64,000 bases of DNA from an uncultured Dehalococcoidia bacterium. Its GTDB lineage: Bacteria; Chloroflexota; Dehalococcoidia; Lucifugimonadales; UBA3495. The position numbers and the translations under genes were made by a program. The DNA lies in contig OY282494.1 in NCBI GenBank assembly GCA_958296385.1, forward strand, positions 913,416-977,415, read 5' to 3'. Shown here piece by piece: positions 1-64,000 of the stretch (positions are counted from its first letter, which is position 1; every line of letters begins with the position of its first letter). A model generated the notes under the pieces. It had not been told where the DNA came from and did not search any database. It saw only the letters and a program-made list of their open reading frames with translations.

Positions 1-1
1 G

Positions 2-652
2 CATATCTACAACTTCTTTGTCGCCGACGACGCGCCGGTTCCGGCGTGGCAGAACACCCCGCCGGCCGACCCGGAGGCGATTGCGCTGCTTGAATCAGAG
101 TATTTCCGCTCCGGCTATAACATCCGCGCGATGCTGCGGGTGCTATTCAATGCCGATTTTTTCAAGTCGGAAACGGCCCGCTTCGCCAGAGTCAAAAGCC
201 CGACTGAGGTAGTGGTAGGGACCCTGCATCTGGTAGGCGATTTCAAGTTCCCTCGCGCCGGCGTGCTGGCCACTGCGCTGGAATGTCGCTATATGAACCA
301 GGATTTGCTCAACCCGCCATCGGTAGAGGGCTGGCACACGGGCAAGGAATGGATTGACAGCGGCAGCATGGTAGAACGCATCAACTTCGTAGCCGACGAG
401 CTGGGCAACCCGGCGCACAGCGGCATCCGCAGCATCGTTGACCGGCTGACGGCCGGCGGCGAATCTCTCGGCGCGGCCGACATCGTGGACGGCTGCCTGG
501 AACTGCTGGGCTGGGTAATCCTGCGGGATGACAACCGGGCCGCTTTGGTGGCACAGGCCGCCGAGGCCCTGGAGGGTGGGGCGGCGCCGGAGCAGGTCAT
601 CCTCAACACCTTGCGAATGATTGGCTCAACGCGGGAATACCAGTTTGCCTGA
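2..652 (+). CDS. DUF1800 family protein, C-terminal part
   Basis: The reading frame is open from the window edge, so the N-terminus is missing. About 216 residues remain. They align along their length with the C-terminal half of the complete DUF1800 protein at 61597-63000: both share an EYFRSGY/EYYRSGY stretch followed by MLRVLF, then a NPPSVEGWHTG motif and a final LxMIxxTxEY segment. DUF1800 proteins are of unknown function and are usually paired with DUF1501 proteins, probably as exported or surface proteins. This copy is followed not by DUF1501 but by an acyl-CoA dehydrogenase, so it is either the last gene of its cluster or has lost its partner. The paralogy is directly visible; the function is unknown. 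Confidence 0.85.
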   Translation, partial: HIYNFFVADDAPVPAWQNTPPADPEAIALLESEYFRSGYNIRAMLRVLFNADFFKSETARFARVKSPTEVVVGTLHLVGDFKFPRAGVLATALECRYMNQDLLNPPSVEGWHTGKEWIDSGSMVERINFVADELGNPAHSGIRSIVDRLTAGGESLGAADIVDGCLELLGWVILRDDNRAALVAQAAEALEGGAAPEQVILNTLRMIGSTREYQFA

Positions 653-691
653 ACCCGTCAGACCGGCGTTGCGCCGGTGGCCGGCAGTCCA

Positions 692-1897
692 ATGTCCATC
701 CGATTAGAAACGATACCCTCCTCCGCCGCGCGCGTGATGAACGACGCGCAGTTGGAATTGGCGCTGGCCGCTGATGGGCTGGCGGTGGGGCGTTTTGCGG
801 GGCGGGCGGCGGGTTACGATGCGGCGGCGGAGTTTCCTACCGAGAATTACGTTGACCTGCACGACGCCGGGCTGCTGACGCTGCGGGTGCCATCGGAGTA
901 CGGCGGGCATGGCGTTGATCCGCTGACTTTTGCCATGTGCATCCTGGCGGTGGCGCGGGGGTGTCCGTCAACGGCGCTGACGCTGACGATGCACACCAAC
1001 GTGCTGGGGTCGTTTGTGGGCGGGTTGGGAACTGCGGAGCAGTGCTGGCGGTATTTTGGAGAGGCCGTTACCTACGGGCGCCTGTTTGCGTCCATCACCA
1101 GCGAGCCGGGGGCATCGGCGCGGGAGCGGTTCGTGCTGGGCACCACCTTTGCGCCCATCGGCAACGGCGGCTACCGGGTGCAGGGGGTAAAGCATTTCTG
1201 CTCGCTGGCCGACGCCGCCGATTACTTTTTTGTCTCCGGCATCCTTGAGGGCAGCAGCGGCGGGCCGGACAACATCATCTCGGCGATGATTCCCAGCGAT
1301 TCCAGCGGGGTAACCATTACCGGGCAGTGGGATGCGGTGGGGATGCGGGCGACGGCCAGCCACAGCGTTAGCTACGATGCCGATATGCCGGCCGATGAGG
1401 TGTTCGGCCCGCCGGGCCGCCTGCTGACGGCGGATTGGGGCAGCTTCTCGCTGGGCTACGCCGCCGTCTATCTGGGCATCGCCGAGGCCGCCTATGGCTA
1501 CATCACCGACTACGTTGGCGGCAAGTCGTGGACGCCCGACGGCGACGCTATCATCAACCATCCGGGCACGCAGCGGGCCATCGGCGAGATGAGCGTTGCC
1601 ATCCAGTCGGGGCGCCTGCTGCTGGTGGACGCCGCGCTGAGCGACCGCAGCGACCGGGCGGCAACGATGCTGGCCGTCAACCGGGCCAAGCAGCACTGCG
1701 CCGAGGTGGGGGTTTCGGTAACCGACGCAGCGATGCGACTGGCCGGCGGCGGCGGGCTTCTCAAATCATCGCCGCTGGAACGACTGCGGCGGGACGCACT
1801 ATCCGGCCCGGTAATGCCGCCGGCCAACGACCGTTGCCTGGAAACCATCGGCAAACTGGAATGCGGGCTGCCAGCGGTGACGGTTGAGCTGGGGTGA
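692..1897 (+). CDS. acyl-CoA dehydrogenase family protein
   Basis: About 401 residues, the usual length for the acyl-CoA dehydrogenase family, which oxidises acyl-CoA thioesters at the alpha-beta bond with FAD. Visible features are an N-terminal helical domain (DLHDAGLLTLRVPSEYGG, about residues 55-72), a middle beta domain with ITSEPGAS (substrate/FAD loop) and a C-terminal helical bundle with AMRLAGGGGLLKSSPLERLRRDA near residue 350, typical of the FAD-binding end of the family. ATG at 692 is preferred; a GTG at 677 is in frame, and neither has a clear ribosome site. Substrate cannot be read from the sequence, and members of this subfamily also act as flavin monooxygenases. It is followed without a gap by an unrelated conserved gene. 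Confidence 0.85.
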   Translation: MSIRLETIPSSAARVMNDAQLELALAADGLAVGRFAGRAAGYDAAAEFPTENYVDLHDAGLLTLRVPSEYGGHGVDPLTFAMCILAVARGCPSTALTLTMHTNVLGSFVGGLGTAEQCWRYFGEAVTYGRLFASITSEPGASARERFVLGTTFAPIGNGGYRVQGVKHFCSLADAADYFFVSGILEGSSGGPDNIISAMIPSDSSGVTITGQWDAVGMRATASHSVSYDADMPADEVFGPPGRLLTADWGSFSLGYAAVYLGIAEAAYGYITDYVGGKSWTPDGDAIINHPGTQRAIGEMSVAIQSGRLLLVDAALSDRSDRAATMLAVNRAKQHCAEVGVSVTDAAMRLAGGGGLLKSSPLERLRRDALSGPVMPPANDRCLETIGKLECGLPAVTVELG

Positions 1898-1935
1898 TGG
1901 TTTATCATAGTGGGAATGATTGGAGGATAAGTGCA

Positions 1936-2700
1936 ATGCAGGATCGCTACACAGGGGACATTGGAGATCTTGCCAAGCACGGGCTGTTGCGTGCGCTGAG
2001 TAGGGGTAGGCAGCTGGGAGTTGCCTGGTATCTATACCCCGACGAGGCCAACGGAGATGGCGGATTTATTGAATACCTCAATAACGCCGAAGTATGGGAA
2101 CCCTTGGACCCGGAGCTATTCGGGGTGCTGCACGGGATAATTGACAGGTGGCAACGCGGTCAGGGGCCACGTTGCGTTGCAGAAATAGAAAACTCTGGCT
2201 TGCTGCCGGGAGCGGAATTTGCCAATGAGTGCCTTGAGACCGACATCCCGCCGGGTGCTTGGCCCCGACGAAGGGACTGTCGGGCTAGTTGGTTTGAGCG
2301 AGTCATGGACAGGCTATCAGATTGCAACATTGTGTTTGCTGACCCGGATAACGGCTTGTGCAAGGATGCAAAATTCAGTCCATCTCGGATAAAAGACTGG
2401 AAAAAGCTGCCCATCTGCGAAGCCTTGCAATTGTCCGCTAACGGTCGTCCAGCAGTCTTTTATCACCACAACAGCAGGTTTCCCGGCGGACATCCCGCCG
2501 AAATTCGGTATTGGATGCAACAACTGCCCGGCTGTACCCACGCTTTCCGTGTACGGCGTTACAACAGCCGCACATTCTTTATCGTCAATCCTGACCAGCC
2601 GATGATTGACGCCTTGATGGAGTTTGAGGAGGCTTGGCGACGGGCTGAGCAGAGGCTCGGCATCAGGCGTAATATGCTCAGTGAAATCATCCCCGCGTAA
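1936..2700 (+). CDS. conserved hypothetical protein with a DPDNG motif
   Basis: A 254-residue protein. The frame opens at 1894, but ATG 1936 has GGAGGA just upstream and starts the conserved-looking N-terminus MQDRYTGDIGDLAKHGLL. Further motifs are GVAWYLYPDE (about residue 29), IVFADPDNGL (about 133), AVFYHHNSR and a C-terminal RTFFIVNP. The hydrophobic strand ending in DPDNG resembles the motif of nucleotide- or SAM-binding Rossmann-like folds, but no family can be named with confidence. Codon use is less G-rich than in neighbouring genes, hinting at later acquisition. It sits 38 bases after the acyl-CoA dehydrogenase and 12 bases before the NHL propeller. Confidence 0.7.
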   Translation: MQDRYTGDIGDLAKHGLLRALSRGRQLGVAWYLYPDEANGDGGFIEYLNNAEVWEPLDPELFGVLHGIIDRWQRGQGPRCVAEIENSGLLPGAEFANECLETDIPPGAWPRRRDCRASWFERVMDRLSDCNIVFADPDNGLCKDAKFSPSRIKDWKKLPICEALQLSANGRPAVFYHHNSRFPGGHPAEIRYWMQQLPGCTHAFRVRRYNSRTFFIVNPDQPMIDALMEFEEAWRRAEQRLGIRRNMLSEIIPA

Positions 2701-2712
2701 GGAATTCTTGCT

Positions 2713-3699
2713 ATGACTACTGTTGTTGAGTACCCGCTGTCGGTTGCCGGGTTGTACCAGTATCACGATGTTATTGGGCTGCTTTCGGGGGGTGGGCCGG
2801 GGTTTAGTGGGCCGGTGTCGGTGGCGCTGGGGCCGGATGGGCTGCTGCACGTGGCTAGTCGGGCTAATCCGAATCAGCCGGAGGCGGTGCGGGTTTCGCG
2901 CTGCACGGTGGGCGGGGATTTTGTGGGCGAGTTTTGCGGCTGGGGCGAGGCGCCGGGGCAGTTCATCTGGGTAACGGCCATTGCTTTTGGGCCGGACGGC
3001 AACCTGTATCTGGCTGATGAGAATACGCATCGCATCAGCAAGTTCACTGCCGAGGGGCGGTTTTTGGGGTGCTGGGGTGAGTTTGGCGCCGGGCCGGGCC
3101 AGCTGAACCGGCCATCGGGGATGGCGTTTGCGCCGGATGGTACTCTGCTGGTGGTGGATTCTCTGAACGACCGGGTGCAGCGTTTTACTGCGGGCGGTAA
3201 TTTGCTGGCGGCGTGGGGCGAATCGGGCGCTGGGCCGGGGGAGTTTGATATGCCCTGGGGTGTTGCGGTTGACGCAGGCGGGGCGGTGTACGTTTCCGAC
3301 TGGCGCAATGACCGAGTGCAGAAGTTTGACGCCGGCGGCGGTTTTATCGCTGAGTTTGACGGGCGGGACGGCGGCGACGGGCTGGCGCGCCCCAACGGGC
3401 TGGCGGTGGACGGCGACGGGCGTATTTACGTTTGCGACTGGATGAACGACCGGGTGCAGGTTATGTCTGCCAGCGGGCGGGTGATTGACACGCTCATCGG
3501 ACATTCCGGCACGTCCAAATGGGCGCGCACGTTTCTGGACGCCAACCCGGACATTGAGGAAAAGCTGAACGCGGCTGCGCAGAACATCGAGCTGAAACGG
3601 CGCTTTTATCGTCCGACGGCGGTTGCGGTGAGTGATGACGGGCTGGTGTTCGTGGCCGACTGCTACCGGCATCGGGTGCAGATTTACCGGCGGGCGTAG
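2713..3699 (+). CDS. NHL-repeat beta-propeller protein
   Basis: A 328-residue protein built almost wholly of NHL repeats. Repeating blocks read roughly PSGMAFAPDGTLLVVDSLND followed by RVQRFTAGG, with about six blades between residues 35 and 325. NHL propellers bind proteins or RNA, or act as lyases/hydrolases; no catalytic motif is evident here. There is no signal peptide or membrane segment, so it is probably cytoplasmic. ATG 2713 lies 12 bases after the previous stop, so it may be co-transcribed with that gene. Blade 6 contains an insertion (HSGTSKWARTFLDANPDIEE, about residues 263-282). Confidence 0.85.
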   Translation: MTTVVEYPLSVAGLYQYHDVIGLLSGGGPGFSGPVSVALGPDGLLHVASRANPNQPEAVRVSRCTVGGDFVGEFCGWGEAPGQFIWVTAIAFGPDGNLYLADENTHRISKFTAEGRFLGCWGEFGAGPGQLNRPSGMAFAPDGTLLVVDSLNDRVQRFTAGGNLLAAWGESGAGPGEFDMPWGVAVDAGGAVYVSDWRNDRVQKFDAGGGFIAEFDGRDGGDGLARPNGLAVDGDGRIYVCDWMNDRVQVMSASGRVIDTLIGHSGTSKWARTFLDANPDIEEKLNAAAQNIELKRRFYRPTAVAVSDDGLVFVADCYRHRVQIYRRA

Positions 3700-3980
3700 G
3701 ACGGGGCGGGCGGGCAGTCTCCGCAGCGCTGGCGGCGTTGACGTCGTAATGGCCGTGCCATTCCGGGTGCGGCGGGGGAATGGCCGGGGGTAGTGTGCCA
3801 TTGCGGACATGGGCCCGGCTGCGCCGTCGAGATTCTTGCGCTGCGCTCCGAATGACATGGGAAAATTGGGGGATTTAGAGGTTGGCGTAGTGGGGGCCGG
3901 GTGGTAAAATCCTTGCCGTTATGTTGACCAGTTCCCCGACTTGACGCTGGCCGGGCGGTAATCCGGCGCCGGACGATGAT
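3700..3980. other. intergenic, with a half copy of a dispersed hairpin repeat
   Basis: No gene is seen. A CCATTCC/GGAATGG inverted repeat lies at 3758-3783. At 3826-3858 there is a single degenerate arm (GAGATTCTTGCGCTGCGCTC...) of the palindromic repeat that occurs as complete inverted pairs at 14724-14829 and 48897-49002. A -10-like TAAAAT is present at about 3904, before the PAC2 gene. Confidence 0.6.
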
Positions 3981-4871
3981 ATGTCGCTTATGGATGATTA
4001 CCTGGTGGTTAGCGAGTTGCCGGCGGCGCCCGTGGAGCGGATGCTGGTGGCGTTTCGGGGCTGGCCCGATGCGGGGGATGCGGCGACGACGACGCTGAAC
4101 TACCTGCTGGACGCTACGGGGGCGTTGAAATTCGCCGAGATTGACCCGGAGGAATTTTTCAACTTCGCTCAGGAACGTCCGCGCTCCACGCGCAGCAAGG
4201 ACGGCAAGCGGCACTTGCAGTGGCCGGCCAACGAGTTTTTCCACTGGCCGGGCGGGGAGAACTCGGCGCCGCTGGTGTTTTACCTGGGGACGGAACCGCA
4301 TCTGCGCTGGCGTACTTTCTCGGCGCTGGTTGCGGAGCTGGCGCGGCAGTGCGGCGTGCGGTCGGTGGTGCACGTGGGGGCGCTGCTGGATGCGGTGCCG
4401 CATACCCGGAATGTGCGTTTTACGGGCAGCTCCAGCAACGCGCGGATACAGGCGGCCTTTGACAAGCGGAACATCCGCACCTCCAACTATCAGGGGCCAT
4501 CGGGCATCACGCTGCCCATGTCGGAATCGCTGGTTACCAAGGGGATAAGCTTTACGTCGCTGTGGGGTCACGTATCTCACTACCTGCACGCTACGCCGAA
4601 TTTCCGGGTAAGTTTGGGGCTGGTGCGGAACTTGTCGGAGATGCTGAGCCTGCCGGTGGACTTGCAGAATCTGCGGGCGATGGCGGCGTCTTACGACGCT
4701 GAGGTGGGGCAAGTTATCGCCGGCGACGAGCAGCTGGGGAACTACATTGCGACGCTGGAGGAGCGGTACGACGGGGGCAGCGGGCAGTCGGAAATGCCGG
4801 ACCCGGCGGAGTTGGTGCGGGAGCTGGAGCACTTTCTGCGGGCGGAACGGGGGCAGGACCTGGAGGGGTAG
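3981..4871 (+). CDS. PAC2 family protein
   Basis: A 296-residue protein of the PAC2 (proteasome assembly chaperone 2-like, formerly DUF75) family. The N-terminal strand-loop ERMLVAFRGWPDAGDAATTT (residues 20-39), the central PLVFYLGTEPHLRW block and SLWGHVSHYLHATPN near residue 195 are characteristic. Bacterial PAC2 proteins occur mainly in Actinobacteria and Chloroflexota, and some are linked to proteasome function. The C-terminal 60 residues are acidic and helical. No proteasome gene is in view. The start ATG is at 3981, with a second ATG three codons on. Confidence 0.88.
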   Translation: MSLMDDYLVVSELPAAPVERMLVAFRGWPDAGDAATTTLNYLLDATGALKFAEIDPEEFFNFAQERPRSTRSKDGKRHLQWPANEFFHWPGGENSAPLVFYLGTEPHLRWRTFSALVAELARQCGVRSVVHVGALLDAVPHTRNVRFTGSSSNARIQAAFDKRNIRTSNYQGPSGITLPMSESLVTKGISFTSLWGHVSHYLHATPNFRVSLGLVRNLSEMLSLPVDLQNLRAMAASYDAEVGQVIAGDEQLGNYIATLEERYDGGSGQSEMPDPAELVRELEHFLRAERGQDLEG

Positions 4872-4898
4872 CGGGAAATCGCGCGCCGGTGGTGCGGG

Positions 4899-4927
4899 TT
4901 GCCGAGGGTTGGCGGGGGCGGTATAGT
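4899..4927 (+). promoter_or_regulatory. sigma70-type promoter for the protoglobin gene
   Basis: TTGCCG (4899-4904), a 17-base spacer and TATAGT (4922-4927). The spacer contains GGGTTGGCGGGGGCG, also found between the boxes of the promoters at 14907 and 58692. Confidence 0.6.
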
Positions 4928-4965
4928 CAACGGGGTTGGCTGATTTTGTTGGATTTGGAGTTGCC

Positions 4966-5625
4966 TTGACTATTTTTGACTGGCCGGCGCGGATGGCGCA
5001 GATGGCCGAATTTGTTGGCTTTACCGACGACGACCTGGCGTTGGTGCGGGAAAGCGGGCCGATTTTGCTGGCCCGGGCCGACGAGCTGACGTCGGCGGTG
5101 TACGAGTATCTGATGAAGTTTCCGGCTACGGCGCGGTTTTTTCTGACGCCGGAGGGGGACGTTGACGAAATCCGGCTGGAACGGCGCAAGCACAGTCTGG
5201 CCCGGTGGCTGACGCACAGCATTGACTTTCGGATTGACGAGCAGTTTCCGGTGTTTCTGCTGGCCATCAGCGTGGTGCACAGCAACCCATCGCTGGAGCG
5301 GGGGTATCTGGGGTCGGTGCCGGCGCGGTTTATGATTGGCACGATGTCCTTCGCGCAGACGGCGATTGCGTCGGTGCTGTCTGAGGAAATGGCTGACCCG
5401 GTGCGGGTGTTGCAGACATCAATGGCTTGGAACAAATTGCTGATGCTGCAACTGGACGTTTTGCTGGCCGGTTATGTCAACGAAACGCCGGTGCCGGCGA
5501 CGGAGATGCCGGGGCAGAATGACAGCGACGGAACGCCGGAGGGCGCGGAGGCGGAAGGGATGCGGCAGGTGCTGACCAATATACTGGACGGCAATCGGGA
5601 AAACGGCACAGCACAAGGCGAATAA
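4966..5625 (+). CDS. protoglobin-domain protein
   Basis: A 219-residue, all-helical protein matching the protoglobin (globin-coupled sensor globin) domain: FVGFTDDDLALVRESGPIL near the start, YEYLMKFPATARFF, and RRKHSLARWL with the likely proximal haem histidine, followed by FLLAISVVHSN. Protoglobins bind haem and O2, CO or NO. There is no fused signalling domain, so this is a stand-alone sensor or gas-binding globin; the last 45 residues are polar and probably disordered. The frame opens at TTG 4936, but TTG 4966 has GGAG five bases upstream and suits the promoter at 4899-4927; ATG 4993 is another possibility. It ends 11 bases before the dehydroquinase-like gene, so the two are probably co-transcribed. 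Confidence 0.75.
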   Translation: MTIFDWPARMAQMAEFVGFTDDDLALVRESGPILLARADELTSAVYEYLMKFPATARFFLTPEGDVDEIRLERRKHSLARWLTHSIDFRIDEQFPVFLLAISVVHSNPSLERGYLGSVPARFMIGTMSFAQTAIASVLSEEMADPVRVLQTSMAWNKLLMLQLDVLLAGYVNETPVPATEMPGQNDSDGTPEGAEAEGMRQVLTNILDGNRENGTAQGE

Positions 5626-5636
5626 GGAGGGACGAT

Positions 5637-6065
5637 ATGGCGAAGGTGCTGGTGATACAGGGGGCGGGGATGAATATGCGGGGGAAGGTGCAGCTGGAGA
5701 CTTTCGGGCCGATGACGCTGGACGAGATGAACGAGCAGATTCGCGGCTACGGCGAAAGTCTGGGGGTTGACGTTGAGATAATGCACTCCAACGTTGAGGG
5801 GGAGGTGGTCAACGCGCTGTACGATGCGTGGGAGCAGGGGTTTGACGCCTGCCTGATTAATCCGGCGGGGTACACGACCGGCACGGGGCCGCTGCGGGGG
5901 GCCATCCAGCAGGTGCCGATGCCGGTTATTGAGGTGCACGCCAGCAACCCCACCGCGCGGGGCACGGTGTCGGCGGTGCTGCCGGTGAGCCAGGGGTGCG
6001 TGTACGGGTTCGGGATTTACGGCTACTACCTGGCGCTGGAGGCGGTCAAGCATACCGCCGACTAG
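5637..6065 (+). CDS. type II 3-dehydroquinate dehydratase-like protein, active site degenerate
   Basis: A 142-residue protein with the flavodoxin-like fold and overall length of type II dehydroquinases (AroQ). Family blocks are present: LVIQGAGMNMRG for the usual GPNLN loop, HSNVEGEVVNAL for QSNHEGELID, INPAGYTTGTGPLRGAI, and IEVHASNPTARG with the catalytic-type His. However, the lid loop that normally holds the essential Arg and Tyr (RxxxxYG) reads KVQLETFG, so Arg is replaced by Val and Tyr by Phe, and the GPN asparagine is Gly. It is therefore unlikely to be an ordinary dehydratase. A strong AGGAGG lies just upstream of ATG 5637. It follows the protoglobin gene by 11 bases. Confidence 0.8.
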   Translation: MAKVLVIQGAGMNMRGKVQLETFGPMTLDEMNEQIRGYGESLGVDVEIMHSNVEGEVVNALYDAWEQGFDACLINPAGYTTGTGPLRGAIQQVPMPVIEVHASNPTARGTVSAVLPVSQGCVYGFGIYGYYLALEAVKHTAD

Positions 6066-6114
6066 GGGCCCGGCCGGCAGCGGTTTTGATTGACGGAGCC
6101 GGGCCGGGGACGCG

Positions 6115-6306
6115 TTACTCGCAGCGGAGGCAGCGCACGTCCTTGAACACGGTGTCGTGGAGGCCGGGGTTGACTATCAGATAGTCCATGATGATGCGGA
6201 CGACTTTGCCCTCGTCGGCGAGGTTGTACTTTTCTTTGGACGTGTTGATGAGGCCGATATGCTCGGCGTTGACGTCAACGGTGAGTTCGGTTTTGGTGCC
6301 GGCCAT
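6115..6306 (-). CDS. small conserved-looking protein with C-terminal CxxC
   Basis: A 63-residue protein. ATG at 6306 has AGGAG at ideal spacing, supporting a real gene. The N-terminus (TELTVDVNAEHIGLI) is strand-like and the middle (EGKVVRIIMDYLIVNP) is helical, resembling the layout of ribbon-helix-helix DNA-binding proteins, although that is a guess. It ends in RCLRCE, a CxxC pair that could bind metal or be redox active. It is transcribed towards the dehydroquinase-like gene. No family is recognised. Confidence 0.6.
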   Translation of the reverse strand: MAGTKTELTVDVNAEHIGLINTSKEKYNLADEGKVVRIIMDYLIVNPGLHDTVFKDVRCLRCE

Positions 6307-6439
6307 TTTGATTTACTCCTGAATGGTAGGGTATGAGTTGGTAGGGCTACGGGCGTCCGGCCGGGATGGGCCGGCGCTGGCATAGCATAGCCGCCGGGGG
6401 CGGGAATGTTCAACCGTGCCGCAGACTGCGACGCGGGGT

Positions 6440-6990
6440 TTTGGGTGTGTTGTTAAGGTTGCCGGTATCGGGCGGGTGTCGTATCGGGTTATCGGTATCG
6501 GGCGGTGTGGTTCGGTTCGGTTTGGTGTGGTTGCCGGAGATTCAAGTCGTTGTCAGCCCTTACGGCCGGAAGGTTTTTACGCAACTATTACGGACCTTCA
6601 TTTTACGTGGCCTGCCCTAATGAGAGGCAGCACGCGGGCTGAAGCTCGATACCCTGCGGAGTACCGTCCGCGCTGTGGAAGCAGGGATAGACGGCCTGGC
6701 CGATTGCGATTTGGATGCTGACGGGGTGGCCGTGGTGACTTGAATCTCCGGCGGTTGTGCTAGCGGTGTGGTGTGATGGCCTCGCGCTCCAGGGATGCCT
6801 CTTACTGAGAACGGCTGGCGGCGGGGATTGGTTGGTTGAGATGCCCGATGTGGTTAGTATGGCGAACGACAGTGCGGATTGCAAGCAGGCAGTGTCGCTG
6901 ATTTTTGGATTTGGCGGGGGATTTTGGCGGGAGGGGGGCAATTCCTGGGGGCATGGGGGTGACGCTGGGGGAAATGATTTCCCCCAGACC
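6440..6990. repeat. dispersed non-coding repeat A, copy 1
   Basis: This region has no supportable gene and is similar, with indels, to 60984-61491. Its core is bounded by perfect 15-base inverted arms, CCGGAGATTCAAGTC (6534-6548) and GACTTGAATCTCCGG (6737-6751). Within the core, 6592-6660 is identical base for base to 61096-61164 (69 bases). That stretch can form small hairpins (CTGCC...GGCAG and CAGC...GCTG). Similarity continues past the core to the hairpin at 6965. Reading frames are not conserved between copies because of indels, so it is probably a mobile non-autonomous element or a structured RNA rather than a gene. Confidence 0.75.
6965..6987. repeat. short palindrome B, copy 1
   Basis: CTGGGGGAAAT, one base, then ATTTCCCCCAG. 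Flanking GGGGGT and ACCCCC extend the stem after a 4-base bulge. Near-identical copies lie at 30499-30521 and 61459-61481. Confidence 0.8.
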
Positions 6991-7104
6991 CCCTCGGAGT
7001 ATCCTTGGGGGCAAGGGGGTTATAGGGCCGGGTTGTCGGGGTGGGTTACACTAGGGTTGCCGGCGGTTGGCCGGTTTGGGGCGATTTGCCTTTGGAGTTG
7101 GGGT

Positions 7105-9213
7105 ATGACGAATCCGATTGGGGCTGACTTGTTTCGGTATTTGCAATCCGTTAGCGACCCGGCGCTGTCGCCGGATGGGTTGCGGTGCGCTTACGTGCTT
7201 TCGTGGGTTGACGCTGACAGCGCGGAGGGGCGGTCGCGGATTTATCAGGTTGATGCGGCCGGGCCGGCGGGCACGGGTTTGGCGGGGGCGGACGGCAGCG
7301 GGGGGCGGGCTTTTACTCAGGGGGATTTGGACACGCATCCCCGGTATTCTCCGGATGGGGCTTTGCTGGCGTTTTTGCGGGCTGACGCGGCAGGGGTGAA
7401 CGGGGTGCGCCAGGTTTGGCTGATGCCGTCGGACGGGGGGGAGGCGTGGCGGCTGACGTCGGTTGCCAACGGGGTTATCGATTTTGCCTGGGCGCCGGAT
7501 TCAGCGCGTCTGGCGGTGGTAGCGGATGTTTGCCCGGACGATGGCGAGGTCAGCGACAGCGGCGGCGGCGATGAGCCTCGGGTGCGGGAGGTGCGGCGGA
7601 TTCGCTATCGTCATGACGCCATCGGCTGGCGCGGGGACTGTCATTGGCACATCTTTATCGTGGACGTGCACGGCGGGGCGGCGTTGCAGCTTACGGATGG
7701 GGATTGGGACGATATGGCGCCAGCGTGGTCGCCGGACGGGGGGCGCATCGCTTTTATCTCCGGTCGCTCTGCGGAACGGGACGTTACGGCTACCAACGAA
7801 ATCTACGTGGTTGACGTGCCGGCGGCGGCAGCGTCATCATCCGAATCTGAATCCGATGCTGTCTTGCCGGAGGCGGCGTTGTGGTCGGAGGGTTTGGCTG
7901 ATGTGGCGGCGGTGTCGTGGGCGCCGGACGGGGGGCGGCTGGTGGCCGCTGGCACGGCGGCGGGTGGGCTGATGGTGCTGTGGCAGGCGTATTTGTACGT
8001 TTTGGAGCGGGGGCGTGGGCCACGGCGGCTTACGGACGACGGCATCCTGCCTTGCGTGGGCTATCCGGGTCTGCGCTGGACGGGCGGCGGGGGCGGCGCT
8101 GACGGGCGCATTTTGTTTCCGGGCGATGCCGCCGGGGAAACGCGGCTTTACGCGCTGGACGTGCCGTCCGGCGATGGCATCGGCGAGTTGGCGGCGGTTA
8201 CCGGCGGGGGCGAATTGCTGTCGGGTATCGCTAGCGATGGGGATGCTCACCGCATCGCGCTGGTGGCATCGGGGCCGGCGGCGCCAGCGGAGTTGCATAT
8301 CATCGCACTGGACGGCGGGGCGGCGGCGCTGGGGCGGCGGCGGGTGACGTCTCACAACGACGGATGGCTGGCGGAGCATCCGGCGGCGGCGATGGAGAAG
8401 TTCAGCATCAAGCGGGACGGGTGGGACATTGAGTGCCGGCTGTATCATCCGCCGGGGTTTGACGCCGGGCGCAAGTATCCGCTGCTGCTGGAGGTGCACG
8501 GCGGGCCGAACGGGGCTTTCTACGATTCCTTTGTGCCCTGGCATCAGGTGCCGGCGACGAATGGCTACCTGGTGCTGGCGGTCAATCCGCGGGGGTCGTC
8601 CACTTATGGCGAGGAGTTCGTCAACGCGGTCTTGGGCGATTGGGGCGGCGCGGATTACCTGGACTTGATGGCGGCGGTGGACGCGGTGTGCGCGCGGGCT
8701 TACGTGGATGCGGAACGGCTGGGCATACACGGGTACAGCTACGGGGGGTTTATGACGGCGTGGGCGATTGGGCAGACGGGGCGGTTCCGGGCGGCGGTGG
8801 CCGGTGCGCCGTGCATTGACCTGTGGAGTATGTACGGCACATCGGACATCGCGGCCAGCTTTGGGGAGGCGCAATGGTCGGCGCGGCCGGCGGGGGGCGC
8901 GGAGGCTGCAACGCAGATGGTGGACGAGTTGGCGGCGGGGGTGGACGGCCTGGCGTACCGGCTGCTGCAACGCTCGCCAATCACCTTTGCGCCGCAGGTG
9001 ACGACGCCGACGCTGCTGCTACACGGGGAGGCGGACGCGCGGTGTCCGATTGGGCAGAGCGAGCAGTATTTTCAGGTGTTGAAACGGTTAGGAAAAGTGG
9101 TGGAGATGGCGCGGTTTCCCGGCTGCGGGCACGGGTTTCTGCGGACGGGACACGTGGCGATGCGGCAGGCATACCTGGAGCGGATGATGGGGTGGTTTGC
9201 GCGGTGGGTGTGA
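7105..9213 (+). CDS. S9 family (prolyl oligopeptidase/acylaminoacyl-type) peptidase
   Basis: A 702-residue serine peptidase. The N-terminal two thirds form a beta-propeller with TolB/WD40-like blades (repeated SPDG, e.g. HPRYSPDGALLAFLRAD and MAPAWSPDGGRIAF). The C-terminal alpha/beta hydrolase domain has the nucleophile elbow HGYSYGGFM, an acid loop HGEADARCPIGQSEQ and the catalytic histidine in PGCGHGF. Such enzymes cleave or release residues from short peptides, usually in the cytoplasm. ATG 7105 is chosen because it begins the first propeller strand; the frame stays open upstream to 6757 only because it enters the non-coding repeat. No signal peptide is seen. It stands alone, and is followed by a HicB gene on the same strand. 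Confidence 0.9.
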   Translation: MTNPIGADLFRYLQSVSDPALSPDGLRCAYVLSWVDADSAEGRSRIYQVDAAGPAGTGLAGADGSGGRAFTQGDLDTHPRYSPDGALLAFLRADAAGVNGVRQVWLMPSDGGEAWRLTSVANGVIDFAWAPDSARLAVVADVCPDDGEVSDSGGGDEPRVREVRRIRYRHDAIGWRGDCHWHIFIVDVHGGAALQLTDGDWDDMAPAWSPDGGRIAFISGRSAERDVTATNEIYVVDVPAAAASSSESESDAVLPEAALWSEGLADVAAVSWAPDGGRLVAAGTAAGGLMVLWQAYLYVLERGRGPRRLTDDGILPCVGYPGLRWTGGGGGADGRILFPGDAAGETRLYALDVPSGDGIGELAAVTGGGELLSGIASDGDAHRIALVASGPAAPAELHIIALDGGAAALGRRRVTSHNDGWLAEHPAAAMEKFSIKRDGWDIECRLYHPPGFDAGRKYPLLLEVHGGPNGAFYDSFVPWHQVPATNGYLVLAVNPRGSSTYGEEFVNAVLGDWGGADYLDLMAAVDAVCARAYVDAERLGIHGYSYGGFMTAWAIGQTGRFRAAVAGAPCIDLWSMYGTSDIAASFGEAQWSARPAGGAEAATQMVDELAAGVDGLAYRLLQRSPITFAPQVTTPTLLLHGEADARCPIGQSEQYFQVLKRLGKVVEMARFPGCGHGFLRTGHVAMRQAYLERMMGWFARWV

Positions 9214-9292
9214 GTGAGAGCGGCGGTAGCGCAGCGGCACGGCCGGGGGGGTTGTGATAGGATGATTGGGCTGTGAATGGGAGTTCTGAATT

Positions 9293-9781
9293 ATGCGTTA
9301 CGCCTATCCGTGTATCCTCACGCCGGAAGTAGAAGGGGGGTTTTTCGTGCAATTCCCTGATGTCCGGGGCGCTTTGACTAACGGGATGGACCGGGCAGAG
9401 GCGCTGGAAATGGCGGAGGACGCGCTGGCCGTTGCTTTGGGCGGGTACGTGGTTTCCGGGTGGGACATCCCGACGCCCAGCCCGGTTGCCGATGGGCAAT
9501 ACCTGGTGGCAGTTCGGCCCGTTGTAGCGGCCAAGTTGTCCCTATACACGGCGATGCGGGAGCAGGGGATTAGCAAAGCGGATTTGGCGGAACGGCTGGG
9601 GGTGAACGAAACTGCCGCCGCCAGACTGGTGAATCCGGACTACGGGTCGCACATGACGCAGGTTATGAAAGCTTTGCACGCGGTGGGGCGCCGGCTGGTG
9701 GTAGAGGATATGGCTCACAACCATAATGCCGGCGGTTTGACTAGTCTGCCCGAAATCCCGTATCGTAGGCCCAAATCGTAA
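9293..9781 (+). CDS. HicB-like antitoxin protein with C-terminal helix-turn-helix
   Basis: A 162-residue protein with the HicB N-terminal fold (MRYAYPCILTPEVEGGFFVQ, then FPDVRGALTNGMDRAEALEMAEDAL, residues 1-50) and a C-terminal helix-turn-helix (EQGISKADLAERLGVNETAAARL, about residues 88-110). HicB antitoxins neutralise HicA mRNA interferases and repress their own promoter. No HicA-like gene adjoins it; the next gene is a small HTH-like protein, so this is either an orphan or has a non-HicA partner. Confidence 0.85.
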   Translation: MRYAYPCILTPEVEGGFFVQFPDVRGALTNGMDRAEALEMAEDALAVALGGYVVSGWDIPTPSPVADGQYLVAVRPVVAAKLSLYTAMREQGISKADLAERLGVNETAAARLVNPDYGSHMTQVMKALHAVGRRLVVEDMAHNHNAGGLTSLPEIPYRRPKS

Positions 9782-9800
9782 GCCCGGAAGGGGGTTGCTG

Positions 9801-10043
9801 ATGGAACTGCAAGAGTTAGCCGACATACTGCGTGAGCGGTACGACACTGCGCCGGAAGGTGAAAAGGTGGTGCGGGTTCATCTGTTCGGCATCAAATATG
9901 CCGAGGAATTGCGCTCATTCTCGCCCGGTCGTGTTGCCAAAGTAGCCGGCGTTCCCGCCGTCAGCAATGAAATCAGCAAGGGGCGCAATCTCGCCAAGTA
10001 CGTGGTATTGAAAGAGCAGGAGAACGGCTCCGATGGCTTTTGA
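9801..10043 (+). CDS. small HTH-like protein
   Basis: An 80-residue protein. ATG 9801 follows a GGAAGGGGG ribosome site; an in-frame TTG at 9795 is less likely. Conserved-looking stretches are LADILRERYDTAPEGEKVV, VHLFGIKYAEEL and EISKGRNLAKYVVL, matching my recollection of a widespread small helix-turn-helix-like family of unknown role. It overlaps the next gene by 11 bases, starting a chain of overlapping genes that runs through the amidase. Confidence 0.7.
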   Translation: MELQELADILRERYDTAPEGEKVVRVHLFGIKYAEELRSFSPGRVAKVAGVPAVSNEISKGRNLAKYVVLKEQENGSDGF

Positions 10044-10230
10044 GAACATATCCGAGGAACAGGTGCTGATGCTGGCCGGTTTGGTGGGGATTCCTATTGA
10101 CGCTGGCGATTTGCCGGAGGTGGCAAATCGCTTCAGCAGTCTGATGGGCGAACTGGAGCGGCTGGGGGATATGGATTTGGAGGGGATTGAGCCGGTGGCG
10201 ATATTTCCTGACACGGGGGCGGGGGAATGA
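10033..10230 (+). CDS. GatC/AtzG-like amidase accessory subunit
   Basis: A 65-residue protein resembling the small GatC/AtzG subunits that clamp and stabilise amidase-signature enzymes: ISEEQVLMLAGLVGIPI, then a helix VANRFSSLMGELERLGDMDL and a C-terminal GIEPVAIF segment equivalent to the GVEP motif of GatC. It shares an ATGA start/stop overlap with the next gene and lies upstream of the amidase at 10573, as such accessory subunits normally do. Because GatB is absent nearby, it more likely serves a hydrolase (AtzG-like) than tRNA amidotransferase. Confidence 0.75.
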   Translation: MAFENISEEQVLMLAGLVGIPIDAGDLPEVANRFSSLMGELERLGDMDLEGIEPVAIFPDTGAGE

Positions 10231-10586
10231 CTGCGCCGCGTGTGATGTCATCGGATGCTCCCGGCGTTGCCGGCGGCGCTGAATATGCGGTTCTGCTGGT
10301 GGCCGACGAAAGCGCCGAGTATCGCTACGCGGCGTTCTGTCCGGCGCTGCCGGGCTGTATGTCGGATGGGCGTACTCGCGCTGAGGCGCTGGCGATGATT
10401 GAGGATGCTATCGCCTTTTATCTGTCCAGCTTTGACGCGGATGAGGAACCTGAGCTACAACCGGAGGCGATGATAGCGATGGCCGGCGAGTATGCAGCTG
10501 CCGGGTTTGCCATCGAGAAAGTTGTCATTAATATGCCGTTATTCAATCGGGGCAACTTGCCGGAGTTTGCTGATGGTTACTGCTAA
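10227..10586 (+). CDS. HicB-like domain protein
   Basis: A 119-residue protein with a HicB-type fold: EYAVLLVADESAEYRYAAFC, PALPGCMSDGRTRAEALAMI and a helix EDAIAFYLSSF. It has no helix-turn-helix, unlike the HicB at 9293. It overlaps the GatC-like gene by 4 bases and the amidase by 14 bases, so all three are translationally coupled. A HicB-like gene inside an amidase operon is unusual; it may be an orphan antitoxin-like regulator. Confidence 0.75.
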   Translation: MTAPRVMSSDAPGVAGGAEYAVLLVADESAEYRYAAFCPALPGCMSDGRTRAEALAMIEDAIAFYLSSFDADEEPELQPEAMIAMAGEYAAAGFAIEKVVINMPLFNRGNLPEFADGYC

Positions 10587-12006
10587 CCTTGACGACATTG
10601 TTTATCTCTCGGCGGAGGCTACGGCTTTGGGGATTCGGCGCGGGGCGTTTTCGGCTGTTGATGCTGTGCAGGCTTATTTGCGGCGGATTGATGCTGTTGA
10701 TGGGGACATCAAGGCTTATATTACGGTGTGCCGGGAGGAGGCTTTGGGGGCGGCGGCGGATGCTGACGAGGCTTTGCGGCGGGGGGATGCTGGCAGCGGA
10801 GGGGCGCTTTTTGGGGTGCCTTTGGCTATCAAGGACCAGTTTGACACGGCCGGGATTTTGACTAGCAATGGGTCGCGGGCTTACTCCGATAATGTGCCGT
10901 CGGGCGATGCTACGGTGGTGGCGCGGCTGAAAGCGGCGGGGGCTATTCTGCTGGGCAAGCTTAATTTGAGCGAGCTGGCGATGGGCGGCACGGCTGACCC
11001 GCCTTACGGCACGCCGCAGAATCCCTGGCGGCGGGGGCATACTCCGGGGGAATCCAGCAGCGGCTCCGGGGCGGCTTTGGCGGCGCATCTGTGCGCGCTG
11101 TCGGTGGGCGAGGATACGGGCGGCAGCGGGCGGGGGCCGGCGTCTTACTGCAACGCGGTGGGGCTGCGGCCTACTTTCACGCGCATCAGCCGGTACGGGA
11201 TTACGCCGATGTGCTGGTTTATGGATGCGGCGTCGCCGATGACCAAGACGGTGGAGGACTGCGCGCTGCTGCTGGGGGCAATCGCCGGGTACGACCCGCT
11301 GGACCCGACGACGAGCCGCCGGCCGGTGCCGGACTATCGGGCAATGCTGGACGGCGACATCCGGGGGATGCGCGTGGGGCGGCTGTCGGAGTTGTGCGAC
11401 GCGCCGGATATGCACGCCGAGGTGCGGCAGGCAACGGAGGCCGCATTGGAAACGCTGGCCGGGCTGGGCGCGGAAATCGTTGACGTTTCGGTGCCGCTGA
11501 CGGAGCTTGCCGGGGCGATTTTCGTGGGCATCGCCGACACTGAGGGGGCCGGGGCGCGCGACGGGCTGATGCGGCGGGCACCGGAGCTGCTGGACCGGGC
11601 ATCGCGAACTCGGCTGCAATCGGCGGCGCTGGTGCCGGCGAAGGTGCAGAACCGGGCGATGAAAGCGCGGGCGCTGCTGCGACGGCAGCTTGAGGAGGCG
11701 TTCGCAAAGGTGGACGTGCTGGTTACGCCGACGGCGCCCTATCCGGCGCCCCGCCACGATGCGCTGACGGCACGGTTTGAGAGCGCGGAGGACGTGCGGC
11801 AGCGGTTCTTTTTCCGCCGGTCGTACACGGGCTGCTACCCGCTGGCGGCGATGCCGGCGGTGTCGGTTCCGGGCGGGTTCACGCAGGACGGGCTGCCAAT
11901 TGGACTGCAAATCGGGGGCGGGCCGTTTGCCGAGGGGACGATATTGCGGGCAGCCTACGCTTATCAGGAAGCTACGGACTGGCATACCCGACGGGCGCCG
12001 GTGTAG
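10573..12006 (+). CDS. amidase-signature family enzyme
   Basis: A 477-residue enzyme with the Ser-cisSer-Lys triad: Lys about residue 87 in GVPLAIKDQF, cis-Ser in GESSSGSG and nucleophile Ser in DTGGSGRGPAS (usually GGSIRxPAS, here with Gly in place of Ile). Amidase-signature enzymes hydrolyse carbon-nitrogen bonds of amides, biuret or allophanate, or act as GatA. ATG 10573 fits the usual N-terminus; the open frame upstream to 10492 overlaps the HicB-like gene. The GatC-like gene upstream supports a two-subunit amidase. Substrate is unknown. Confidence 0.88.
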   Translation: MVTANLDDIVYLSAEATALGIRRGAFSAVDAVQAYLRRIDAVDGDIKAYITVCREEALGAAADADEALRRGDAGSGGALFGVPLAIKDQFDTAGILTSNGSRAYSDNVPSGDATVVARLKAAGAILLGKLNLSELAMGGTADPPYGTPQNPWRRGHTPGESSSGSGAALAAHLCALSVGEDTGGSGRGPASYCNAVGLRPTFTRISRYGITPMCWFMDAASPMTKTVEDCALLLGAIAGYDPLDPTTSRRPVPDYRAMLDGDIRGMRVGRLSELCDAPDMHAEVRQATEAALETLAGLGAEIVDVSVPLTELAGAIFVGIADTEGAGARDGLMRRAPELLDRASRTRLQSAALVPAKVQNRAMKARALLRRQLEEAFAKVDVLVTPTAPYPAPRHDALTARFESAEDVRQRFFFRRSYTGCYPLAAMPAVSVPGGFTQDGLPIGLQIGGGPFAEGTILRAAYAYQEATDWHTRRAPV

Positions 12007-12023
12007 AACACAGGAGGTCTGCG

Positions 12024-12908
12024 ATGCTGCGGAAAGCGGTTATTCCGGCGGCCGGGCTGGGCACCCGGTTTCTGCCGGTAACCCGGTCGGTGCCCAAAGA
12101 ACTGCTGCCGATACTGGACCGGCCGATGCTGCAATACGTGGTGGCAGAGGCGGCGGAGGCCGGGGTGGAGGAGGTCATCGTCATCACGTCGCGGGGGAAA
12201 GAGGGGATTGCCGATTATTTTCGGGGGCGGCCGGAGCTGGAAGAGCGTTTGGCGGACGATGCGGAGCTGCTGGAACGGGTGCGGTCGGGAACGGAACTGG
12301 CCGAGGTGTCGTTTGTGATACAGCAGGAACCGCTGGGTCTGGGCCACGCGGTGCTGACGGCGCGGGAGGCGGTGGGCGACGAAACCTTTGCGGTGATTTT
12401 GCCGGACGACATCATTGCTCATACTCCGGGCACGCTGTCGCAAATGCTGGCGGCCATCGCCGGACGCGGGGATGATGCGGCGGCGGTGGCGGTGGAGCGG
12501 CTGCCGTGGGACGTGGTGCACAACTACGGCGTCGTGGACGCGGAAACGGTGGGCGCTGGGCTGCATCGGGTGAAAGGGCTGGTGGAGAAACCGGCGCCGG
12601 GAACTGCGCCATCTAACCTGTCTATCGTGGGGCGGTATATCTTGCCGCCCCGGGTGTTTGACTGCCTGGAACGGACGCCGCCGGGGGCCAAGGGCGAAAT
12701 CCAGCTGACCGACGGGCTGGCGCTGCTGATGGCGGACGGGCCGCTGTACGCTTGCGAGTTTGAGGGGGTTCGCTACGACGGGGGCAATCCGATGGGGCTG
12801 CTGCGGGCATCGCTGGAACACGCGCTGGCGCGAGAGGATACCAGAACAGCAGCGGCGGAACTGGTGCGGCGGCTGGCGGCGGAGTTGGATGCGGGCGATG
12901 GGGGCTGA
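12024..12908 (+). CDS. galU: UTP--glucose-1-phosphate uridylyltransferase
   Basis: A 294-residue nucleotidyltransferase making UDP-glucose from UTP and glucose-1-phosphate. It begins with the family signature KAVIPAAGLGTRFLPVT, followed by VPKELLPILDRPMLQYVVAE. FVIQQEPLGLGHAVL and a VEKPAPG block (about residues 190-196) are diagnostic of GalU. AGGAGG lies upstream of ATG 12024, 17 bases after the amidase stop. UDP-glucose would feed cell-envelope glycosylation. Length and motifs are complete. Confidence 0.95.
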   Translation: MLRKAVIPAAGLGTRFLPVTRSVPKELLPILDRPMLQYVVAEAAEAGVEEVIVITSRGKEGIADYFRGRPELEERLADDAELLERVRSGTELAEVSFVIQQEPLGLGHAVLTAREAVGDETFAVILPDDIIAHTPGTLSQMLAAIAGRGDDAAAVAVERLPWDVVHNYGVVDAETVGAGLHRVKGLVEKPAPGTAPSNLSIVGRYILPPRVFDCLERTPPGAKGEIQLTDGLALLMADGPLYACEFEGVRYDGGNPMGLLRASLEHALAREDTRTAAAELVRRLAAELDAGDGG

Positions 12909-13025
12909 TTGGTGGGGATGGCCGGGTGACGGTGGGGGTGTGCTCGTTGGGATTGCTGGTAGAATGTAGCCGGCACTGCGGCGATGGCGCCGATGACATA
13001 CTTGCGAAAGGCTGGGGAATAAACG

Positions 13026-13523
13026 ATGCGTGACCAGGCTGTTTATTTGAATGGCGTATTTGAGAGTGTGCTTGAGGAGATTGTGGAGGCGCAATCGCAG
13101 CATCCGTACCAGGTGCTGTTTATGCAGCCCCATTCGCCTTATCCCATCGTTTATTTGAGGGACAACCTGCCATCGCCCGGTGACCCGGTACGGCTTTACG
13201 CTTCCATCACCAGCGACTTGCAGCACGTGCACTATACCGCCGATATTGTTAGCTGGCGGGACAAAAGCCAGATACCGCACGGCAGCGACTTGCGTAAGGG
13301 CATTGAGAAAACGCTGGACGAGTACCAACCCTGCGAGGGCGGCCTGTACAATAAGCCGGAGGACGGTTTCAGTTGCAATTTGCTTTACGTAGTACGAATG
13401 AAACGCTTGGCATCGCCATTTCCAATCAACCATCTGATACTGAAGAGCGAATCCCGCCGGTTGTTACCCAGAGACACCGCAGGGGGTTGGGCATACGTAC
13501 TACCTGAACCGGCCACCGACTGA
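13026..13523 (+). CDS. hypothetical protein, possibly PUA/EVE-like
   Basis: A 165-residue protein of no recognised family. The centre (YPIVYLRDNLPSPGDPVRLY, then HVHYTADIVSWRDKSQI) is beta-rich and recalls PUA/EVE-type folds, which read modified bases, but this is weak. The C-terminus is Pro/Ala rich. It lies in its own gap between galU and the ThDP enzyme, with a -10-like TAGAAT near 12960. Its base composition is less G-rich than the flanks. Confidence 0.55.
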   Translation: MRDQAVYLNGVFESVLEEIVEAQSQHPYQVLFMQPHSPYPIVYLRDNLPSPGDPVRLYASITSDLQHVHYTADIVSWRDKSQIPHGSDLRKGIEKTLDEYQPCEGGLYNKPEDGFSCNLLYVVRMKRLASPFPINHLILKSESRRLLPRDTAGGWAYVLPEPATD

Positions 13524-13540
13524 ATACGGGGATAAATCGC

Positions 13541-14065
13541 ATGGTATCGCCGTCCACTACTTACCGCTCCGAGGCTTGCGCGGCGGTTATTGCCGGGCTG
13601 GAGGCTGTTGGGGTTGAGTTTGTGATTCATATTCCGGACAGCTTTGGGGCGCCGGTGGTGGCGCATTTTGAGGCGGCGGCGGGGGTGCGCTGCTTTCCGG
13701 TGGCGCGGGAGGAGGAGGGGGTTGGCATTTTGTCGGGGCTGGCGATGTCCGGGCGCCGGGGGGTTATGTTCATTCAGGACGTGGGGTTGGGCAACTCCAT
13801 GGTGGCGCTGACTACTTTTGCGATGGCCTATCATATGCCAATGCTCATCCTGGCCATCCGGCGGGGCGGGTTTGGGGAGTTTAACGCCGCCGTGCACAAC
13901 TATTCGGAATCGGCAATTGAGATGGTGGAATCGATGAAAGTCAAGGCGTCGGCGCTGGATTACCGGGTGCCGATGGAGCAGTGGCCGGGGGTAATCGCAT
14001 CGGCTTACGACTATGCTCAGATGACGCGCCGGCCGATAGTGGTCTTTCTGAATCTGAAGGATTAA
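13541..14065 (+). CDS. ThDP-dependent decarboxylase, alpha (PYR-domain) subunit, sulfopyruvate/phosphonopyruvate decarboxylase-like
   Basis: A 174-residue protein equal to the PYR domain of ThDP enzymes: GLEAVGVEFVIHIPDSF at the start, CFPVAREEEGVGILSGLAMS with the activating Glu (about residue 58), and VGLGNSMVALTTFAMAYHMP. Size and split arrangement match the alpha subunit of sulfopyruvate decarboxylase (ComD) or the N-terminal half of phosphonopyruvate decarboxylase. The partner subunit starts 5 bases downstream. Substrate is not settled, as no coenzyme M, phosphonate or taurine genes are near. Confidence 0.8.
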   Translation: MVSPSTTYRSEACAAVIAGLEAVGVEFVIHIPDSFGAPVVAHFEAAAGVRCFPVAREEEGVGILSGLAMSGRRGVMFIQDVGLGNSMVALTTFAMAYHMPMLILAIRRGGFGEFNAAVHNYSESAIEMVESMKVKASALDYRVPMEQWPGVIASAYDYAQMTRRPIVVFLNLKD

Positions 14066-14070
14066 TCGCA

Positions 14071-14649
14071 ATGACTACGGCCAGAATGGATGCCCTGCGG
14101 GTCATCGCCAACGAGTTTGCGGCGGAGCCGGTGGTGTACACGTGCGGATCGACAAGCCGGGAGATGGCCGCTCTGGATCGGCGGGACAATCATCTATACG
14201 TGGTTGACTCGATGGGGCTGGTCAGCAGCATCCTGCTGGGGCTGAGCCTGGGTTTGGAATCTGCCGGGCATCGGAAAATTGTGGGCGTGGAGGGGGACGG
14301 CGGGATGCTGATGAACCTGAACGCGCTGGCGAGCATTGGGTATTTGCAGCCGGAGAACCTGCTGCTGGTGACGCTGGACAATCAGCAGTACGCCTCCACC
14401 GGCGGGCAGGCTACCTTTACTACGCAGCTGGATTTGGGCGATATTGCGGAATCCTGCGGGCTGAAAGTTTGGCGGGCCGACGACGTTGAAACGCTGCAAC
14501 AATCGCTGACCGAGGCGGCGGCTACCGCCGGGCCGTGCTTTGTCCATATGCGAATTGCCCCCGGCAACGCATCCGGCATACCGCTGCTGCTGGACGACCC
14601 GGTTACGCTGGGGCATACTTTCACGCAGTGGCTGGCCTCGGTTAGCTAA
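14071..14649 (+). CDS. ThDP-dependent decarboxylase, beta (PP-domain) subunit
   Basis: A 192-residue protein equal to the PP domain of ThDP enzymes. The ThDP-Mg motif is GVEGDGGMLMNLNAL with LVTLDNQQYASTGGQ downstream (GDG...N spacing as in the family), and an upstream DSMGLVSSILLGLSLGLES segment. ATG 14071 is chosen because it follows the alpha subunit by 5 bases; the frame extends upstream within the alpha gene. Together the two subunits would form one active site, as in ComDE. The next feature is a palindromic mobile-like element. Confidence 0.8.
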   Translation: MTTARMDALRVIANEFAAEPVVYTCGSTSREMAALDRRDNHLYVVDSMGLVSSILLGLSLGLESAGHRKIVGVEGDGGMLMNLNALASIGYLQPENLLLVTLDNQQYASTGGQATFTTQLDLGDIAESCGLKVWRADDVETLQQSLTEAAATAGPCFVHMRIAPGNASGIPLLLDDPVTLGHTFTQWLASVS

Positions 14650-14664
14650 GGGGTGTTTCCGATT

Positions 14665-14900
14665 GGGCACTTGGGGTAGCGTTCCGTTTTAGGTGGTTTA
14701 TCAGCCCACCGCCGGCCATTCCTAATGTCATTCTGAGCGCAGCGAAGAATCTCGATGACGTAGGACACACTTTGGGGGCAACGCCGTTGTTACGCTGCCG
14801 AGATTCTTCGCTGCGCTCAGAATGACATTGGGGGAAAAGGCGCTCAGAATGACATTAGGAAAACTAAACCACCTAAAATGGAACGCTACCGGCGCTTGGG
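14665..14900. mobile_element. MITE-like element with terminal inverted repeats
   Basis: Outer arms GGTAGCGTTCCGTTTTAGGT... (14675-14700) and its reverse complement (14865-14890) pair over 26 bases with one mismatch. They enclose a second, perfect 31-base inverted repeat (14724-14754 and 14799-14829). Just outside the arms, GGCACTTGGG (14665-14674) and GGCGCTTGGG (14891-14900) form a direct repeat with one mismatch that looks like a target duplication. A third partial arm lies at 14840-14859. No transposase is encoded. This element fills the gap of about 350 bases before ribH. Confidence 0.75.
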
Positions 14901-14906
14901 GCGATG

Positions 14907-14936
14907 ATGACATGGTTGGCGGGGGCGTGGTAAATT
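14907..14936 (+). promoter_or_regulatory. sigma70-type promoter for ribH
   Basis: ATGACA (14907-14912), an 18-base spacer and TAAATT (14931-14936). The spacer GGTTGGCGGGGGCGTGG is the same as in the ilvB promoter. It lies just outside the right end of the palindromic element. Confidence 0.55.
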
Positions 14937-15002
14937 AGCGGGATACGTTACTGTTGGCGCTGGGGCCGGGGGCGAACCGGGCGCGGCGCGGGAGATGAGG
15001 TT

Positions 15003-15476
15003 TTGCCGCAAGAACTGAATGCCGGAATGGACGGCGATGGGCTGCGGGTGGCCGTGGTGGCCGCGCGTTTCAACTACATCATTACCAAGAACCTGATGGA
15101 CGGGGCGTTGTCCACGCTGGCGCAGTACGGCGTGCGGGACGGGGACATTGCCACGGCGTGGGTGCCGGGGTCGTTTGAGCTGCCCATAGTGGCCAAGACG
15201 CTGGCGGAATCGGCGCAGTATGACGCCGTCATCTGCCTGGGGGCGGTGATACGCGGCGAAACGAGCCACTACGACATGGTGTGCAACCAGGCGGCGTCGG
15301 GGATTGCGGCGGTGTCCCGGGAGACCGGGGTGCCAACGATGTTCGGGGTGCTGACTACGGAGAATCTGGAGCAGGCGCTGAACCGGGCCGGGGGCAAGGT
15401 GGGCAACCTGGGTTCCGACTGCGCGATGGGGGCGATTGAATCAGCCCGGCTGGTGCAGTCCATCAGGACGGGGTGA
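15003..15476 (+). CDS. ribH: 6,7-dimethyl-8-ribityllumazine synthase
   Basis: A 157-residue enzyme joining the pyrimidinedione and dihydroxybutanone phosphate in riboflavin synthesis. Family blocks are VAVVAARFNYIITKNLMDGA, WVPGSFELPIVAKTLAE, CLGAVIRGETSHYDMVCNQA (with the catalytic His) and FGVLTTENLEQAL. TTG 15003 is taken as start, with GAGATGAGG upstream; ATG 15027 in frame would also leave a complete enzyme. No other rib gene is adjacent, so it stands alone with its own promoter and terminator. Confidence 0.93.
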   Translation: MPQELNAGMDGDGLRVAVVAARFNYIITKNLMDGALSTLAQYGVRDGDIATAWVPGSFELPIVAKTLAESAQYDAVICLGAVIRGETSHYDMVCNQAASGIAAVSRETGVPTMFGVLTTENLEQALNRAGGKVGNLGSDCAMGAIESARLVQSIRTG

Positions 15477-15522
15477 ACGGACATCGGGAACGGGAAAACC
15501 GTCCGGAGCGTGAGATTGACAG

Positions 15523-15552
15523 GGCCGGGGCCGTGTGAGGCCCCGGCCTTTT
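15523..15552 (+). terminator. intrinsic terminator after ribH
   Basis: A perfect 10-bp stem GGCCGGGGCC/GGCCCCGGCC with a 6-base loop, followed by TTTT. Confidence 0.85.
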
Positions 15553-15603
15553 GGTGAATCGGGGCCGGATGGAGTCCGGCGGGAGCATATCGGGAGGTTG
15601 GTT

Positions 15604-16518
15604 ATGGAGTTTGGGGTTACGATTCCGAATAACTGGGGCGTTGACAATCCGCAGGACGTCATCAGCTTTGGGCCGCTGGCGGAGGCGTTGGGGTATGACT
15701 CGGTTTGGGTGATGGACCACTTGTTCAACAACGGGTACATCCGGGAGCGGCTGGACGACAAGCCTTACTACCATCCGATGGCCACGCTGTCGCACATATC
15801 GGCGCTGACGGAGCGGGTGCGGCTGGGTACGTCGGTGCTGGTGCTGCCGTATCATAATCCGGTGGAACTGGCGAAGTATGCGGCCACGCTGGATCAGATG
15901 TCGGGCGGGCGCGTGGTGCTGGGCGTCGGCGTGGGGGCGATGGCGCCGGAGTTTGAGGCGCTGGGGATTCCGCTGAATCAGCGGGGGTCGCTGACCAACG
16001 AGTCAATTGACGTGATGAACGAGCTGTGGGCCAACGAGGATCCCAGCTACGCCAGTGGGCGGTGGCGCTTTGACGACCTGAAGTTTGCGCCCAAGCCGCG
16101 CCAGACGGCGGGCGGGGTTCCGCACGTGCCGCTGTGGGTGGGCGGGAGCAGCCCCGGAGCGCTGCGGCGGGCCGCCCGGCGGGGCGACGGCTGGCATCCG
16201 TCGGGCGTTAGCGCCGAGGAGTTTGCCATCGGACGGCAGAGCGTGCGCCAGCTGGCGGAATCGGCGGGGCGCGACCCGGACGGGCTGGTGATGTCGGCGC
16301 GGGTGGAAGTGGAGGCGCACGGCCATCCGTCCAGCGACCGGGCCGCCGACCGGGCGCGGCTGACGGGCGACGACCCGGCGGGGATGATAGCCGGCATTGA
16401 CGCCTACCGGGAGGCCGGCGTGGAGCATCTGGCGCTGGCGCTGAACACCGGGGACGTAGCGCGGCTGCGGGAGCTGATGCAACTGATAGCGGAGGACGTG
16501 ATTCCGCAGTTTAAGTAG
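15604..16518 (+). CDS. LLM class flavin/F420-dependent oxidoreductase
   Basis: A 304-residue luciferase-like monooxygenase-family enzyme. It begins MEFGVTIPNNWGVDNPQDVI and has LGYDSVWVMDHLF, GTSVLVLPYHNPVELAKYAA, LDQMSGGRVVLGVGVG and PLWVGGSSPGALRRAARRGD, the standard TIM-barrel landmarks. Members use F420 or FMN for oxidation of diverse substrates, and are frequent in Actinobacteria and Chloroflexota. ATG 15604 follows GGGAGG. The substrate cannot be told from sequence. Confidence 0.88.
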   Translation: MEFGVTIPNNWGVDNPQDVISFGPLAEALGYDSVWVMDHLFNNGYIRERLDDKPYYHPMATLSHISALTERVRLGTSVLVLPYHNPVELAKYAATLDQMSGGRVVLGVGVGAMAPEFEALGIPLNQRGSLTNESIDVMNELWANEDPSYASGRWRFDDLKFAPKPRQTAGGVPHVPLWVGGSSPGALRRAARRGDGWHPSGVSAEEFAIGRQSVRQLAESAGRDPDGLVMSARVEVEAHGHPSSDRAADRARLTGDDPAGMIAGIDAYREAGVEHLALALNTGDVARLRELMQLIAEDVIPQFK

Positions 16519-16531
16519 TATCAGCTGTGGG

Positions 16532-17902
16532 CTATTGGCGGGGTTCCAGGTCGTCCAAGTCCTGGCGCAGGGCGGTCATCTGCTCGGGGTTGGCGGCATC
16601 CTCGCTGGCGCCGTAGTAGTAGCGCTGGAATCCCGCGACGATGTGCTCTACCGGCGGGTCGGGCAGCGTGCCGGCGATGTCTTGCCGGTGTTCGCCGGGG
16701 GTTTGTGACTGACGGCGGGGGCGGCCCAGGCTGTTGGCGATGTCAAGCAGACGGTGATAGACGTCGCGGGGGGTTAGGGGCGGGGGCGGACGACGGCGGA
16801 TGCCGGTGAAACGGCCCAGCAGGCCGGACAGGGTATCGGCGATGTCCTGCCCGGCGTCCTGCCAGCTGAACAGGGATTCGCGCACTTCGCCCTCGGCCTG
16901 GATGCCGCCGGTAAGACGGCGGCGGCGGAACAGGCGAAACAGAATCCAGCCGGCCAGACTGACGGCGGCCAGGAACGCTGCCCATTTCAGCATGGTGAGC
17001 AGTATGTTGGGGGGGCCAACGCCTTCGACATCGCGCAGGCTTTCGTGAAACTCCTGGATTTGGGTGCGGGCCAGCTCCAGTCCGGTGAGGTCGCCGCCGC
17101 CGAAAAAGCCGGCAATCCAGTTGCCGACGGCCACCAGCGCGGAGGCCAGCAGTCCGAGCAGCAGCAGGATGGGGCGCAGCACCCACAGGCCAAGCCAGCC
17201 GATGCCGCGGGCGATGGCGCGGGCCAAGTCGTCCAGGCCGCCGACGCCCAACGCGCCTACGATGACGGCCAGCAGCAGGACGCCGCCGATGCCGCTGGCG
17301 ATGGCAGCCATCCAGCCCCGGCTCATGTGGCCGGTGGCGGCTTCGGAGGCAAAGCGGCTGAGGGCCAGTCCGGTCAAGCCGATGGCGAAAAACAGCAGCA
17401 GCACCGGCGGGCGCACGATGGTGGCATCCATAATGGGGTCGATGGCCACGGCGGCCATCACGATTACTACGCCCCGGATGAAAGCGTTGCGGATTACGTC
17501 AAGGGTGACGTCATCGCGAGCGATGGCGGTGCCGCGCCACCACAGCATAAGCATAAAGGCGATGGCAAGTCCTAATGCGGCGATGGTGCGGAGGTCGCCG
17601 GAGAAAAGCGGCGCGACGGGGAACCAGCCAGCGCCCATGCTGACGCCGGCCAGGGCCAGCACCGACAGCGCGCTGAGAATGAGGCCGACGACACCGCGCA
17701 GGTTAAGGGTGAACCGGATGGTCTGGACGTACCACGACAGGATGAACGACCAGCCCATGGCCAGCATGACGATGCCCAAAGGGATGGCGGCATCGGGCAG
17801 GCGGACGGCGTTGGCCAGCAGGCGGGAAAACAGGAACAGGGCAAAGCCCTCCAGGAAGAGGGCAATGCCGGTGATTAGAGCGGCGCGGGTGAAACGGCCC
17901 AT
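16532..17902 (-). CDS. multi-pass membrane protein with C-terminal DUF4129
   Basis: A 456-residue protein with about eight or nine hydrophobic segments in the first 330 residues (for example GIALFLEGFALFLFSRLL, GVVGLILSALSVLALAG and PILLLLGLLASALVAV) and a cytosolic tail (TPRDVYHRLLDIANSLGRPR, then HIVAGFQRYYYG) typical of DUF4129. DUF4129 proteins usually accompany DUF58 and MoxR-type ATPases, sometimes with transglutaminases. Here the DUF58 gene is close by on the same strand (18831-20117), separated by a two-gene HEPN module. It converges on the LLM gene with only 13 bases between stops. Confidence 0.8.
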   Translation of the reverse strand: MGRFTRAALITGIALFLEGFALFLFSRLLANAVRLPDAAIPLGIVMLAMGWSFILSWYVQTIRFTLNLRGVVGLILSALSVLALAGVSMGAGWFPVAPLFSGDLRTIAALGLAIAFMLMLWWRGTAIARDDVTLDVIRNAFIRGVVIVMAAVAIDPIMDATIVRPPVLLLFFAIGLTGLALSRFASEAATGHMSRGWMAAIASGIGGVLLLAVIVGALGVGGLDDLARAIARGIGWLGLWVLRPILLLLGLLASALVAVGNWIAGFFGGGDLTGLELARTQIQEFHESLRDVEGVGPPNILLTMLKWAAFLAAVSLAGWILFRLFRRRRLTGGIQAEGEVRESLFSWQDAGQDIADTLSGLLGRFTGIRRRPPPPLTPRDVYHRLLDIANSLGRPRRQSQTPGEHRQDIAGTLPDPPVEHIVAGFQRYYYGASEDAANPEQMTALRQDLDDLEPRQ

Positions 17903-17959
17903 TTTGGCTCAGTAAAGCTACTGTGCTCGGTGTGATAAGGGTTGTCGCATAAATCCGGT

Positions 17960-18454
17960 TCAGTCCGCTCTCAAATCCAACAGGACGTAAATCGCGAAAG
18001 CGCGGCGGTCTTTGCGGGGGGCTTGATGGAATCGTTGGATAAAGTTATTCGTAACAGCTATTTCGTGCAGGACATTGGATTTTGAGAAAGTAGTATCGGA
18101 GCCGCCGAGTGTGTATGGGTCGTAGTCGGCTCTATGCCGTTTTTTCTGCATCCGGACAAATTGATTTGCGAAGTCCTGAATTTCAACAGGAAATCTGGTG
18201 ACGACGCTCTGGCGTTCACAACGATTGCGCGCGGTTCCATGCTGTAAAGCGCGGTAGGCTTGACGCCAGGCCGGTTGGCTGCGGCTGGAGCCGGCTCCGC
18301 CAACCAGCAAATCGGCGCAACATAGCGCCAGGCAGTGAAACAGGGCGTAGTAGGTAGTGCTAACGGCCCGGCGCAAGTTGGTCTCCCGCGGTCGGCCCCG
18401 GCGGTTCACACCAGCCAAATCCTGGGCCGTGGCGAGAAAATTATGCGGAGTCAA
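17960..18454 (-). CDS. HEPN-domain protein
   Basis: A 164-residue helical protein. The segment TNLRRAVSTTYYALFHCLAL (residues 25-44) is a typical HEPN helix (RRAxSxxYYAxFH), and RMQKKRHRADYDPY near residue 102 contains an R-x5-H arrangement like the RNase motif of HEPN toxins. HEPN proteins act as ribonucleases in toxin-antitoxin and defence systems. Its 5' end overlaps the gene at 18441-18791 by 14 bases, so the two are translated together. Whether it is an active RNase is not shown by the sequence. Confidence 0.75.
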   Translation of the reverse strand: MTPHNFLATAQDLAGVNRRGRPRETNLRRAVSTTYYALFHCLALCCADLLVGGAGSSRSQPAWRQAYRALQHGTARNRCERQSVVTRFPVEIQDFANQFVRMQKKRHRADYDPYTLGGSDTTFSKSNVLHEIAVTNNFIQRFHQAPRKDRRAFAIYVLLDLRAD

Positions 18455-18791
18455 GGCTGCTTCCCCGGTTGCGTCGCTGCCATTTGCGCTGGATACTCAG
18501 CCATTCGGATTTCTCGACCCACGACGGGCTGGGAAATTCTTTTATTCCTGCCTCAATCAGCCGGGGACGAATACGCCTAATCAGGGAGCCGGTCCAGCCG
18601 GGGTCGAGATTTTTCTGGTCGCCGTCATAGACTATGGTGATGGTGAGGTAGGTTTCGCCAGTGGCGTCGGGGCCGAATTCATCGACGTCCTCCACCACCC
18701 GGATGGGGTCAAACACGAATTCGCCGGCAAAGCGTTCCTCGATGGTCTCGCGGACGATGGTTTTGACTATTTCATCTCGCTCTAGCGTCAT
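18441..18791 (-). CDS. hypothetical partner of the HEPN protein
   Basis: A 116-residue acidic protein upstream of and overlapping the HEPN gene. It has alternating strands and helices (MTLERDEIVKTIVRETIEER, TYLTITIVYDGDQ, GSLIRRIRPRLIEAGI, PSPSWVEKSEWLSIQ). I recognise no family; it lacks the GSxxxxxxDxD motif of MNT nucleotidyltransferase antitoxins. Its position first in a two-gene overlapping unit with a HEPN protein suggests an antitoxin or adaptor role, by inference only. Confidence 0.65.
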   Translation of the reverse strand: MTLERDEIVKTIVRETIEERFAGEFVFDPIRVVEDVDEFGPDATGETYLTITIVYDGDQKNLDPGWTGSLIRRIRPRLIEAGIKEFPSPSWVEKSEWLSIQRKWQRRNRGSSLDSA

Positions 18792-18830
18792 CAGGGCGTC
18801 TCCATTGCCAAAGTTTGCGTGGTTGGTATT

Positions 18831-20117
18831 TTACACCCGTTCCGGTTCCTGCTGCCAGGATGGGGTGGGGGCGTTGTCGTCTGCGTCATCGTCGTCTTGC
18901 CAGGTGTCTGTTATGGCGGCGAGGCTGGGGGCGGTTAGGAATATGGGGACGGATGGGGGTAGTTGGGATGCTATTGGGCCGGGGGGGCCGTCGCCGGCGT
19001 AGAATACGATTACACGGTGGCCGCGGCGGCGGATGTCGGCGACTTCCTGGGCTACTGCCGGGGTCAGGATGGAGGTTACGAGGGCTACGGTTGAGGCGGC
19101 GGGCAGGATGGGTATTTCGGCGCGCAGTACGGCCGGCAGTTCGGCTACCCAGAACGGGCCGGCCATCGCGAGGGCTTCGAGGGTGGATTCCAGCTGGAGG
19201 CGTCCGCTGCCGGTGGGGACGGCGAGCCACTTGCTGGAGTAGGACGCGACGGCGTTGCTGACCAGGCCGAATGAGTAGCCCTCGCGGTGGGCGTAGTCGG
19301 CTACGGAGGCGGCGACGGTTACGGCGCGCTCGAACAGGCGGCGGTTGCTGCCCTGCCACGCAGCATCGCCGGTGCGCGCGTTGAGGGCGATCAGCAGATG
19401 CCGGGTGGCCGCCGGCTCAAAGACGCGGGTTTCCAGCTTGCCATGGCGGGCGGTGGCTTTCCAATCGATGTGCTTTAGGGGGTCGGAGGGCAGGTAATCG
19501 CGCAGGCCGACGAAACGGCTGGGGTCGTCCTGGATGCGGCGGCGGCCCCGGGAATCGCCGAGGGGCTGCTCCCATGGAATCATCAGACGCTGCAAGTCCA
19601 CGATGCGGGGATAGACCAGCAGGTAATCTACATCGGACACGTGCTGCTCGGCGGCGCTGAGTCCGAAAAGGTCGCCGCTGCGGAGGCGGGCGGGGCCGAT
19701 GCGGTGGTTGCCCCGGGTGCGGCAGCGGATGCGGTAACGCCAGGTAACCCGCTGGTAGGGCAGCAGCGAGGTGGTGATGCGGTGGTCAAGGACGGCCTCG
19801 GCGCCGATGCCGCGCTGGTAGGTGCCGCCGGTTTGCAGCCCCATGGGAAAGGCATCGGATATATCAAGCCAAATCATGGGCAGCAGCTTGCCGTTGTCAA
19901 CGGTGATGTAGTAATCGACTAAATCGCCGATGAAAGCGCGGCGGCGGGCCAGGCGGCGCTGGTAGGTGACGCGGCGAAAGGCGAAACGCGGCCAGTGCTT
20001 GCCGGTGAGCCAGATGAGCAGCACGAGGACGCCGACGACGATGAGCAGCAGCTGGCTGGCCAACAGGCCGGCCAGAATGAGGATGGCGGCGGCGATTACC
20101 CAAAGGTCGCTGAGCAT
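18831..20117 (-). CDS. DUF58 domain protein
   Basis: A 428-residue protein with two N-terminal membrane helices (AAAILILAGLLASQLLLIVV and VGVLVLLIWLTG, residues 9-39), a beta-rich middle, and the DUF58 signature FVGLRDYLPSDPLKHIDWKA followed by KLETRVFEPAATRHLLIALN, a von Willebrand A-like fold. DUF58 proteins pair with MoxR AAA ATPases and DUF4129/transglutaminase proteins in envelope-associated complexes of poorly known role. No MoxR ATPase is in the window. The DUF4129 gene lies downstream, after the HEPN pair. Confidence 0.88.
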   Translation of the reverse strand: MLSDLWVIAAAILILAGLLASQLLLIVVGVLVLLIWLTGKHWPRFAFRRVTYQRRLARRRAFIGDLVDYYITVDNGKLLPMIWLDISDAFPMGLQTGGTYQRGIGAEAVLDHRITTSLLPYQRVTWRYRIRCRTRGNHRIGPARLRSGDLFGLSAAEQHVSDVDYLLVYPRIVDLQRLMIPWEQPLGDSRGRRRIQDDPSRFVGLRDYLPSDPLKHIDWKATARHGKLETRVFEPAATRHLLIALNARTGDAAWQGSNRRLFERAVTVAASVADYAHREGYSFGLVSNAVASYSSKWLAVPTGSGRLQLESTLEALAMAGPFWVAELPAVLRAEIPILPAASTVALVTSILTPAVAQEVADIRRRGHRVIVFYAGDGPPGPIASQLPPSVPIFLTAPSLAAITDTWQDDDDADDNAPTPSWQQEPERV

Positions 20118-20215
20118 GGCGCAAGGATAACCTATCGGCGGGGCGCAGTCATCGGGGGCGGGCCGGACGACAAAGGCGGTAGTGCAGAATGACAGACGCG
20201 GGGAGGTCTCGGCGG

Positions 20216-22219
20216 TTATTGCGGTGTTTCCTCTTTATTGGGCGTAAAGGGGAGCTCTACTTCCCAGAGGTTGTTGAAACCATCGGCTGCGGGCACGTAC
20301 TGGCCGGTTCTGATGCGGGCAATATCGTACTCCGGGAGAGTCATCGCCGACATACATTTCCCGGCGAAATTGAAATCCAGGTTGTCAAAACCGTGTCGCC
20401 GGCGGTCAACGGGAAGGTCGTCCACGGCGACGGGAAACAGGTGCAGAAAGAATGGCGGCTCCGTGTCGGCCGGGACGCAAGGATCCTTGACGTACACCAG
20501 CGTATTCTCGCTGAGATATAGGTCAAAGTCGGAGAGAGCCAGCACGGGTTTGCCGGATACGAGGGCTTCGTAGGCGGACTGACGCGCGGCGGCGCTGTCA
20601 AAGGCCGGATTCAATCGGAATACGGCGCCATCGGCCAGCTCTGCCACCGGCTCCAGCGGCAGCGACGACTCCATCTGCAAGAGGGTGCAATTTATTCTGT
20701 GAGCAACCCATACGATGCGCGCGTCGGGTTTTCCATGCCGTTGGGCTCGCAAGACGGCCTGCTCGAACCAGTCCTGGCAATTGCCGATGTCATGCAGTTT
20801 CCGCCGCGGCACGGGAACCCCGCTCACCAGCGTTGCCGGTACACCCGCGTTCCAGCGGAGTACATGGGGATTGTTGCTGTAGTACCGTCCGGCGATGGGG
20901 GTTGACCGGAGGTATTCCACCAGTTTGGAATCCTGCCAGTACGCCGTGTTGTAACTCTTGCCGATGTACCCTGAATCCAACGCGGTGGCGGTCAAGCGCA
21001 GATTCTGCTGCGCCGAGATGCCGATGTGCACCGCGCCGGCAAGCAGCGCCAGCGCCACCAACGTCCATCGGACTACGGCCAGCCGGGCCGATGTCCGGCG
21101 GCGCAAAAGCCCGTCCAGCCAGAACGCCGCGACGAACAGCAGCGGGACATAGACCGGCGTCAGGAAGCGGCTGTCTATGCCCCCGGTTGTGAGGGGCACC
21201 GCCGCGATGATGATGGCAAGGTACGCCAGCGCAAAGAACCAGAATACGGCAGACTCCCGGCGCAGACGGGGGCCGGTAACGAGCAGCGCCGCCAGAAGCA
21301 GCAACAACAGGCCAACCGCCAGCACCGGCCAGTGCTGCAACTGCCCGGGGAACAGGGCCAGCAGGTCGGCCCACTCTTTGAACACTGCGACAATCTGGAT
21401 CAGCGAATCGGACAACGGCTGTCCCAATGCCGCAGACCTGTTCCCGGTGAGGGTGCCGGTGGCGAGGTAGTTGCGCGTCAACACCACCGCCAGCGGGAGC
21501 GACGAGATGGCGCCAAAGGCCAGGGACTCCTGCAACCGTTCGCGTACCGGGGTGTCCCGGCGCAAGAGGAGCATGAGGACTGCGGAGAATATCAGCGTAA
21601 CTCCCATGTACCTCGTTAGAACGGCGAGCGCGGCAAGTATGGCGGACAACACCAGAGCCCGCTTACCGCTTCTCCGGTTCAGGAATGACTCCAGCGGCAT
21701 CATAGCGAGGATGGTGAACAGGATAAAGAGGGGTTCGCTCCGGATGGTCGATGCGGAATGGGCCAGCGGGAGGGCCACCATCACCGCCACCGCTGCCCCC
21801 AGCGCAACCCACCGCGAATACAGCCGACGGCTCAGCCATAGACCCGATGCCAGGATGAGCAGGCCAAAGGCCGCCGCGTTCAGAAACCGGCCCCCGTCCA
21901 CCGGCGCAACGCCGAACAGACTCAGGAAAGCCATCGTCATGGAAAAGAAAGGCGGAAAAGTCGCCAGGTGCCCGAGGTCTATCCCCTCCACCAGCCTCTC
22001 GGCGGCGTCAAAGTATCTGAAAGTATCATTGCTGATTACCGCTCCGTAGGTGGAAGTCCTGACCAGGATGTGCGCTGTGCCGAGGCCCGCTACCAGTGCG
22101 ATGAGCGCTGGGAATGCGAGGCGTTTTAGCCACTGCAAAGTCGGGGGGGGGGGGGGGGGGGGGCTATCCTGATCATGGTGTGAACCTTGGTCGTGCCTGA
22201 TATGTTGAGTTCCGTACAT
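20216..22219 (-). CDS. GT-C type (family 39-like) membrane glycosyltransferase
   Basis: A 667-residue protein with about ten or eleven membrane helices between residues 30 and 420 and a soluble C-terminal domain. The first loop has SNDTFRYFDAAERLVEG, with an acidic pair placed as in GT-C sugar transferases that use polyprenyl-linked donors (ArnT/PMT-like). The C-terminal region has DIGNCQDWFEQAVLRAQRHG and is periplasmic/extracellular by analogy. ATG 22219 has CGGAG upstream. Seven consecutive Pro codons (residues 20-26) come from an unbroken run of 21 C on the coding strand. A change in this run that is not a multiple of three would cut the protein before its first helix. Role probably in envelope or surface glycan synthesis. 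Confidence 0.75.
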   Translation of the reverse strand: MYGTQHIRHDQGSHHDQDSPPPPPPPTLQWLKRLAFPALIALVAGLGTAHILVRTSTYGAVISNDTFRYFDAAERLVEGIDLGHLATFPPFFSMTMAFLSLFGVAPVDGGRFLNAAAFGLLILASGLWLSRRLYSRWVALGAAVAVMVALPLAHSASTIRSEPLFILFTILAMMPLESFLNRRSGKRALVLSAILAALAVLTRYMGVTLIFSAVLMLLLRRDTPVRERLQESLAFGAISSLPLAVVLTRNYLATGTLTGNRSAALGQPLSDSLIQIVAVFKEWADLLALFPGQLQHWPVLAVGLLLLLLAALLVTGPRLRRESAVFWFFALAYLAIIIAAVPLTTGGIDSRFLTPVYVPLLFVAAFWLDGLLRRRTSARLAVVRWTLVALALLAGAVHIGISAQQNLRLTATALDSGYIGKSYNTAYWQDSKLVEYLRSTPIAGRYYSNNPHVLRWNAGVPATLVSGVPVPRRKLHDIGNCQDWFEQAVLRAQRHGKPDARIVWVAHRINCTLLQMESSLPLEPVAELADGAVFRLNPAFDSAAARQSAYEALVSGKPVLALSDFDLYLSENTLVYVKDPCVPADTEPPFFLHLFPVAVDDLPVDRRRHGFDNLDFNFAGKCMSAMTLPEYDIARIRTGQYVPAADGFNNLWEVELPFTPNKEETPQ
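22143..22163. repeat. 21-base poly-G homopolymer (poly-C in the coding strand)
   Basis: An uninterrupted run of 21 G on the plus strand, within codons 20-26 of the membrane glycosyltransferase. Such long runs are typical of contingency loci that slip during replication. An assembly length error is also possible. Confidence 0.8.
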
Positions 22220-22446
22220 TACGCTCCGGCCTGGCGCTGCTGAGTTTGGTAATCATCCAAAGCCTGCTGCAACCGGGTTTCCGAATCGTAAAGCAGTCCC
22301 ATGGCAACACCCTTTGCGCCGATGGCAAATCCGGCATTCGCATCCATCCTACAACCAAACCGCTTGAAACGGAATTATCGCAGAAGGGCAAGGGTGGGAC
22401 TTGGGGGGTGTGGTATGCTGGGGGTAGTTTTGTTGGGGGGTTGGTT

Positions 22447-22995
22447 ATGGTTCGGGTTCCTTATGTGGCTCGGGATGAGCTGGATGCTTATGGGCAGGTG
22501 ATTTATGACCGTATCCGGGATGACCGGGGGGCCGAGGATGTTGGGTTGCAGTTTCGGGCTTTGCTGCATAATCCGGAGGCGGCGGGTTATCTGACTGCGA
22601 TGGGGGCGTCGCTGCGGTTTCAGTCGGCTATGCCGGACGACTTGAAAGAGCTGGCTATCATTCTGGTGGCGCGGGAGTGGGATTCGGGGATTGAGTGGAC
22701 GGGCCACGCGGTGGCGGCGGCGCGGGCCGGCGTGCCGGAGGCGGCGATTGAGGGGATACGCACCGGACAGGCGCCCGATTGTCTGGAGGGGGCCTACGCC
22801 GACATCGCCCGGTTTGTGCAGCAGATGACGCGGGAAAAGGTCGTATCCGATGCTAACTTTGAGCGGGTGCACGACTTGCTGGGGGATCGGGGCGTGGTCG
22901 ATTTGACGATGACGGTTTCGTACTATACTGCCCTGGCGCTGGCGCAAATCGCACTGCAACCCGAAATGGGCGGCGGGCGCGTCTCTACTCTGTGA
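22447..22995 (+). CDS. carboxymuconolactone decarboxylase (CMD)/AhpD-like family protein
   Basis: A 182-residue helical protein. Landmarks are VGLQFRALLHNPEAAGYLTA, LPDDLKELAIILVAREW-like text (DDLKELAIILVAREWDSG) and WTGHAVAAARAGVPEAAIEG, matching the CMD fold. The cysteine pair of the AhpD peroxidase motif (CxxC) is absent: the equivalent region reads EWTGHAVAAA, so a peroxidase role is unlikely. ATG 22447 is preferred over the frame opening at 22246 because the family sequence begins there. The 227 bases before it separate it from the divergent glycosyltransferase gene. Confidence 0.82.
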   Translation: MVRVPYVARDELDAYGQVIYDRIRDDRGAEDVGLQFRALLHNPEAAGYLTAMGASLRFQSAMPDDLKELAIILVAREWDSGIEWTGHAVAAARAGVPEAAIEGIRTGQAPDCLEGAYADIARFVQQMTREKVVSDANFERVHDLLGDRGVVDLTMTVSYYTALALAQIALQPEMGGGRVSTL

Positions 22996-23068
22996 GCATC
23001 GGATACTACTGCGACATCTACCTACCGCGACGTCAAGCGGCCCTTATGCCGGGGCGGACGGCACTGCT

Positions 23069-24253
23069 ATGAGTACGCAATCTGCTGATGAAATGGTGCG
23101 CCGGCTGGCCGGTTTGCTGGAATGGCATGGGCTGGGAATTGGCACGCTGACGCCGCGGCCGCGAGGGGGGCGGTTGCATGGGGAGGATGCGGCGGCCGTT
23201 GCGGAGCTGCTGGATGGGCTGGCCGCATCTGATGATGGGCTGCCGGCGGGGCGCAGTCCGGACAGTTTGCTGTTTGGCAACGGCTGTTTTGCCATCGGGC
23301 GTTATGCGGAGGCGCTGGTGGTGTTTGAGGCGCTGGCGGAGGCTAATCCGGGCAGCTTTGCCGTCCATTTTAATCAGGGGGTGACCAGTCTGCGGCGGCG
23401 GCGGCCTCAGGATGCGGCGCGGGCTTTTACCAACGCGCTGGGAATTGATGGTGATTACGCTCCGGCTTATTATCAGCGGGGCAACGCGCGGGACGATATG
23501 GGCGATGCGGATGGCGCGCTGGATGATTATGCGGCGGCCGTCCGGCTGGATCCGACTTACTTGCAGGCTTATTACAACCGGGGCATCGTGCTGACTAACC
23601 TGGGGCGGTATCAGGATGCGGTCAGCGCTTTTGACGAGGCTTTGGCGCTGAATCCGGACATCTCTAACGCTTATCTGAACCGGGGCGTGGCGCAGGAGGA
23701 ATTGGGCGATGCGGCGGCGGCCATCGCCGATTTTGACCGGGCTTTGCAATGCAATCCGGACAACGCAGACGCGCGTTTCAACAAGGCGCGGGCCTGCTAC
23801 CGGCTGGGGCGCTATCGGGAGGCTATCGTTGACTACACGGCGGCCATTGAGCTGCGGCCGGACGACGTGGAGGCTATCAACAACCGGGGGCTGGCCTATG
23901 ATGCGGTGGGGCAATATCGGGATGCAGTATCGGATTACGACCGGGCGCTGGAGCTGCGGCCGGACTTTGCCGAGGTGCTGAGCAACCGGGGCGCGGCGCA
24001 GGAAACTTTGGGGAACTTTGACGAGGCGCTATCCGATTATCTGGCGGCGCAGGCGGCGCTGCCGGAGTTTGCCGCCCCGTACTACAACGCAGCGCGGATT
24101 TACGCCGACCGGGGGGACATTGAGCAGTGCGCCCAACAGCTGGTGGAGGCGGTGCGGCTGCAACCGGCGCTGTACGCCGAGGCGGAGTCGGACGAAACGC
24201 TGGGGTGGGTGCTGGACTTGACCCGGATGCGGGACAGCCGGCAGAGTTCGTGA
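23069..24253 (+). CDS. tetratricopeptide-repeat protein
   Basis: A 394-residue protein with about eight or nine TPR units from residue 75 to the end, e.g. AYYQRGNARDDMGDADGALD, AYYNRGIVLTNLGRYQDAVS, AYLNRGVAQEELGDAAAAIA and AINNRGLAYDAVGQYRDAVS. The first 70 residues are not repeats. TPR arrays hold other proteins; no enzymatic domain, signal peptide or membrane helix is present. It converges with the PlsY-like gene. Partner unknown. Confidence 0.9.
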   Translation: MSTQSADEMVRRLAGLLEWHGLGIGTLTPRPRGGRLHGEDAAAVAELLDGLAASDDGLPAGRSPDSLLFGNGCFAIGRYAEALVVFEALAEANPGSFAVHFNQGVTSLRRRRPQDAARAFTNALGIDGDYAPAYYQRGNARDDMGDADGALDDYAAAVRLDPTYLQAYYNRGIVLTNLGRYQDAVSAFDEALALNPDISNAYLNRGVAQEELGDAAAAIADFDRALQCNPDNADARFNKARACYRLGRYREAIVDYTAAIELRPDDVEAINNRGLAYDAVGQYRDAVSDYDRALELRPDFAEVLSNRGAAQETLGNFDEALSDYLAAQAALPEFAAPYYNAARIYADRGDIEQCAQQLVEAVRLQPALYAEAESDETLGWVLDLTRMRDSRQSS

Positions 24254-24274
24254 CGAGGCGCAACGGACGGGCGG

Positions 24275-25015
24275 TTAGCGGCCGGGTTCGCTTTCCTCAT
24301 CATCGGCGGGGATGACCTGGCGCAGGATGGCTTCCTCGCGCAGGCGGGCGGCTTCGGTATGGACTGCGGCGGTGTCCTCGATAATCAGGTCGTCGTCCAG
24401 CGGCAGCGCTGATTCGTCGGGGCGATGGTCGGCGTTGGTGAGGATGTTGTGGGTAATTACTACCATGGCCAGGGCGGTTATGCCGAGCATCACGGCCCAA
24501 TCAATGCCGCGCAGGGGGTTGAGGGCGTTCATTGCGCCGTAGCCGCAGAGGATGCCGAGGGAGGAGCGGAAAACGGAGCGGCGAAAGAGCAGCACGGCGA
24601 CGAAACCGACGCCGATGCCAACGAGGATGAACCAGCTGAGGTAGGCCAGCGAAACGCCAACCAGCACGACCATGCCATCGCCGCCGCGAAAGCCGGTAAA
24701 GACGCTTTTCCAATGGCCGGCGATGGCGGCTACGCCGGCGACGAGGGCCATGAGTTCGGGGAGTCCGAGCATCCAGGCGACGTTCACCGCCAGGGCGCCC
24801 TTGAAAGCATCGCCGGCAAACACCATCATGCCCCGGGTGCGTCCGACGTGCCAGAACACGTTGGCGGTGCCGGCGCGGCGGCTGCCGGTGGCAAAGATGT
24901 CAATGCCCTTGAGGCGCGCCACCAGGTAGGCGAAGGGGATGCTGCCCAGCAGATAGCCAACCAGCAGGGCAGCCAGCACGCGGGGAATCAGGGGGATAAG
25001 CTCGTCAAACAGCAT
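24275..25015 (-). CDS. plsY: PlsY-like glycerol-3-phosphate acyltransferase
   Basis: A 246-residue membrane protein with about five or six helices. It carries PlsY landmarks: GYLLGSIPFAYLVARLKGID (residues 20-39), GTANVFWHVGRTRG, DAFKGALAV and AGHWKSVFTGFRGGDGM. PlsY transfers acyl groups from acyl-phosphate to glycerol-3-phosphate at the inner face of the membrane, the first step of phospholipid synthesis. GSRRAGTAN replaces the usual GSGNxGATN, and FRGGDGM the usual FxGGKGV, so the Lys of the last motif is Asp here. A polar tail of about 55 residues is extra. ATG 25015 is preferred to a TTG at 25024. It is the last gene of a possible lipid cluster with the methyltransferase and radical SAM genes. 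Confidence 0.75.
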   Translation of the reverse strand: MLFDELIPLIPRVLAALLVGYLLGSIPFAYLVARLKGIDIFATGSRRAGTANVFWHVGRTRGMMVFAGDAFKGALAVNVAWMLGLPELMALVAGVAAIAGHWKSVFTGFRGGDGMVVLVGVSLAYLSWFILVGIGVGFVAVLLFRRSVFRSSLGILCGYGAMNALNPLRGIDWAVMLGITALAMVVITHNILTNADHRPDESALPLDDDLIIEDTAAVHTEAARLREEAILRQVIPADDEESEPGR

Positions 25016-25124
25016 CGGGGGCAACAGGGCCGGGGCGGGTGCAAAGCCAATGTGCTTTGGGTTGGTTCATCATAGCACAGGCGCAACGGGGGGATTGACG
25101 TCAGGGGCGCCGGCGGGGAGCGGG

Positions 25125-25916
25125 CTATGCGGGTTTGCGGGCGGCGTAGTGCCAGTAGCCGATTTGCCCCTGCTGCACGAGGGCTTCTACTTGCGACAGC
25201 AGGGCGGGGGCTGATTCGGCGAGGTCTGATGCCGGGGACGCGGCGGGAGTGGTGAACTGTTGCCAGACGTTTAGTTTGGTTCGGAGTTCGGCGAGGAGGG
25301 TTAGCACTTCGTTGGAGAGGTTCTCCTGGGCGGTTATGGTCAGGCCGGCGTTCTCTAACATGGCTTGGTAGCCGTCGGGGGGCAGGGCGTCGGTGAGGCA
25401 GAGCATCATTCCTATTGTGCCGTCGAGTTCGGGGGGGAGGCTGCCGGGGGTTACGGTTACGTCGGACAGACCGAGGATGCCACCGGGCCGGAGCAGGCGG
25501 ACAACGTTGGCGATGGCGTCGGCTTTGTGGACGAACAGGCTGGCGGCGCACTCAATGATGACGGCGTCGAAGGCGCCGGAGCGAAAGGGGGGCGTTTCGG
25601 CGTCGCCGCGGACGAATGCGACGTTGGACGGCACCGGCTCAGACAAGGCGCGGGTGCGAGAGGCGGCGGCGGCCTGAGCGCCCAACTCCAGGCCGGTGAC
25701 GTGGCAGCGGAACACGCGGGAGAGGGCAGTTGCGCTGGCGCCCATCCCGCAGGCCAGGTCAAGCACGCGCCAGCCGGGTTGGATGGCCATGGCCCGCCCA
25801 AGACGGTTGGTGGCACGCAGGCCGCCGGGGTGCAGACTGTCGCCGAGAATCAGGCGGGCCAGCTCCGACGAATACAGGTCGGCACAGCAGATTTTGGCGG
25901 CGTAGGTGTCAAGCAT
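25125..25916 (-). CDS. class I SAM-dependent methyltransferase
   Basis: A 263-residue protein with motif I VLDLACGMGASATALSR (about residues 50-66), a second acidic strand GLELGAQ, then NVAFVRGDAETPPF and FDAVIIECAASLFVHKADA and LLRPGGILGLSDV. These place it in the Methyltransf_11-type class I family that methylates small molecules or lipids. Two Cys (CC at residues 10-11) lie in the N-terminus. It starts 12 bases after the radical SAM gene stop, so the two are almost certainly co-transcribed. Substrate unknown. Confidence 0.85.
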   Translation of the reverse strand: MLDTYAAKICCADLYSSELARLILGDSLHPGGLRATNRLGRAMAIQPGWRVLDLACGMGASATALSRVFRCHVTGLELGAQAAAASRTRALSEPVPSNVAFVRGDAETPPFRSGAFDAVIIECAASLFVHKADAIANVVRLLRPGGILGLSDVTVTPGSLPPELDGTIGMMLCLTDALPPDGYQAMLENAGLTITAQENLSNEVLTLLAELRTKLNVWQQFTTPAASPASDLAESAPALLSQVEALVQQGQIGYWHYAARKPA

Positions 25917-25928
25917 GACGCTGCAAGC

Positions 25929-27389
25929 CTACGCCGGGGCTTTGCCTTGATTGGAGATGGCGGTGATTTTCTGGCGGCCCTGCTCCATCGTGAGCTGCTC
26001 GCGGATTTGCTCGCGATAGCCTACTGAGTTGTAGGCGCAAAAGGGGATGGCCCGGCCGTCGGGGGTCAGGATGCCTACGCAGCATTTCATTACCTGCTTG
26101 ACGTTGAAAGTGTAGGCGTCGAGAAAATCTTTGATGGCGATTTGGAATACGTGGTCTTTGAGGTGATTGAGGTCTTGGGGCAAGTCGAGGCCGGGGCCGC
26201 AGGCGCATTCGAACTGGCCGGCGGTGTGTTCGGTGCCGGCTACGGCCGATGCTGACCATAGTCCTTCCAGGGCCTGCTGGACGTCGGCGGCGTTGGGGAG
26301 TTGGGGGATAGCGCGGTTGGTGATGTAATCCAGATAGCGGTCGATGTCCAGCAAGCGGGGCAGGGGGGTTACGGTATCGCCGTCCACAAAGAGGTAGGAA
26401 TTGACCTGGCAAGTGGGAAAGCAGCAGGGGACGGGGACGAAATCCTCCAGGACGAAACGGCCGGCGGTTTGGTCAACGATGCCGTGGATGACGTCGGGGA
26501 TGGTTACGCGGGTCATGGGGTCAAAGGGGATGTGGCGGCCGACGTGGGTTACGGGCTGGAACACCACGCCACGCACGGCGGGATGGCGCAGGCCGAACTC
26601 AACGATGGCGCCTACTTCGTCGGTGTTGACGTTGCGCTCAATGGCGGCGACGAGGACGGCGGACAGGCCGGCGTCGGCGAGGCGGGCCAGGGCCAGCATT
26701 TTGATGTCCAGCAGAGGTTCGCCGCGTATGGCGAGGTAGGTTTCCTCGCGCAGGCCGTCGAACTGGAAATAGACTACCGGGTCAAGGGCGGCCATCTGGG
26801 CCAGAAAGCGGTCATCGCGGGCCAGGCGGACGCCGTTGGTGTTAATCATTACCTGGCGGATGCCCCGGTCTTTGGCGGCCTGAATCATCTCCGGCAGCTG
26901 GGGGTGGATGGTCGGTTCGCCGCCGCTGAACTGGATTACTTCGGGGTCGCCCTCAATCTCAACGAAACGGTCGAGCATGGACTCAACCTGCGCCAGGGTG
27001 AGGCTGTAGCCGATGCCGGCGTTGGCAAAGCAGACGGGGCAGTTGAGGTTGCAGGCGGTGTTGACTTCGATGAGGGCGAGGCAGATGTGCTGCTTGTGTT
27101 CGGGGCAAAGGCCGCAATCCAGCGGGCAGCCGTTTTTCACCTCGGTGCTGAAATCCAGGGGAATGGTGCCGGGCTTGTTGAAGCGGACGCTGCCAACGTA
27201 CATCTCGGCATCAGAGCTGATGATGCCCTCAAACCAGCCGTGAGCGGGGCAGCGTTTCCGCATATACACCTTGTTATTGCGGATGATGATTTGGGCGTCA
27301 ATGACGGCTTTGCAATCGGGGCAGATGGAACGGGTCAACTCGTGGAATATAAAATCGGCATCCCGCTTGGCGGGTGGAGGGCTGGTCAA
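25929..27389 (-). CDS. radical SAM protein of the MJ0619/tetraether-synthase-like group
   Basis: A 486-residue iron-sulfur enzyme. The radical SAM triad is in EVNTACNLNCPVCFANAG (C-x3-C-x2-C), followed by FSGGEPTIHPQLPEM. Before it is an N-terminal zinc/iron-like module (ICPDCKAVIDA, RKRCPAHGWFEG) and GCPLDCGLCPEHKQHIC, and after it CCFPTC, ECACG and KCCVG, giving many Cys for extra clusters. This order recalls the MJ0619 family, whose archaeal members include tetraether lipid synthase (Tes) and proteins first described as pterin methylases. Bacterial homologues are proposed to join or modify lipid chains. The methyltransferase and PlsY-like genes downstream fit a lipid role. Family is fairly sure; substrate is inference. 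Confidence 0.8.
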   Translation of the reverse strand: MTSPPPAKRDADFIFHELTRSICPDCKAVIDAQIIIRNNKVYMRKRCPAHGWFEGIISSDAEMYVGSVRFNKPGTIPLDFSTEVKNGCPLDCGLCPEHKQHICLALIEVNTACNLNCPVCFANAGIGYSLTLAQVESMLDRFVEIEGDPEVIQFSGGEPTIHPQLPEMIQAAKDRGIRQVMINTNGVRLARDDRFLAQMAALDPVVYFQFDGLREETYLAIRGEPLLDIKMLALARLADAGLSAVLVAAIERNVNTDEVGAIVEFGLRHPAVRGVVFQPVTHVGRHIPFDPMTRVTIPDVIHGIVDQTAGRFVLEDFVPVPCCFPTCQVNSYLFVDGDTVTPLPRLLDIDRYLDYITNRAIPQLPNAADVQQALEGLWSASAVAGTEHTAGQFECACGPGLDLPQDLNHLKDHVFQIAIKDFLDAYTFNVKQVMKCCVGILTPDGRAIPFCAYNSVGYREQIREQLTMEQGRQKITAISNQGKAPA

Positions 27390-27401
27390 GGCGGGCGCTC
27401 C

Positions 27402-28286
27402 TTATTCGGGCGGGTTGGTAAGCTGATTGCCGTTTTGGACATTGACGTAGGTTACGCCCAAGTGTTCGGCGGCGGTCTTGACGATTGGGGCAATGTCCGT
27501 GCCGGCGACGATGGGGATGGCCTGGCCGTTGAGATTGCGGGGCTGGTATTCGCGGATAACCTGGTCTAGCAGGGCCGCCCGGTCGGCCGCGCGACGCACG
27601 TCATCGCCATCAACCTGGTACGATGCTTCTACCACCAGGCACAAAGGCTGGTAGTTGGAATCGCGGCGGGCGTGGATATAGATGTCGGCGCGGCTGAGCT
27701 CGCGCGACTGGTCGAGGGTGATGACGCCGGCCTGCCGGGCCGCGGCGGCGATGTTCCTGATGTCCCGATTAGATACGATTTCCTCATCGCGCAGGCCGAG
27801 GGATGCGGCGAAAATTTCGGGATTGCGCTTGCAGTAGAGTTCCAGACCCCAACCTTTTAGGGTGGAGACGTCCTGATTAGTACGGTCTTGCGCTTGCGTC
27901 AGTTTTGCGATGTTGGCGCGGATTTCGGCCATCTCTTTATTGCGCTCCTCCTGGGCAATGCGCATTGCGTCCATTTCGCGTTCGTGCCAGGCGATGCGCG
28001 CGGCCAGAGATTCGTCCATTTCGGCCATATTTTTATGGTGCCAGGCGGCGCGCTCATCATCACGAACGCGCATTTCAGCCATTTCCCGGTCGTGCAGGGC
28101 AGCGTGTTCCTGTTCGCGGGCCCGTATCTCGGCGATGGCGCGGTAGTGCCGGGCGGCCCTTTCCTCTGCTCGGACGCGCATTTCGGCGATGGCGCGGGAG
28201 TTTTCCGCGACGTCTCTCGCAGTGTTCTCCTGCCTGGCGCGCAATTCGTCAAGATTCATCGGTTGGGGATCGTTGGGCGTGGTCAT
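27402..28286 (-). CDS. coiled-coil protein with C-terminal nuclease-like domain
   Basis: A 294-residue protein. Residues 20-135 are a charged coiled coil with repeats of about 17-18 residues (RAIAEIRAREQEHAALHDRE, MAEMRVRDDERAAWHHKNMA). The C-terminal domain has SRADIYIHARRDS, CLVVEASYQVDGDDVRRAAD and IPIVAGTDIAP; the strand-loop DIYI...VVEAS resembles a PD-(D/E)xK core with Ser where Lys is expected. Similar coiled-coil plus nuclease-like proteins (DUF3782 type) are common in Chloroflexota and cyanobacteria and have no known role. It starts 32 bases downstream of the DNA methyltransferase stop. Confidence 0.65.
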   Translation of the reverse strand: MTTPNDPQPMNLDELRARQENTARDVAENSRAIAEMRVRAEERAARHYRAIAEIRAREQEHAALHDREMAEMRVRDDERAAWHHKNMAEMDESLAARIAWHEREMDAMRIAQEERNKEMAEIRANIAKLTQAQDRTNQDVSTLKGWGLELYCKRNPEIFAASLGLRDEEIVSNRDIRNIAAAARQAGVITLDQSRELSRADIYIHARRDSNYQPLCLVVEASYQVDGDDVRRAADRAALLDQVIREYQPRNLNGQAIPIVAGTDIAPIVKTAAEHLGVTYVNVQNGNQLTNPPE

Positions 28287-28318
28287 AGCGGTTGGGGGCT
28301 CCGGCAGTAGTGTAGCGT

Positions 28319-29149
28319 CTATGGTAATGGTAGCAGATTTGGCGGGGTGCAGTGGGCCAGGCGCTTTTGCATTACTTGGATTGCTTCGGGGTTGTTGTCG
28401 ATTAGGGTGAAGTTGCGGCCCTCGAGGTGGGCGGCTTGGCCTAGTGTGCCGCTACCGGCGAAGAAGTCGAGGAGGTGGTCGCCGGGGTTGGAGTGTACGC
28501 GGACTATGCGTTGGATTATGTTGAGGGGTTTTTGGGTGGCGTAGCCGGTTTTTTCTTTGCCGGTTACGATGGTGTGCCACCAGACGTCGGTGGGGGTTTT
28601 GCCGCGGGCGGCTTTCGCTTTGCCGACCAGGCCGGGGGCCAGGTAGGGGATGCGGTCGATGGCGTCGTAGTTGTAGGTGTAGTTGGCGGGGTCTTTGGCG
28701 TACCAGAGGATGTTGTCGTGCTTGGCGGGCCAGCGGGTTTTGGGGCGGCCGCCGTAGTCGTAGGCCCAGATGATTTCGTTGATGAACGACGGGCGGCCAA
28801 AGATTTCGTCCAGCATTATTTTGCAGTAGTGCACTTCCCGGTAATCGACGTGGAGAAAGAGGCTGCCGTGTTCGTCCAGCACGCGGTAGGCTTCAGCCAT
28901 GCGGGGGCGCAGGAAGCCGATGTAGTCGTCAAAGACGTCGGGGTATTCGCTGCTGCCGACGATTTGGGTTTGGTAGCGGCGGCCCTGGAATCCGGTGCGG
29001 TCGCCGTCGTCGTCGCGGACGACGCGGATGCGGGTGCGGGACTGGGCCTTGCCGGTGTTGAAAGGGGGGTCGACGTAAATCAGACGGAATGACGCATCGG
29101 GCAGCGTGCGCAGGACATCCAGATTGTCGCCGAGTATAATCTCGCCCAT
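28319..29149 (-). CDS. site-specific DNA methyltransferase (beta class, N6-A or N4-C)
   Basis: A 276-residue enzyme. Motif IV DPPF is near the N-terminus (RLIYVDPPFNTG, residues 23-34) and the SAM-binding motif I DFFAGSGTLGQAA is near the C-terminus, the order of beta-class amino methyltransferases. EIIWAYDYGG and TQKPLNIIQRI are also family features. No cognate restriction gene is evident alongside; the coiled-coil protein downstream is a weak candidate. It may be an orphan regulatory methyltransferase. ATG 29149 is within a short divergent spacer shared with the CoA-transferase gene. Confidence 0.9.
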   Translation of the reverse strand: MGEIILGDNLDVLRTLPDASFRLIYVDPPFNTGKAQSRTRIRVVRDDDGDRTGFQGRRYQTQIVGSSEYPDVFDDYIGFLRPRMAEAYRVLDEHGSLFLHVDYREVHYCKIMLDEIFGRPSFINEIIWAYDYGGRPKTRWPAKHDNILWYAKDPANYTYNYDAIDRIPYLAPGLVGKAKAARGKTPTDVWWHTIVTGKEKTGYATQKPLNIIQRIVRVHSNPGDHLLDFFAGSGTLGQAAHLEGRNFTLIDNNPEAIQVMQKRLAHCTPPNLLPLP

Positions 29150-29245
29150 GGCTTATCTCCAATTTATCTGCAAATCCGAAACCGTATCAGGGGACGGGTG
29201 CGGAACGCAGTTTAGCAATTTTAGGGACTGACCGGCAGGTGGTGT

Positions 29246-30457
29246 ATGACTGGAAACGTTGACGGAGCGGGGCCTTTGGCCGGGGTGAAGGTGCTTGACC
29301 TGACGCAGATTATGGCGGGGCCGATGTGTACGATGCTGCTGGCCGATATGGGGGCGGACGTTATTAAGGTGGAGCGGCCGGGGAGCGGCGACGATACGCG
29401 GCGGATGGGCAGCCGGTACGCCAACGGGTTTGCGGCGGGGTTTCTGGCGCTGAATCGCAACAAGCGCAGCATCGCGCTGGACTTGCGGGCGGAGGCCGGC
29501 AAGAGGGTGTTCCGGCGGCTGGCGGCGGCGACGGACGTCGTGGTGGAGAACTTCCGGCCGGGGGTGATGGAGCGTTTGGAGCTGGGGTACGACGCGCTGG
29601 CGGCGCTGAATCCCCGGCTGGTGTACGCCAGCATATCGGGGTTTGGCGGGAGCGGGCCGTATCGCAGCCGGGGCGGGTTTGACCTGGTGGCGCAGGGGAT
29701 GAGCGGGCTGATGAGCATTACCGGGTTTCCCGACGGGCCGCCGGCCAAAGTGGGGGTGCCGATAACCGACATCGGGGCGGGCAGCTTTACGGCGTTCGGC
29801 ATCCTGGCGGCATACATCCACGCGCAGCGCACCGGCCAGGGGCAGCAGGTGGATGCGTCGCTGCTGGAGGCGGGGATTGCGTTCACGGTGTGGGAGTCGG
29901 CGGAGTATTTTGCGATTGGCGAGGTGCCGGGGCCGCTGGGCTCGGCGCACCGGGTGAACGCGCCGTATCAGGCGTTGCGGACCAGCGACGGCTACATCAA
30001 CATCGGGGCGGCGTCGCAGCCGACGTGGGAGCAATTCTGCCGGGCCATCGGGCAGGAGGCGCTCATCGCGGATGCGCGGTACCGGGAACCCAACGACCGC
30101 AAGGCGCGGGAGTCGGAGTTGGCGGAACTGCTGGAAGGAATCCTGTCGGAACACACAACGGACTACTGGATGGAGCATCTGGAGTCGGCGGGGGTGGTGG
30201 CCGGGCCGATTCTGAATATGGAGCAGGTGTACGGCAACGAGCAGGTGCTGGCGCGGGAGATGAAGGTTGCGCTGACGGACGAAAACGGCGACGAGTTCAA
30301 CAACATCGGGGTGCCAGTGAAACTGTCGGCAACGCCGGGCCGGATACGGCAGCGAGCGCCGGCGCTGGGCCAGCATACGCGGGCGGTGCTGCGGGAACAC
30401 GGGTTCACGGCAGCAGAAGTTGACGCGCTGCTGGCGGCGGGGACGGTTACGGAGTAG
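29246..30457 (+). CDS. CaiB/BaiF family CoA-transferase
   Basis: A 403-residue family III CoA-transferase, which moves CoA between carboxylic acids. Landmarks are GVKVLDLTQIMAGPMCTML, LADMGADVIKVERPGSGDDT and NRNKRSIALDLRAEAG in the first 75 residues, GLMSITGFPDGPPAKVGVPI, and a long central helix region TAFGILAAYIHAQRTGQGQQ. Length and motifs are complete. It is followed by a short palindromic repeat and then hyuB. Substrate unknown; with the acyl-CoA dehydrogenase it fits carboxylic-acid catabolism. Confidence 0.93.
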   Translation: MTGNVDGAGPLAGVKVLDLTQIMAGPMCTMLLADMGADVIKVERPGSGDDTRRMGSRYANGFAAGFLALNRNKRSIALDLRAEAGKRVFRRLAAATDVVVENFRPGVMERLELGYDALAALNPRLVYASISGFGGSGPYRSRGGFDLVAQGMSGLMSITGFPDGPPAKVGVPITDIGAGSFTAFGILAAYIHAQRTGQGQQVDASLLEAGIAFTVWESAEYFAIGEVPGPLGSAHRVNAPYQALRTSDGYINIGAASQPTWEQFCRAIGQEALIADARYREPNDRKARESELAELLEGILSEHTTDYWMEHLESAGVVAGPILNMEQVYGNEQVLAREMKVALTDENGDEFNNIGVPVKLSATPGRIRQRAPALGQHTRAVLREHGFTAAEVDALLAAGTVTE

Positions 30458-30498
30458 GCCGTCGGGATGGGGGAACGGTGGGGCGTATGGGGGTGCCG

Positions 30499-30521
30499 CT
30501 GGGGGAAATGATTTCCCCCAG
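30499..30521. repeat. short palindrome B, copy 2
   Basis: CTGGGGGAAAT and ATTTCCCCCAG around one base, with GGGGGT and ACCCCC outside, as at 6965 and 61459. Here it sits between the CoA-transferase and hyuB without the rest of repeat A. A TATAAT follows at 30564-30569, before hyuB. Confidence 0.8.
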
Positions 30522-30600
30522 ACCCCCTCAATCTTGGGTGGTGTTGGGGGGCGGGTTGGCTTGTATAATGGGGGGCGTTATCAGGCGGAGGTTTGGCTTT

Positions 30601-32211
30601 ATGGCGGTTGATGCGATCAGTTTGGAAGTTTTTAAGAATATGTTCATCTCCGTTTCGGAGGAGATGGGGGTTGCGCTGCAACGGACTAGCTACTCGACCA
30701 ATATGAAGGAGCGGCAGGATTTCTCGTGCGCGCTGTTCAATCCGGGGGCGGAGATGGTGGCGCAGGCGGCGCATCAGCCGGTGCATCTGGGGGCGATGCC
30801 GGCGTCGGTGCAGGCGGCTTTGCAGACGTTTCCCCGGGGGCTGCGGCCGGGGGATATTGTCATCCTTAATGACCCCTATCTGGGCGGGTCGCACCTGCCG
30901 GATATTACGCTGGTGGCGCCGGCTTACATTGACGCTGACGGCGGCGGGAAAGAGCTGATTGGCTACGTGAGCAATCGGGGGCATCATTCCGACGTGGGCG
31001 GGATGGCGCCGGGTTCCATGCCGCTGTCCACGGAGCTTTATCAGGAGGGGCTGATTATTCCGCCGCTGAAACTGACGCGGGGCGGGCGCATCAATCACGA
31101 AGTCATTGCGCTGATTTGCCGCAACTCGCGCACGCCGGACGACCGGCAGGGCGATTTGGCGGCGCAGATTGCGTCCATACGGGTGGGCGAAAAGCGGCTG
31201 ACCGAAATCGCGGAACGCTACGGCCTGGCCGAAACGCACGAGCACATGGACGCGCTGCTGGACTACTCGGAGCGGCTGACGCGGCGGGCGATTGCCGACA
31301 TTCCCGACGGGGCGTATCGGGTTACCGACTATATGGACGACGACGGTTTGAGCGAGGAGCCGGTGGCCATCAGCGTTACGGTGACGGTGGCCGGGGAGCG
31401 GATGACGATAGACTTTACGGGGACGGCGGCACAGCGGCCGGGGTGCATCAACGCGCCGCGGGCGGTTACGGTGTCGGCGAGCCTGTACGTGGTGCGGTGC
31501 GTGGTGGGCAACGAGGCGCCGGCGAATCAGGGCTGCCTGCGTCCGGTGGAGGTTATAACGCCGCGGGGCAGTCTGGTGGACCCGCAGCCGCAGCGGGGGG
31601 TTGCCGGCGGCAACGTGGAGACATCGCAGCGCATCACCGACGTGCTGCTGGCGGCGATGAGCCAGGCGATGCCGGGCAAGATTCCGGCGTCGTCGCAAGG
31701 CACGATGAACAACATGATTATCGGCGGCCACGACATATCGCGCGACAAGCCTTACGTGTATTACGAAACGATTGGCGGCGGGATGGGCGCGCGGCCGGAC
31801 AAGGACGGCATATCGGGCATCCACACGCACATGACCAACACGATGAACACGCCGGTGGAGGCGCTGGAGTTTGCGTTTCCGCTGCGGCTGCGGCGTTACG
31901 CGCTGCGGCGGGGCTCCGGCGGCGACGGCTTGCATCGGGGCGGCGACGGGCTGGTCAGGGAAGTGGAGTTTTTGAGTCCGGCGCGGGTTACGGTGCTGTC
32001 GGAACGGCGTCGGTTCTCACCGCCGGGCTATCACGGGGGGCATCACGGCGAACACGGGGAGAACGTGCTGCTGCGGGGGGGCTACGAGGAGGTGATACTG
32101 GCGGGCAAGGAAACGCTGGACGTGGACGCTGGGGACGTGCTGAGCATCCGCACGCCGGGCGGCGGCGGCTGGGGCGCGCCAGAGCATGGACACGGGCATG
32201 AGCATCGCTGA
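30601..32211 (+). CDS. hyuB: hydantoinase B/oxoprolinase family protein
   Basis: A 536-residue protein of the N-methylhydantoinase/acetone carboxylase B family. It starts with [20 protein letters not shown] and has [53 protein letters not shown] and [13 protein letters not shown], then [11 protein letters not shown] and [17 protein letters not shown]. These enzymes work with an ATP-binding HyuA partner to open hydantoin or oxoproline rings. No HyuA is present on either side. The open frame upstream to 30478 runs through a palindromic repeat and is not part of the protein. Confidence 0.92.
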
Positions 32212-32905
32212 CGCCGGCAGCATCGCCGAGGTGCAGCGGCTGGTGGTGAACTGCCGGGCCTGTCCGCGTCTGGTGGAATGGCGGGAGGAAACGGCGCGGG
32301 TCAAGCGGCGGATGTACCGGGATGAGGACTACTGGGGTCGTCCGCTGGCGGCGTTTGGCGATCCGGCGGCGCGGCTGCTGATTGTCGGGCTGGCGCCGGC
32401 GGCCCACGGGGGCAACCGCACAGGGCGGATGTTCACCGGCGACCGCAGCGGGGACTGGCTGTTTGGCGCGCTGCACCGGGCGGGGTTCGCCAATCAGCCG
32501 GAATCGGTGCGCGATGGCGACGGGCTGGAACTGCGGGGCGCACTGATTACGGCGGCGGCCCGCTGCGCGCCGCCGGCCAACAAGCCCACGTCCGGCGAAC
32601 TGGCGGCCTGCCGTCCGTATATGGCGCGGGAGATTGAGCTGCTGGACGACCTGCGGGCGGTGGTGGCGCTGGGGCGCATTGCCTTTGACGCTTTTTTGCG
32701 GGTTTATAACAGCATGGGGCGGGCGCTGCCGGAACGCAAGCCGGCCTTTGGGCACGACGTGGCAACGCCGCTGCCGGCGGGGGGGCCGCTGCTAATCGCA
32801 TCCTACCACCCCAGCCAGCAAAACACGCAAACGGGGCGGCTGACGGTGGCGATGCTGGACGCCGTGTTCGCGCGGGCGCGGGCGGCTTGCGGGGGGGACG
32901 GCTAG
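32186..32905 (+). CDS. udgB: uracil-DNA glycosylase, family 5-like (UdgB)
   Basis: A 239-residue DNA repair enzyme that removes uracil. Motif 1 region GLAPAAHGGNRTGRMFTGD (about residues 70-88) is typical of UdgB, and SYHPSQQNTQTGR forms the C-terminal DNA-binding motif. Cysteines in CRACPRL near the start and in RCAPP could ligate the 4Fe-4S cluster of this family. It overlaps the hyuB end by 26 bases. Its last 4 bases overlap the convergent MazF-like gene. A decayed duplicate of its 3' third lies at 36457-36639. Confidence 0.9.
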   Translation: MDTGMSIADAGSIAEVQRLVVNCRACPRLVEWREETARVKRRMYRDEDYWGRPLAAFGDPAARLLIVGLAPAAHGGNRTGRMFTGDRSGDWLFGALHRAGFANQPESVRDGDGLELRGALITAAARCAPPANKPTSGELAACRPYMAREIELLDDLRAVVALGRIAFDAFLRVYNSMGRALPERKPAFGHDVATPLPAGGPLLIASYHPSQQNTQTGRLTVAMLDAVFARARAACGGDG

Positions 32906-33228
32906 AACAGACTGCGGACGGCGGCGGTAATCTCGGCCAGCTTGGAATCCGTTAGCCGGCCGGTGGTTTCCTCAAACAGACTTTCGGACAAAGTGTGCAG
33001 CCGGCCCGGACGGGCCCAGCTGCTGCGATCCAGCTCGCCAGATTGCATATCATCCTGCGTAATTGGGATGTCCCCGGAACGGCGGCGCCGGCGGCTGGTC
33101 ATTCCACATAGTATGCGGTCTCCCATACCAACCTCAGCCAGGACTACTGCGGGGCGGGACTTTCGACCGCTCAAATCGGTGTATGGGAAAGGGACAATTA
33201 CTATATCTCCGACCACGCCGCCTCCCAT
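32902..33228 (-). CDS. MazF/PemK-like toxin
   Basis: A 108-residue protein with the MazF/PemK/CcdB-like fold: GDIVIVPFPYTDLSGRKSRP at residues 7-26, AVVLAEVGMGDRILCGMTSR, and a C-terminal helix DSKLAEITAAVRSLF. Members are ribosome-independent mRNA endonucleases. Its start overlaps the end of the restriction-modification gene by 28 bases, so the two are translated together. No MazE-like antitoxin gene is present; the upstream enzyme takes the usual antitoxin place. Arg-rich RRRRRS near residue 45 is unusual. Confidence 0.8.
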   Translation of the reverse strand: MGGGVVGDIVIVPFPYTDLSGRKSRPAVVLAEVGMGDRILCGMTSRRRRRSGDIPITQDDMQSGELDRSSWARPGRLHTLSESLFEETTGRLTDSKLAEITAAVRSLF

Positions 33229-36200
33229 TCCGGGTCTTCCGGCTCACTGAACCATTGCGACAGGCCCAGCATTGCCCATTCGTGCTTATCCCGGTCGCCG
33301 AACACTATCAGCTTACCGTTTTTCCAATACGCCATATCGTCCACCACGTCCATTGTTTGGACGCTTACGGTGCAAACTCGGCGCAACAAGTCAATTACCT
33401 GTTCTTTGTGGTTGGCGAAGCGGTAGGTGTTGAAGTTGGCGGCTATTGTTGGGTCGCGGGGTTTGCGTTCTTTGTATTGGTCGAGTACCCATTCCAGTGC
33501 GGAGCGGGCGCCGAGGCGGTATTGCCAGGCGGATTCGGGGATGCCGGCCAGGGTAGTTTGTTCGTCGATGGTGATGGTGTTGTCTTGCTGGTTGGCACGC
33601 AGAATGGGGCGGGTGTTGCTGCCGTTGCGGGTTTTGGCGGTAGGGGTGTCGCGGCGTTCCAGGGGGTAGGGTTCGGCGGACTCGAAGCCCAGGTGTAGGT
33701 CAAGCAGCTCCCGGCCTACGTTGGCCCACAGGTCAAAGTCATGGTACAGGGGCAGGCGGGGGAACTCCCGCAGCAGGTCAACGCCGTAGTCGTAGCGATA
33801 TACCGGGTCGTGGAGGACGGCGTAGGTGTAGGCGAAAATGTCCTCGGCGGTGATACCGTCGGGATACAGCTCGTCAAAGTGGCGGCGCCAAGCTTTGCGG
33901 TAGTGCTCGTTAATCAGATTCAGGCCCCAATCGGTGATGTTGCTGACGCGCTTTCCGTCGGGCGTGTAGCGGTAGAGGGGGAGGCATTGGGTATCGCCGG
34001 CGAAATGGAAGTCAGTAAGACGGTCGGCTGCTAAAACATAGAACTGCTTTCCGTTAGTGCAAAAGTTTATGACCTGGTTAGACTGCTTCAAGTCCGGCCC
34101 AAACATTTCGTAATGATTGCGGGTAAGTCTGTCATTCATTGCCGGTTCCGCAAAATGGCGTAGCAGAATAAACGGACGGTATAGCGACTCTATGCGGTGT
34201 GCGTCGTTATAAACTATCCGTTCACCACGGCGAAATCGGTCACGCAGCGTGCTACTCCATTTGATAACAGGGTCATACGATTCACTTTTATTGTCCACGA
34301 GTTCGTTGTAGGCGTCAGCAAAGAAAAGTGCTTTAGCCCGGAGATTATGGACATCAAAATCGTACACCCATTCATCGCGATTACTCTTTGCACCATTAGA
34401 AAACAGCCCGAATACCGCCTGTTCATCATCGGCAGTTTTAGCACGTTTGGTTTGCCGGCTGACCAGCGGCAGCAACCGCTCAAAGTCTCCGTTGGATTGG
34501 TTGAGCCAATCGTTCCTCTTGTCCGGCGTGATTGCCTCAAACGCAATACTATCCAGATTGGCCTCCCGCAGATAGGCAAGTTTGTCCGTCGCCAGTTCGT
34601 CGTCCTCACGCCGGGCGTAGTGAATCTCGCACTGGTCAGATTTTGACTTATCCCGCACCAGAAAGGTGATAGCCACGCCGGTCTGTATGCCAAAGACATT
34701 ATGCTTTGTGCCGGATATTTTGGGATTGCGGCGCACATCCGAACCGAGGTCAAGGATATAGATGTCAGTGAACTCGTTGGTGGACACTTGCCGGAATCCG
34801 TCATCCTGCCGACCGTCAATATAGGCCCGATTGGTGATAAAGGCGATAATCCCGTCATCCGTCAATCTGTCCGATGCCCAGCGGATGAACCGCTTGTACA
34901 TATCGTATTGGTGTGTCTTTTGCGCCGTGCCGGATGCAACGTAAGTATCTCGGATGCGCCGGTCAATCTCCGGATAGGCGCGGTTGGGGTTAAAGTCGTT
35001 CCAGTTGGTTTGACTGTCGTTGTAGGGTGGGTTGCCGATGATTACGCTGATGCTTTTTTCGTTTTGTTCCTGGACGCGCAGCCAGTTTTCCTCGGAAAGG
35101 GCGCCGAGGTTGAAGGCGGCCTGGCGCTGCACGGCGCCGCCGGTGGCGCCGGCCTGCTGCCAGTCCATGTTGTCCAGAGTGTCCACAAAGCAGAGGTTGG
35201 GAAACTCCAGGTATTGGCCGGTGCGCTCTTTGTAGGTGTACTCAATGTTGAGGTTGGCGATGTAGTAGGGCAGTATGGCGACTTCGTTGGCGTGGAGTTC
35301 GTGGCGATATTTGTACTCCAAGCGGTGGGCGGGCAGATGATTGATGAGGCCGGTTACAAAGGCGCCGGTGCCGGTGGCGGGGTCGAGTATTTGGACGTTG
35401 TCGTCGGCCAGGGTACGGCCAAAGTGTTTCTGGAGCAGCCAGTCGGCGCCCCGGATGATAAAGTCCACCACTTCGTTGGGGGTATAGACGACGCCCAGGC
35501 GGTCGGCGGCGGCGGGGTTGTAAGCCTGGTAAAAGTCCTCGTAGATGGCCTTGAGGAACTGCTGCTTTTCGAGATAGTCGGCGATTTCGTCGGCGGCGCG
35601 GCCGATGGCGCCGTAGTAAGCGCGCAGGCGGTCGATGGCCTGACGGCGCACGTCGCCGGTAAAGAAAGTGTGTTCCAGAGCGTCCAGCTGGCGGGCGACG
35701 TTGTTCTCGCGGTGGAACTGGTCCTCGGCGAACACGCGCAGGAAAATATCTTTGGTGAGGATGTGCTGCAACAGCATCTCGCGTACATCGGCATCAGAGA
35801 CTTCCGGGCTGATGGTTTGGCGGCACAAGGCCAGGAAACCGGCGGCGGCGGTTTGGTAGCCGGCGTTGTGCTGCTCGGCATCGGACACGGCGGCGCGCAG
35901 GTTGTCCAGCACGGCGGGCAAGTCGGCGCGGAACTGCTGGCGGGCCTGGCGAAACTCGCCGATTTCGGGCCGCTCGTAGTCGAGAAAGCGGCGGATGAGG
36001 CGATGCAGCTCAACGGGGCGGCGCATATCGGCGCGCATGGCCTGGCCGCCGTTTTGGAACAGCACGGCGGTTTGGGAGTCCTCAAAGATGATGTTGTCGC
36101 GGGGGTAGCCCCGGTTGAACTTGGCCTGTATTTCAGCGTCCAGGTCGTCGTGGGAATCCTTGGCCTCCCAATAGCCGCGGGCCATTTTGAGGGAATCCTT

Positions 36201-36401
36201 GACCGTGCCATCGGGCCGGACGCCGGCGCCGGCAAGGACCAGCTCGGCAATCAGGACGAGCTGCTCCTTGTGGCCGGCACAATAGGCAGCCAGGCAATTC
36301 TCAAAAGCGCGGCGGATGCTCTGCTCGTTAGCGGAGCCGCCAAACTCGATGAGCTGCGCCAGCTCCGTATGGTAGCGCACTATGTGGGGGTAAGCGGGCA
36401 T
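33201..36401 (-). CDS. single-chain restriction endonuclease-methyltransferase (type IIG/ISP-like)
   Basis: A protein of about 1,066 residues. The N-terminal region has RGYWEAKDSHDDLDAEIQAK with an ExK nuclease-type core, followed by a helical linker. The middle is an N6-adenine methyltransferase with motif I ILDPATGTGAFVTGL (about residue 345) and motif IV IIGNPPYNDSQ (about 465). The C-terminal 450 residues resemble the specificity domain of type ISP enzymes (RPFILLRHFAEPAMNDR, then FAYTYAVLHDPVYRYDYGVD). The helicase of true type ISP enzymes is absent, so this is closer to type IIG. ATG 36401 is used; a TTG at 36437 is less likely. The region around 34.0-34.9 kb is visibly richer in A and T than the genome around it. 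Confidence 0.88.
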   Translation of the reverse strand: MPAYPHIVRYHTELAQLIEFGGSANEQSIRRAFENCLAAYCAGHKEQLVLIAELVLAGAGVRPDGTVKDSLKMARGYWEAKDSHDDLDAEIQAKFNRGYPRDNIIFEDSQTAVLFQNGGQAMRADMRRPVELHRLIRRFLDYERPEIGEFRQARQQFRADLPAVLDNLRAAVSDAEQHNAGYQTAAAGFLALCRQTISPEVSDADVREMLLQHILTKDIFLRVFAEDQFHRENNVARQLDALEHTFFTGDVRRQAIDRLRAYYGAIGRAADEIADYLEKQQFLKAIYEDFYQAYNPAAADRLGVVYTPNEVVDFIIRGADWLLQKHFGRTLADDNVQILDPATGTGAFVTGLINHLPAHRLEYKYRHELHANEVAILPYYIANLNIEYTYKERTGQYLEFPNLCFVDTLDNMDWQQAGATGGAVQRQAAFNLGALSEENWLRVQEQNEKSISVIIGNPPYNDSQTNWNDFNPNRAYPEIDRRIRDTYVASGTAQKTHQYDMYKRFIRWASDRLTDDGIIAFITNRAYIDGRQDDGFRQVSTNEFTDIYILDLGSDVRRNPKISGTKHNVFGIQTGVAITFLVRDKSKSDQCEIHYARREDDELATDKLAYLREANLDSIAFEAITPDKRNDWLNQSNGDFERLLPLVSRQTKRAKTADDEQAVFGLFSNGAKSNRDEWVYDFDVHNLRAKALFFADAYNELVDNKSESYDPVIKWSSTLRDRFRRGERIVYNDAHRIESLYRPFILLRHFAEPAMNDRLTRNHYEMFGPDLKQSNQVINFCTNGKQFYVLAADRLTDFHFAGDTQCLPLYRYTPDGKRVSNITDWGLNLINEHYRKAWRRHFDELYPDGITAEDIFAYTYAVLHDPVYRYDYGVDLLREFPRLPLYHDFDLWANVGRELLDLHLGFESAEPYPLERRDTPTAKTRNGSNTRPILRANQQDNTITIDEQTTLAGIPESAWQYRLGARSALEWVLDQYKERKPRDPTIAANFNTYRFANHKEQVIDLLRRVCTVSVQTMDVVDDMAYWKNGKLIVFGDRDKHEWAMLGLSQWFSEPEDPEWEAAWSEI

Positions 36402-36456
36402 GGGTATTACGATAGCACGGGGGGGAACGGGGGGCAATTTAGGAAGGCAAGCGGGG

Positions 36457-36639
36457 ATTGCTTTTGACGCCTTTTTGCGGGTCTATGCCGGGCTGGGGCG
36501 AGCGCTGCCGGAGGGCGGGCCGCTACTAATCGCCTGCTAGCACCCCGGCCAGCAAAACGCGCATACGGGGAGGCTGATTGTGGAGATGCTGGACGCCGTG
36601 TTTGCGCGGGGAGGCAGTTGGGGGGTGCGATGGTGTTAA
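36457..36639 (+). pseudogene. decayed duplicate of the UDG gene 3' end
   Basis: The frame from 36457 reads IAFDAFLRVYAGLGRALPEG, GPLLIAC, a stop (TAG), HPGQQNAHTGRLIVEML and DAVFARGG. This matches the C-terminus of the intact glycosylase at 32186-32905 (IAFDAFLRVYNSMGRALPER...GPLLIASYHPSQQNTQTGRL...MLDAVFARAR). It lacks about 13 internal residues and has a premature stop, so it is not functional. It lies on the other side of the MazF and restriction-modification genes from the intact copy, in the same orientation. Confidence 0.85.
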
Positions 36640-36645
36640 AGAATG

Positions 36646-37749
36646 TCAGTCTGTTGGGTGACTGCTAAATGGAAATGCCGGGAACGGCAGGCTGCTGGGA
36701 GGATCTTTTTCTTGTCGGTAATACGACCTAATCGACAAGTCGCACATTACGTAGCCCCAGTTAATTAACCTAGATTTCTCGGCGTCGGTAAAAGCGTTCA
36801 ATCGGGTTCTGACAGAACCAAAATGGTCTTTCCAATCTGGTCTTATCGTAAAAGGGCTCCGAATGGGGTAGTTGCAGATGTCTGTATTTCCGTACCACAG
36901 AGTTCCCTTTTTGTCATTGCTTAGGAATTTGCCCACTATGTCACGCCGTCTGAGGGCTCTGGTCTGTTCTATTGCGGTTTCCATCGGTCGCATTATCCGA
37001 TGATTGAATTGTCTGGCGAACCATTTGCCGGGGGTTGCGTTTAGTGGCGAACTTCCATCGGACACGAGTATCGTCGTACAATCCCGAATGGCATGAATCC
37101 CGAGGTTGTCGTAGGCTCCGCCGTCGGTTAGGGAAACCTTATGTTTCAGATCGTCCCTGTGGAATAGATTGGTGTACTCTGCCTTTACAAATGCGCTGGC
37201 GTCCAAGTCTAGCGTAACGGGCGGAAACGCAGGGGGGAAGGCTGATGACGCAGCGATGGCCTTCGCCAACGCAAGGTAAGGAAGCTCAACGTCGCCGAGA
37301 CGCCAGGTGTGCAGTCCCTTTTTAGATAATGTGCAGTTGCGGCCCGTTTCAATATGCGCCGCGTTGAGTACGAAATCGGGGTAGTCAGGGAGGTCTTGGA
37401 GTTGAAATTCGCCCACGAGATGCTTTCGGTAGATTTGCTCCAGTTTCCAGGTTCCGAGAACCAATCCGAAAAGCACGGCAGTTCGGTCGACGTTACGACT
37501 ACAAAAGTCCCATATCGGGTTAGCAATTTCGTCGTCAAAATTGACGGCGATACCATCGTGAAACTTGAGCTTGGCCCATCGTACAGCCAGCAAACCGGTC
37601 AAAATGGAACCGCCCGATACTGATGAAAACTGACTGATCTCAGGCAGTAACGCCATTTCATTCAGTCGCCAGATGGCCCCGAGGTGAAACAGGGTTGCGC
37701 GGAACCCTCCTCCTGAAAGGGCAATACCCGTTTTGCTTGGTTCTTTCAT
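36646..37749 (-). CDS. patatin-like phospholipase
   Basis: A 367-residue lipid hydrolase. The oxyanion loop is IALSGGGFRATLFHLG (residues 9-24), the nucleophile Ser45 is in SSVSGGSI, and the catalytic Asp is in SLTDGGAYDNLG near residue 210. Patatin domains hydrolyse membrane lipids, and several serve as killing effectors in anti-phage systems. It starts 16 bases after the MBL gene stop, on the same strand. Base composition is more balanced than in surrounding genes, pointing to transfer. There is no signal peptide. Confidence 0.88.
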   Translation of the reverse strand: MKEPSKTGIALSGGGFRATLFHLGAIWRLNEMALLPEISQFSSVSGGSILTGLLAVRWAKLKFHDGIAVNFDDEIANPIWDFCSRNVDRTAVLFGLVLGTWKLEQIYRKHLVGEFQLQDLPDYPDFVLNAAHIETGRNCTLSKKGLHTWRLGDVELPYLALAKAIAASSAFPPAFPPVTLDLDASAFVKAEYTNLFHRDDLKHKVSLTDGGAYDNLGIHAIRDCTTILVSDGSSPLNATPGKWFARQFNHRIMRPMETAIEQTRALRRRDIVGKFLSNDKKGTLWYGNTDICNYPIRSPFTIRPDWKDHFGSVRTRLNAFTDAEKSRLINWGYVMCDLSIRSYYRQEKDPPSSLPFPAFPFSSHPTD

Positions 37750-37765
37750 TTATTCGCTCCGATGC

Positions 37766-38617
37766 TCAGTCAATCAGCACGTCGAGAGTCGGCTTTCGGC
37801 CTCTGGCGCCAGGTTTTACCGTAACTTGGATGGTGCCATCCTTTCGCGTAGTCACACATTTGCGGGGCTGCGTCGTACCGTTTTCTTTATGTACCTTCCA
37901 GCCTTTGGTTACTTTCGTGTACCGGGCCGTTGCACTGGTGTCGCTGGATCTCCCGTCTGAAATGAGCGTAATGCGCGGATGAAAATGGTCAAACAGGGGA
38001 CTGTGAAACCCAGACTCACGTCCGTGGTGGGGGGCAACAAGTACGCGCGTCCCTTTAATCGCGGTTACGAACTTGCGTCGGTTGAGGAGATCCTCCCAAG
38101 AAGGCGGTTCATTGTCCCCTGGAATTAGAATTTTCACCCCACTATACTCAAGAACGGTGACGACACTATGGTTGTTGAGATTGCTCGTAGAGGCTTGAGT
38201 AGATATGAACCTCTGAATTGAAACGCCACCATTGTTCTGGAGCAGAGCGACGTTGTCCTGCGTTCCTACGGGTGTGCTGTACCTGCGTCCGATTTCAAGG
38301 TATTTCTTGATTTTTTGCTCAGCTTCGGGGCTGGGTCTCGGGTTGCTTGCCCTGATGTCGTGTTCTGTGAGATGGCTCGGGATGCTCAGGGTTTTAGGTT
38401 TGAATTCATCGAAGTAGAGAATATCGTCGATGTGGTCCATATGCGGGTGCGTGATGGTCACGTGGTCAAGCCTACGTATCCCGTTCTGCCACAGGTACTC
38501 CAAAGGGCTGAACTCGTCGCCTGCGCCCAAGTCTATGGCGATATGCTTTCCGTTAGGGGTTCGTATGTAGGCAGCGCTACCGTGCTGAACGTTCCACACT
38601 ATGATTTGCAGAGACAT
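37766..38617 (-). CDS. ComEC/Rec2-like MBL-fold hydrolase
   Basis: A 283-residue metallo-beta-lactamase-fold protein. The metal-binding motif HPHMDHIDD (HxHxDH) is near residue 60, a later metal residue is in ILIPGDNEPPS, and VAPHHGRESGF carries a further His pair typical of the soluble ComEC-type group. ATG 38617 has GAGGA at good spacing, so the open frame upstream to 38725 is not used. The C-terminus is basic (KPGARGRKP). It is the first gene of a two-gene unit with the patatin; this MBL subgroup can act on nucleic acids or nucleotides, by analogy only. Confidence 0.82.
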   Translation of the reverse strand: MSLQIIVWNVQHGSAAYIRTPNGKHIAIDLGAGDEFSPLEYLWQNGIRRLDHVTITHPHMDHIDDILYFDEFKPKTLSIPSHLTEHDIRASNPRPSPEAEQKIKKYLEIGRRYSTPVGTQDNVALLQNNGGVSIQRFISTQASTSNLNNHSVVTVLEYSGVKILIPGDNEPPSWEDLLNRRKFVTAIKGTRVLVAPHHGRESGFHSPLFDHFHPRITLISDGRSSDTSATARYTKVTKGWKVHKENGTTQPRKCVTTRKDGTIQVTVKPGARGRKPTLDVLID

Positions 38618-38880
38618 TATTCCTCGCTTTGCCGTAAGACCGTCGAAATTGATGGACGGCACTAACGATCGCTGTGTGCCGATTCGGGGATTCATAATCA
38701 ACTTCCTACGTATTACGCATTTCATCCTCCAACTGGATTTTTGTGAAGATGGGTCTGCCGGTCGAAACGCGCTAGCGCCGACGCAGTTTTTCTGTCGCTG
38801 CTATGGGTTATGCCTGGCTACCCTAGTGTGCTAAAATCGCATCCATTTCATCTTACAGCCTCAAAGGAGATAATTCTACC
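38618..38880. other. intergenic region before the GMC gene
   Basis: No gene is supported. It holds the divergent start regions of the MBL gene and the GMC oxidoreductase gene. A TAAAAT (38833-38838) could be the -10 box of the latter, followed by an AAAGGAG ribosome site at about 38862. Confidence 0.5.
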
Positions 38881-40434
38881 ATGAAGTACGATTATGTTGT
38901 GGTTGGTGGGGGGTCGGCGGGGTGTGTGATGGCGGCTCGGCTTTCGGAGTTGGGCGACAAGTCGGTGATTTTGCTGGAGGCGGGGCCGGATTATCCGGAG
39001 TTTGAGCATCTGCCGACGGATTTGAAGGAGGGGAATAATACCTGGCTGTCGGCTTACGGGCCGCACAGCTGGGATTTGCGGGGGCGGGCGACGCCGCTCC
39101 AGGATGAGCCGATGATTATTCCCCGGGGCAAAGCGATGGGCGGGTCGTCGTCCATCAACGGGCAGGTGGTGTTCCGGGGGATTCCCGAGGATTACGACAT
39201 CTGGGCGCAGTGGGGCAACGACGAGTGGAAGTTCACCGACTGTCTGCCGTTTTTCCGCAAGCTGGAGAACGACTGGGACTACGGCGGCGATGACTTTCAC
39301 GGCTCGGATGGGCCGCTGCCGGTGCGCCGTCCCAAGCGGGGGGACTGGCTGCCGTTCAACACGGCGTTTTACGATGCCTGCGTGGCGCTGGGGATTCCGG
39401 AGCATCCGGACCAAAACGCGCCGGACTGCTATACGGCCATCTCGCCGCGCCCAATGAACAACATTGACGGGGTGCGGATGAGTACGTCGCTGACGTTTCT
39501 GAGCACCGCTCGGCACCGGCTGAATCTGACCGTGCGGGGCAACATCCACGCGCGGCGGGTGGTGCTGGACGGCGACCGGGCGGTAGGCGTTGAGGTGGAA
39601 AGCGGCGGCGAGATATTCACCGTGGAGGGCAGCGAAATCATCCTGTGCAGCGGCACCATCGGGTCGGCGCAACTGCTGCTGCTGTCGGGCATCGGGCCGG
39701 CGGCGCATCTGCGGGAGCTGGGGATTCCGGTCAATCACGAACTGCCCGGCGTGGGGCAGAACTTCCGCGACCATCCGGCGGCGTACATCCTGTTCCGGGG
39801 CGAGGGCGCGGAGCCGGACACTTTTGCGCCCAACATTCAGGTGGGGCTGCGGTGGAGCGCCGACGACTCGCCGACGCAGGCCGACTTTCAGATTACGCCG
39901 ACGCTGATGACCAGCGAACACCGGCCGGCCAGCGTGAGCTACGACGGCGAGGGGTTTCACTTTGGGCTGAGCGTGGGCTTGCAGAACGCGGTTTCGGCGG
40001 GGCGGCTGACGCTGCAATCCACCGACCCAACGGTGCAGCCGGACTTGGACTACCAGCTGTTCAGCGACGCCTACGACCGGCAGCGGATGCGGCAGGCCGT
40101 GCGCAAGGCGCTGGAAATCGCGCAGCAGTCGCCGTTCCAGGAGTTTATCGTGGAGCGGCTGAATCCGCTGGACGCCGACCTGGTGGACGACGACGCGCTG
40201 GACAACTGGATACTGCGCAATGCCTACACGCAGCACCACATCGCCGGCACGTGCAAGATGGGGCCGGCCAGCGACCCGCTGGCGGTGGTATCGCAGCACG
40301 GGCAAGTGCACGGCCTCAACGGGCTGCGGGTGGCCGATGCGTCAGTAATGCCCGACGTAATCCGCGCCAACACCAACGCCACCACCATAATGATTAGCGA
40401 ACGAGTGGCCGAGTTCATCAAGGCCGGAGCGTAA
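38881..40434 (+). CDS. GMC family oxidoreductase (choline dehydrogenase-like)
   Basis: A 517-residue FAD enzyme of the glucose-methanol-choline family. It has the FAD-binding start VVVGGGSAGCVMAARLSE, the GMC signature region RGKAMGGSSSINGQVVFRG (about residues 82-100), GTIGSAQLLLLSGIGPAAHL, and the C-terminal active site QHHIAGTCKMGPAS and VADASVMPDVIRANTNATT. GMC enzymes oxidise alcohols. It has no signal peptide. An AAAGGAG site precedes ATG 38881. The alcohol substrate is unknown. Confidence 0.93.
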   Translation: MKYDYVVVGGGSAGCVMAARLSELGDKSVILLEAGPDYPEFEHLPTDLKEGNNTWLSAYGPHSWDLRGRATPLQDEPMIIPRGKAMGGSSSINGQVVFRGIPEDYDIWAQWGNDEWKFTDCLPFFRKLENDWDYGGDDFHGSDGPLPVRRPKRGDWLPFNTAFYDACVALGIPEHPDQNAPDCYTAISPRPMNNIDGVRMSTSLTFLSTARHRLNLTVRGNIHARRVVLDGDRAVGVEVESGGEIFTVEGSEIILCSGTIGSAQLLLLSGIGPAAHLRELGIPVNHELPGVGQNFRDHPAAYILFRGEGAEPDTFAPNIQVGLRWSADDSPTQADFQITPTLMTSEHRPASVSYDGEGFHFGLSVGLQNAVSAGRLTLQSTDPTVQPDLDYQLFSDAYDRQRMRQAVRKALEIAQQSPFQEFIVERLNPLDADLVDDDALDNWILRNAYTQHHIAGTCKMGPASDPLAVVSQHGQVHGLNGLRVADASVMPDVIRANTNATTIMISERVAEFIKAGA

Positions 40435-40452
40435 GGCTAGGGCGTGGGGATG

Positions 40453-40490
40453 GTTGCCGCGGGGCGGGACGATGGCTGCTCCGCGGCAAC
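40453..40490. terminator. possible bidirectional terminator hairpin
   Basis: GTTGCCGCGG (40453-40462) pairs perfectly with CCGCGGCAAC (40481-40490) over an 18-base loop, followed by TATTT. It lies between the convergent GMC and mini-lipoprotein genes. Confidence 0.5.
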
Positions 40491-40753
40491 TATTTCAGGG
40501 TGGGGGTTAGGCGGAATGGCGGGCGCTGCCGCTGCGGTTGGATGGGGGGCTGCGGTTTTTCGAGGGAGGGCGCTGCGGTTGGATGCGGGGCTGCCAGCGG
40601 CGTAGCGGTAGGGGCCGGCGCTACGGTCACTATTATAAAGACGGTGGTCGGCGTCGGCGGTGGGGGCGGTTCTACGGTATTGGATCTGCATACGCCGTAG
40701 ATTACTGACGCCAGGATAACCGTCAATATCGTAACAATCGGCCAAATCCTCAT
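40490..40753 (-). CDS. mini lipoprotein, internally deleted copy of the next gene
   Basis: An 87-residue protein: a signal-like helix (MRIWPIVTILTVILASVIYG) with a Cys just after it (VIYGVC, an imperfect lipobox), a Pro/Thr/Ala linker and a short tail ending LTPTLK. Its first 60 residues, upstream ribosome site (GGAGGG) and 3' flank all resemble the gene at 40886-41755, but the folded domain is gone. It therefore looks like a tandem duplicate that lost its core. Whether it is expressed is unclear. Confidence 0.55.
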   Translation of the reverse strand: MRIWPIVTILTVILASVIYGVCRSNTVEPPPPPTPTTVFIIVTVAPAPTATPLAAPHPTAAPSLEKPQPPIQPQRQRPPFRLTPTLK

Positions 40754-40885
40754 TGCCAAACCCTCCATCTCTATTGCGATGCGTCGGTTGCGTAGGGTAG
40801 CCCATTCTGCTCTGCATTATGATGCGCTGGGTTACATAGCCGGGGCAAGGCTGATTGCAGAGGATACTGATAACCTCTGCGGCAA

Positions 40886-41755
40886 CTATTCTAGGATGGT
40901 GAAACTCTTTAGGACAAAGTCCACAATGGGGGCATTTTCGGTCTTGTATTCCGCGGCGTAATGCAACTCTATTCGAAAGAGCGGCCCGCCATCGTGGATA
41001 TAAAACGCCGATACCTTTGTCCCCGACGAACCGTCGCTGTATCGGAAGTCGTACCGAATCAATTCCAGCGTTAATCCTTGATGTGTTGTAACGCTGCTGC
41101 GACGCAGAAGCGCACGACCGTTTAGCCGCCAGTTCCTAGCGGCTCTATCGGCAAGTTCTTTCGTACTGCCCGCAGACGAATCATCCCACTCTCTGACTGA
41201 TACGCCAATTAGAGTATCGAGGGTACAGCTTTGGTCGTTGACTAGCCAATCGCCATCGGGCTGCAAGGCGTGGCAGGCGCCGGGGTACATTATCCAGAAG
41301 GGGTTGTCGTCGCTCTCGTAAATCAGCATTGCGGTGGGCGCCTCGCTGAAGCGGGGCGTCGGCACCGGCGTCGGCGGACGCGTTGGCCGGGGCGTCGCAG
41401 TTGGGCGCGGCGTGGACGTGGGCCGCCTGGTGGGCGTAGCGGTGGGCCTGGGGGTTGGGGTTGGCGTCGGCGTTGCGGTTGGTGTGACGGTGGGCGTGGG
41501 TGTTGGCGTTGCAGTGGGCGTGGGCGTTGCGGTTGGCGGGGTGGTAGCGGTTGGCTCAGGGGTGGGCGTTGCCGTCGGATGCGGGGTTGCCGTTGCCGGC
41601 GGCAGCGTATCGGTAGGCGCCGGCGTTGCGGTCACTACTACAAAGACAGGGGATGGCGGCGGCGGGGTTGGCTGTGCGGTATTGGGCGTGCCGCCGCCGC
41701 AGGCTACTGCCGCCAGGGTAATTGCCAGTACCGTAAAAATCGGCCAAAACTTCAT
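40886..41755 (-). CDS. lipoprotein with Thr/Pro-rich linker
   Basis: A 289-residue predicted lipoprotein. The signal peptide MKFWPIFTVLAITLAAVACG has a lipobox AVAC at Cys19. Residues 40-140 are a low-complexity PT/TPT linker that would span the cell wall. The C-terminal domain (about 145-289) begins AMLIYESDDNPFWIMYPGA and has VREWDDSSAGSTKELADRAA and LTLELIRYDFRYSDGSSGTK, a beta-rich domain with no family I can name. ATG 41755 has GGAGGGG upstream. It is anchored outside the cell membrane by inference. Confidence 0.8.
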   Translation of the reverse strand: MKFWPIFTVLAITLAAVACGGGTPNTAQPTPPPPSPVFVVVTATPAPTDTLPPATATPHPTATPTPEPTATTPPTATPTPTATPTPTPTVTPTATPTPTPTPRPTATPTRRPTSTPRPTATPRPTRPPTPVPTPRFSEAPTAMLIYESDDNPFWIMYPGACHALQPDGDWLVNDQSCTLDTLIGVSVREWDDSSAGSTKELADRAARNWRLNGRALLRRSSVTTHQGLTLELIRYDFRYSDGSSGTKVSAFYIHDGGPLFRIELHYAAEYKTENAPIVDFVLKSFTILE

Positions 41756-41819
41756 TGCCAAACCCCTCCGTTCCGCGATGGTGCGATGCTTTCGGTTCAG
41801 TAGGATAGCCCATTCTGCG

Positions 41820-42305
41820 TTATGATGCGCTGGGTTCCATAAGGAGGCCGCCGCCAAAAGTTATGGCCAGATAACGCGGGCGTCCTTTCTGGTCCGTCAT
41901 GATTTCCACGGACTGCCAATTGACGGGTTCCCATGCTTGCGCCAGCGATTGCCAATCGTCCTCATGGCTCCGCAAATCCTGATATATGACGTCGGCCAAC
42001 GTCCGCTGCTGGTCGGGATGGATCAGTGTTTCCTGATAGTCACTGCCAATACGCTCGAGCACTTTCTTGATGGGAACCATCACCACTGGCACCTGGTTAC
42101 CCGAGGAATCCTGGGCGACGTAACACTTACCCGAGGAATCCTTGCTCACGAGCGCTTTAACGAGGCCGAACAGGCCGGCGACGACCATTCCCCAATAGAT
42201 GTAACGGGTTTGTCCCGGGTCTGCGGACTGGTAACTGACGATGCTTGCGATAATACCACCGATAATTAGCGCCAATGAAAAGAGGATTGCGAACGTTTTG
42301 CCCAT
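41820..42305 (-). CDS. hypothetical membrane protein
   Basis: A 161-residue protein with two N-terminal membrane helices (FAILFSLALIIGGIIASIVS and YIYWGMVVAGLFGLVKALV, residues 4-53) and a soluble domain with VMVPIKKVLERIGSDYQETL and DWQSLAQAWEPVNWQSVEI. No family is recognised. It lies between two lipoprotein genes on the same strand, 109 bases from the upstream one. Confidence 0.6.
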   Translation of the reverse strand: MGKTFAILFSLALIIGGIIASIVSYQSADPGQTRYIYWGMVVAGLFGLVKALVSKDSSGKCYVAQDSSGNQVPVVMVPIKKVLERIGSDYQETLIHPDQQRTLADVIYQDLRSHEDDWQSLAQAWEPVNWQSVEIMTDQKGRPRYLAITFGGGLLMEPSAS

Positions 42306-42414
42306 GGTTCACCCACCAATGATTTGCCGTTTAATTCTGGGACAGGACAATTTCCAAGTCCTGCCCCCTGGATTGCCGCCCTGCCAAAGGGCAGCGTAGA
42401 GGGATGGGGGATGC

Positions 42415-43092
42415 CTACGGTGTTGTAGGGGGCGCGCGGGTGGGCTGTGTGCTGACGTCGTACTCGGAATCGGTGGCGTATTGCACCAACATTGAGTACT
42501 GTGACCTCGATATTTCCGTGCTTTCACCCGATTCCAGGAATCCCAGCAATTTAACGGCGGTGCCAGAACCGAACTTGCAGGAGCCGCTAACAATTTCCTG
42601 GCAAACTTCCTTTATGCCGATGTACTTAGCGGTGATGGCATAACAAGATTCGGGTTGCTTCGGCGTTCGGGAGCTTGACAGGATAATGCTGGTTTTCGAA
42701 CCATAGAATGCTCCGGGCGGGCTCATGATCCGACCCAAACCACCGACGCTATACTGATAGCAAGCGACCAGAAGAACTTCATTAGGGTGGCGATTATCCC
42801 CTGGCCACTCCCGGTATGCGGACAGCACTGGTTGCCGTTTGGTCTCTGTCGCCCCGGGCGCCACTACCGGGCAACCGATGCAATCCGAGTTGATGACCAC
42901 CGGCGGCAAAGGCGTGGCAGTCGGTCGGATCGTGGGTGTGGCCGTTGGGGGCCGCGTGGAGGATGGCGTAGCCGTTACCTGCGCAATCGGTGCTGGAGTT
43001 GCATCCGGGGCAGGGTTGGGAGCGGCGCCGGCACACGCCGCCAAGATAAAGAGCAGGGCGCAAGCGACGCCCAGATATATTCCGCCGTTCAC
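42415..43092 (-). CDS. lipoprotein with Thr/Pro-rich linker
   Basis: A 225-residue predicted lipoprotein. GTG 43092 follows AAGGAGG at five to six bases, so the longer open frame to 43164 is not used. The signal YLGVACALLFILAACAG has a lipobox LAAC. A linker rich in Thr, Pro and Ala covers residues 20-65. The C-terminal domain contains several Cys (DCIGCPVV, LVACYQY, SCYAI, EVCQEI, SCKFG), probably disulfides outside the cell. No family is recognised. It is preceded by a palindromic element at 43127-43250. Confidence 0.75.
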   Translation of the reverse strand: MNGGIYLGVACALLFILAACAGAAPNPAPDATPAPIAQVTATPSSTRPPTATPTIRPTATPLPPVVINSDCIGCPVVAPGATETKRQPVLSAYREWPGDNRHPNEVLLVACYQYSVGGLGRIMSPPGAFYGSKTSIILSSSRTPKQPESCYAITAKYIGIKEVCQEIVSGSCKFGSGTAVKLLGFLESGESTEISRSQYSMLVQYATDSEYDVSTQPTRAPPTTP

Positions 43093-43126
43093 GGGAACCT
43101 CCTTGCGGACGCTGGTCGAGGTTACT

Positions 43127-43250
43127 TGCGACAGTTCCCTGTTCCCATACGCGGAATCCCGCAAGGAGGCACGAAGCCTCGATCCGTCTTTGGATTCCGC
43201 GTTCCCGAACGCAAAAAATACGCCGGGATAATCCTAGGGGAACTGTCGCA
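43127..43250. repeat. nested inverted-repeat element
   Basis: Outer arms TGCGACAGTTCCC (43127-43139) and GGGAACTGTCGCA (43238-43250) are perfect inverted repeats of 13 bases. Inside, CGCGGAATCC and GGATTCCGCG (about 43150-43159 and 43192-43201) form a second pair, and GAGGC-ACGAA-GCCTC forms a central hairpin at 43166-43180. The element is about 124 bases long, with no gene. The rest of the gap (43251-43445) shows nothing else clear. Confidence 0.7.
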
Positions 43251-43445
43251 TCTTTATTCAATCACACGATGCTGAGGGCTGTCAATTATCGGATAGCGTT
43301 GACTCTGCAGCTGGCTCTCCTGGCGCGGAGCGGCGCCGATATTGCCCGCTGCGGTGCACCGTGATGTGCTACCATCGGGTATTCGCGCGCCGGGGACGCG
43401 CGGCGTAAGCATCGGATTGCAGGAATCCGGCAGGAGGGGCTTGAT

Positions 43446-43937
43446 ATGACATATGATGAGCGGGCGCGCAAGGTTGCGTCTTACGGCGGTGGTTATGAGA
43501 CGCTTGTGGCGGGTATTGCCGGGTTTCCTGAGGAGATGTGGGACTTTCGGGATGAGCATGGGTGCTGGAGTATCCGGGAGCATTTGATTCACATTGCGGA
43601 CAGCGAGGCTGACAGTTACATTCGCTGCCGGCGGCTGGTGGCGGAGCCGGGGCGGCCGCTGCTGGACTATGACGAAAATGTCTGGGCGTCTGCGCTGGGG
43701 TACTCGGATTGCGACGTGCCGGAGATGCTGGAATTGTTCCGGCTGCTGCGGGCCCGGAGCTATGCGCTCATCAAGTCGCTGCCCGAATCTGCCTGGGCCA
43801 ATACCTGCTACCATCCGGAAAACGGCGATATGACGCTGGACGACTGGCTGTCGGTGTACGAATCTCATATCCCGGAGCATCTGAATTATATGCAGGACAA
43901 CTACGCGGCGTGGCAGGCGGCGGGCGGCGGGCGCTGA
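43446..43937 (+). CDS. DinB-like family protein
   Basis: A 163-residue four-helix protein of the DinB/DfsB metal-binding superfamily. Likely metal histidines are in SIREHLIHIADSEADSYI (about residues 42-59) and ESHIPEHLNYMQDNY near residue 142, with W at 33 and 40 as common in the family. Such proteins act in thiol-dependent (bacillithiol, mycothiol) or unknown metal-dependent reactions. It is followed by the Uma2 pair in the same direction. Confidence 0.8.
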   Translation: MTYDERARKVASYGGGYETLVAGIAGFPEEMWDFRDEHGCWSIREHLIHIADSEADSYIRCRRLVAEPGRPLLDYDENVWASALGYSDCDVPEMLELFRLLRARSYALIKSLPESAWANTCYHPENGDMTLDDWLSVYESHIPEHLNYMQDNYAAWQAAGGGR

Positions 43938-44004
43938 AAGTGCCCGGCCCGGCGTTGTGTGCTACTATGCAGGCAACCGCCCGCTGCGGATGCGAGGCTA
44001 TGCT

Positions 44005-44946
44005 ATGACTACCCAACTTCCCGTACTCACGCCCGGCTTAGCCGACGGGTTCATCGACGGATTCACTTACGAGGATTACATTCCCACCTGGGTTGACCCG
44101 GACCGATTCATCTCGCCGGACTCGCCCCCTTTGCCGGACGGTATGTGGCAAGAACCATCCTTCACCGACGTTATGCAAACCATCCGGTGGCACTTTCGGG
44201 AGACGCCGGATACGGTGGTTTCCGGGGACAGCTTCCTGTATTACGATCGGACTAACCTGAACCGGCGCTACCTGCCGGACTGCTACGTGGCTTTCGGCGT
44301 GGACGTTTCCCAGCAGTGGGCGCGCAACGGCTATTTTGTCTGGATCGCGGGCAAGGCGCCGGACTTTGCGCTGGAAATCGCCTCGCGGAGCACCTGGCGC
44401 ACCGATATGGTCATCAAGCGACGGGATTACGCCATCATCGGCATCGGCGAATACTGGCGGTTTGACAACACCGGCGGCGATTACTACGGCGCGCCCCTGG
44501 CCGGCGACCGGCTGGTGAACGGGCGTTACGAACCGATAGAGCTCACGACGGAACCGGACGGGATGGTCTGGGGGTACAGCCCCGCCCTGGACTTGTGCCT
44601 ATGCTCCGATGGCGACAAGCTGCGTTTCTACGACTACAAAACCGCAAGCTACCTGCGCAACTTTGCCGCCAGCGAGGCTGACCGTCAGGCAGCGGAGGAC
44701 GCCCTGGATGTAGAACGGGCCACCCGGCAAGCAGAACAAGCCGCCCGGCAAGTTGCTGAGGATGCTCTGGAAACGGAACGTGCTGCCCGGCAATCTGCTG
44801 AAAACGCCCAACAAACCGCTGAGGATGCTCTGGAAACGGAACGGGCCGCCCGGGAAACGGAACGGGCGGCCCGCCAATCTGCTGAGGAAACGATACGGCG
44901 GCTGCGGGAACGGCTGGGTGAATCCGAATCCGGAGGCTTGCTGTGA
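44005..44946 (+). CDS. Uma2 family nuclease-like protein with coiled-coil tail, paralogue 1
   Basis: A 313-residue protein. Residues 1-225 are the Uma2 (DUF820) restriction-endonuclease-like domain, with DCYVAFGVDVSQ, PDFALEIASRSTWRTDMVIK (the D...ExA/S...K nuclease-type core) and YAIIGIGEYWRFD. Residues 228-305 are an alanine/arginine/glutamate coiled coil of repeated AEDALETERAARQ units. Uma2 proteins are very numerous in Chloroflexota and cyanobacteria; their role is unclear. ATG 44005 is chosen; the frame opening at 43957 lies in the spacer. It overlaps the next paralogue by 4 bases. Confidence 0.83.
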   Translation: MTTQLPVLTPGLADGFIDGFTYEDYIPTWVDPDRFISPDSPPLPDGMWQEPSFTDVMQTIRWHFRETPDTVVSGDSFLYYDRTNLNRRYLPDCYVAFGVDVSQQWARNGYFVWIAGKAPDFALEIASRSTWRTDMVIKRRDYAIIGIGEYWRFDNTGGDYYGAPLAGDRLVNGRYEPIELTTEPDGMVWGYSPALDLCLCSDGDKLRFYDYKTASYLRNFAASEADRQAAEDALDVERATRQAEQAARQVAEDALETERAARQSAENAQQTAEDALETERAARETERAARQSAEETIRRLRERLGESESGGLL

Positions 44947-45872
44947 GTACCCAATATCCGGTAATCCGGCCCGGATTAACCGACGGGTTCAGCGATGGGC
45001 TCACTTACATCGATGGGCTCACTTACGAGGATTACATTCCCGCGTGGGTTGACCCGGACCGGTTCATCTCGCCGGACCCGCCTCCTCTGCCGGACGGTAT
45101 GCAGCAGGAACCGAGCTTCACCGACATTATGTACACCATCCGGCAGCATTTTCGAAGGCAGCCAGATACGCTGGTTTCCGGTAAAAGCTTCGTGTACTAC
45201 GACCGGGGTAATCTGAACAATCGCTACGTGATCGATTGCTATATCGCTTTCGGCGTGGACGTTTCCAGGCAGTGGGCGCGGAACGCCTACTCTGTCTGGA
45301 TCGCGGGCAAGGCGCCGGACTTTGCGCTGGAAATCGCCTCTCGGAGCACCTGGCACACCGATATGGTCATCAAGCGGCGGGATTACGCCGTCATCGGCAT
45401 CAGCGAATACTGGCGGTTTGACAGTACGGGCGGCGATTATTACGACGCGCCTCTGGCCGGCGACCAGCTGGTGGACGGTTGCTACGAACCGATGGCGCTG
45501 ACGACGGAACCGGACGGCATGGTTTGGGGGTACAGCCCGGCCCTGGATTTGTGCCTCTGCTACGATAACGGCAAGCTGCGTTTCTACGACTACAAAACCG
45601 CAAGCTACCTGCTGAACCTTGGCGCCAGCGAGGATGCCCTGAAAATGGAACGGGCCGCCCATCAAGCCGCTGTGGTCGCTCGGCAAGCCGCTGAGTATGC
45701 CCTGAAAATGGAACGGGCCGCCCATCAAGCCGCTGTGGTCGCCCGGCAAGCCGCTGAGGATGCTCTGGAAACGGAACAGGTCGCCCGGCGCGCCGCTGAG
45801 GATGCCCGGCAAGCCGCTCGGGGAACGCTACGCCGGCTGCGAGAACGACCAGGCGAATCCGAATCCCGTTGA
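44943..45872 (+). CDS. Uma2 family nuclease-like protein with coiled-coil tail, paralogue 2
   Basis: A 309-residue close relative of the preceding gene, starting with GTG in a GTGA overlap with its stop. The Uma2 domain carries PDFALEIASRSTWHTDMVIK and YAVIGISEYWRFD. Near the N-terminus a six-codon duplication gives GLTYIDGLTYEDY, absent from paralogue 1. The tail contains two almost identical 21-residue units, ALKMERAAHQAAVVARQAAE plus Y or D. The pair arose by tandem duplication and the tails have since changed in repeat number. Confidence 0.83.
   Translation: MSTQYPVIRPGLTDGFSDGLTYIDGLTYEDYIPAWVDPDRFISPDPPPLPDGMQQEPSFTDIMYTIRQHFRRQPDTLVSGKSFVYYDRGNLNNRYVIDCYIAFGVDVSRQWARNAYSVWIAGKAPDFALEIASRSTWHTDMVIKRRDYAVIGISEYWRFDSTGGDYYDAPLAGDQLVDGCYEPMALTTEPDGMVWGYSPALDLCLCYDNGKLRFYDYKTASYLLNLGASEDALKMERAAHQAAVVARQAAEYALKMERAAHQAAVVARQAAEDALETEQVARRAAEDARQAARGTLRRLRERPGESESR
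45636..45761. repeat. two tandem 63-base units in the coiled-coil tail
   Basis: Units 45636-45698 and 45699-45761 differ at only a few bases and encode 21 residues each. Units in multiples of three bases keep the frame, so copy number can change without breaking the protein. Confidence 0.85.
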
Positions 45873-45894
45873 TTCACTACTGCGAGGCTGAACT

Positions 45895-47346
45895 ATGCTT
45901 GATTTGCTGATTACCGGCGGCACGGTGGTTTTGCCCAACGGGGCTGCTGTGGTGGACGTGGGGGTGCAGGATGGGCGCGTTGCGGTGGTTGCCGCGCCGG
46001 GGACGCTGCCCGATGATGCGGTGGATATACTGGATGCTACCGGGCGCATTGTTACGCCGGGGGGCATTGAGCCGCATATTCACGCGGCGGCCAACGTGCG
46101 GCCGGGGGCGCATCAGCTGGTGGCCGGCGTGCCGAACGCCGGGCCGCTGGAACACTCGCTGGGGGCCATCTGGGGCGGCACTACTACGGTGGTGGACTTT
46201 GCGCCGGCGCCGTCGGAGGGCGATCTGGTGGGCGGCGTGCATGATTTTCTCTCGGTGTGGCCGGGCAACACCTACACCGACTACTCGGCGCACGTCATCT
46301 ATTCCAACCGCAACTCGGCCGATAGCATTGCGCGGGTGGGGGAACTGATTGGCAACGACTTTCCCAGCGTCAAGATATTCACTACCAACATCCGGCCGCC
46401 GGCCGACCCGCCGCTCACGCTTACGCCCATCGCGCGCATTGACAACGGGCGGCTGGCGGACTTGACGGCGCAGCTGGCGCGGCACGACGGGGTGCTGGCG
46501 GTGCACGCCGAGGATGATGAAGTCGTGATGTACAACTACCTGCTGGCGCAGCAGCGGGGCATCTGGGACTGGTACAATGTGCATCTGATTCACTCTAAAG
46601 AGGTGGAGGACTTGGCGTTTCGCGACGTCATCCGGATTGCGGAGCAGAACGGCGCCGGGATGTATTTTGTGCACGTTACCGGCAGCGACGGGGTGAACGC
46701 GGTTGCGGCGGCGCGCAGCCGGGGGCTGGCGGTGTACGGCGAGGTGCTGACGCTGGCCCTGTCTTTCAACGCCTGGCAGTACCGGGAAGCGGACGGGATG
46801 AAGTACCATACCTATCCGTCGCTGAAGTACCCGGAGGACGGCAGCGACTTGTGGGCCGGGCTGCTGGGCAACAATCTGACGTTCACCGCTACCGACAGCA
46901 GCTTTACGACCTATCTGGACAAGACGGCCGGCCGCAACGTGCAGGACATCCGGGGCGGCAACATCGGCATTGAGATACGCATGGGCGTCAACTACACTGA
47001 GGCGGTGGTGAAACGGGGGATGTCGCTGACGCAGTACGCCAACATCACGTCAACTAACGCGGCGCGCCTGCTGGGAATGTACCCGCGCAAGGGCGCCATC
47101 GCTCCGGGGAGCGACGCCGACTTTGCCATCATTGACCCCGGCATCCGCAAGCGACTGACGATGGACGACCTGCACTTGCGGGATTACAGCCCCTGGGAGG
47201 GCTGGGAGGTGCAGGGCTGGCCGACGACCGTGATACTGCGGGGCAAGGTGATGGTGGACAACGGCGAACTGCTGGGCGACCCCGGCGATGGCCAGCTGGT
47301 GCAGCGGCGCATTGACCCCGCCGTGCTGCAACGGCCGGCGTTCTAG
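45895..47346 (+). CDS. dihydropyrimidinase/hydantoinase-like amidohydrolase
   Basis: A 483-residue TIM-barrel amidohydrolase of the D-hydantoinase/dihydropyrimidinase group, which opens cyclic amides. It has LLITGGTVVLPNGA at the start, the metal motif GGIEPHIHAA (HxH; Glu for the common Asp), SVKIFTTN with the Lys expected to be carboxylated, HAEDDEVV, YFVHVTGSDG and the metal Asp in FTATDSSFT. The C-terminal cap RKGAIAPGSDADFAIIDPG is typical. A hyuB-type gene lies 13 kb away, with no sign of co-regulation. Confidence 0.9.
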   Translation: MLDLLITGGTVVLPNGAAVVDVGVQDGRVAVVAAPGTLPDDAVDILDATGRIVTPGGIEPHIHAAANVRPGAHQLVAGVPNAGPLEHSLGAIWGGTTTVVDFAPAPSEGDLVGGVHDFLSVWPGNTYTDYSAHVIYSNRNSADSIARVGELIGNDFPSVKIFTTNIRPPADPPLTLTPIARIDNGRLADLTAQLARHDGVLAVHAEDDEVVMYNYLLAQQRGIWDWYNVHLIHSKEVEDLAFRDVIRIAEQNGAGMYFVHVTGSDGVNAVAAARSRGLAVYGEVLTLALSFNAWQYREADGMKYHTYPSLKYPEDGSDLWAGLLGNNLTFTATDSSFTTYLDKTAGRNVQDIRGGNIGIEIRMGVNYTEAVVKRGMSLTQYANITSTNAARLLGMYPRKGAIAPGSDADFAIIDPGIRKRLTMDDLHLRDYSPWEGWEVQGWPTTVILRGKVMVDNGELLGDPGDGQLVQRRIDPAVLQRPAF

Positions 47347-47367
47347 CCGGCTGGCGCCGGCCGTTTT
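47333..47367 (+). terminator. possible terminator overlapping the amidohydrolase stop
   Basis: GGCCGGCG (47333-47340) pairs with CGCCGGCC (47355-47362), followed by GTTTTA. The loop contains the stop codon. The next gene starts four bases on, so this may attenuate rather than end transcription. Confidence 0.45.
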
Positions 47368-47370
47368 ATC

Positions 47371-48816
47371 TTGGCGAATAACTCCGATACCGTCCTGCTC
47401 TGCCGGTTTTGCGGACACCTGAGCCCGGTTGGTTCCGGGTTGCGTTGCGCCGGCTGCGGGGCGTTCTCCGGGCTGGAAACCGTCGGAGAAACGGAGGCGC
47501 GGCGGCGTTCCCGGCGGGTGCGCTTTGACTTTCTGCGCAGCCGGGCGCTGCGGGTGGCCTACGTGGTCTTGCCGCTGCTGGCGCTGGCGGTGTGGCTGCT
47601 TTGGGAGTACACGGGCCTGCCGCCGGACCCGCCAATGCCAACCGGCAGCATCGGCGCATCGGCAGCGCTGCCGGCGCCGGGGGATTGGCCGCAGGCCGGC
47701 GCCGGCATTGCCAACACTGCCGCCACCACTGCCGCCGTTGACTTTGGCCGCAACGGCCCAGCCGGAACCGCCTGGCGCTACACGGCCGGCGCCACGATTG
47801 CCGCCCCGCCGGCCGTGGTCGGCAACCGGGTGTACGTTACCGACGAAAGCGGCGACGTAACCGCGCTGGACGGGGACAACGGCGACGTGCTGTGGCAGCA
47901 CGAGTCGGGTTTGACGGCGGCCGTTACGCCGGCCGTTGCCGACGGGCTGGTGTACGTGGTGTTCCGGCAGGGCGCGGTGTCGGCGCTGGACGCCGGCACG
48001 GGGGAAACGGTTTGGGCGAAACGGCTGGCGGCGGCCTCGGTGCCATCCGCAACGGTAGCCGATGGCCGTCTGTTCGTTGCGGAAACCGACCAGGGCTGGC
48101 TGCTGGCGCTGGACGCCGCAACGGGAGACGAGCTCTGGCGGTATCGGCTGAGCGACTGGGTGATTGCCCCGCCGGTGATTGCCGATGGCCGTCTGATTGC
48201 CACGTCCAACGACGCCAAAATCCACGTGGTTGACGTGAACACCGGGCGGCGGCTGATGGTCTATGACGCCGGGCGGCGGCGCTGGGTGCGCGGAGCGGCC
48301 ACGCTGTCCGATGGCCTGCTGCACGTCAGTTCGTACAACGGGCGGGTGTGGGGCATTGACTATTCCAAGCGCCGGTATCCGATGGAGCGTCCGATACTCT
48401 ACGTCCGCACGCAGCTGTGGGTCTGGGGATTTACCGCCCGGCCGCCCGTGCAGCGGGGTTCGGTGTGGGCGGTGCAAACCGACGGCGAACAGCCCTACCA
48501 ACCGGCGCTGGCCGGCAGCATTTTGGTAGTCGCTGACGAGTCGGGCGTGGTGACCGGCGTGGACGTGGCTGCCGGGGAAATCATCTGGGAAACCGACTTG
48601 GCGGATGACATCGTTGCCCCGCCAACGACGGCGGGAGCGGTGGCGCTAATCGGGTTGGAGTCGGGCGAGGTCGTAGCGCTATCCGTGGCCGACGGCTCCC
48701 GGCGCTGGGTGCGGGATGCGGGCAGTATGCTGACCGCCGCGCCGATAATCGCCGGCGGCCGGCTGCTGGTGGCAACCGACGCGGACGGGGGGACGCTGCT
48801 GGCCGCCGGGGAGTGA
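47371..48816 (+). CDS. PQQ/BamB-like beta-propeller with zinc ribbon and membrane anchor
   Basis: A 481-residue protein. Residues 10-35 form a likely zinc ribbon (LLCRFCGHLS and LRCAGCGAF, two CxxC pairs). A single membrane helix (VAYVVLPLLALAVWLLW, about 62-78) follows a basic stretch, placing the ribbon inside and the rest outside. The remainder is a propeller of PQQ-type blades such as VYVTDESGDVTALDGDNGDV and LYVFRQGAVSALDAGTG-like repeats. No catalytic motif of quinoproteins is evident. TTG 47371 is the only start that keeps the ribbon; it has no ribosome site and may rely on coupling to the amidohydrolase. Confidence 0.75.
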   Translation: MANNSDTVLLCRFCGHLSPVGSGLRCAGCGAFSGLETVGETEARRRSRRVRFDFLRSRALRVAYVVLPLLALAVWLLWEYTGLPPDPPMPTGSIGASAALPAPGDWPQAGAGIANTAATTAAVDFGRNGPAGTAWRYTAGATIAAPPAVVGNRVYVTDESGDVTALDGDNGDVLWQHESGLTAAVTPAVADGLVYVVFRQGAVSALDAGTGETVWAKRLAAASVPSATVADGRLFVAETDQGWLLALDAATGDELWRYRLSDWVIAPPVIADGRLIATSNDAKIHVVDVNTGRRLMVYDAGRRRWVRGAATLSDGLLHVSSYNGRVWGIDYSKRRYPMERPILYVRTQLWVWGFTARPPVQRGSVWAVQTDGEQPYQPALAGSILVVADESGVVTGVDVAAGEIIWETDLADDIVAPPTTAGAVALIGLESGEVVALSVADGSRRWVRDAGSMLTAAPIIAGGRLLVATDADGGTLLAAGE

Positions 48817-48835
48817 GCGGGCGTTGCGGGGGCGC

Positions 48836-48879
48836 AGGACAACCCTCCGCTGTCATCAGGACAACCCTCCGCTGTCATC
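48836..48879. repeat. two tandem 22-base repeats
   Basis: AGGACAACCCTCCGCTGTCA plus TC occurs twice head to tail, just before the inverted-repeat element. Confidence 0.8.
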
Positions 48880-48896
48880 TTGAACGGCCCTCCCCT

Positions 48897-49002
48897 AATG
48901 TCATTCTGAGCGCAGCGAAGAATCTCGAAAGCGTAGCAACGGCGTTGCCTCCAAAGTGTGCGCTACGTCGTCGAGATTCTTCGCTGCGCTCAGAATGACA
49001 TT
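48897..49002. repeat. palindromic repeat C, inverted relative to 14.7 kb copy
   Basis: Perfect 31-base inverted arms (48897-48927 and 48972-49002) are identical to those at 14724-14829. The central 44 bases match the centre of the other copy only when reverse-complemented, so the two elements are inserted in opposite directions. The outer 26-base arms seen at 14675 and 14865 are absent here. The rest of the gap 48817-49188 holds the tandem repeats and the promoter at 49069. Confidence 0.85.
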
Positions 49003-49068
49003 GGGGTAAAAGGGCGCTTGGGGGGCCGGGGGTGATAACGCCGGGGTACTAACATTCGCAACGGTCTA

Positions 49069-49097
49069 TTGACATCGCATAGCGGCATGGTTACCAT
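49069..49097 (+). promoter_or_regulatory. strong sigma70-type promoter for the ABC importer
   Basis: TTGACA (49069-49074), a 17-base spacer and TACCAT (49092-49097), about 90 bases before the binding-protein ATG. The -35 box is a perfect consensus match. Confidence 0.75.
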
Positions 49098-49188
49098 CTG
49101 GCAGCACGGCAAATTTTTGCCGGTGATATGTAGTAGTTGGACGGGTCTGCCCAATTACTGCCGGGCGAAAATTATGGAGGATTCATAA

Positions 49189-51120
49189 ATGATTGTCCGA
49201 GATCTATGGCATCCGAGAACCCTGCTGGCCGCAGGAGCCGGCGCCGCTCTGCTGGCGGCGGTGGCTTGCGGAGGAACTGCCGCTCCCGCTCCGGCGCAAA
49301 CCGGCGATACCGGAGGCAGCAGCACCGGCAGCAGCCAGCCCAGCGCGGCGGCAACTCCGACCCTGGACCCCTTTGCCGGCGTTCAGGAACCGACGCCGAC
49401 CGCGAACCTGGCGGCAACCAATACGCCCGTCCCGGTGCCGACCGCGATGGCCGTTGACGAACGGCCCGAATGGTGGATTGAGGGCGAGAGCAAGCACTAT
49501 CGGGGCGATTTCCCGTTGGTGGCCACCAGCAACCCCGGTTTCTGGGACGTGCATTACGGCGGTTCAATGAACACCGTACTCATTCCCTCCGGGCCCCGGT
49601 TCAACCAGCTGCTGGAGTACAACCCGGTCAGTCCGGGCGAAATCATCGGCGACCTGGCGGTTAGCTGGGAATCCTATGAGGATGGCGACGAGTTCGGGTA
49701 CATCTTTAACCTGCATCCCGACGCCAATTTCTCGGACGGTCAGCCGGTTACCGCTGACGACGTGGTGTTCTCCATCAACCGCATCACGCTGGGGCAGGTT
49801 GAGGAAGGCGTGCTGCGCGCCCGTACCGGCTTCCTGAACAACTTTGTGAAGTACGGCACCGCCTCGGCGATTGACGACAAGACGGTAAAGATTCCGCTGC
49901 GTTTCCCCGCCGCCGGCTTTCTGCCCAACCTGGCCTCGGACTACATGAAGATTTACCCCAAGCACGTAGCCGAGAACCTGACGCAGGAACAGGCCAACAA
50001 GGGCGTGGTGCAAGTCGAGGCGGTGAAAGCCATCAACGCCGGCACGCCCACCAGCCTGATTGGCTCCGGCCCGTGGATGCTGCGGGAGTGGGAGAAGGAC
50101 GTCGGGTACACGTTTGACCGGAACCCCAACTACTTCAAGGAAGGCCGGCCTTTCTTTGACGGGCTGCGCATATTCCTGATTCGGGATACCGCCCGCCGTA
50201 TCTCTGCGTTGCAGACCGGCCAGGTGTTCGGCACCTACCAGCCGGTAACCGGCAGCAACCGGCCCGAAGACATGGCGCGGCTGGAAGAAGACAGCAACGG
50301 GCAAGTGCGCGCTTTCATCCTGGAGGCGTCCGGTATCCAGGCGTTTTTCCTGAATCACGACAAGCCGCCCTTTGACGATGCGCGCGTGCGCCGGGCGTTC
50401 TACCTGGGCCTGGACCGTGACTTGGGCGTAGAGAAGTCCATTCTCGGATTCGGACAGCCGGGCACTTTCTTTGCCCCCGGCGTGGTCGAGGATCTGGAAG
50501 GGCTGAGGGCTACCAATCCGGCTTACGGTGACCGGGAGGCGGCGCTGACGGAGGCCCGCCAACTGCTGGCCGACGCCGGCCTGGCCGACGGCTTTGAAAT
50601 CACGCTCAACGTGGTCAACAGCAACCCGTCGCTGTCCAGCGCCGAAGTAGTGGCGCCGCAGATGCGGGAAGACCTGAACATTGACATCGTTATTGAGCCG
50701 ACCGACCTGGCGACGATGTACGTTGGACTGCGCGACGGCGTGGCCAACTTCAACTCGGTAGGCACGGGCATCATCCTGCGGGACCCGGGCGACATCATCA
50801 ACCAGTTCTATCTGCAAGACGTGCTGCGCAACCCGCACAACTGGCAGAACGACCGGGTGGACGAGCTCATCAACTTGCAGAACCGGGAAGTTGACCCGGC
50901 GGCGCGGCAGGCTCATCTGGAAGAGCTGGCCGGCATCCTGCACCAGGGCGAGAGCCACTGGCTGCCTTACTTCTGGTACTCCAGCGGCGGCGCCCTTGAC
51001 TATCGCATCCGCAACTTCTACTACCCGGCAACGGTGCAGCTCATCAAGAAGTGGGACCACGTGTGGTTTGACGAAGACCGCGCGCCGCTGCCAGCCGGCG
51101 TCAAGGGATACCAGCCTTAA
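49189..51120 (+). CDS. ABC transporter substrate-binding lipoprotein, family 5 (peptide/nickel type)
   Basis: A 643-residue extracellular solute-binding protein. The signal ends in a lipobox LAAVAC (about Cys27), followed by a Gly/Ser/Thr/Pro linker to residue 90. The family 5 core has EYNPVSPGEIIGDLAVSWES, the signature-like FSDGQPVTADDVVFSINRIT (about residues 182-201), GSGPWMLREWEKDVGYTFDR and FDDARVRRAFYLGLDRD. GGAGG precedes ATG 49189. The two permease genes follow. Family 5 proteins bind oligopeptides, nickel or sugars; which one cannot be told. Confidence 0.93.
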   Translation: MIVRDLWHPRTLLAAGAGAALLAAVACGGTAAPAPAQTGDTGGSSTGSSQPSAAATPTLDPFAGVQEPTPTANLAATNTPVPVPTAMAVDERPEWWIEGESKHYRGDFPLVATSNPGFWDVHYGGSMNTVLIPSGPRFNQLLEYNPVSPGEIIGDLAVSWESYEDGDEFGYIFNLHPDANFSDGQPVTADDVVFSINRITLGQVEEGVLRARTGFLNNFVKYGTASAIDDKTVKIPLRFPAAGFLPNLASDYMKIYPKHVAENLTQEQANKGVVQVEAVKAINAGTPTSLIGSGPWMLREWEKDVGYTFDRNPNYFKEGRPFFDGLRIFLIRDTARRISALQTGQVFGTYQPVTGSNRPEDMARLEEDSNGQVRAFILEASGIQAFFLNHDKPPFDDARVRRAFYLGLDRDLGVEKSILGFGQPGTFFAPGVVEDLEGLRATNPAYGDREAALTEARQLLADAGLADGFEITLNVVNSNPSLSSAEVVAPQMREDLNIDIVIEPTDLATMYVGLRDGVANFNSVGTGIILRDPGDIINQFYLQDVLRNPHNWQNDRVDELINLQNREVDPAARQAHLEELAGILHQGESHWLPYFWYSSGGALDYRIRNFYYPATVQLIKKWDHVWFDEDRAPLPAGVKGYQP

Positions 51121-51240
51121 CCGACGGCAACGCGCAGTCTGCAAACCAGTAACCGATACGGCCGGCCTTGATTTTATCGGGGCCGGCCAACGTGCATAAT
51201 ACGGCGACTAACCGGCTGACCAAAGGGTAGGAGTAGAGGA

Positions 51241-52200
51241 ATGTACCAGTACCTGTTCAGGAGGCTGCTCCTCTTTGTTCCAACGATGCTGCTGGCCACC
51301 ATTATGGTGTTCGCGCTGTTTTCGATCGTGCCCGGTGACGCCGCCGTATTCCTGCTGACCGGCGAGGACGCCGGGGGACGGGTAACCAACGACGACTTTG
51401 AGCGGCTGCGCAGCGACTTGGGGCTGGACCGCCCGGTGTACATCCAATACGCCGACTGGCTGTGGGGCGTGGTGCAGGGTGATTTGGGCAACTCGCTGTA
51501 CTACGGGTCGCCTTTCGGCCTGGAGCTGCTGGAACGGTTCGCCAGGACGTTCGAACTGGCGGTACTCGCCATCGTGATGGCGTTCATCGCGGCGGTTCCG
51601 CTGGGGATACTGTCGGCGATGAAGCAGGACTCCGGGGTGGACTACGCCAGCCGGGTCATCGCCCTGCTGGGCATTGCAATGCCGACGTTCTGGATTGGCG
51701 TGCTGGTGATTTACGGGCTGACCTACGGGTTCAACTGGGGGCCGCCGCTGGTGTACGCCCATCTGTGGGAAGCCCCCTGGGAGAACCTGAAACTGATGCT
51801 GCTACCGGCGGCAGTGGTGGGGTTCCACGACATGGCGTTCACGGCGCGGGTGACGCGCTCGGCGATGCTGGAAGTGATGCGGGAAGACTATATGCGGACG
51901 GCGCGCTCCAAGGGCCTGCGCGAGTGGGTGGTGGTGAGCCGGCACGCATTGAAGAACGCCCTTTTGCCGGTGATTACCGTGTCCGGCTACCAGTTCGGGC
52001 GCCTGCTGGGCGGCGTGATTATCGTTGAGCAGATTTTCGTGGTTCCCGGCGTGGGCACCTTCCTGATTGACGGCATCCGGCACCGGGACTTTCCGGTCAT
52101 CCAGGGCGTCATTCTGATGACCGCCGCCGTAGTGCTGCTGCTGAACCTGGTTATCGATATGCTCTACGGCATCCTGGACCCGCGAATTCGCTACTCGTAG
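51241..52200 (+). CDS. ABC transporter permease, DppB/OppB type
   Basis: A 319-residue inner-membrane protein with six helices. It starts YQYLFRRLLLFVPTMLLATI and has the conserved FSIVPGDAA, DLGLDRPVYIQYADWLWGVV, and the ATPase-contact loop EDYMRTARSKGLREWVVVSR (EAA motif, about residues 216-235), ending in YGILDPRIRYS, all typical of DppB. GGAGTAGAGGA precedes ATG 51241. It pairs with the DppC-type gene 44 bases downstream. Confidence 0.93.
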   Translation: MYQYLFRRLLLFVPTMLLATIMVFALFSIVPGDAAVFLLTGEDAGGRVTNDDFERLRSDLGLDRPVYIQYADWLWGVVQGDLGNSLYYGSPFGLELLERFARTFELAVLAIVMAFIAAVPLGILSAMKQDSGVDYASRVIALLGIAMPTFWIGVLVIYGLTYGFNWGPPLVYAHLWEAPWENLKLMLLPAAVVGFHDMAFTARVTRSAMLEVMREDYMRTARSKGLREWVVVSRHALKNALLPVITVSGYQFGRLLGGVIIVEQIFVVPGVGTFLIDGIRHRDFPVIQGVILMTAAVVLLLNLVIDMLYGILDPRIRYS

Positions 52201-52244
52201 AAAGGCCACGATAGCTCCGGGAGTACCCGGCGGCAGGTGTTGCG

Positions 52245-53153
52245 ATGATTGATCAAACTTCGGAAACGGCAATTTTGACCCGCGAGGCCGTGGCCGCTCC
52301 CGGCCTGGCCAAGCGTTCGTGGGTTGGCTTTGCGCGTTTCGTGCGAACCAAGCCGCTGGGGGCAATCGGCGGAGTTCTGGTGCTGATGCTGGTTTTCGTA
52401 GCGGCGTTGGCTCCCGTGCTGGCGCCTTTTGATCCCCGGTCAACGCCGGCGGCGCCGTGGGAATCGCCCAATTCGACTTACATTCTGGGCGCCGACTACG
52501 TGGGGCGCGACGTGCTCAGCCGTCTGATTTACGGGGCGCGCATCTCGCTGTACGTGGGTATGGGCAGCGTGCTGGTGGGCATTACCGCCAGCTTCGTCAT
52601 CGGCGTAGCGCTAACCTACGCAGGCGGTGTCGTGGACATGGTAGCGCAGCGCATCGTGGACGCGCTGATGTCGCTGCCCGGCCTGCTCATTGCGCTGGCG
52701 ATTATGGCGGTGGTAACGCCGTCGCTGAACACGGTCATTCTGGCCATCGTCATCGGTATGATTGCGCCCGTAATCAGAACGGTGCGGTCGCAGGTACTTT
52801 CGATGAAAGAGCTGGACTACGTAACGGCGGCGCGGGCCGTGGGGGCCAAGCCGAACCGCATCATATTCCGGCACATCGTACCGAACTGCTTTGCGACTTA
52901 CCTGGTGCTGGCAACCTACTACCTGGGGTTCGCCATCATCATCGAGTCGTCGCTGTCCTTCCTGGGAGTAGGCACGCCGCCAGACGAACCGAGCTGGGGG
53001 GCAATGCTGGTGCGGGCTTCGGCGGCGCACATCAAGAGCGGGCCGTGGCTGGCCATCTTCCCCGGCCTGGCCATCTTCCTGGTAGTAATGGGCTTCAACC
53101 TGCTGGGCGACGCACTGCGCGACGTGCTGGATCCGAGGCTGCGGGGCCGGTAA
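52245..53153 (+). CDS. ABC transporter permease, DppC/OppC type
   Basis: A 302-residue inner-membrane protein. An N-terminal tail precedes the first helix (GGVLVLMLVFVAALAPVLAP), followed by YILGADYVGRDVLSRLIYGA, the EAA-loop equivalent LDYVTAARAVGAKPNRIIFR and a C-terminal MGFNLLGDALRDVLDPRLRG, diagnostic of DppC. The two ATPase genes that normally follow (DppD, DppF) are absent; a terminator and unrelated genes come next, so the ATPases must be encoded elsewhere. Confidence 0.93.
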   Translation: MIDQTSETAILTREAVAAPGLAKRSWVGFARFVRTKPLGAIGGVLVLMLVFVAALAPVLAPFDPRSTPAAPWESPNSTYILGADYVGRDVLSRLIYGARISLYVGMGSVLVGITASFVIGVALTYAGGVVDMVAQRIVDALMSLPGLLIALAIMAVVTPSLNTVILAIVIGMIAPVIRTVRSQVLSMKELDYVTAARAVGAKPNRIIFRHIVPNCFATYLVLATYYLGFAIIIESSLSFLGVGTPPDEPSWGAMLVRASAAHIKSGPWLAIFPGLAIFLVVMGFNLLGDALRDVLDPRLRGR

Positions 53154-53186
53154 GGGAATGGGGGAATCTGACGAGCGTAAAGTGGG

Positions 53187-53210
53187 AGAGGCCGGTTGTC
53201 CGGCCTCTTT
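53187..53210 (+). terminator. intrinsic terminator after the ABC permeases
   Basis: AGAGGCCGG (53187-53195), loop TTGT, CCGGCCTCT (53200-53208) and a short T run. It also lies at the 3' end of the opposing mini-gene. Confidence 0.65.
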
Positions 53211-53219
53211 CAGTTGGGG

Positions 53220-53480
53220 CTAGAGATACTTGACAGCGGCAACCGCTACTGCGATAGCTGGAATCATAATGCCGACAAACTTTATGAGCAGGCGATTGCC
53301 CATGGCATCGATTTTGCCTTCCAAACGCTCGTTCATGACGTCCATCTTGCCTTCCAACCTTGTAATCTCGGTTGCGACGACAGCGACATCGGCTTTGGTG
53401 GCAAGCGTGGGCAAGATGGTATCAAAGCGGGTTTCCAGTACGGTCACGCGCTCTTCGATGGACAGGACGGGGGTAGTCAT
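53220..53480 (-). CDS. mini coiled-coil, C-tail membrane protein, copy 1
   Basis: An 86-residue protein. Residues 8-60 form a coiled coil (EERVTVLETRFDTILPTLAT, then KMDVMNERLEGKIDAMGNRL) and residues 65-85 a C-terminal membrane helix (KFVGIMIPAIAVAVAAVKYL). The ending AVAAVKYL is the same as in the neighbouring copy. This layout resembles small phage XhlA-like or DUF1640-like proteins, but no phage genes are near. Function unknown. Confidence 0.65.
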   Translation of the reverse strand: MTTPVLSIEERVTVLETRFDTILPTLATKADVAVVATEITRLEGKMDVMNERLEGKIDAMGNRLLIKFVGIMIPAIAVAVAAVKYL

Positions 53481-53524
53481 CAGGGTTCCCTCTCAATCTC
53501 AATTTGGGCGGGCTGCGATTGCGG

Positions 53525-53812
53525 TTAGAGATACTTTACAGCGGCAACCGCTACGACGGCAACTACAATCATAACGATACTGCATCTTACCAGCAGGCGA
53601 TTGCCCATGGCGTCGAGTTTGCCCTCCAAGCGTTCGGTCATGGCATCCAATCGTTCGGTCATGGCGTCCATCTTGCCCTCCAAACGTTCGGTCATGGCAT
53701 CCATCTTGCCTTCCAACCTTGTAAGCTCAGTTGTGACAGCAGCGACGTCCGCTTTGGTGGCAAGGGTGGGTAGGATGGTATCCAAGCGCTCTTCAAAGGT
53801 GGGGGTAGTCAT
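53525..53812 (-). CDS. mini coiled-coil, C-tail membrane protein, copy 2
   Basis: A 95-residue paralogue of the previous gene (both begin MTTP, share DTILPTLATKADVA and end VAAVKYL). Its coiled coil holds three or four 11-residue MDAMTERLEGK-type units against about two in copy 1, so repeat number has changed since the duplication. The membrane helix is CSIVMIVVAVVAVAAVKYL. The DNA repeats are visible at about 53615-53710. Confidence 0.65.
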   Translation of the reverse strand: MTTPTFEERLDTILPTLATKADVAAVTTELTRLEGKMDAMTERLEGKMDAMTERLDAMTERLEGKLDAMGNRLLVRCSIVMIVVAVVAVAAVKYL

Positions 53813-53921
53813 CAGGGTTGCCTCTCGGTTGGGGCGGGTTGTGTTGCAACTTGCTCATAGTATGGCATAGGATGCTAAACCGTTACAATGTGGCGCTGCT
53901 TTGGGTGTGGGGGTTTTGGAT

Positions 53922-55262
53922 ATGTTCAGAATTACCGAGGGGAATACTATCGGACGGTTTGCCGTCGCCGTGCTTTTGCTGGCTTTTTTGGCCTGTGGTG
54001 CGCCGCAGACGCCTGATGCCGGGGAGCCTGTTGCAGCGGAATCGGGGCCGGCCGTTACGTTGCCGGTGACCGCAACTATGCCATCCACTCGCACTGCTAT
54101 AGCTACGGATGCTGTCGCTACCGCTACCATCGGCGCATCGGCCGCTGTGCGGCCCGATGGCGGCGTGCAGGAGGTGGACGACGATGTTGCTGAGGCGGCG
54201 CGGCAGAAGTATGAACGTTTGCTGCGCGCTCGGTGGGCTACTGACTTCAGCCGGGCCAGCATTGACTTTGACGAAATTATGACCGGCGGGCCGCCTAAGG
54301 ATGGGATACCATCCATAGATAATCCGCAGTTTGAGTCCATCTCTGATGCTGATGCCTGGCTGGATGAGCGGGAGGCGGTGCAGGTTGTGGATATTGGCGG
54401 CGATGCGCGGGCGTATCCGGTGCAGGTGATGGTCTGGCACGAGCTGGTGAACGATACGGTGGGCGGCGAGCCGGTGGTTATTACGTTTTGACCGCTTTGC
54501 AATACCGCCTTCGTGTACAGGCGGACGGTGGGCGGGCAGACGCTGGATTTTGGCACTACGGGCGCGCTGCGCAACAGCAACCTGCTGATGTACGACCGGC
54601 AGACCGAATCGTGGTGGCAGGAGGTCGGCGGGCAAGGCGTAATCGGACACTACACCGGGCAGCGATTGGAGCAGCTCTACCTGTCCATCGTATCGTGGGG
54701 CGAGTTCAAGGCGGCGTTTCCCGATGGCAAGGCGCTGTCCCGTCCTGACTCCGGGCGGCCTTATGGACAGAATCCTTACGCGGGCTACGACCGGCCGGGG
54801 AACGACCCGTTCCTGTACGACGGCGCTGAGGACCCGCGGCTGCCGGCGATGGAGCGGGTGGCCGCCGTTGAGATGGGCGGCGATGCGTGGGCGGTGTCGT
54901 TCAGCACGCTGGCCGTCGAGGGCGCGGTGGCGGCGTCGGTTGGCGGCGCGGACGTGGTGGTGTTCTGGACGGCGGGCACGGCATCGGCGCTGGACGCCGG
55001 CTCAACTGCCCGGGGGCGCGACGTGGGCACGGCGGGGATTTTCAGGCCGCAGGCGCCGGACGGTACGGCGCTCACGTTCAGCGCCGATTCGGATGGGCAG
55101 ATTAGCGACGAACAAACCGGGAGCCGCTGGAATGTACTCGGCCAAGCGACGAGCGGCCCCCTGGCGGGAACCGCTCTGGAACCCGTGCCCGGCCGCATCG
55201 GACAGTTCTGGTTCTCCTGGGCATCCTATCGGCCGGACACGGTGATTTATAGCGGGGAATGA
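53922..55262 (+). CDS. DUF3179 lipoprotein, candidate selenoprotein (in-frame UGA)
   Basis: One reading frame of 446 codons interrupted only by TGA at 54489-54491 (codon 190). The N-terminus is a lipoprotein signal (FAVAVLLLAFLACGA). Before the TGA is DARAYPVQVMVWHELVNDTV and GGEPVVITF; after it PLCNTAFVYRRTVGGQTLDF, then GALRNSNLLMYDRQTESWWQ. DUF3179 proteins carry VTFCPLCxTA here, so the UGA replaces the first Cys and gives UxxC with Cys193. A hairpin lies 13 bases downstream. The later part (GVIGHYTGQRLEQL, LSIVSWGEFKAAFPDGKALS) is intact and well conserved, arguing against a decayed gene. Alternatives are a recent nonsense mutation or a sequencing error of TGC/TGT. Confidence 0.75.
54505..54524 (+). 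promoter_or_regulatory. SECIS-like hairpin after the in-frame UGA
   Basis: CCGCCTT (54505-54511), loop CGTGT, then A, a bulged C and AGGCGG (54519-54524). The loop starts 20 bases after the UGA and has G in its second position, as in bacterial SECIS elements. Confidence 0.5.
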
Positions 55263-55284
55263 CGGCACCGGGGAATGATGTCGG

Positions 55285-56352
55285 TTAGCGGCGATATACT
55301 CCTCTAACCTGGCGCACCGAGTCCAGCCGGGATTCGGCCAGCCGGTCGGCGGCGCGGGCAGTGGAGATTTCGCCGGCGCGGGAGGTTACCAGAACTTCGG
55401 CCATCTGCTCGTAGATGCGTTCGGTTTGCTGGCGGGCCCGGGCCGGGTCGTAGGGCTGGCCAATCTCGGCGGCGGCGTTGATGAGGCCGCCGGCGTTGAT
55501 GAGAAAGTCCGGCGCATAGGTGATGCCTTTCCGGTGCAGCAGCTCGCCGTCCTCCGGGGTGGCCAGCTGATTGTTGGCGCCGCCGGCGACGATGCGGCAG
55601 CGCAGCTGTCCGACGGTTTTGTGGTTGATGACGCCGCCCAGCGCGCAGGGGGCGAAAATATCGCAGTCCAGCGCGTGGATTTCGTCAACGCCGGCAACCT
55701 GCACGCCCATGCTGCGGGCGCGGGCCAGCGCGGCGGGGTTAATGTCGGCGGCAATTACTCTGGCATCCTCCTCAAGCAGATGCTCGGCGGTGCGGGTGGC
55801 AACCTTGCCAAAGCCCTGCATCGCAACGGTGCGCCCGCGCAGGGAGTCGTCGCCCCAGACGTCGGCGGCGCAAGCCTTTATGCCCATGTAGATGCCCAGG
55901 CCGGTCATGATGGACGTGTCGCCGCTGCCGCCCAGGGTGACGTCAAGGCCGACGACGTGGCGGGTTTCCTGACGCACCGCCTCCAGGTCGCGGCCGGTGG
56001 TGCCGACGTCGGTGGTGGTCAGGTAGCGGCCGCCCAGGGTATCGACAAAGCGGCCCCAGGAACGGAGCAGGGCCTCGGATTTGTCGGTGCGGGGGTCGCC
56101 GATGATGACGCCCTTGCCGCCGCCCAGATGCACGCCGGCCGCCGCCGCCTTGTAGGTCATAGCCTGCGACAGGCGCAGGGCATCGGCCACGGCGTCGGCC
56201 TCGGTAGCGTAGGGCCACATCCGGGTGCCGCCGCAAGACGGGCCCAGGGTGGTATCGTGGATGGCGATGATGCCGCGCAGCCCGGTGGCCGGGTCGCTGT
56301 ACATCGCCACCTGCTCGTGCCCGAACTGAACCATTGCGCTCAAGGTGTCCAT
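55285..56352 (-). CDS. leucine/valine-type amino acid dehydrogenase (Glu/Leu/Phe/Val family)
   Basis: A 355-residue NAD-dependent enzyme that deaminates branched-chain or aromatic amino acids to 2-oxo acids. It has GIIAIHDTTLGPSCGGTRMW (about residues 27-46), the catalytic Lys in AGVHLGGGKGVIIGDP, the second active-site block YLTTTDVGTTGRDLEAV, and the dinucleotide fold VAMQGFGKVATRTAEHLLEE. AGGAGG precedes ATG 56352; the open frame to 56370 is not needed. It lies close to ilvB in the genome, giving two branched-chain amino acid genes within 6 kb. Confidence 0.92.
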   Translation of the reverse strand: MDTLSAMVQFGHEQVAMYSDPATGLRGIIAIHDTTLGPSCGGTRMWPYATEADAVADALRLSQAMTYKAAAAGVHLGGGKGVIIGDPRTDKSEALLRSWGRFVDTLGGRYLTTTDVGTTGRDLEAVRQETRHVVGLDVTLGGSGDTSIMTGLGIYMGIKACAADVWGDDSLRGRTVAMQGFGKVATRTAEHLLEEDARVIAADINPAALARARSMGVQVAGVDEIHALDCDIFAPCALGGVINHKTVGQLRCRIVAGGANNQLATPEDGELLHRKGITYAPDFLINAGGLINAAAEIGQPYDPARARQQTERIYEQMAEVLVTSRAGEISTARAADRLAESRLDSVRQVRGVYRR

Positions 56353-56540
56353 ATCGCCTGCCTCCTGCAACGTAAGTGGGGCAATGTGCCCCGTCGCCGA
56401 TTATCCTCTTTAATTATAGGGCATTCCCGGCCCGTTCAACCGGCGCAAGTGTCATATCGCCCAAGCAGTCATTCCGGGCGTTCAGTTGGGGTATAATCGT
56501 TGGAGTTTGTTCACAATACGCTTTACGAGGAGAAACCCCG

Positions 56541-57077
56541 ATGCCACCCAAGCAGTACGAGAACCCGCCGGGCCTGATTATTGAGGCTGACAAGCGCTAC
56601 CACGCCATCATCAAGACCAGCAAGGGCGACATGACGGTGGAGCTGCTGTCGGAAGTGGCGCCGCGGACGGTCAACAACTTTGTCTTTCTGGCCCGGGAGG
56701 GGTTTTACGAGGACAACCAGTTTCACCGGGTCATCAACGGCTTTATGGTGCAGGCGGGCTGCCCGAAGGGGGACGGAACCGGCGGCCCCGGGTATCGTTT
56801 CCGCGATGAGGAAGTGACCCGCAAGTACGTGCGGGGGACGCTGGCGATGGCCAACGCTGGCCCCGACACCAACGGCAGCCAGTGGTTTATCGTGCATGGC
56901 GCCGACGTTGGCCTGCCGGCCAACTACACCATCTTTGGGGCGCTCACCGAGGGCGACGACGTGCTTGACGCGCTGGCAACGTCGCCCGTGCGCCAAAGTC
57001 GCGGCGGCGAGAACTCGCAGCCCACCGAGCGGCTGGCCATCGCGAATATCGAAATCACCGAGACCGACCTGGGGTAA
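56541..57077 (+). CDS. cyclophilin-type peptidyl-prolyl cis-trans isomerase
   Basis: A 178-residue foldase that isomerises Xaa-Pro bonds. It has HAIIKTSKGDMTVELLSEVA, TVNNFVFLAREGFYEDNQFH, RVINGFMVQAGCPKGDGTGG (active-site Arg and Phe), and LAMANAGPDTNGSQWFIVHG. No signal peptide, so cytoplasmic. ATG 56541 follows CGAGGAG. A TATAAT at 56492-56497 is the likely -10 box, without a good -35. Confidence 0.94.
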   Translation: MPPKQYENPPGLIIEADKRYHAIIKTSKGDMTVELLSEVAPRTVNNFVFLAREGFYEDNQFHRVINGFMVQAGCPKGDGTGGPGYRFRDEEVTRKYVRGTLAMANAGPDTNGSQWFIVHGADVGLPANYTIFGALTEGDDVLDALATSPVRQSRGGENSQPTERLAIANIEITETDLG

Positions 57078-57106
57078 GACCGGCGTCGGAAAGCGGTTCG
57101 GCTGAT

Positions 57107-57139
57107 GGCCGCCGGCGCTGTCTGCCGGCGGCCAATTTT
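57107..57139. terminator. bidirectional intrinsic terminator
   Basis: Perfect 10-bp stem GGCCGCCGGC/GCCGGCGGCC (57107-57116, 57124-57133), loop of 7, then AATTTTAT. It serves the cyclophilin and probably the convergent MFS gene. Confidence 0.75.
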
Positions 57140-57179
57140 ATCCGGATGGCAACGGATGTCAGACGGGCGGAGGTTGAAT

Positions 57180-58532
57180 CTAGTCGGCAGGCGCGGGAGA
57201 CGGAGACGGTGCCGGCGCAGCGGTGGGCGGCGCGGTGGGCAGGACGGGCTTGCGGGCGAACAGGAAGCAGATGCCGCCCAGGAAGTTGCAGCCGGCCAGC
57301 ACCAGAAAGGCGATGGTGTAGGACTGCTGCCAGTCGTACATATAGCCGGCAAAGGGGCCGGCGCACAGCAGCAGGGCGTTCATCGGGATGGTGCTGATGC
57401 CGAGGATTTTGCCGAAGTTGCCCCGCCCGAAGTACTCGCCGCGTATTGAGGTGGTCAATGGGTTGCGGCCGCCGAAGCCGAGGCCGAAAATCAGGGCAAA
57501 GGCGTAGAACATCCACAGCTCGGTGCCAAAGGTCAGCAGCACTACGGCGGCGGCCTGGATGGTGGTGAATACGAACAGCCCGACACGCTTGGAAAAGCGG
57601 TCGCCGACGTAGCCGCCGAGGAGCTGGGCCCACATCGCAACGAATGTGTACGCGGTAACCACCCACTTGTTATGTTCAACAAAGCCGGCGTCCTGCATAA
57701 AGAGGCCGAGGTGGGTAAAGATGGCCAGGATAATCATGCTGGTCAGGCCGTGGCCGACGGCGATTAGCCAGAAAGCGGAGGTACGCACGGCCTGTTGGGC
57801 CGTCAATCCGGTGGGGGCCGCTGCGCCGCGCTGACCGCCGCGGGCCGGTGCGCCAAACTCGCCCGGCGGCGGCAGTCCCATGTCCTCCGGGCGGTTGCGG
57901 ATAATCAGCGACAGCGGCAGGGCGGCGGCGAATACGATAATCGCCAGCGCAAAAGCGGTGCCCTGCCAGCTGAACTGGCTGTCAATGCCAAGTCCGATGA
58001 GCGGCACCACCACCAGCGCGCCGCCGCGACTAATCCAGTTGGCCCAGCCCATCGCGGAGGCCATCCGGCGGGAGAACCAGTTGTTGATGGTGGTCATCAT
58101 CGGCACCCAGCTGCCCATCCCCTGCCCCAGCGCCATCAGCATATAGGCGGCGTAGAACATATAGAGAGGGCCAACCGGCCAGATGCCGGCCTCGATTTGC
58201 GAGAACACGATGAACCCGAAACCCAGGATGATGAACCCGATGAACACCATCTTGCGCCCGCCCAGCTTGTCGGTAAGGTAGCCCTCAACCGGCCCCATCA
58301 GGCCGCCCTCAATGCGGGTCAGGGACAGGGCCAGCGAAAGGTCGCCGCGCTGCCACTTGAAATGATTGACCAGCGCCACCGACCAGAGAGTCATAGCGTG
58401 AAACATCGGCACCGTGGCAATCGTCATCACAAAGCCGGTGGCGATGACGATGTACCAGCCGTAGTAGAGCCGGGGCCGGCGCAGGCGGGGCCCGGGGGAT
58501 GGGGGTGACGATGACGATGCGGGGGAAACCAT
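57180..58532 (-). CDS. MFS transporter
   Basis: A 450-residue transporter with twelve membrane helices. Family marks are YYGWYIVIATGFVMTIATVP (first helix), GYLTDKLGGRKMVFIGFIIL (loop 2-3 motif), and GGYVGDRFSKRVGLFVFTTI in the second half (the repeat of that motif). It resembles the oxalate/formate antiporter and monocarboxylate-like MFS group. Both ends have Pro/Ser/Ala-rich tails. ATG 58532 is the best start in a frame that opens at 58802; no ribosome site is seen, so the start is uncertain. The gene diverges from the T-box/ilvB unit. Confidence 0.85.
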   Translation of the reverse strand: MVSPASSSSPPSPGPRLRRPRLYYGWYIVIATGFVMTIATVPMFHAMTLWSVALVNHFKWQRGDLSLALSLTRIEGGLMGPVEGYLTDKLGGRKMVFIGFIILGFGFIVFSQIEAGIWPVGPLYMFYAAYMLMALGQGMGSWVPMMTTINNWFSRRMASAMGWANWISRGGALVVVPLIGLGIDSQFSWQGTAFALAIIVFAAALPLSLIIRNRPEDMGLPPPGEFGAPARGGQRGAAAPTGLTAQQAVRTSAFWLIAVGHGLTSMIILAIFTHLGLFMQDAGFVEHNKWVVTAYTFVAMWAQLLGGYVGDRFSKRVGLFVFTTIQAAAVVLLTFGTELWMFYAFALIFGLGFGGRNPLTTSIRGEYFGRGNFGKILGISTIPMNALLLCAGPFAGYMYDWQQSYTIAFLVLAGCNFLGGICFLFARKPVLPTAPPTAAPAPSPSPAPAD

Positions 58533-58691
58533 CAGTTCAGAGGAGGCAAGAACGGGCGCAGGATTCAGGATTGATGACGCAAACCATCTTACGCCTTTTG
58601 TGATTAATTGCACAAGCGATAATGCGTGATTACGATTATCACGGCATGGGCGGTTGAGAACGCCGGCGCTCAAAATGACCGGGGGGTGCAA

Positions 58692-58720
58692 TTGACGGGT
58701 TGGCGGGGGCGTGGTACATT
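58692..58720 (+). promoter_or_regulatory. sigma70 promoter of the T-box/ilvB unit
   Basis: TTGACG (58692-58697), a 17-base spacer and TACATT (58715-58720). Transcription would begin just before the T-box stem I. Confidence 0.8.
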
Positions 58721-58726
58721 TGCTGG

Positions 58727-59019
58727 GAAAGGCTTTGATGGAGACGAGTAGGCGGGATTGTTGGTGCCTTAGCGAGCCTGGGTTTGGTGAAAGCAGGCGC
58801 ACTGGCCCCGTTGAAAATCACTCCGGAGCTGCCGGCTTAAAGCTGCTGTTGGATACTGGCGGCGAGTAAGCTCAGGCCGGGTTCGTTGCCCGTTAGACGC
58901 GACGGGGCATGATGGTGTCCTTATTGAGAGGTTGACGGTTGCCGCATTACGCGGCGCAGTCGGCAAATAGGGTGGTACCGCGGATTTGACGTCCGTCCCT
59001 ATGGGGGGCGGGCGTTTTT
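58727..59019 (+). promoter_or_regulatory. T-box riboswitch (probably isoleucine-specific)
   Basis: A leader of nearly 300 bases before ilvB. The T-box sequence AGGGTGGTACCGCGG is at 58969-58983. It is followed by a terminator stem (ACGTCCGTCCC with GGGGCGGGCGT) and TTTTT at 59015-59019. In stem I, GGAG (58740-58743) pairs with CTCC (58821-58824); the loop-E-type GAGTA is at 58746-58750, and ATC at 58817-58819 lies where the specifier codon is expected, pointing to tRNA-Ile. Uncharged tRNA would stop termination and switch ilvB on. Specifier assignment is by eye. Confidence 0.88.
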
Positions 59020-59039
59020 GTATGCCAGTCCCCGGCAGT

Positions 59040-59130
59040 CAATATGAGTAGTCAATCGGGGCAATCAATCAACCGGGACAATCAACCGGGGCAGTCAATC
59101 AATTGGGGTAATCAACCGGCGGTACGGTTT
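59040..59130. repeat. degenerate tandem repeats between T-box and ilvB
   Basis: CAATCAACCGGGG-like units of about 13-17 bases occur about five times (CAATCGGGG, CAATCAATCAACCGGGA, CAATCAACCGGGG, CAGTCAATCAATTGGGG, TAATCAACCGG). They lie in the untranslated leader if ilvB starts at 59164. Confidence 0.65.
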
Positions 59131-59163
59131 GGCCGGCGGGATGAATTAGTAGGGGGATACGCT

Positions 59164-60858
59164 GTGAAGCTGAAAGGTTCGGAAATCATCTGTGAGAGTT
59201 TGCTGCGGGAGGGGGTGGACGTGCTTTTTGGGCATCCGGGAGGGGCGATTTTGCCTTTTTACGATGCGCTGTGGGCGTATCCGCAGCTGCGGCACATATT
59301 GGTGCGGCACGAGCAGTCGGCTGCCCACGCCGCCGACGGCTACGCCCGGATGTCGGGGAAACCCGGCGTGTGCGTGGCAACCTCGGGGCCGGGGGCAACG
59401 AATCTGGTCACCGGGATAATGGGCGCCAAAGCCGACAGCGTGCCGCTGGTGGCCATCACCGGGCAGGTGGCGCGGGCGGCGATGGGAACCGAGGCGTTTC
59501 AGGAGTGCGACATTTGCAGCATCGCGGCGGTGTGCACCAAACGAACCTATCTGGTGCTCTCCGCCGCCGATTTGGCCCGCACGATCCAGGATGCCTTTCG
59601 GGTGGCGCAGGAGGGCCGGCCGGGGCCGGTGCTCATCGACGTGCCGAGGGACGTGCAGCTGGAGGAAGTGGAGTTTGAGTATCCGGAACGGCCGGCGGCT
59701 GCGGAAGCGGGGCTGTCGGACGAGGTGCTGGCCAACGTCCAAAAGGCGGCGGATTTAATCAACGAGGCGGAGCGGCCGGTAATCATCGCCGGGCATGGCA
59801 TCGTCAACTCGCGGGCGTTTGACGAGCTGCGGGGGTTGGCGGAACGCACCGGGATTCCGGTCATCAACACGCTGCTGGGCCTGGGCGGGTTTCCGCGCAA
59901 TCATCCGCAAAGCCTGGGGATGCTGGGGATGCACGGGATGTACTGGTGCAACATGGTAGTTGACCAGGCGGACGTGCTCATCGGGCTGGGGATGCGGTTT
60001 GACGACCGGGTTACGGGGCGGGTGTCGGGGTTTGCGCCGCACGCGCGCATCATCCACCTGGACATTGAGGCCACGCAGGTGGGGCGGACGGTGCCGGTGG
60101 AGGTGCCGCTGGTGGGCGACGCCAAGCCGGTTTTGCAGGCGCTGCTGCCGCTGGTGCGCCGGGTGGAACGCCCGGAATGGATGGCATCGGTGAACCGGCT
60201 GCGCGAACAGCACCCGTCGCTGGCCATACCAAGCAGCGACGCCCTGCTGCCGCAGCAGGTGCTGACCAGTATGAACGAGGTCATCCAGAACGATGACGAC
60301 GCAGTGGTGGTAACCGGCGTGGGGCAGCATCAGATGTGGGCGGCCCAATACCTGTTTCTGAACCAGCCCAACTCGTTCGTAACGTCCGGCGGCCTGGGCG
60401 CGATGGGGTTTGAGGTGCCGGCGGCGCTGGGCGCGCAGATGGCCCGCCCCGGGTCAACGGTGTGGTCGGTGGCCGGGGACGGCGGGTTTCAGATGACGTT
60501 GCAGGAACTGGTGACGGCGGTGGAGGAGAAACTGCCGGTGAAAATTGCGCTGTTCAACAACGGCTACCTGGGGATGGTGCGGCAGTGGCAGGAGATGTTC
60601 TTTGACGGCCACATCAAGGAAGTGCCAATGCCGGGGCCGAACTACGTCAAACTGGCCGAGGCATACGGCATCCCCGCCCTGCGGGTGGAACACCAGGAGG
60701 ACGTAGCCGCCGCGCTGCAACAGGCGCAGGACTACGACGGGCCGTTTCTCATCGAGTTTGTCGTTGAGAGGGAGACCAACGTGTTTCCAATGGTGCCGCC
60801 GGGCGGCTCGCTGGCCGACACAATGGAAGACCCGCGAACTGCGGCGGCGGCTCGGTAA
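59164..60858 (+). CDS. ilvB: acetolactate synthase, large (catalytic) subunit
   Basis: A 564-residue ThDP enzyme that condenses pyruvate (with pyruvate or 2-oxobutyrate) in valine, leucine and isoleucine synthesis. The PYR domain has DVLFGHPGGAILPFYDAL and the activating Glu50 in VRHEQSAAHAADGYAR; the PP domain has the ThDP-Mg motif VAGDGGFQMTLQELVTA with LFNNGYLGMVRQWQEMFFDG. GTG 59164 follows AGGGGG and gives the normal length; the frame opens at 59044 but that stretch would encode low-complexity repeats. It is controlled by the T-box upstream. No small regulatory subunit (ilvN) follows. Confidence 0.95.
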   Translation: MKLKGSEIICESLLREGVDVLFGHPGGAILPFYDALWAYPQLRHILVRHEQSAAHAADGYARMSGKPGVCVATSGPGATNLVTGIMGAKADSVPLVAITGQVARAAMGTEAFQECDICSIAAVCTKRTYLVLSAADLARTIQDAFRVAQEGRPGPVLIDVPRDVQLEEVEFEYPERPAAAEAGLSDEVLANVQKAADLINEAERPVIIAGHGIVNSRAFDELRGLAERTGIPVINTLLGLGGFPRNHPQSLGMLGMHGMYWCNMVVDQADVLIGLGMRFDDRVTGRVSGFAPHARIIHLDIEATQVGRTVPVEVPLVGDAKPVLQALLPLVRRVERPEWMASVNRLREQHPSLAIPSSDALLPQQVLTSMNEVIQNDDDAVVVTGVGQHQMWAAQYLFLNQPNSFVTSGGLGAMGFEVPAALGAQMARPGSTVWSVAGDGGFQMTLQELVTAVEEKLPVKIALFNNGYLGMVRQWQEMFFDGHIKEVPMPGPNYVKLAEAYGIPALRVEHQEDVAAALQQAQDYDGPFLIEFVVERETNVFPMVPPGGSLADTMEDPRTAAAAR

Positions 60859-60983
60859 TGCCAAGTGAGGGCCTGCCCCCCGGTCGCTCTGCGCGCGGGG
60901 GGTGGGTTCACAATGACAGCCGGGTAAGCTCAAAGTGGTTGGGTCAAGTCATAATCGTTCATCCTGTGGGAGAGAGTTTGCGG

Positions 60984-61491
60984 TTGGCTGGTATCGGGCT
61001 ATCGGTATCGGGCGGTGGGTTCGGTTGGTTTGGTTGGTGTCGGAGATTCAAGTCGTTGTCAGCCCTACGGCCGGAGGTGGGTACGCAACTATTTTGGACC
61101 TTCATTTTACGTGGCCTGCCCTAATGAGAGGCAGCACGCGGGCTGAAGCTCGATACCCTGCGGAGGCAGCCCGCGCCGTGGAAGCGGGGTCGGGACTACC
61201 CTTGCCGATTGCGATTTTTTGCTGACTGGCCGTTTTTGACTTGAATCTCCGGCGGTTGTGCTAGCGGTTTGGTGCTCCGGTTCCTCAGGGGACGTTCCTG
61301 GCCGGGAACGGCTGGGGGCCGGGGGTTGCTTGATTTGCCCGATGGATGTATTATGGCGAACGCGGGTGCGGATTGCAAGCAGGGGGTGTCACTGATTTTT
61401 TGGATTTGGCGGAGGATTTTGACGGGGCGGCGTATCTTTGGAGGCAATGGGGGTGACGCTGGGGGAAATGATTTCCCCCAGACCCCCTCGG
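60984..61491. repeat. dispersed non-coding repeat A, copy 2
   Basis: Imperfect copy of 6440-6990. Arms CGGAGATTCAAGTC (61041-61054) and GACTTGAATCTCCG (61238-61251) bound the core, with the identical 69-base block at 61096-61164. It ends with palindrome B at 61459. It fills most of the gap of about 740 bases between ilvB and the DUF1800 gene; the remainder (60859-60983 and 61492-61596) shows no gene. Confidence 0.75.
61459..61481. repeat. short palindrome B, copy 3
   Basis: Same CTGGGGGAAAT/ATTTCCCCCAG palindrome as at 6965 and 30499, including the outer GGGGGT and ACCCCC. Confidence 0.8.
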
Positions 61492-61596
61492 TTGAAACGC
61501 AACGCGGATGGCGGGGCTGGCGGGGTTGAGATTCAGGGGGGGTTAATGGTACTATCGCACGCAATGATTGGTATGCTTGGATGAGGAGGTTTATCT

Positions 61597-63000
61597 ATGG
61601 CTGACCATGATATTTCATTGATTGCCCATTTGATGCGGCGCGCCGGGTTTGGCGCTCAGTATCATGAGCTGGAGGCCCTGACCGAACAGGGCTATGAGGC
61701 CACCGTTGCGGCGCTGCTGGACCCGGAATCGCAGCCCAGCGGCCTTGACCTTGACCTGGCGGAACGCTACTTCATCGAATGGAGCCACTTCACCCGAGGC
61801 GTGCCCGAGTACTGGGCCTGGCGCATGATTAACTCCAAACGCCAGCTGGAAGAGAAAATGGTGCTGTTCTGGCACGGCGTCCTCTGCACCGCCGACAGCA
61901 AGACACAGAGCTACCCGACGTCCTACGACGAGCTGGAGATGTTCCGCAAGTTTGGGATGGGCAGTTTCCGGGATTTGCTGCTGGAGATTTCCCGCGACCC
62001 GGCGATGGTGTTTTACCTGGACAACTGCCTCAGCCACAAGGGGGCCATCAACGAGAACTATGGCCGTGAGCTGCTGGAGCTGTTCTCGATGGGCGTGGGG
62101 ATGGACGGCGAGTTCAACTACACCGAGGATGACGTAAAGGAATGTTCCCGCGCGTTCACCGGCTGGACGCTGGCGAACAACGTTCCGGGGCAGCCCTATG
62201 GCCGCTACTCGGCCAAGTTCCTTTACAATCCGGCCGACCACGACGAGGGAACCAAGACGTTCCTCGGCGAAACCGGCAACTTCAACGGCGAGGACATCAT
62301 TGACATCATCTGCAAGCAGCCGGCGGCGGCCCGGTTCCTTTCCCGGCACCTTTACCGCTACTTTATTGCCGACGAGGCGCAGGTGCCGGCCTGGATGGAC
62401 ACGCCGCCCAATGACCCGGACACCATCAAGATGCTGGAGGACGAGTATTACCGCTCCGGCTACGACATCCGCTCGATGCTGCGGGTGCTGTTCCACTCCG
62501 ACGCTTTCAAGAATTCGCGCTTTGCGCTGGTCAAAAGCCCGGTGGAAACGGTCATCGGCACGCTGCGTCTGATTGGCGACTGGACTACTCCGAAGCCCGG
62601 CTTTGAGTTCATCTTTGACGAGATGAAGTACATGGGCCAGGAGCTGTTCAATCCGCCCTCCGTAGAGGGCTGGCACACCGGACGGGAGTGGATTGACGGC
62701 GGCACGCTGGTGCATCGCATCAACTTTACCGCCGACTTTGTGGGCGACGTGAACTACCCCGGCATCCGGGGGATGGTTGACCGCCTGGCGTCCGACGGGC
62801 CGACGATTGAGCCGGCGCAGCTGGTGGACGGCTGCCTGCAACTGCTGGGCTGCTACGAGCTGGCCGACGAAACCCGCGAGATGCTGGCCAATCAGGCCGG
62901 GAAAGACGGCGTAATCCACACGGATACCGGCGACTTCTCGGAGCGGGTCAGCAAGACGCTGCAAATGATCGTGGCGACGAAAGAGTACCTGTACGCTTAG
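61597..63000 (+). CDS. DUF1800 family protein
   Basis: A complete 467-residue DUF1800 protein. It begins HDISLIAHLMRRAGFGAQYH and has EKMVLFWHGVLCTADSK, NYGRELLELFSMGVGMDGEF, YTEDDVKECSRAFTGWTLAN, RFLSRHLYRYFIADEAQVPA and NPPSVEGWHTGREWIDGG, all typical of the family. AGGAGG lies before ATG 61597. The DUF1501 gene follows after about 100 bases, the usual pairing. Function of the pair is unknown; many DUF1501 members are secreted. No signal peptide is seen in this one. The gene at the left window edge is its paralogue. Confidence 0.92.
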   Translation: MADHDISLIAHLMRRAGFGAQYHELEALTEQGYEATVAALLDPESQPSGLDLDLAERYFIEWSHFTRGVPEYWAWRMINSKRQLEEKMVLFWHGVLCTADSKTQSYPTSYDELEMFRKFGMGSFRDLLLEISRDPAMVFYLDNCLSHKGAINENYGRELLELFSMGVGMDGEFNYTEDDVKECSRAFTGWTLANNVPGQPYGRYSAKFLYNPADHDEGTKTFLGETGNFNGEDIIDIICKQPAAARFLSRHLYRYFIADEAQVPAWMDTPPNDPDTIKMLEDEYYRSGYDIRSMLRVLFHSDAFKNSRFALVKSPVETVIGTLRLIGDWTTPKPGFEFIFDEMKYMGQELFNPPSVEGWHTGREWIDGGTLVHRINFTADFVGDVNYPGIRGMVDRLASDGPTIEPAQLVDGCLQLLGCYELADETREMLANQAGKDGVIHTDTGDFSERVSKTLQMIVATKEYLYA

Positions 63001-63096
63001 CCGCCTTACACTGGGAACGCGGCGGGCGCTGCGCCGGCAACCGCTGGCAGCCGCCCGCCATCAAACACAATCCCTCACTTCGGGGAGGAGGAAATC

Positions 63097-64000
63097 GTGA
63101 CCGCCAACAAGAAAGACCCGGTTCTGGTAGTTCTGCAAATGTCGGGCGCCTTTGACGCTCTGAACACGTTCATTCCGTACAGCGACCCGCACTACATTGA
63201 CTATCGCCCGCATCTGCGGGTGGAGCCGGAGCACGTGCTGGCCGTTGACGACAAGGTGGGGTTCCATCCGGCGATGGGGCCGATGAAAGACCTGTATGAC
63301 GACGGCAAGGTTGCGGTAATCCAGGGCATCGGCTATCCCAATCCGATACGCTCGCACTTCCGCTCAATGGACATCTGGCACACGGCGGAGCCGGCCAAGA
63401 TGGCGACGGAGGGGTGGCTGGGCAAGACCGTTGCCGACTTGGACCCGCACAAAGAGAACGTGCTGACCGCCGTGAGCTTTGGCCGGGGACTGCCCCGGGC
63501 GCTGGCCGTGCCGGGCGTGTCCGTGGCATCGGTGGGCAGCCTGGAAACCTACGGCGTCCTCACTTCCATTGACGCCCCGGACCAGCGTTCGGAGGCCCTG
63601 GACATCTTTGCGCGGATGTACTCGCCGATGGTGGGCAGCGGCCCCATCAACGACTACCTGTCGCAGACCGGCCTGGACGCGCTCAAGGGCGCCGACATTC
63701 TGAGCACCGCGCCGGAGCAGTACTCGTCCAGCATCGAGTACAACGGCGATTACTTCTCGCAGTGGGTCAAGAACGTGGCGCAGGTGCATCTGGCCGGGTT
63801 CGGCACGCGGGTGCTGTACACGGGCTACAACCCCGGCGCTTTTGACACGCACGCCAACCAGCCGGCGGCTTTCCACCGGCTGTGGTCGGACGTTTCTAAC
63901 GCGGTGAGCGACTTCTACTATGACCTGAAGGAACACAACACCGGCGAGGAAGTGGTGATAATGCTGTTCACCGAGTTTGGCCGGCGGGTCAAGGAGAACG
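63097..64000 (+). CDS. DUF1501 family protein, N-terminal part
   Basis: The frame opens with GTG 63097, seven bases after GGGGAGGAGG, and runs off the window; about 301 residues are visible. It reads PVLVVLQMSGAFDALNTFIP, FHPAMGPMKDLYDDGKVAVI, QGIGYPNPIRSHFRSMDIWH and later GYNPGAFDTHANQP and VIMLFTEFGRRVKEN, matching DUF1501 proteins, whose fold is related to sulfatases and alkaline phosphatases. The usual twin-arginine signal is absent and LQMSGAFDAL stands where LxLxGGxDGLN is common. It pairs with the DUF1800 gene upstream. Confidence 0.9.
   Translation, partial: MTANKKDPVLVVLQMSGAFDALNTFIPYSDPHYIDYRPHLRVEPEHVLAVDDKVGFHPAMGPMKDLYDDGKVAVIQGIGYPNPIRSHFRSMDIWHTAEPAKMATEGWLGKTVADLDPHKENVLTAVSFGRGLPRALAVPGVSVASVGSLETYGVLTSIDAPDQRSEALDIFARMYSPMVGSGPINDYLSQTGLDALKGADILSTAPEQYSSSIEYNGDYFSQWVKNVAQVHLAGFGTRVLYTGYNPGAFDTHANQPAAFHRLWSDVSNAVSDFYYDLKEHNTGEEVVIMLFTEFGRRVKEN

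What the first reader, a model, noticed from the sequence alone, without database searches (positions are those of the whole stretch)
32186..36639. Restriction-modification/MazF block bracketed by an intact and a decayed copy of the UDG 3' end
The 36457-36639 stretch is recognisably the C-terminus of the UDG gene at 32186-32905, same orientation, with an internal deletion and a stop. Between the two lie only the MazF-like and type IIG/ISP-like genes. This is the footprint expected if a defence cassette carrying its own UDG 3' end recombined into the gene and left the displaced native end to decay. UDG as an integration anchor for restriction genes would be unusual.
Basis: partly seen in the sequence, partly recalled or inferred. 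Interest (0 to 1): 0.75.

Follow-up and report, generated by a model that had tools for sequence, protein, structure and literature searches.

The report
DNA-repair gene's end anchors defence cassettes
In a genus of apparently sponge-associated Chloroflexota, small toxin-antitoxin and restriction-modification cassettes have landed again and again behind one DNA-repair gene, leaving a broken copy of that gene's tail at several cassettes' far edge, so the tail itself may be the handle by which integrase-less defence genes are gained and exchanged.

Summary
36457-36610 is a decayed C-terminal copy of the UDG at 32186-32905 (87% over 108 nt, 84% over 56 nt, a 45-nt in-frame deletion, TAG at 36538). 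Between them lie only a PemK/MazF-like gene and a type ISP restriction-modification gene.

Congeners support a recurrent site. The udg-GMC junction is empty in G009. G002 has UDG-[PIN+antitoxin]-tag-[methyltransferase]-GMC. G004 has UDG-[unknown+PIN]-tag-[PIN+antitoxin]-tag-[methyltransferase]. A Nitrospirae genome has UDG-[MazEF]-tag. UDG loci carry such a 3'-end copy in 7/146 cases against 3/1100 for other genes (p = 2e-5; blind loci 3/142, p = 0.02). ISP+PemK is a mobile pair: G006 holds it elsewhere, again between direct repeats, of another gene's end.

[quoted passage not shown] Both edges of one cassette coincide in two species, yet tags match each species' own UDG. Import of a foreign UDG end is not demonstrated: the intact 3' part is anomalous, but tag and intact end are sisters. 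UDG is no general defence hotspot outside this genus.

The parts
32186..32905 (+). intact uracil-DNA glycosylase superfamily gene (239 aa), the anchor gene
   Evidence: PF03167 E=1.4e-28; orthologue in all 13 congeners searched
32678..32876 (+). part of the intact UDG 3' end that recurs as the decayed tag (UDG nt 493-691)
   Evidence: direct repeats D1, D2, blastn
32902..33228 (-). PemK/MazF-like toxin gene (108 aa), no antitoxin gene beside it; stop codon overlaps the UDG stop (CTAG)
   Evidence: PF02452 E=1e-10; sits beside ISP in several congeners
33201..36401 (-). type ISP (single-chain) restriction-modification gene, about 1066 aa
   Evidence: PF18135, PF22240, PF02384, PF07669; PADLOC REase_MTase_IIG 8e-277; homologues at other loci in congeners
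36402..36456 (.). 55 nt between ISP start and tag; right edge of the cassette
   Evidence: sequence; compared with other ISP loci
36457..36610 (+). decayed UDG 3'-end tag: 45-nt in-frame deletion, TAG at 36538-36540
36646..37749 (-). patatin-like phospholipase gene, part of a second insert between tag and GMC gene
   Evidence: PF01734 E=1e-17
37766..38725 (-). MBL-fold hydrolase gene, defence-candidate PDC-M48B
   Evidence: PADLOC PDC-M48B E=3e-91; PF00753
38881..40434 (+). GMC oxidoreductase: right flank of the variable interval
   Evidence: PF00732/PF05199; 80 bp from UDG in G009

Best explanation
Small defence or addiction cassettes without an integrase (ISP+PemK, PIN+antitoxin, PIN+unknown, methyltransferase-type restriction genes) insert just behind the UDG stop codon together with a copy of the UDG 3' end (32-228 nt), so UDG stays whole and a truncated tag marks the cassette's far edge. 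Inferred origin: insertion with long target duplication, for example one homologous join in UDG and one illegitimate join upstream of it in the C-terminal coding region. Inferred upkeep and spread: homologous recombination between tag and UDG, which converts tags to the resident sequence and could loop a cassette out or bring another in, so cassettes stack (UDG-A-tag-B-tag-C). Shown: the structures, their recurrence, coincident edges, species-specific tags, no recombinase among the identified genes of the analysed intervals. Not shown: any recombination event, direction of transfer, function of the cassettes.
For: Empty udg-GMC site in G009 (80 bp) and occupied sites in G000, G002, G005, G007, G011. 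Tags in G000, G002, G004 (two). G004 and G002 share both edges of cassette B, and the 67 nt after the tag, although cassette B is only 65% identical (UDG 5' part 91%). Tag sequences group with the resident UDG: G002+G002u 100/99, G004u1+u2 91/91. G007 holds a 62-nt remnant of cassette B. Nitrospirae L088: UDG-MazE-MazF-tag. 3'-end copies: UDG 7/146 vs other genes 3/1100, p=2.3e-5; blind loci only 3/142, p=0.02. ISP+PemK recurs at different loci in congeners, and in G006 it is bracketed by direct repeats, mostly confined to that locus, of another gene's 3' end, followed by another methyltransferase-like gene. Differences between tags and intact ends are concentrated at third codon positions (36/56, p=0.007 against my rough estimate of 47% for duplication plus neutral decay), consistent with part of the divergence arising under coding constraint. 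Precedent: restriction genes inserting with long and variable target duplications (PMC3031569, PMC1643837).
Against: G007 and G011 carry inserts at the site with no tag, and G011's are DctP-type transporter genes, not defence genes. Most other ISP loci show no target-type repeats; those beside G003, G012 and G013 ISP look like dispersed intergenic repeats. Vertical inheritance of cassette B with fast divergence plus gene conversion would also give coincident edges and species-specific tags. At 109 other UDG loci the neighbouring gene is not visibly enriched for toxin or restriction families. G049 and G278 copies are simple or near-tandem repeats without a cassette. Third-position and tree tests rest on 32-164 nt per case.
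Confidence: 0.5

Rival explanations
1. One reading: the cassette brought a foreign UDG 3' end (Campbell-like single crossover or transformation), which replaced the native end; the tag is the displaced native end.
For: In G000 the intact gene departs from genus-conserved residues at 7/58 sites after the tag's start vs 1/127 before it (p=0.0014, not corrected for 14 genomes; none of the 13 others reaches this level). At 24 differing sites the congeners side with the tag at 9, including nonsynonymous ones. Both edges of cassette B coincide in two species.
Against: Tag and intact end in G000 share derived residues absent from all congeners, and are closer to each other (126/150) than to any congener; in G002 both copies are divergent from sister species in the same way.
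Confidence: 0.2
2. Pure insertion with long target duplication at each event, independent each time, with no later role for the tag (Kobayashi type); UDG is simply a tolerant target.
For: Variable tag lengths between cassettes; ISP+PemK in G006 bracketed by repeats of another gene's end; published kind for restriction genes (PMC3031569).
Against: Coincident edges of cassette B in G002 and G004 need one event or transfer of the whole unit, after which tags should group by cassette, not by species; UDG enrichment over other genes.
Confidence: 0.2
3. Site-specific integration: the UDG 3' end is an att site for elements whose recombinase acts in trans.
For: Insertion always at or just after the UDG stop; recurrence across genera and phyla; protein-coding 3' ends are used as att sites by known elements (own knowledge).
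Against: Tag starts range from 228 to about 34 nt before the stop, with no common start; no integrase among the identified genes of the intervals; the same ISP+PemK pair uses another gene in G006; no related UDG found in the viral collection.
Confidence: 0.05
4. Ordinary tandem duplication of the UDG end, unrelated to the cassettes, which later landed in between.
For: G049 (193-bp tandem unit) and G278 (near-tandem) show that UDG ends do duplicate without a cassette.
Against: In G002, G004 (two), G000 and L088 the tag sits at or near a cassette edge, and in the Chloroflexota cases the cassette starts within a few tens of nt of the UDG stop.
Confidence: 0.05

Closest known systems
Restriction-modification insertion with long target duplication (Nobusato 2000; Furuta 2010; described in PMC3031569 and PMC1643837)
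   Same: restriction gene without a transposase, flanked by long, variable direct repeats of the target
   Different: one gene (UDG) re-used several times in a genus and once in another phylum; cassettes stack; toxin-antitoxin pairs behave alike; tags homogenised with the resident gene
Homology-facilitated illegitimate recombination and transformation-made partial duplications (PMC3240628, PMC3784515)
   Same: one homologous and one non-homologous join can insert foreign DNA; transformation can create partial duplications
   Different: laboratory events; no cassette array; not shown in this genus
Integrative elements that use the 3' end of a gene (SCC at rlmH, tRNA-gene islands; own knowledge)
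   Same: gene 3' end restored on one side, displaced end on the other; successive elements can stack
   Different: those encode or borrow a site-specific recombinase with a fixed core; none seen here and tag starts vary
Integron cassette arrays (own knowledge)
   Same: modular array of toxin-antitoxin and other cassettes separated by related repeats
   Different: no integron integrase seen, attC folding not tested; repeats are pieces of the host gene

Membership tests
RM insertion with long target duplication | RM gene flanked by direct repeats longer than ordinary transposon target duplications | tested here: met
   108 nt at 87% + 56 nt at 84% around PemK-ISP; also G006
RM insertion with long target duplication | related genome with a single copy of the target and no insert | tested here: met
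   G009 udg-GMC junction with 80 bp and one UDG 3' end
RM insertion with long target duplication | both repeats derive from the recipient's own target | tested here: inconclusive
   tags group with resident UDG in G002 and G004, but the intact G000 3' part is anomalous
Site-specific integrative element | recombinase gene on the element | tested here: not met
   families found in the window interval and in the G002, G004, G007, G011 inserts include none
Site-specific integrative element | fixed core at the boundaries | tested here: not met
   tag starts range from 228 to about 34 nt before the UDG stop
Integron | integron integrase and structured attC sites | not tested
   no integrase among the families found; attC folding not examined
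Type ISP restriction-modification enzyme | N6 methyltransferase, coupler and ISP C-terminal specificity domain in one chain | tested here: met
   PF02384/PF07669, PF22240, PF18135 over cut-off
Type ISP restriction-modification enzyme | N-terminal nuclease and translocase domains | tested here: inconclusive
   no nuclease or helicase Pfam hit for the 1066-aa window protein, which looks short for the full architecture; activity not testable here
PemK/MazF toxin-antitoxin module | toxin fold | tested here: met
   PF02452 E=1e-10
PemK/MazF toxin-antitoxin module | adjacent antitoxin gene | tested here: not met
   PemK overlaps ISP directly; no gene between, and UDG on the other side

The most novel reading that the evidence does not exclude
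The UDG 3' end works as a homologous-recombination docking site for a stackable array of integrase-less toxin-antitoxin and restriction cassettes, each carrying its own UDG tag, so that defence genes can be swapped by ordinary recombination without mobile-element enzymes.
Probability: 0.3. Interest if true: 0.75.

Novelty: new variant of a known kind. Interest (0 to 1): 0.55.

Why it matters
How restriction and toxin-antitoxin genes move without transposases or integrases is an old question; long target duplications are described for Helicobacter restriction genes, but I found no report of one site being re-used this way. A single gene whose tail is copied at cassette edges, in several species and in two phyla, gives a countable and testable case: cassette gain, loss and tag conversion can be read from strain collections and rebuilt in a transformable laboratory host. 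It also gives a simple signature (truncated 3'-end copy at a cassette edge) for finding such sites elsewhere.

Tried and rejected
UDG as a general defence hotspot in bacteria: first downstream genes at 109 other UDG loci show no toxin or restriction family among the commonest 25 (only those 25 were listed), and in the other congener clade a thiolase-type gene follows UDG. Target-type repeats at all ISP loci: only G006; G003, G012, G013 repeats look like dispersed intergenic repeats. Other 3'-end copies in 464 kb of the same genome: dispersed repeats, antisense reading frames, and one tandem gene duplication that starts inside the preceding gene. G026 'fragment' is probably the UDG of that genome cut by contig ends, although a Phd antitoxin follows it. 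Virus route: no related UDG in the viral collection. ComEC is present in all 14 congeners but also in 10 of the 14 control genomes, so it says nothing specific about competence. Literature search for a UDG integration hotspot gave nothing in the held library.
Full report
OBSERVATION. The window holds a 239-aa uracil-DNA glycosylase (UDG) superfamily gene at 32186-32905 (+) (PF03167). At 36457-36610, same strand, UDG nt 493-548 recur at 84% and nt 584-691 at 87% identity, with a net 45-nt in-frame deletion and a TAG at 36538-36540. The segment has no further copy in the 3.3-Mb single-contig genome. Between the copies are a PemK/MazF-like gene (32902-33228, minus) and a type ISP restriction-modification gene (33201-36401, minus). 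PemK overlaps the ISP gene by 28 nt and its stop overlaps the UDG stop in CTAG. Downstream of the tag come a patatin-like gene, an MBL-fold gene matching the defence candidate PDC-M48B, and a GMC oxidoreductase.

RELATED GENOMES. The genus in the genome collection has 14 members. In G009 UDG and the GMC gene are 80 bp apart: the empty site. Other members are occupied. G002: UDG-[PIN+antitoxin-like gene]-tag-[999-aa methyltransferase]-GMC. G004: UDG-[111-aa unknown+PIN]-tag-[PIN+antitoxin-like gene]-tag-[methyltransferase], then the contig ends. G005: UDG-[111-aa unknown+PIN cut short]-GMC, where a deletion has removed the end of the cassette. G007: UDG-[NYN]-62-nt remnant of cassette B-GMC. 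G011: UDG-[two DctP-type genes]-GMC. Cassette letters: A = unknown+PIN, B = PIN+antitoxin-like, C = methyltransferase. In the other clade of the genus UDG is followed by a thiolase-type gene in at least three members (named from sequence, not by a family search).

BEYOND THE GENUS. Nitrospirae RIFCSPLOWO2_02_FULL_62_14 (L088) has UDG-MazE-MazF-tag, the tag being 62 nt at 89%. G296 has two small reading frames between UDG and a 32-nt tag; G278 and G049 have near-tandem or tandem copies without a cassette. With one method applied to every gene, a 3'-end copy within 5 kb downstream occurs at 7 of 146 UDG genes and 3 of 1100 others (p = 2.3e-5). One of the three others is itself caused by a UDG tag (G004 PIN). 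Four of the seven UDG cases were known before the survey; in the blind loci alone it is 3/142, p = 0.02. Families of the first downstream gene at 109 other UDG loci show no toxin or restriction family among the commonest 25, so the defence character is shown for this genus plus L088 only.

THE CASSETTE. ISP homologues occur in 12 of the 14 genomes (the window's own included), in the congeners at other places, and several carry PemK directly after ISP in the same orientation: a mobile pair. In G006, the genome with the closest ISP (78%), the pair lies between direct repeats of the 3' end of a different small gene and its intergenic stretch (blocks of 61 nt at 95% and 45 nt at 96%); the strong copies of this repeat in that genome are at this locus, and a methyltransferase-like gene (named from sequence) follows. 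So the bracket is not peculiar to UDG. Most other ISP loci show no such bracket, and repeats near three of them look dispersed. In a 464-kb sample of the window's own genome no other comparable insertion was found.

WHERE DO THE TAGS COME FROM? Three tests. (1) Junctions: the left edge (UDG stop) and the right edge (GTGTACACCC, then UDG codons at nearly the same place) of cassette B agree in G002 and G004, as do 67 nt after the tag, although B itself is 65% identical against 91% for the UDG 5' part; the following methyltransferases differ (30% over part). (2) Tag trees: G002's tag groups with G002's UDG (100/99) and G004's two tags with each other (91/91), not by cassette. Together these suggest a unit with a fixed edge whose tag is converted to the resident sequence; the tree rests on 118 columns. 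(3) Mosaic test in G000: the intact gene breaks genus-conserved residues at 7/58 positions after the tag's start and 1/127 before (p = 0.0014, uncorrected; 14 genomes tested), and congeners side with the tag at 9 of 24 differing sites. But tag and intact end share GRAL, found in no congener, and are closer to each other than to any congener. Import of a foreign end is therefore possible, not shown. Differences between tags and intact ends fall mostly at third codon positions (36/56), consistent with divergence partly under coding constraint; the 47% expectation used is my own rough estimate.

MECHANISM. Best-supported: origin by insertion with long target duplication, then upkeep and possibly spread by homologous recombination between tag and UDG. 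The first step is a published kind for restriction genes (PMC3031569, PMC1643837); one homologous plus one illegitimate join is a known route (PMC3240628, abstract), and transformation can make partial duplications (PMC3784515). No recombinase was found among the identified genes of the intervals, tag starts vary from 228 to about 34 nt before the stop, and no related UDG was found among viral contigs, which speaks against site-specific integration. No event was observed directly.

VERDICT. A new variant of a known kind: a re-used, stackable site for integrase-less defence cassettes, with the gene's own tail as the likely handle.

Noticed in passing
window 32902-36401; L236, L237, L238, L244, L247, L248, L253, L254: Type ISP gene followed by a PemK-like toxin gene in the same orientation, overlapping or about 45 nt apart, at different loci in congeners and without an antitoxin gene between: a recurrent ISP+PemK pair.
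   Followed up: partly
L241, L242, L240, L249 upstream of the ISP start: In G009, G005, G012 and G002 the reading frame just before ISP looks by eye like the end of a PIN-type toxin, so ISP may travel with different toxins.
   Followed up: no
window 36646-38725: Patatin-like gene beside an MBL-fold gene matching defence candidate PDC-M48B; possibly a second inserted defence module between tag and GMC gene.
   Followed up: no
L233 (G000:C1:2770001-2790000), about 18716-19954 minus: Tandem duplication of a gene whose duplicated unit begins inside the 3' end of the preceding gene, leaving a 62-nt copy of that end.
   Followed up: partly
L053 (G010) downstream of UDG and thiolase-type gene: Reading frames that look like a C5-methyltransferase and a Vsr-type nuclease lie behind the thiolase-type gene, another restriction-type insertion near the same place.
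   Followed up: no
window 36436-36448 region and L236 about 5540-5552: The 9-mer AAATTGCCC (read in ISP direction) lies at the right edge of the cassette in G000 and at the left edge in G006; chance not excluded.
   Followed up: no
window 28319-29149 minus: DNA methyltransferase (PF01555; PADLOC type II methyltransferase 1.5e-139) a few kb before the UDG, beside a gene of unknown family at 27402-28286.
   Followed up: no

Follow-up and report, generated by a model that had tools for sequence, protein, structure and literature searches.

In-frame UGA at the CxxC motif of a DUF3179 gene from a Dehalococcoidia bacterium and its probable reading as selenocysteine

The stretch of DNA analyzed here (64,000 nucleotides from an uncultured Dehalococcoidia bacterium, referred to as the window) contains a DUF3179 gene that is interrupted by a TGA codon. 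This raises the question of whether the codon terminates translation, marks a damaged gene, or is read as an amino acid and, in that case, as which one. A preliminary description of the locus had reported one TGA in an otherwise intact frame of 446 codons, with no frameshift, at the position of the first Cys of a CPLC motif, thereby giving UxxC. It had also reported a hairpin with a bulged stem and the loop CGTGT, starting 13 bases after the TGA. All of these features were recovered in our analysis (Table 1). The frame is identical on either side of the TGA, which is the only stop internal to the gene, and its position at the first Cys follows from both the read-through translation (...VVITF-U-PLC-NTAFVYRR) and the alignment with homologues.

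Table 1. Positions of the gene, its domains, and the signals around the in-frame TGA, numbered from the first letter of the window
Feature	Position	Strand	Basis or details
DUF3179 gene, predicted selenoprotein	53922-55262	+	446 codons from the ATG, one of them an in-frame UGA
Predicted N-terminal export signal, hydrophobic, with a lipoprotein-type Cys at its end	53922-53996	+	Read from translation; MFRITEGNTIGRFAVAVLLLAFLAC
PF11376 (DUF3179) domain	54297-55241	+	330 bits; AlphaFold2 model, pLDDT 93.9
Internal repeat 1, approximate limits	54360-54710	+	hhalign of the two halves; bears UxxC
In-frame TGA, very probably read as selenocysteine	54489-54491	+	Column is UGA in 68/95 and Cys in 27/95 homologues
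TGC, second residue (Cys) of UxxC	54498-54500	+	Kept in 95/95 homologues tallied
Hairpin of bacterial SECIS type	54505-54524	+	Stem CCGCCT/AGGCGG plus T-A: 5' arm CCGCCTT, 54505-54511; loop CGTGT, 54512-54516; 3' arm A, one bulged C, AGGCGG, 54517-54524
Internal repeat 2, approximate limits	54840-55241	+	hhalign and AlphaFold2 model; same strand/helix order, without CxxC
Terminal TGA, real stop	55260-55262	+	Preceded by 446 codons

A single in-frame UGA in a Cys column

With the TGA read as a residue, the PF11376 profile matched residues 127 to 441 over positions 1 to 292 of 292 (E value of 1.5e-98), the score of 330 bits comparing with a curated cut-off of 27 bits. To place the codon among relatives, we surveyed 60 genomes at genus, family, and order level, the window's own among them, and found DUF3179 genes in 45. 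An orthologue of the window gene with one TGA was present in all 13 congeners. In the 95 DUF3179 genes of the order that were read in detail, the column was occupied by UGA or Cys and by nothing else, as the preliminary proposal of a selenocysteine position would have it, and the C/UxxC residues were kept throughout the homologues.

A single TGA in one assembly is the expected appearance of a nonsense change, in which TGC or TGT has been turned into TGA by mutation or base calling and the gene is dead. Such an origin is exceedingly improbable here, given that the same codon recurs in every congener as well as in other genera and families, that the window gene has no other stop, and that the domain past the TGA is intact.

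The window's genome encodes three DUF3179 proteins, two with UGA at this column and the third with Cys. The second UGA gene (L002, G000:C1:2035539-2036462; VY-U-TLCGTG) belongs to a different subfamily and has its own hairpin. Two UGA copies, L066 and L071, contain an extra UGA approximately 240 residues past the motif.

Downstream hairpin and selenocysteine machinery

The hairpin had been taken for a bacterial SECIS element, and this interpretation was upheld by its distribution, as it was kept in the UGA copies with compensatory changes and was lacking in the Cys copies. When pairing was counted in a fixed hairpin register, a mean of 6.5 of the 7 stem pairs could form in UGA copies, compared with 3.6 of 7 in Cys copies. 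Compensatory changes between subfamilies were found at stem pairs 17-33 (CG, GC, TA, or AT) and 20-30 (AT, CG, GT, or TA), and the loop CGTGT was unchanged in 51 of the 68 UGA copies. Relative to synonymous recodings, the hairpin energy gave mean z values of -1.77 for UGA copies and -0.06 for Cys copies, with -2.0 for the window copy. The one-base bulge is typical of the window subfamily; most other UGA copies are without it. An Rfam scan of positions 54300 to 54700 returned no matching element. The combination of TGA and hairpin is beyond chance, since the TGA is the only internal stop, its column holds UGA or Cys alone, and the hairpin signal is stronger in UGA copies than in Cys copies or synonymous recodings.

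These data also bear on the TGA as a true stop, which would leave a truncated protein and a separately started downstream open reading frame, for example from the GTG at 54513, where an open reading frame of 249 residues does begin. However, termination at the TGA would break up one domain modeled with high confidence, severing its repeat 1 at the CxxC motif; the Cys homologues run through this point uninterrupted, and the hairpin is confined to UGA copies. We therefore give this explanation practically no credence.

Selenocysteine insertion as proposed in the preliminary description implied the presence of selA, selB, selC, and selD, and all four were present in the same genome, a single contig of 3.298 Mb. 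selA, selB, and selD scored 537, 357, and 374 bits, respectively, and selC (tRNA-Sec, anticodon tca) exceeded its cut-off. Among 22 related genomes searched, 13 of them congeners, every one contained selA. The selD gene (L056, G000:C1:1766127-1767047) has an in-frame UGA of its own, at ELSHCAG-U-AAK. UGA is not reassigned genome-wide, because the selA and selB frames are without internal stops. A code change to Trp or Gly, or programmed read-through inserting an ordinary amino acid, has nothing specific in its favor and is highly improbable: in addition to the uninterrupted selA and selB frames, the DUF3179 gene itself ends in UGA, Cys is the sole alternative residue at the column, and the genome encodes complete selenocysteine machinery.

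Judging from these sequence comparisons, the UGA at the first UxxC position is almost certainly decoded as selenocysteine. The hairpin that closely follows the UGA in the mRNA would serve as the SECIS element and, together with SelB and tRNA-Sec, would enable the ribosome to insert selenocysteine at this position; translation would then stop at the ordinary UGA.

Domain architecture and proposed redox role

The DUF3179 domain is an internal tandem duplication in which C/UxxC is kept in the first repeat only. Alignment of its two halves by hhalign yielded an E value of 3.8e-22 (99.5%). The product is a predicted lipoprotein, its N-terminal leader suggesting membrane anchoring, and homologues have similar leaders with a Cys at the end. 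A DsbD/CcdA-like membrane protein was encoded close to DUF3179, mostly adjacent to it, at 15 loci (L024:123-1055, L122:978-1922, L154:6547-7317, and 12 others) out of 109 that were mainly of the Cys type. This label is weak, the best match of 4.7e-6 lying just under the Pfam cut-off, and Pfam and NCBIfam searches with the recurrent neighbor gave weak DsbD_TM/DsbD matches only. No such neighbor occurs among the open reading frames read around the window gene.

A thiol/selenol redox role in the cell envelope is favored because of the Cys-ended leader, the duplication with its C/UxxC motif, and the DsbD-like neighbors. On balance, the product is probably an exported, lipid-anchored selenol/thiol oxidoreductase with selenocysteine in place of the Cys of other DUF3179 proteins. 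More tentatively, repeated Cys/Sec exchange may have generated several selenocysteine subfamilies of a duplicated-domain extracytoplasmic redox protein that could receive electrons from DsbD/CcdA-like membrane reductants. We consider this broader scheme possible but rather doubtful; if true, it would represent a new selenol-based envelope redox pathway in this order of Dehalococcoidia.

No solved structure related by sequence was found. The best structural neighbors of residues 54 to 157 were Rieske ferredoxins, although the match was borderline (Z of 8.1 over 92 residues, 3.0 A) and, as the comparison tool itself cautions, a Z of about 8 is common by chance. By eye, the stretch WHExxxDxxGGxPVxVxFCPLC is similar to Rieske box 2. 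Both observations would fit a first half that is a degenerate Rieske iron-sulfur domain, with UxxC as the former cluster ligand site. Profile comparison did not support this homology, as hhalign against Rieske proteins of the related genomes returned a probability of 0.1%, and it was rejected. The motif of DUF3179 is a single C/UxxC, whereas Rieske domains have CxH...CxxH ligands, and the aligned ranges would put Cys85 near ferredoxin residue 30, away from the ligands of that protein. A Rieske ancestry is consequently very unlikely, and the envelope oxidoreductase remains the preferred interpretation.

Origin of the UGA copies and relation to described DUF3179 selenoproteins

The history of the motif was examined in a tree of 92 sequences, for which the Sec/Cys column was masked and the root was not fixed. 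At least five changes between UGA and Cys are required on this tree, and well-supported branches make four of them unavoidable. Eight UGA sequences make up the clade of the window gene, which lies inside a well-supported group together with 34 Cys sequences; this placement suggests that the clade arose by a gain of selenocysteine from Cys, subject to the root not being fixed. The tree distance between the DUF3179 sequences of a family-level relative (G014) and Dehalococcoidia bacterium UBA1141 (L184) was zero. The pattern search of contigs fixed Cys at the Sec/Cys column and thus retrieves Cys homologues only. No homologues were found in the viral contigs searched.

The preliminary description presented the gene as a candidate new selenoprotein, a claim that did not survive comparison with the literature. 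A "DUF3179 domain-containing protein, pfam11376, UxxC/T" is among the prokaryotic selenoproteins in PMC9312934 (2022), where the entry cites Zhang & Gladyshev 2007 and names the Olavius algarvensis symbiont, and DUF3179 is again included as a selenoprotein in PMC13188914 (2026). Annotation in RefSeq includes the name "DUF3179 domain-containing (seleno)protein," for example, for WP_338918211.1 on NZ_CP147842.1 (Salinirubellus). In view of these sources, the window gene is a strongly supported further member of a known selenoprotein family and does not extend the list of such families.

The DUF3179 selenoproteins listed in the two papers share the Pfam family and UxxC with the window protein but are other accessions (MBW1804167.1 and MDJ0986319.1). 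In contrast to them, the window protein belongs to an order of Dehalococcoidia whose genomes often encode at least two UGA paralogues; a term search of the two papers found no mention of Chloroflexi in either. The Salinirubellus protein is of the same family, and its name already allows selenocysteine, but it is encoded by a haloarchaeal plasmid gene and shares about 40% identity with the window protein across part of the domain. Cys DUF3179 proteins of Chloroflexota, Rubrobacter, Gemmatimonadota, and Bacillaceae are 47 to 57% identical over most of the domain and have CPLC where the window protein has UPLC; no SECIS-like hairpin was present in those Cys copies of the order that were tested. 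What the present analysis adds is the existence of several UGA subfamilies of DUF3179 in this order, the internal duplication with its redox motif confined to the first repeat, and the DsbD/CcdA-like proteins encoded beside some Cys homologues. The locus provides a clean, multiply supported case of selenocysteine use in a little-studied Chloroflexota lineage and illustrates how automated annotation would split such a gene. Moreover, the Sec and Cys paralogues of one genome make a direct comparison possible.

Two further observations concern the surroundings of the gene and the related genomes. On the minus strand, two small adjoining paralogous open reading frames (53220-53480 and 53525-53812; MTTPVLSIEER... 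and MTTPTFEER...) both contain LPTLATKADVA and have repeated MTERLEGKMDA-like units, and they probably form coiled coils, with a membrane segment at the C terminus. The number of Rieske-domain matches ranged from 37 to 59 per genome in three members of the same order (G038, G041, and G042), compared with 5 in the window's genome.
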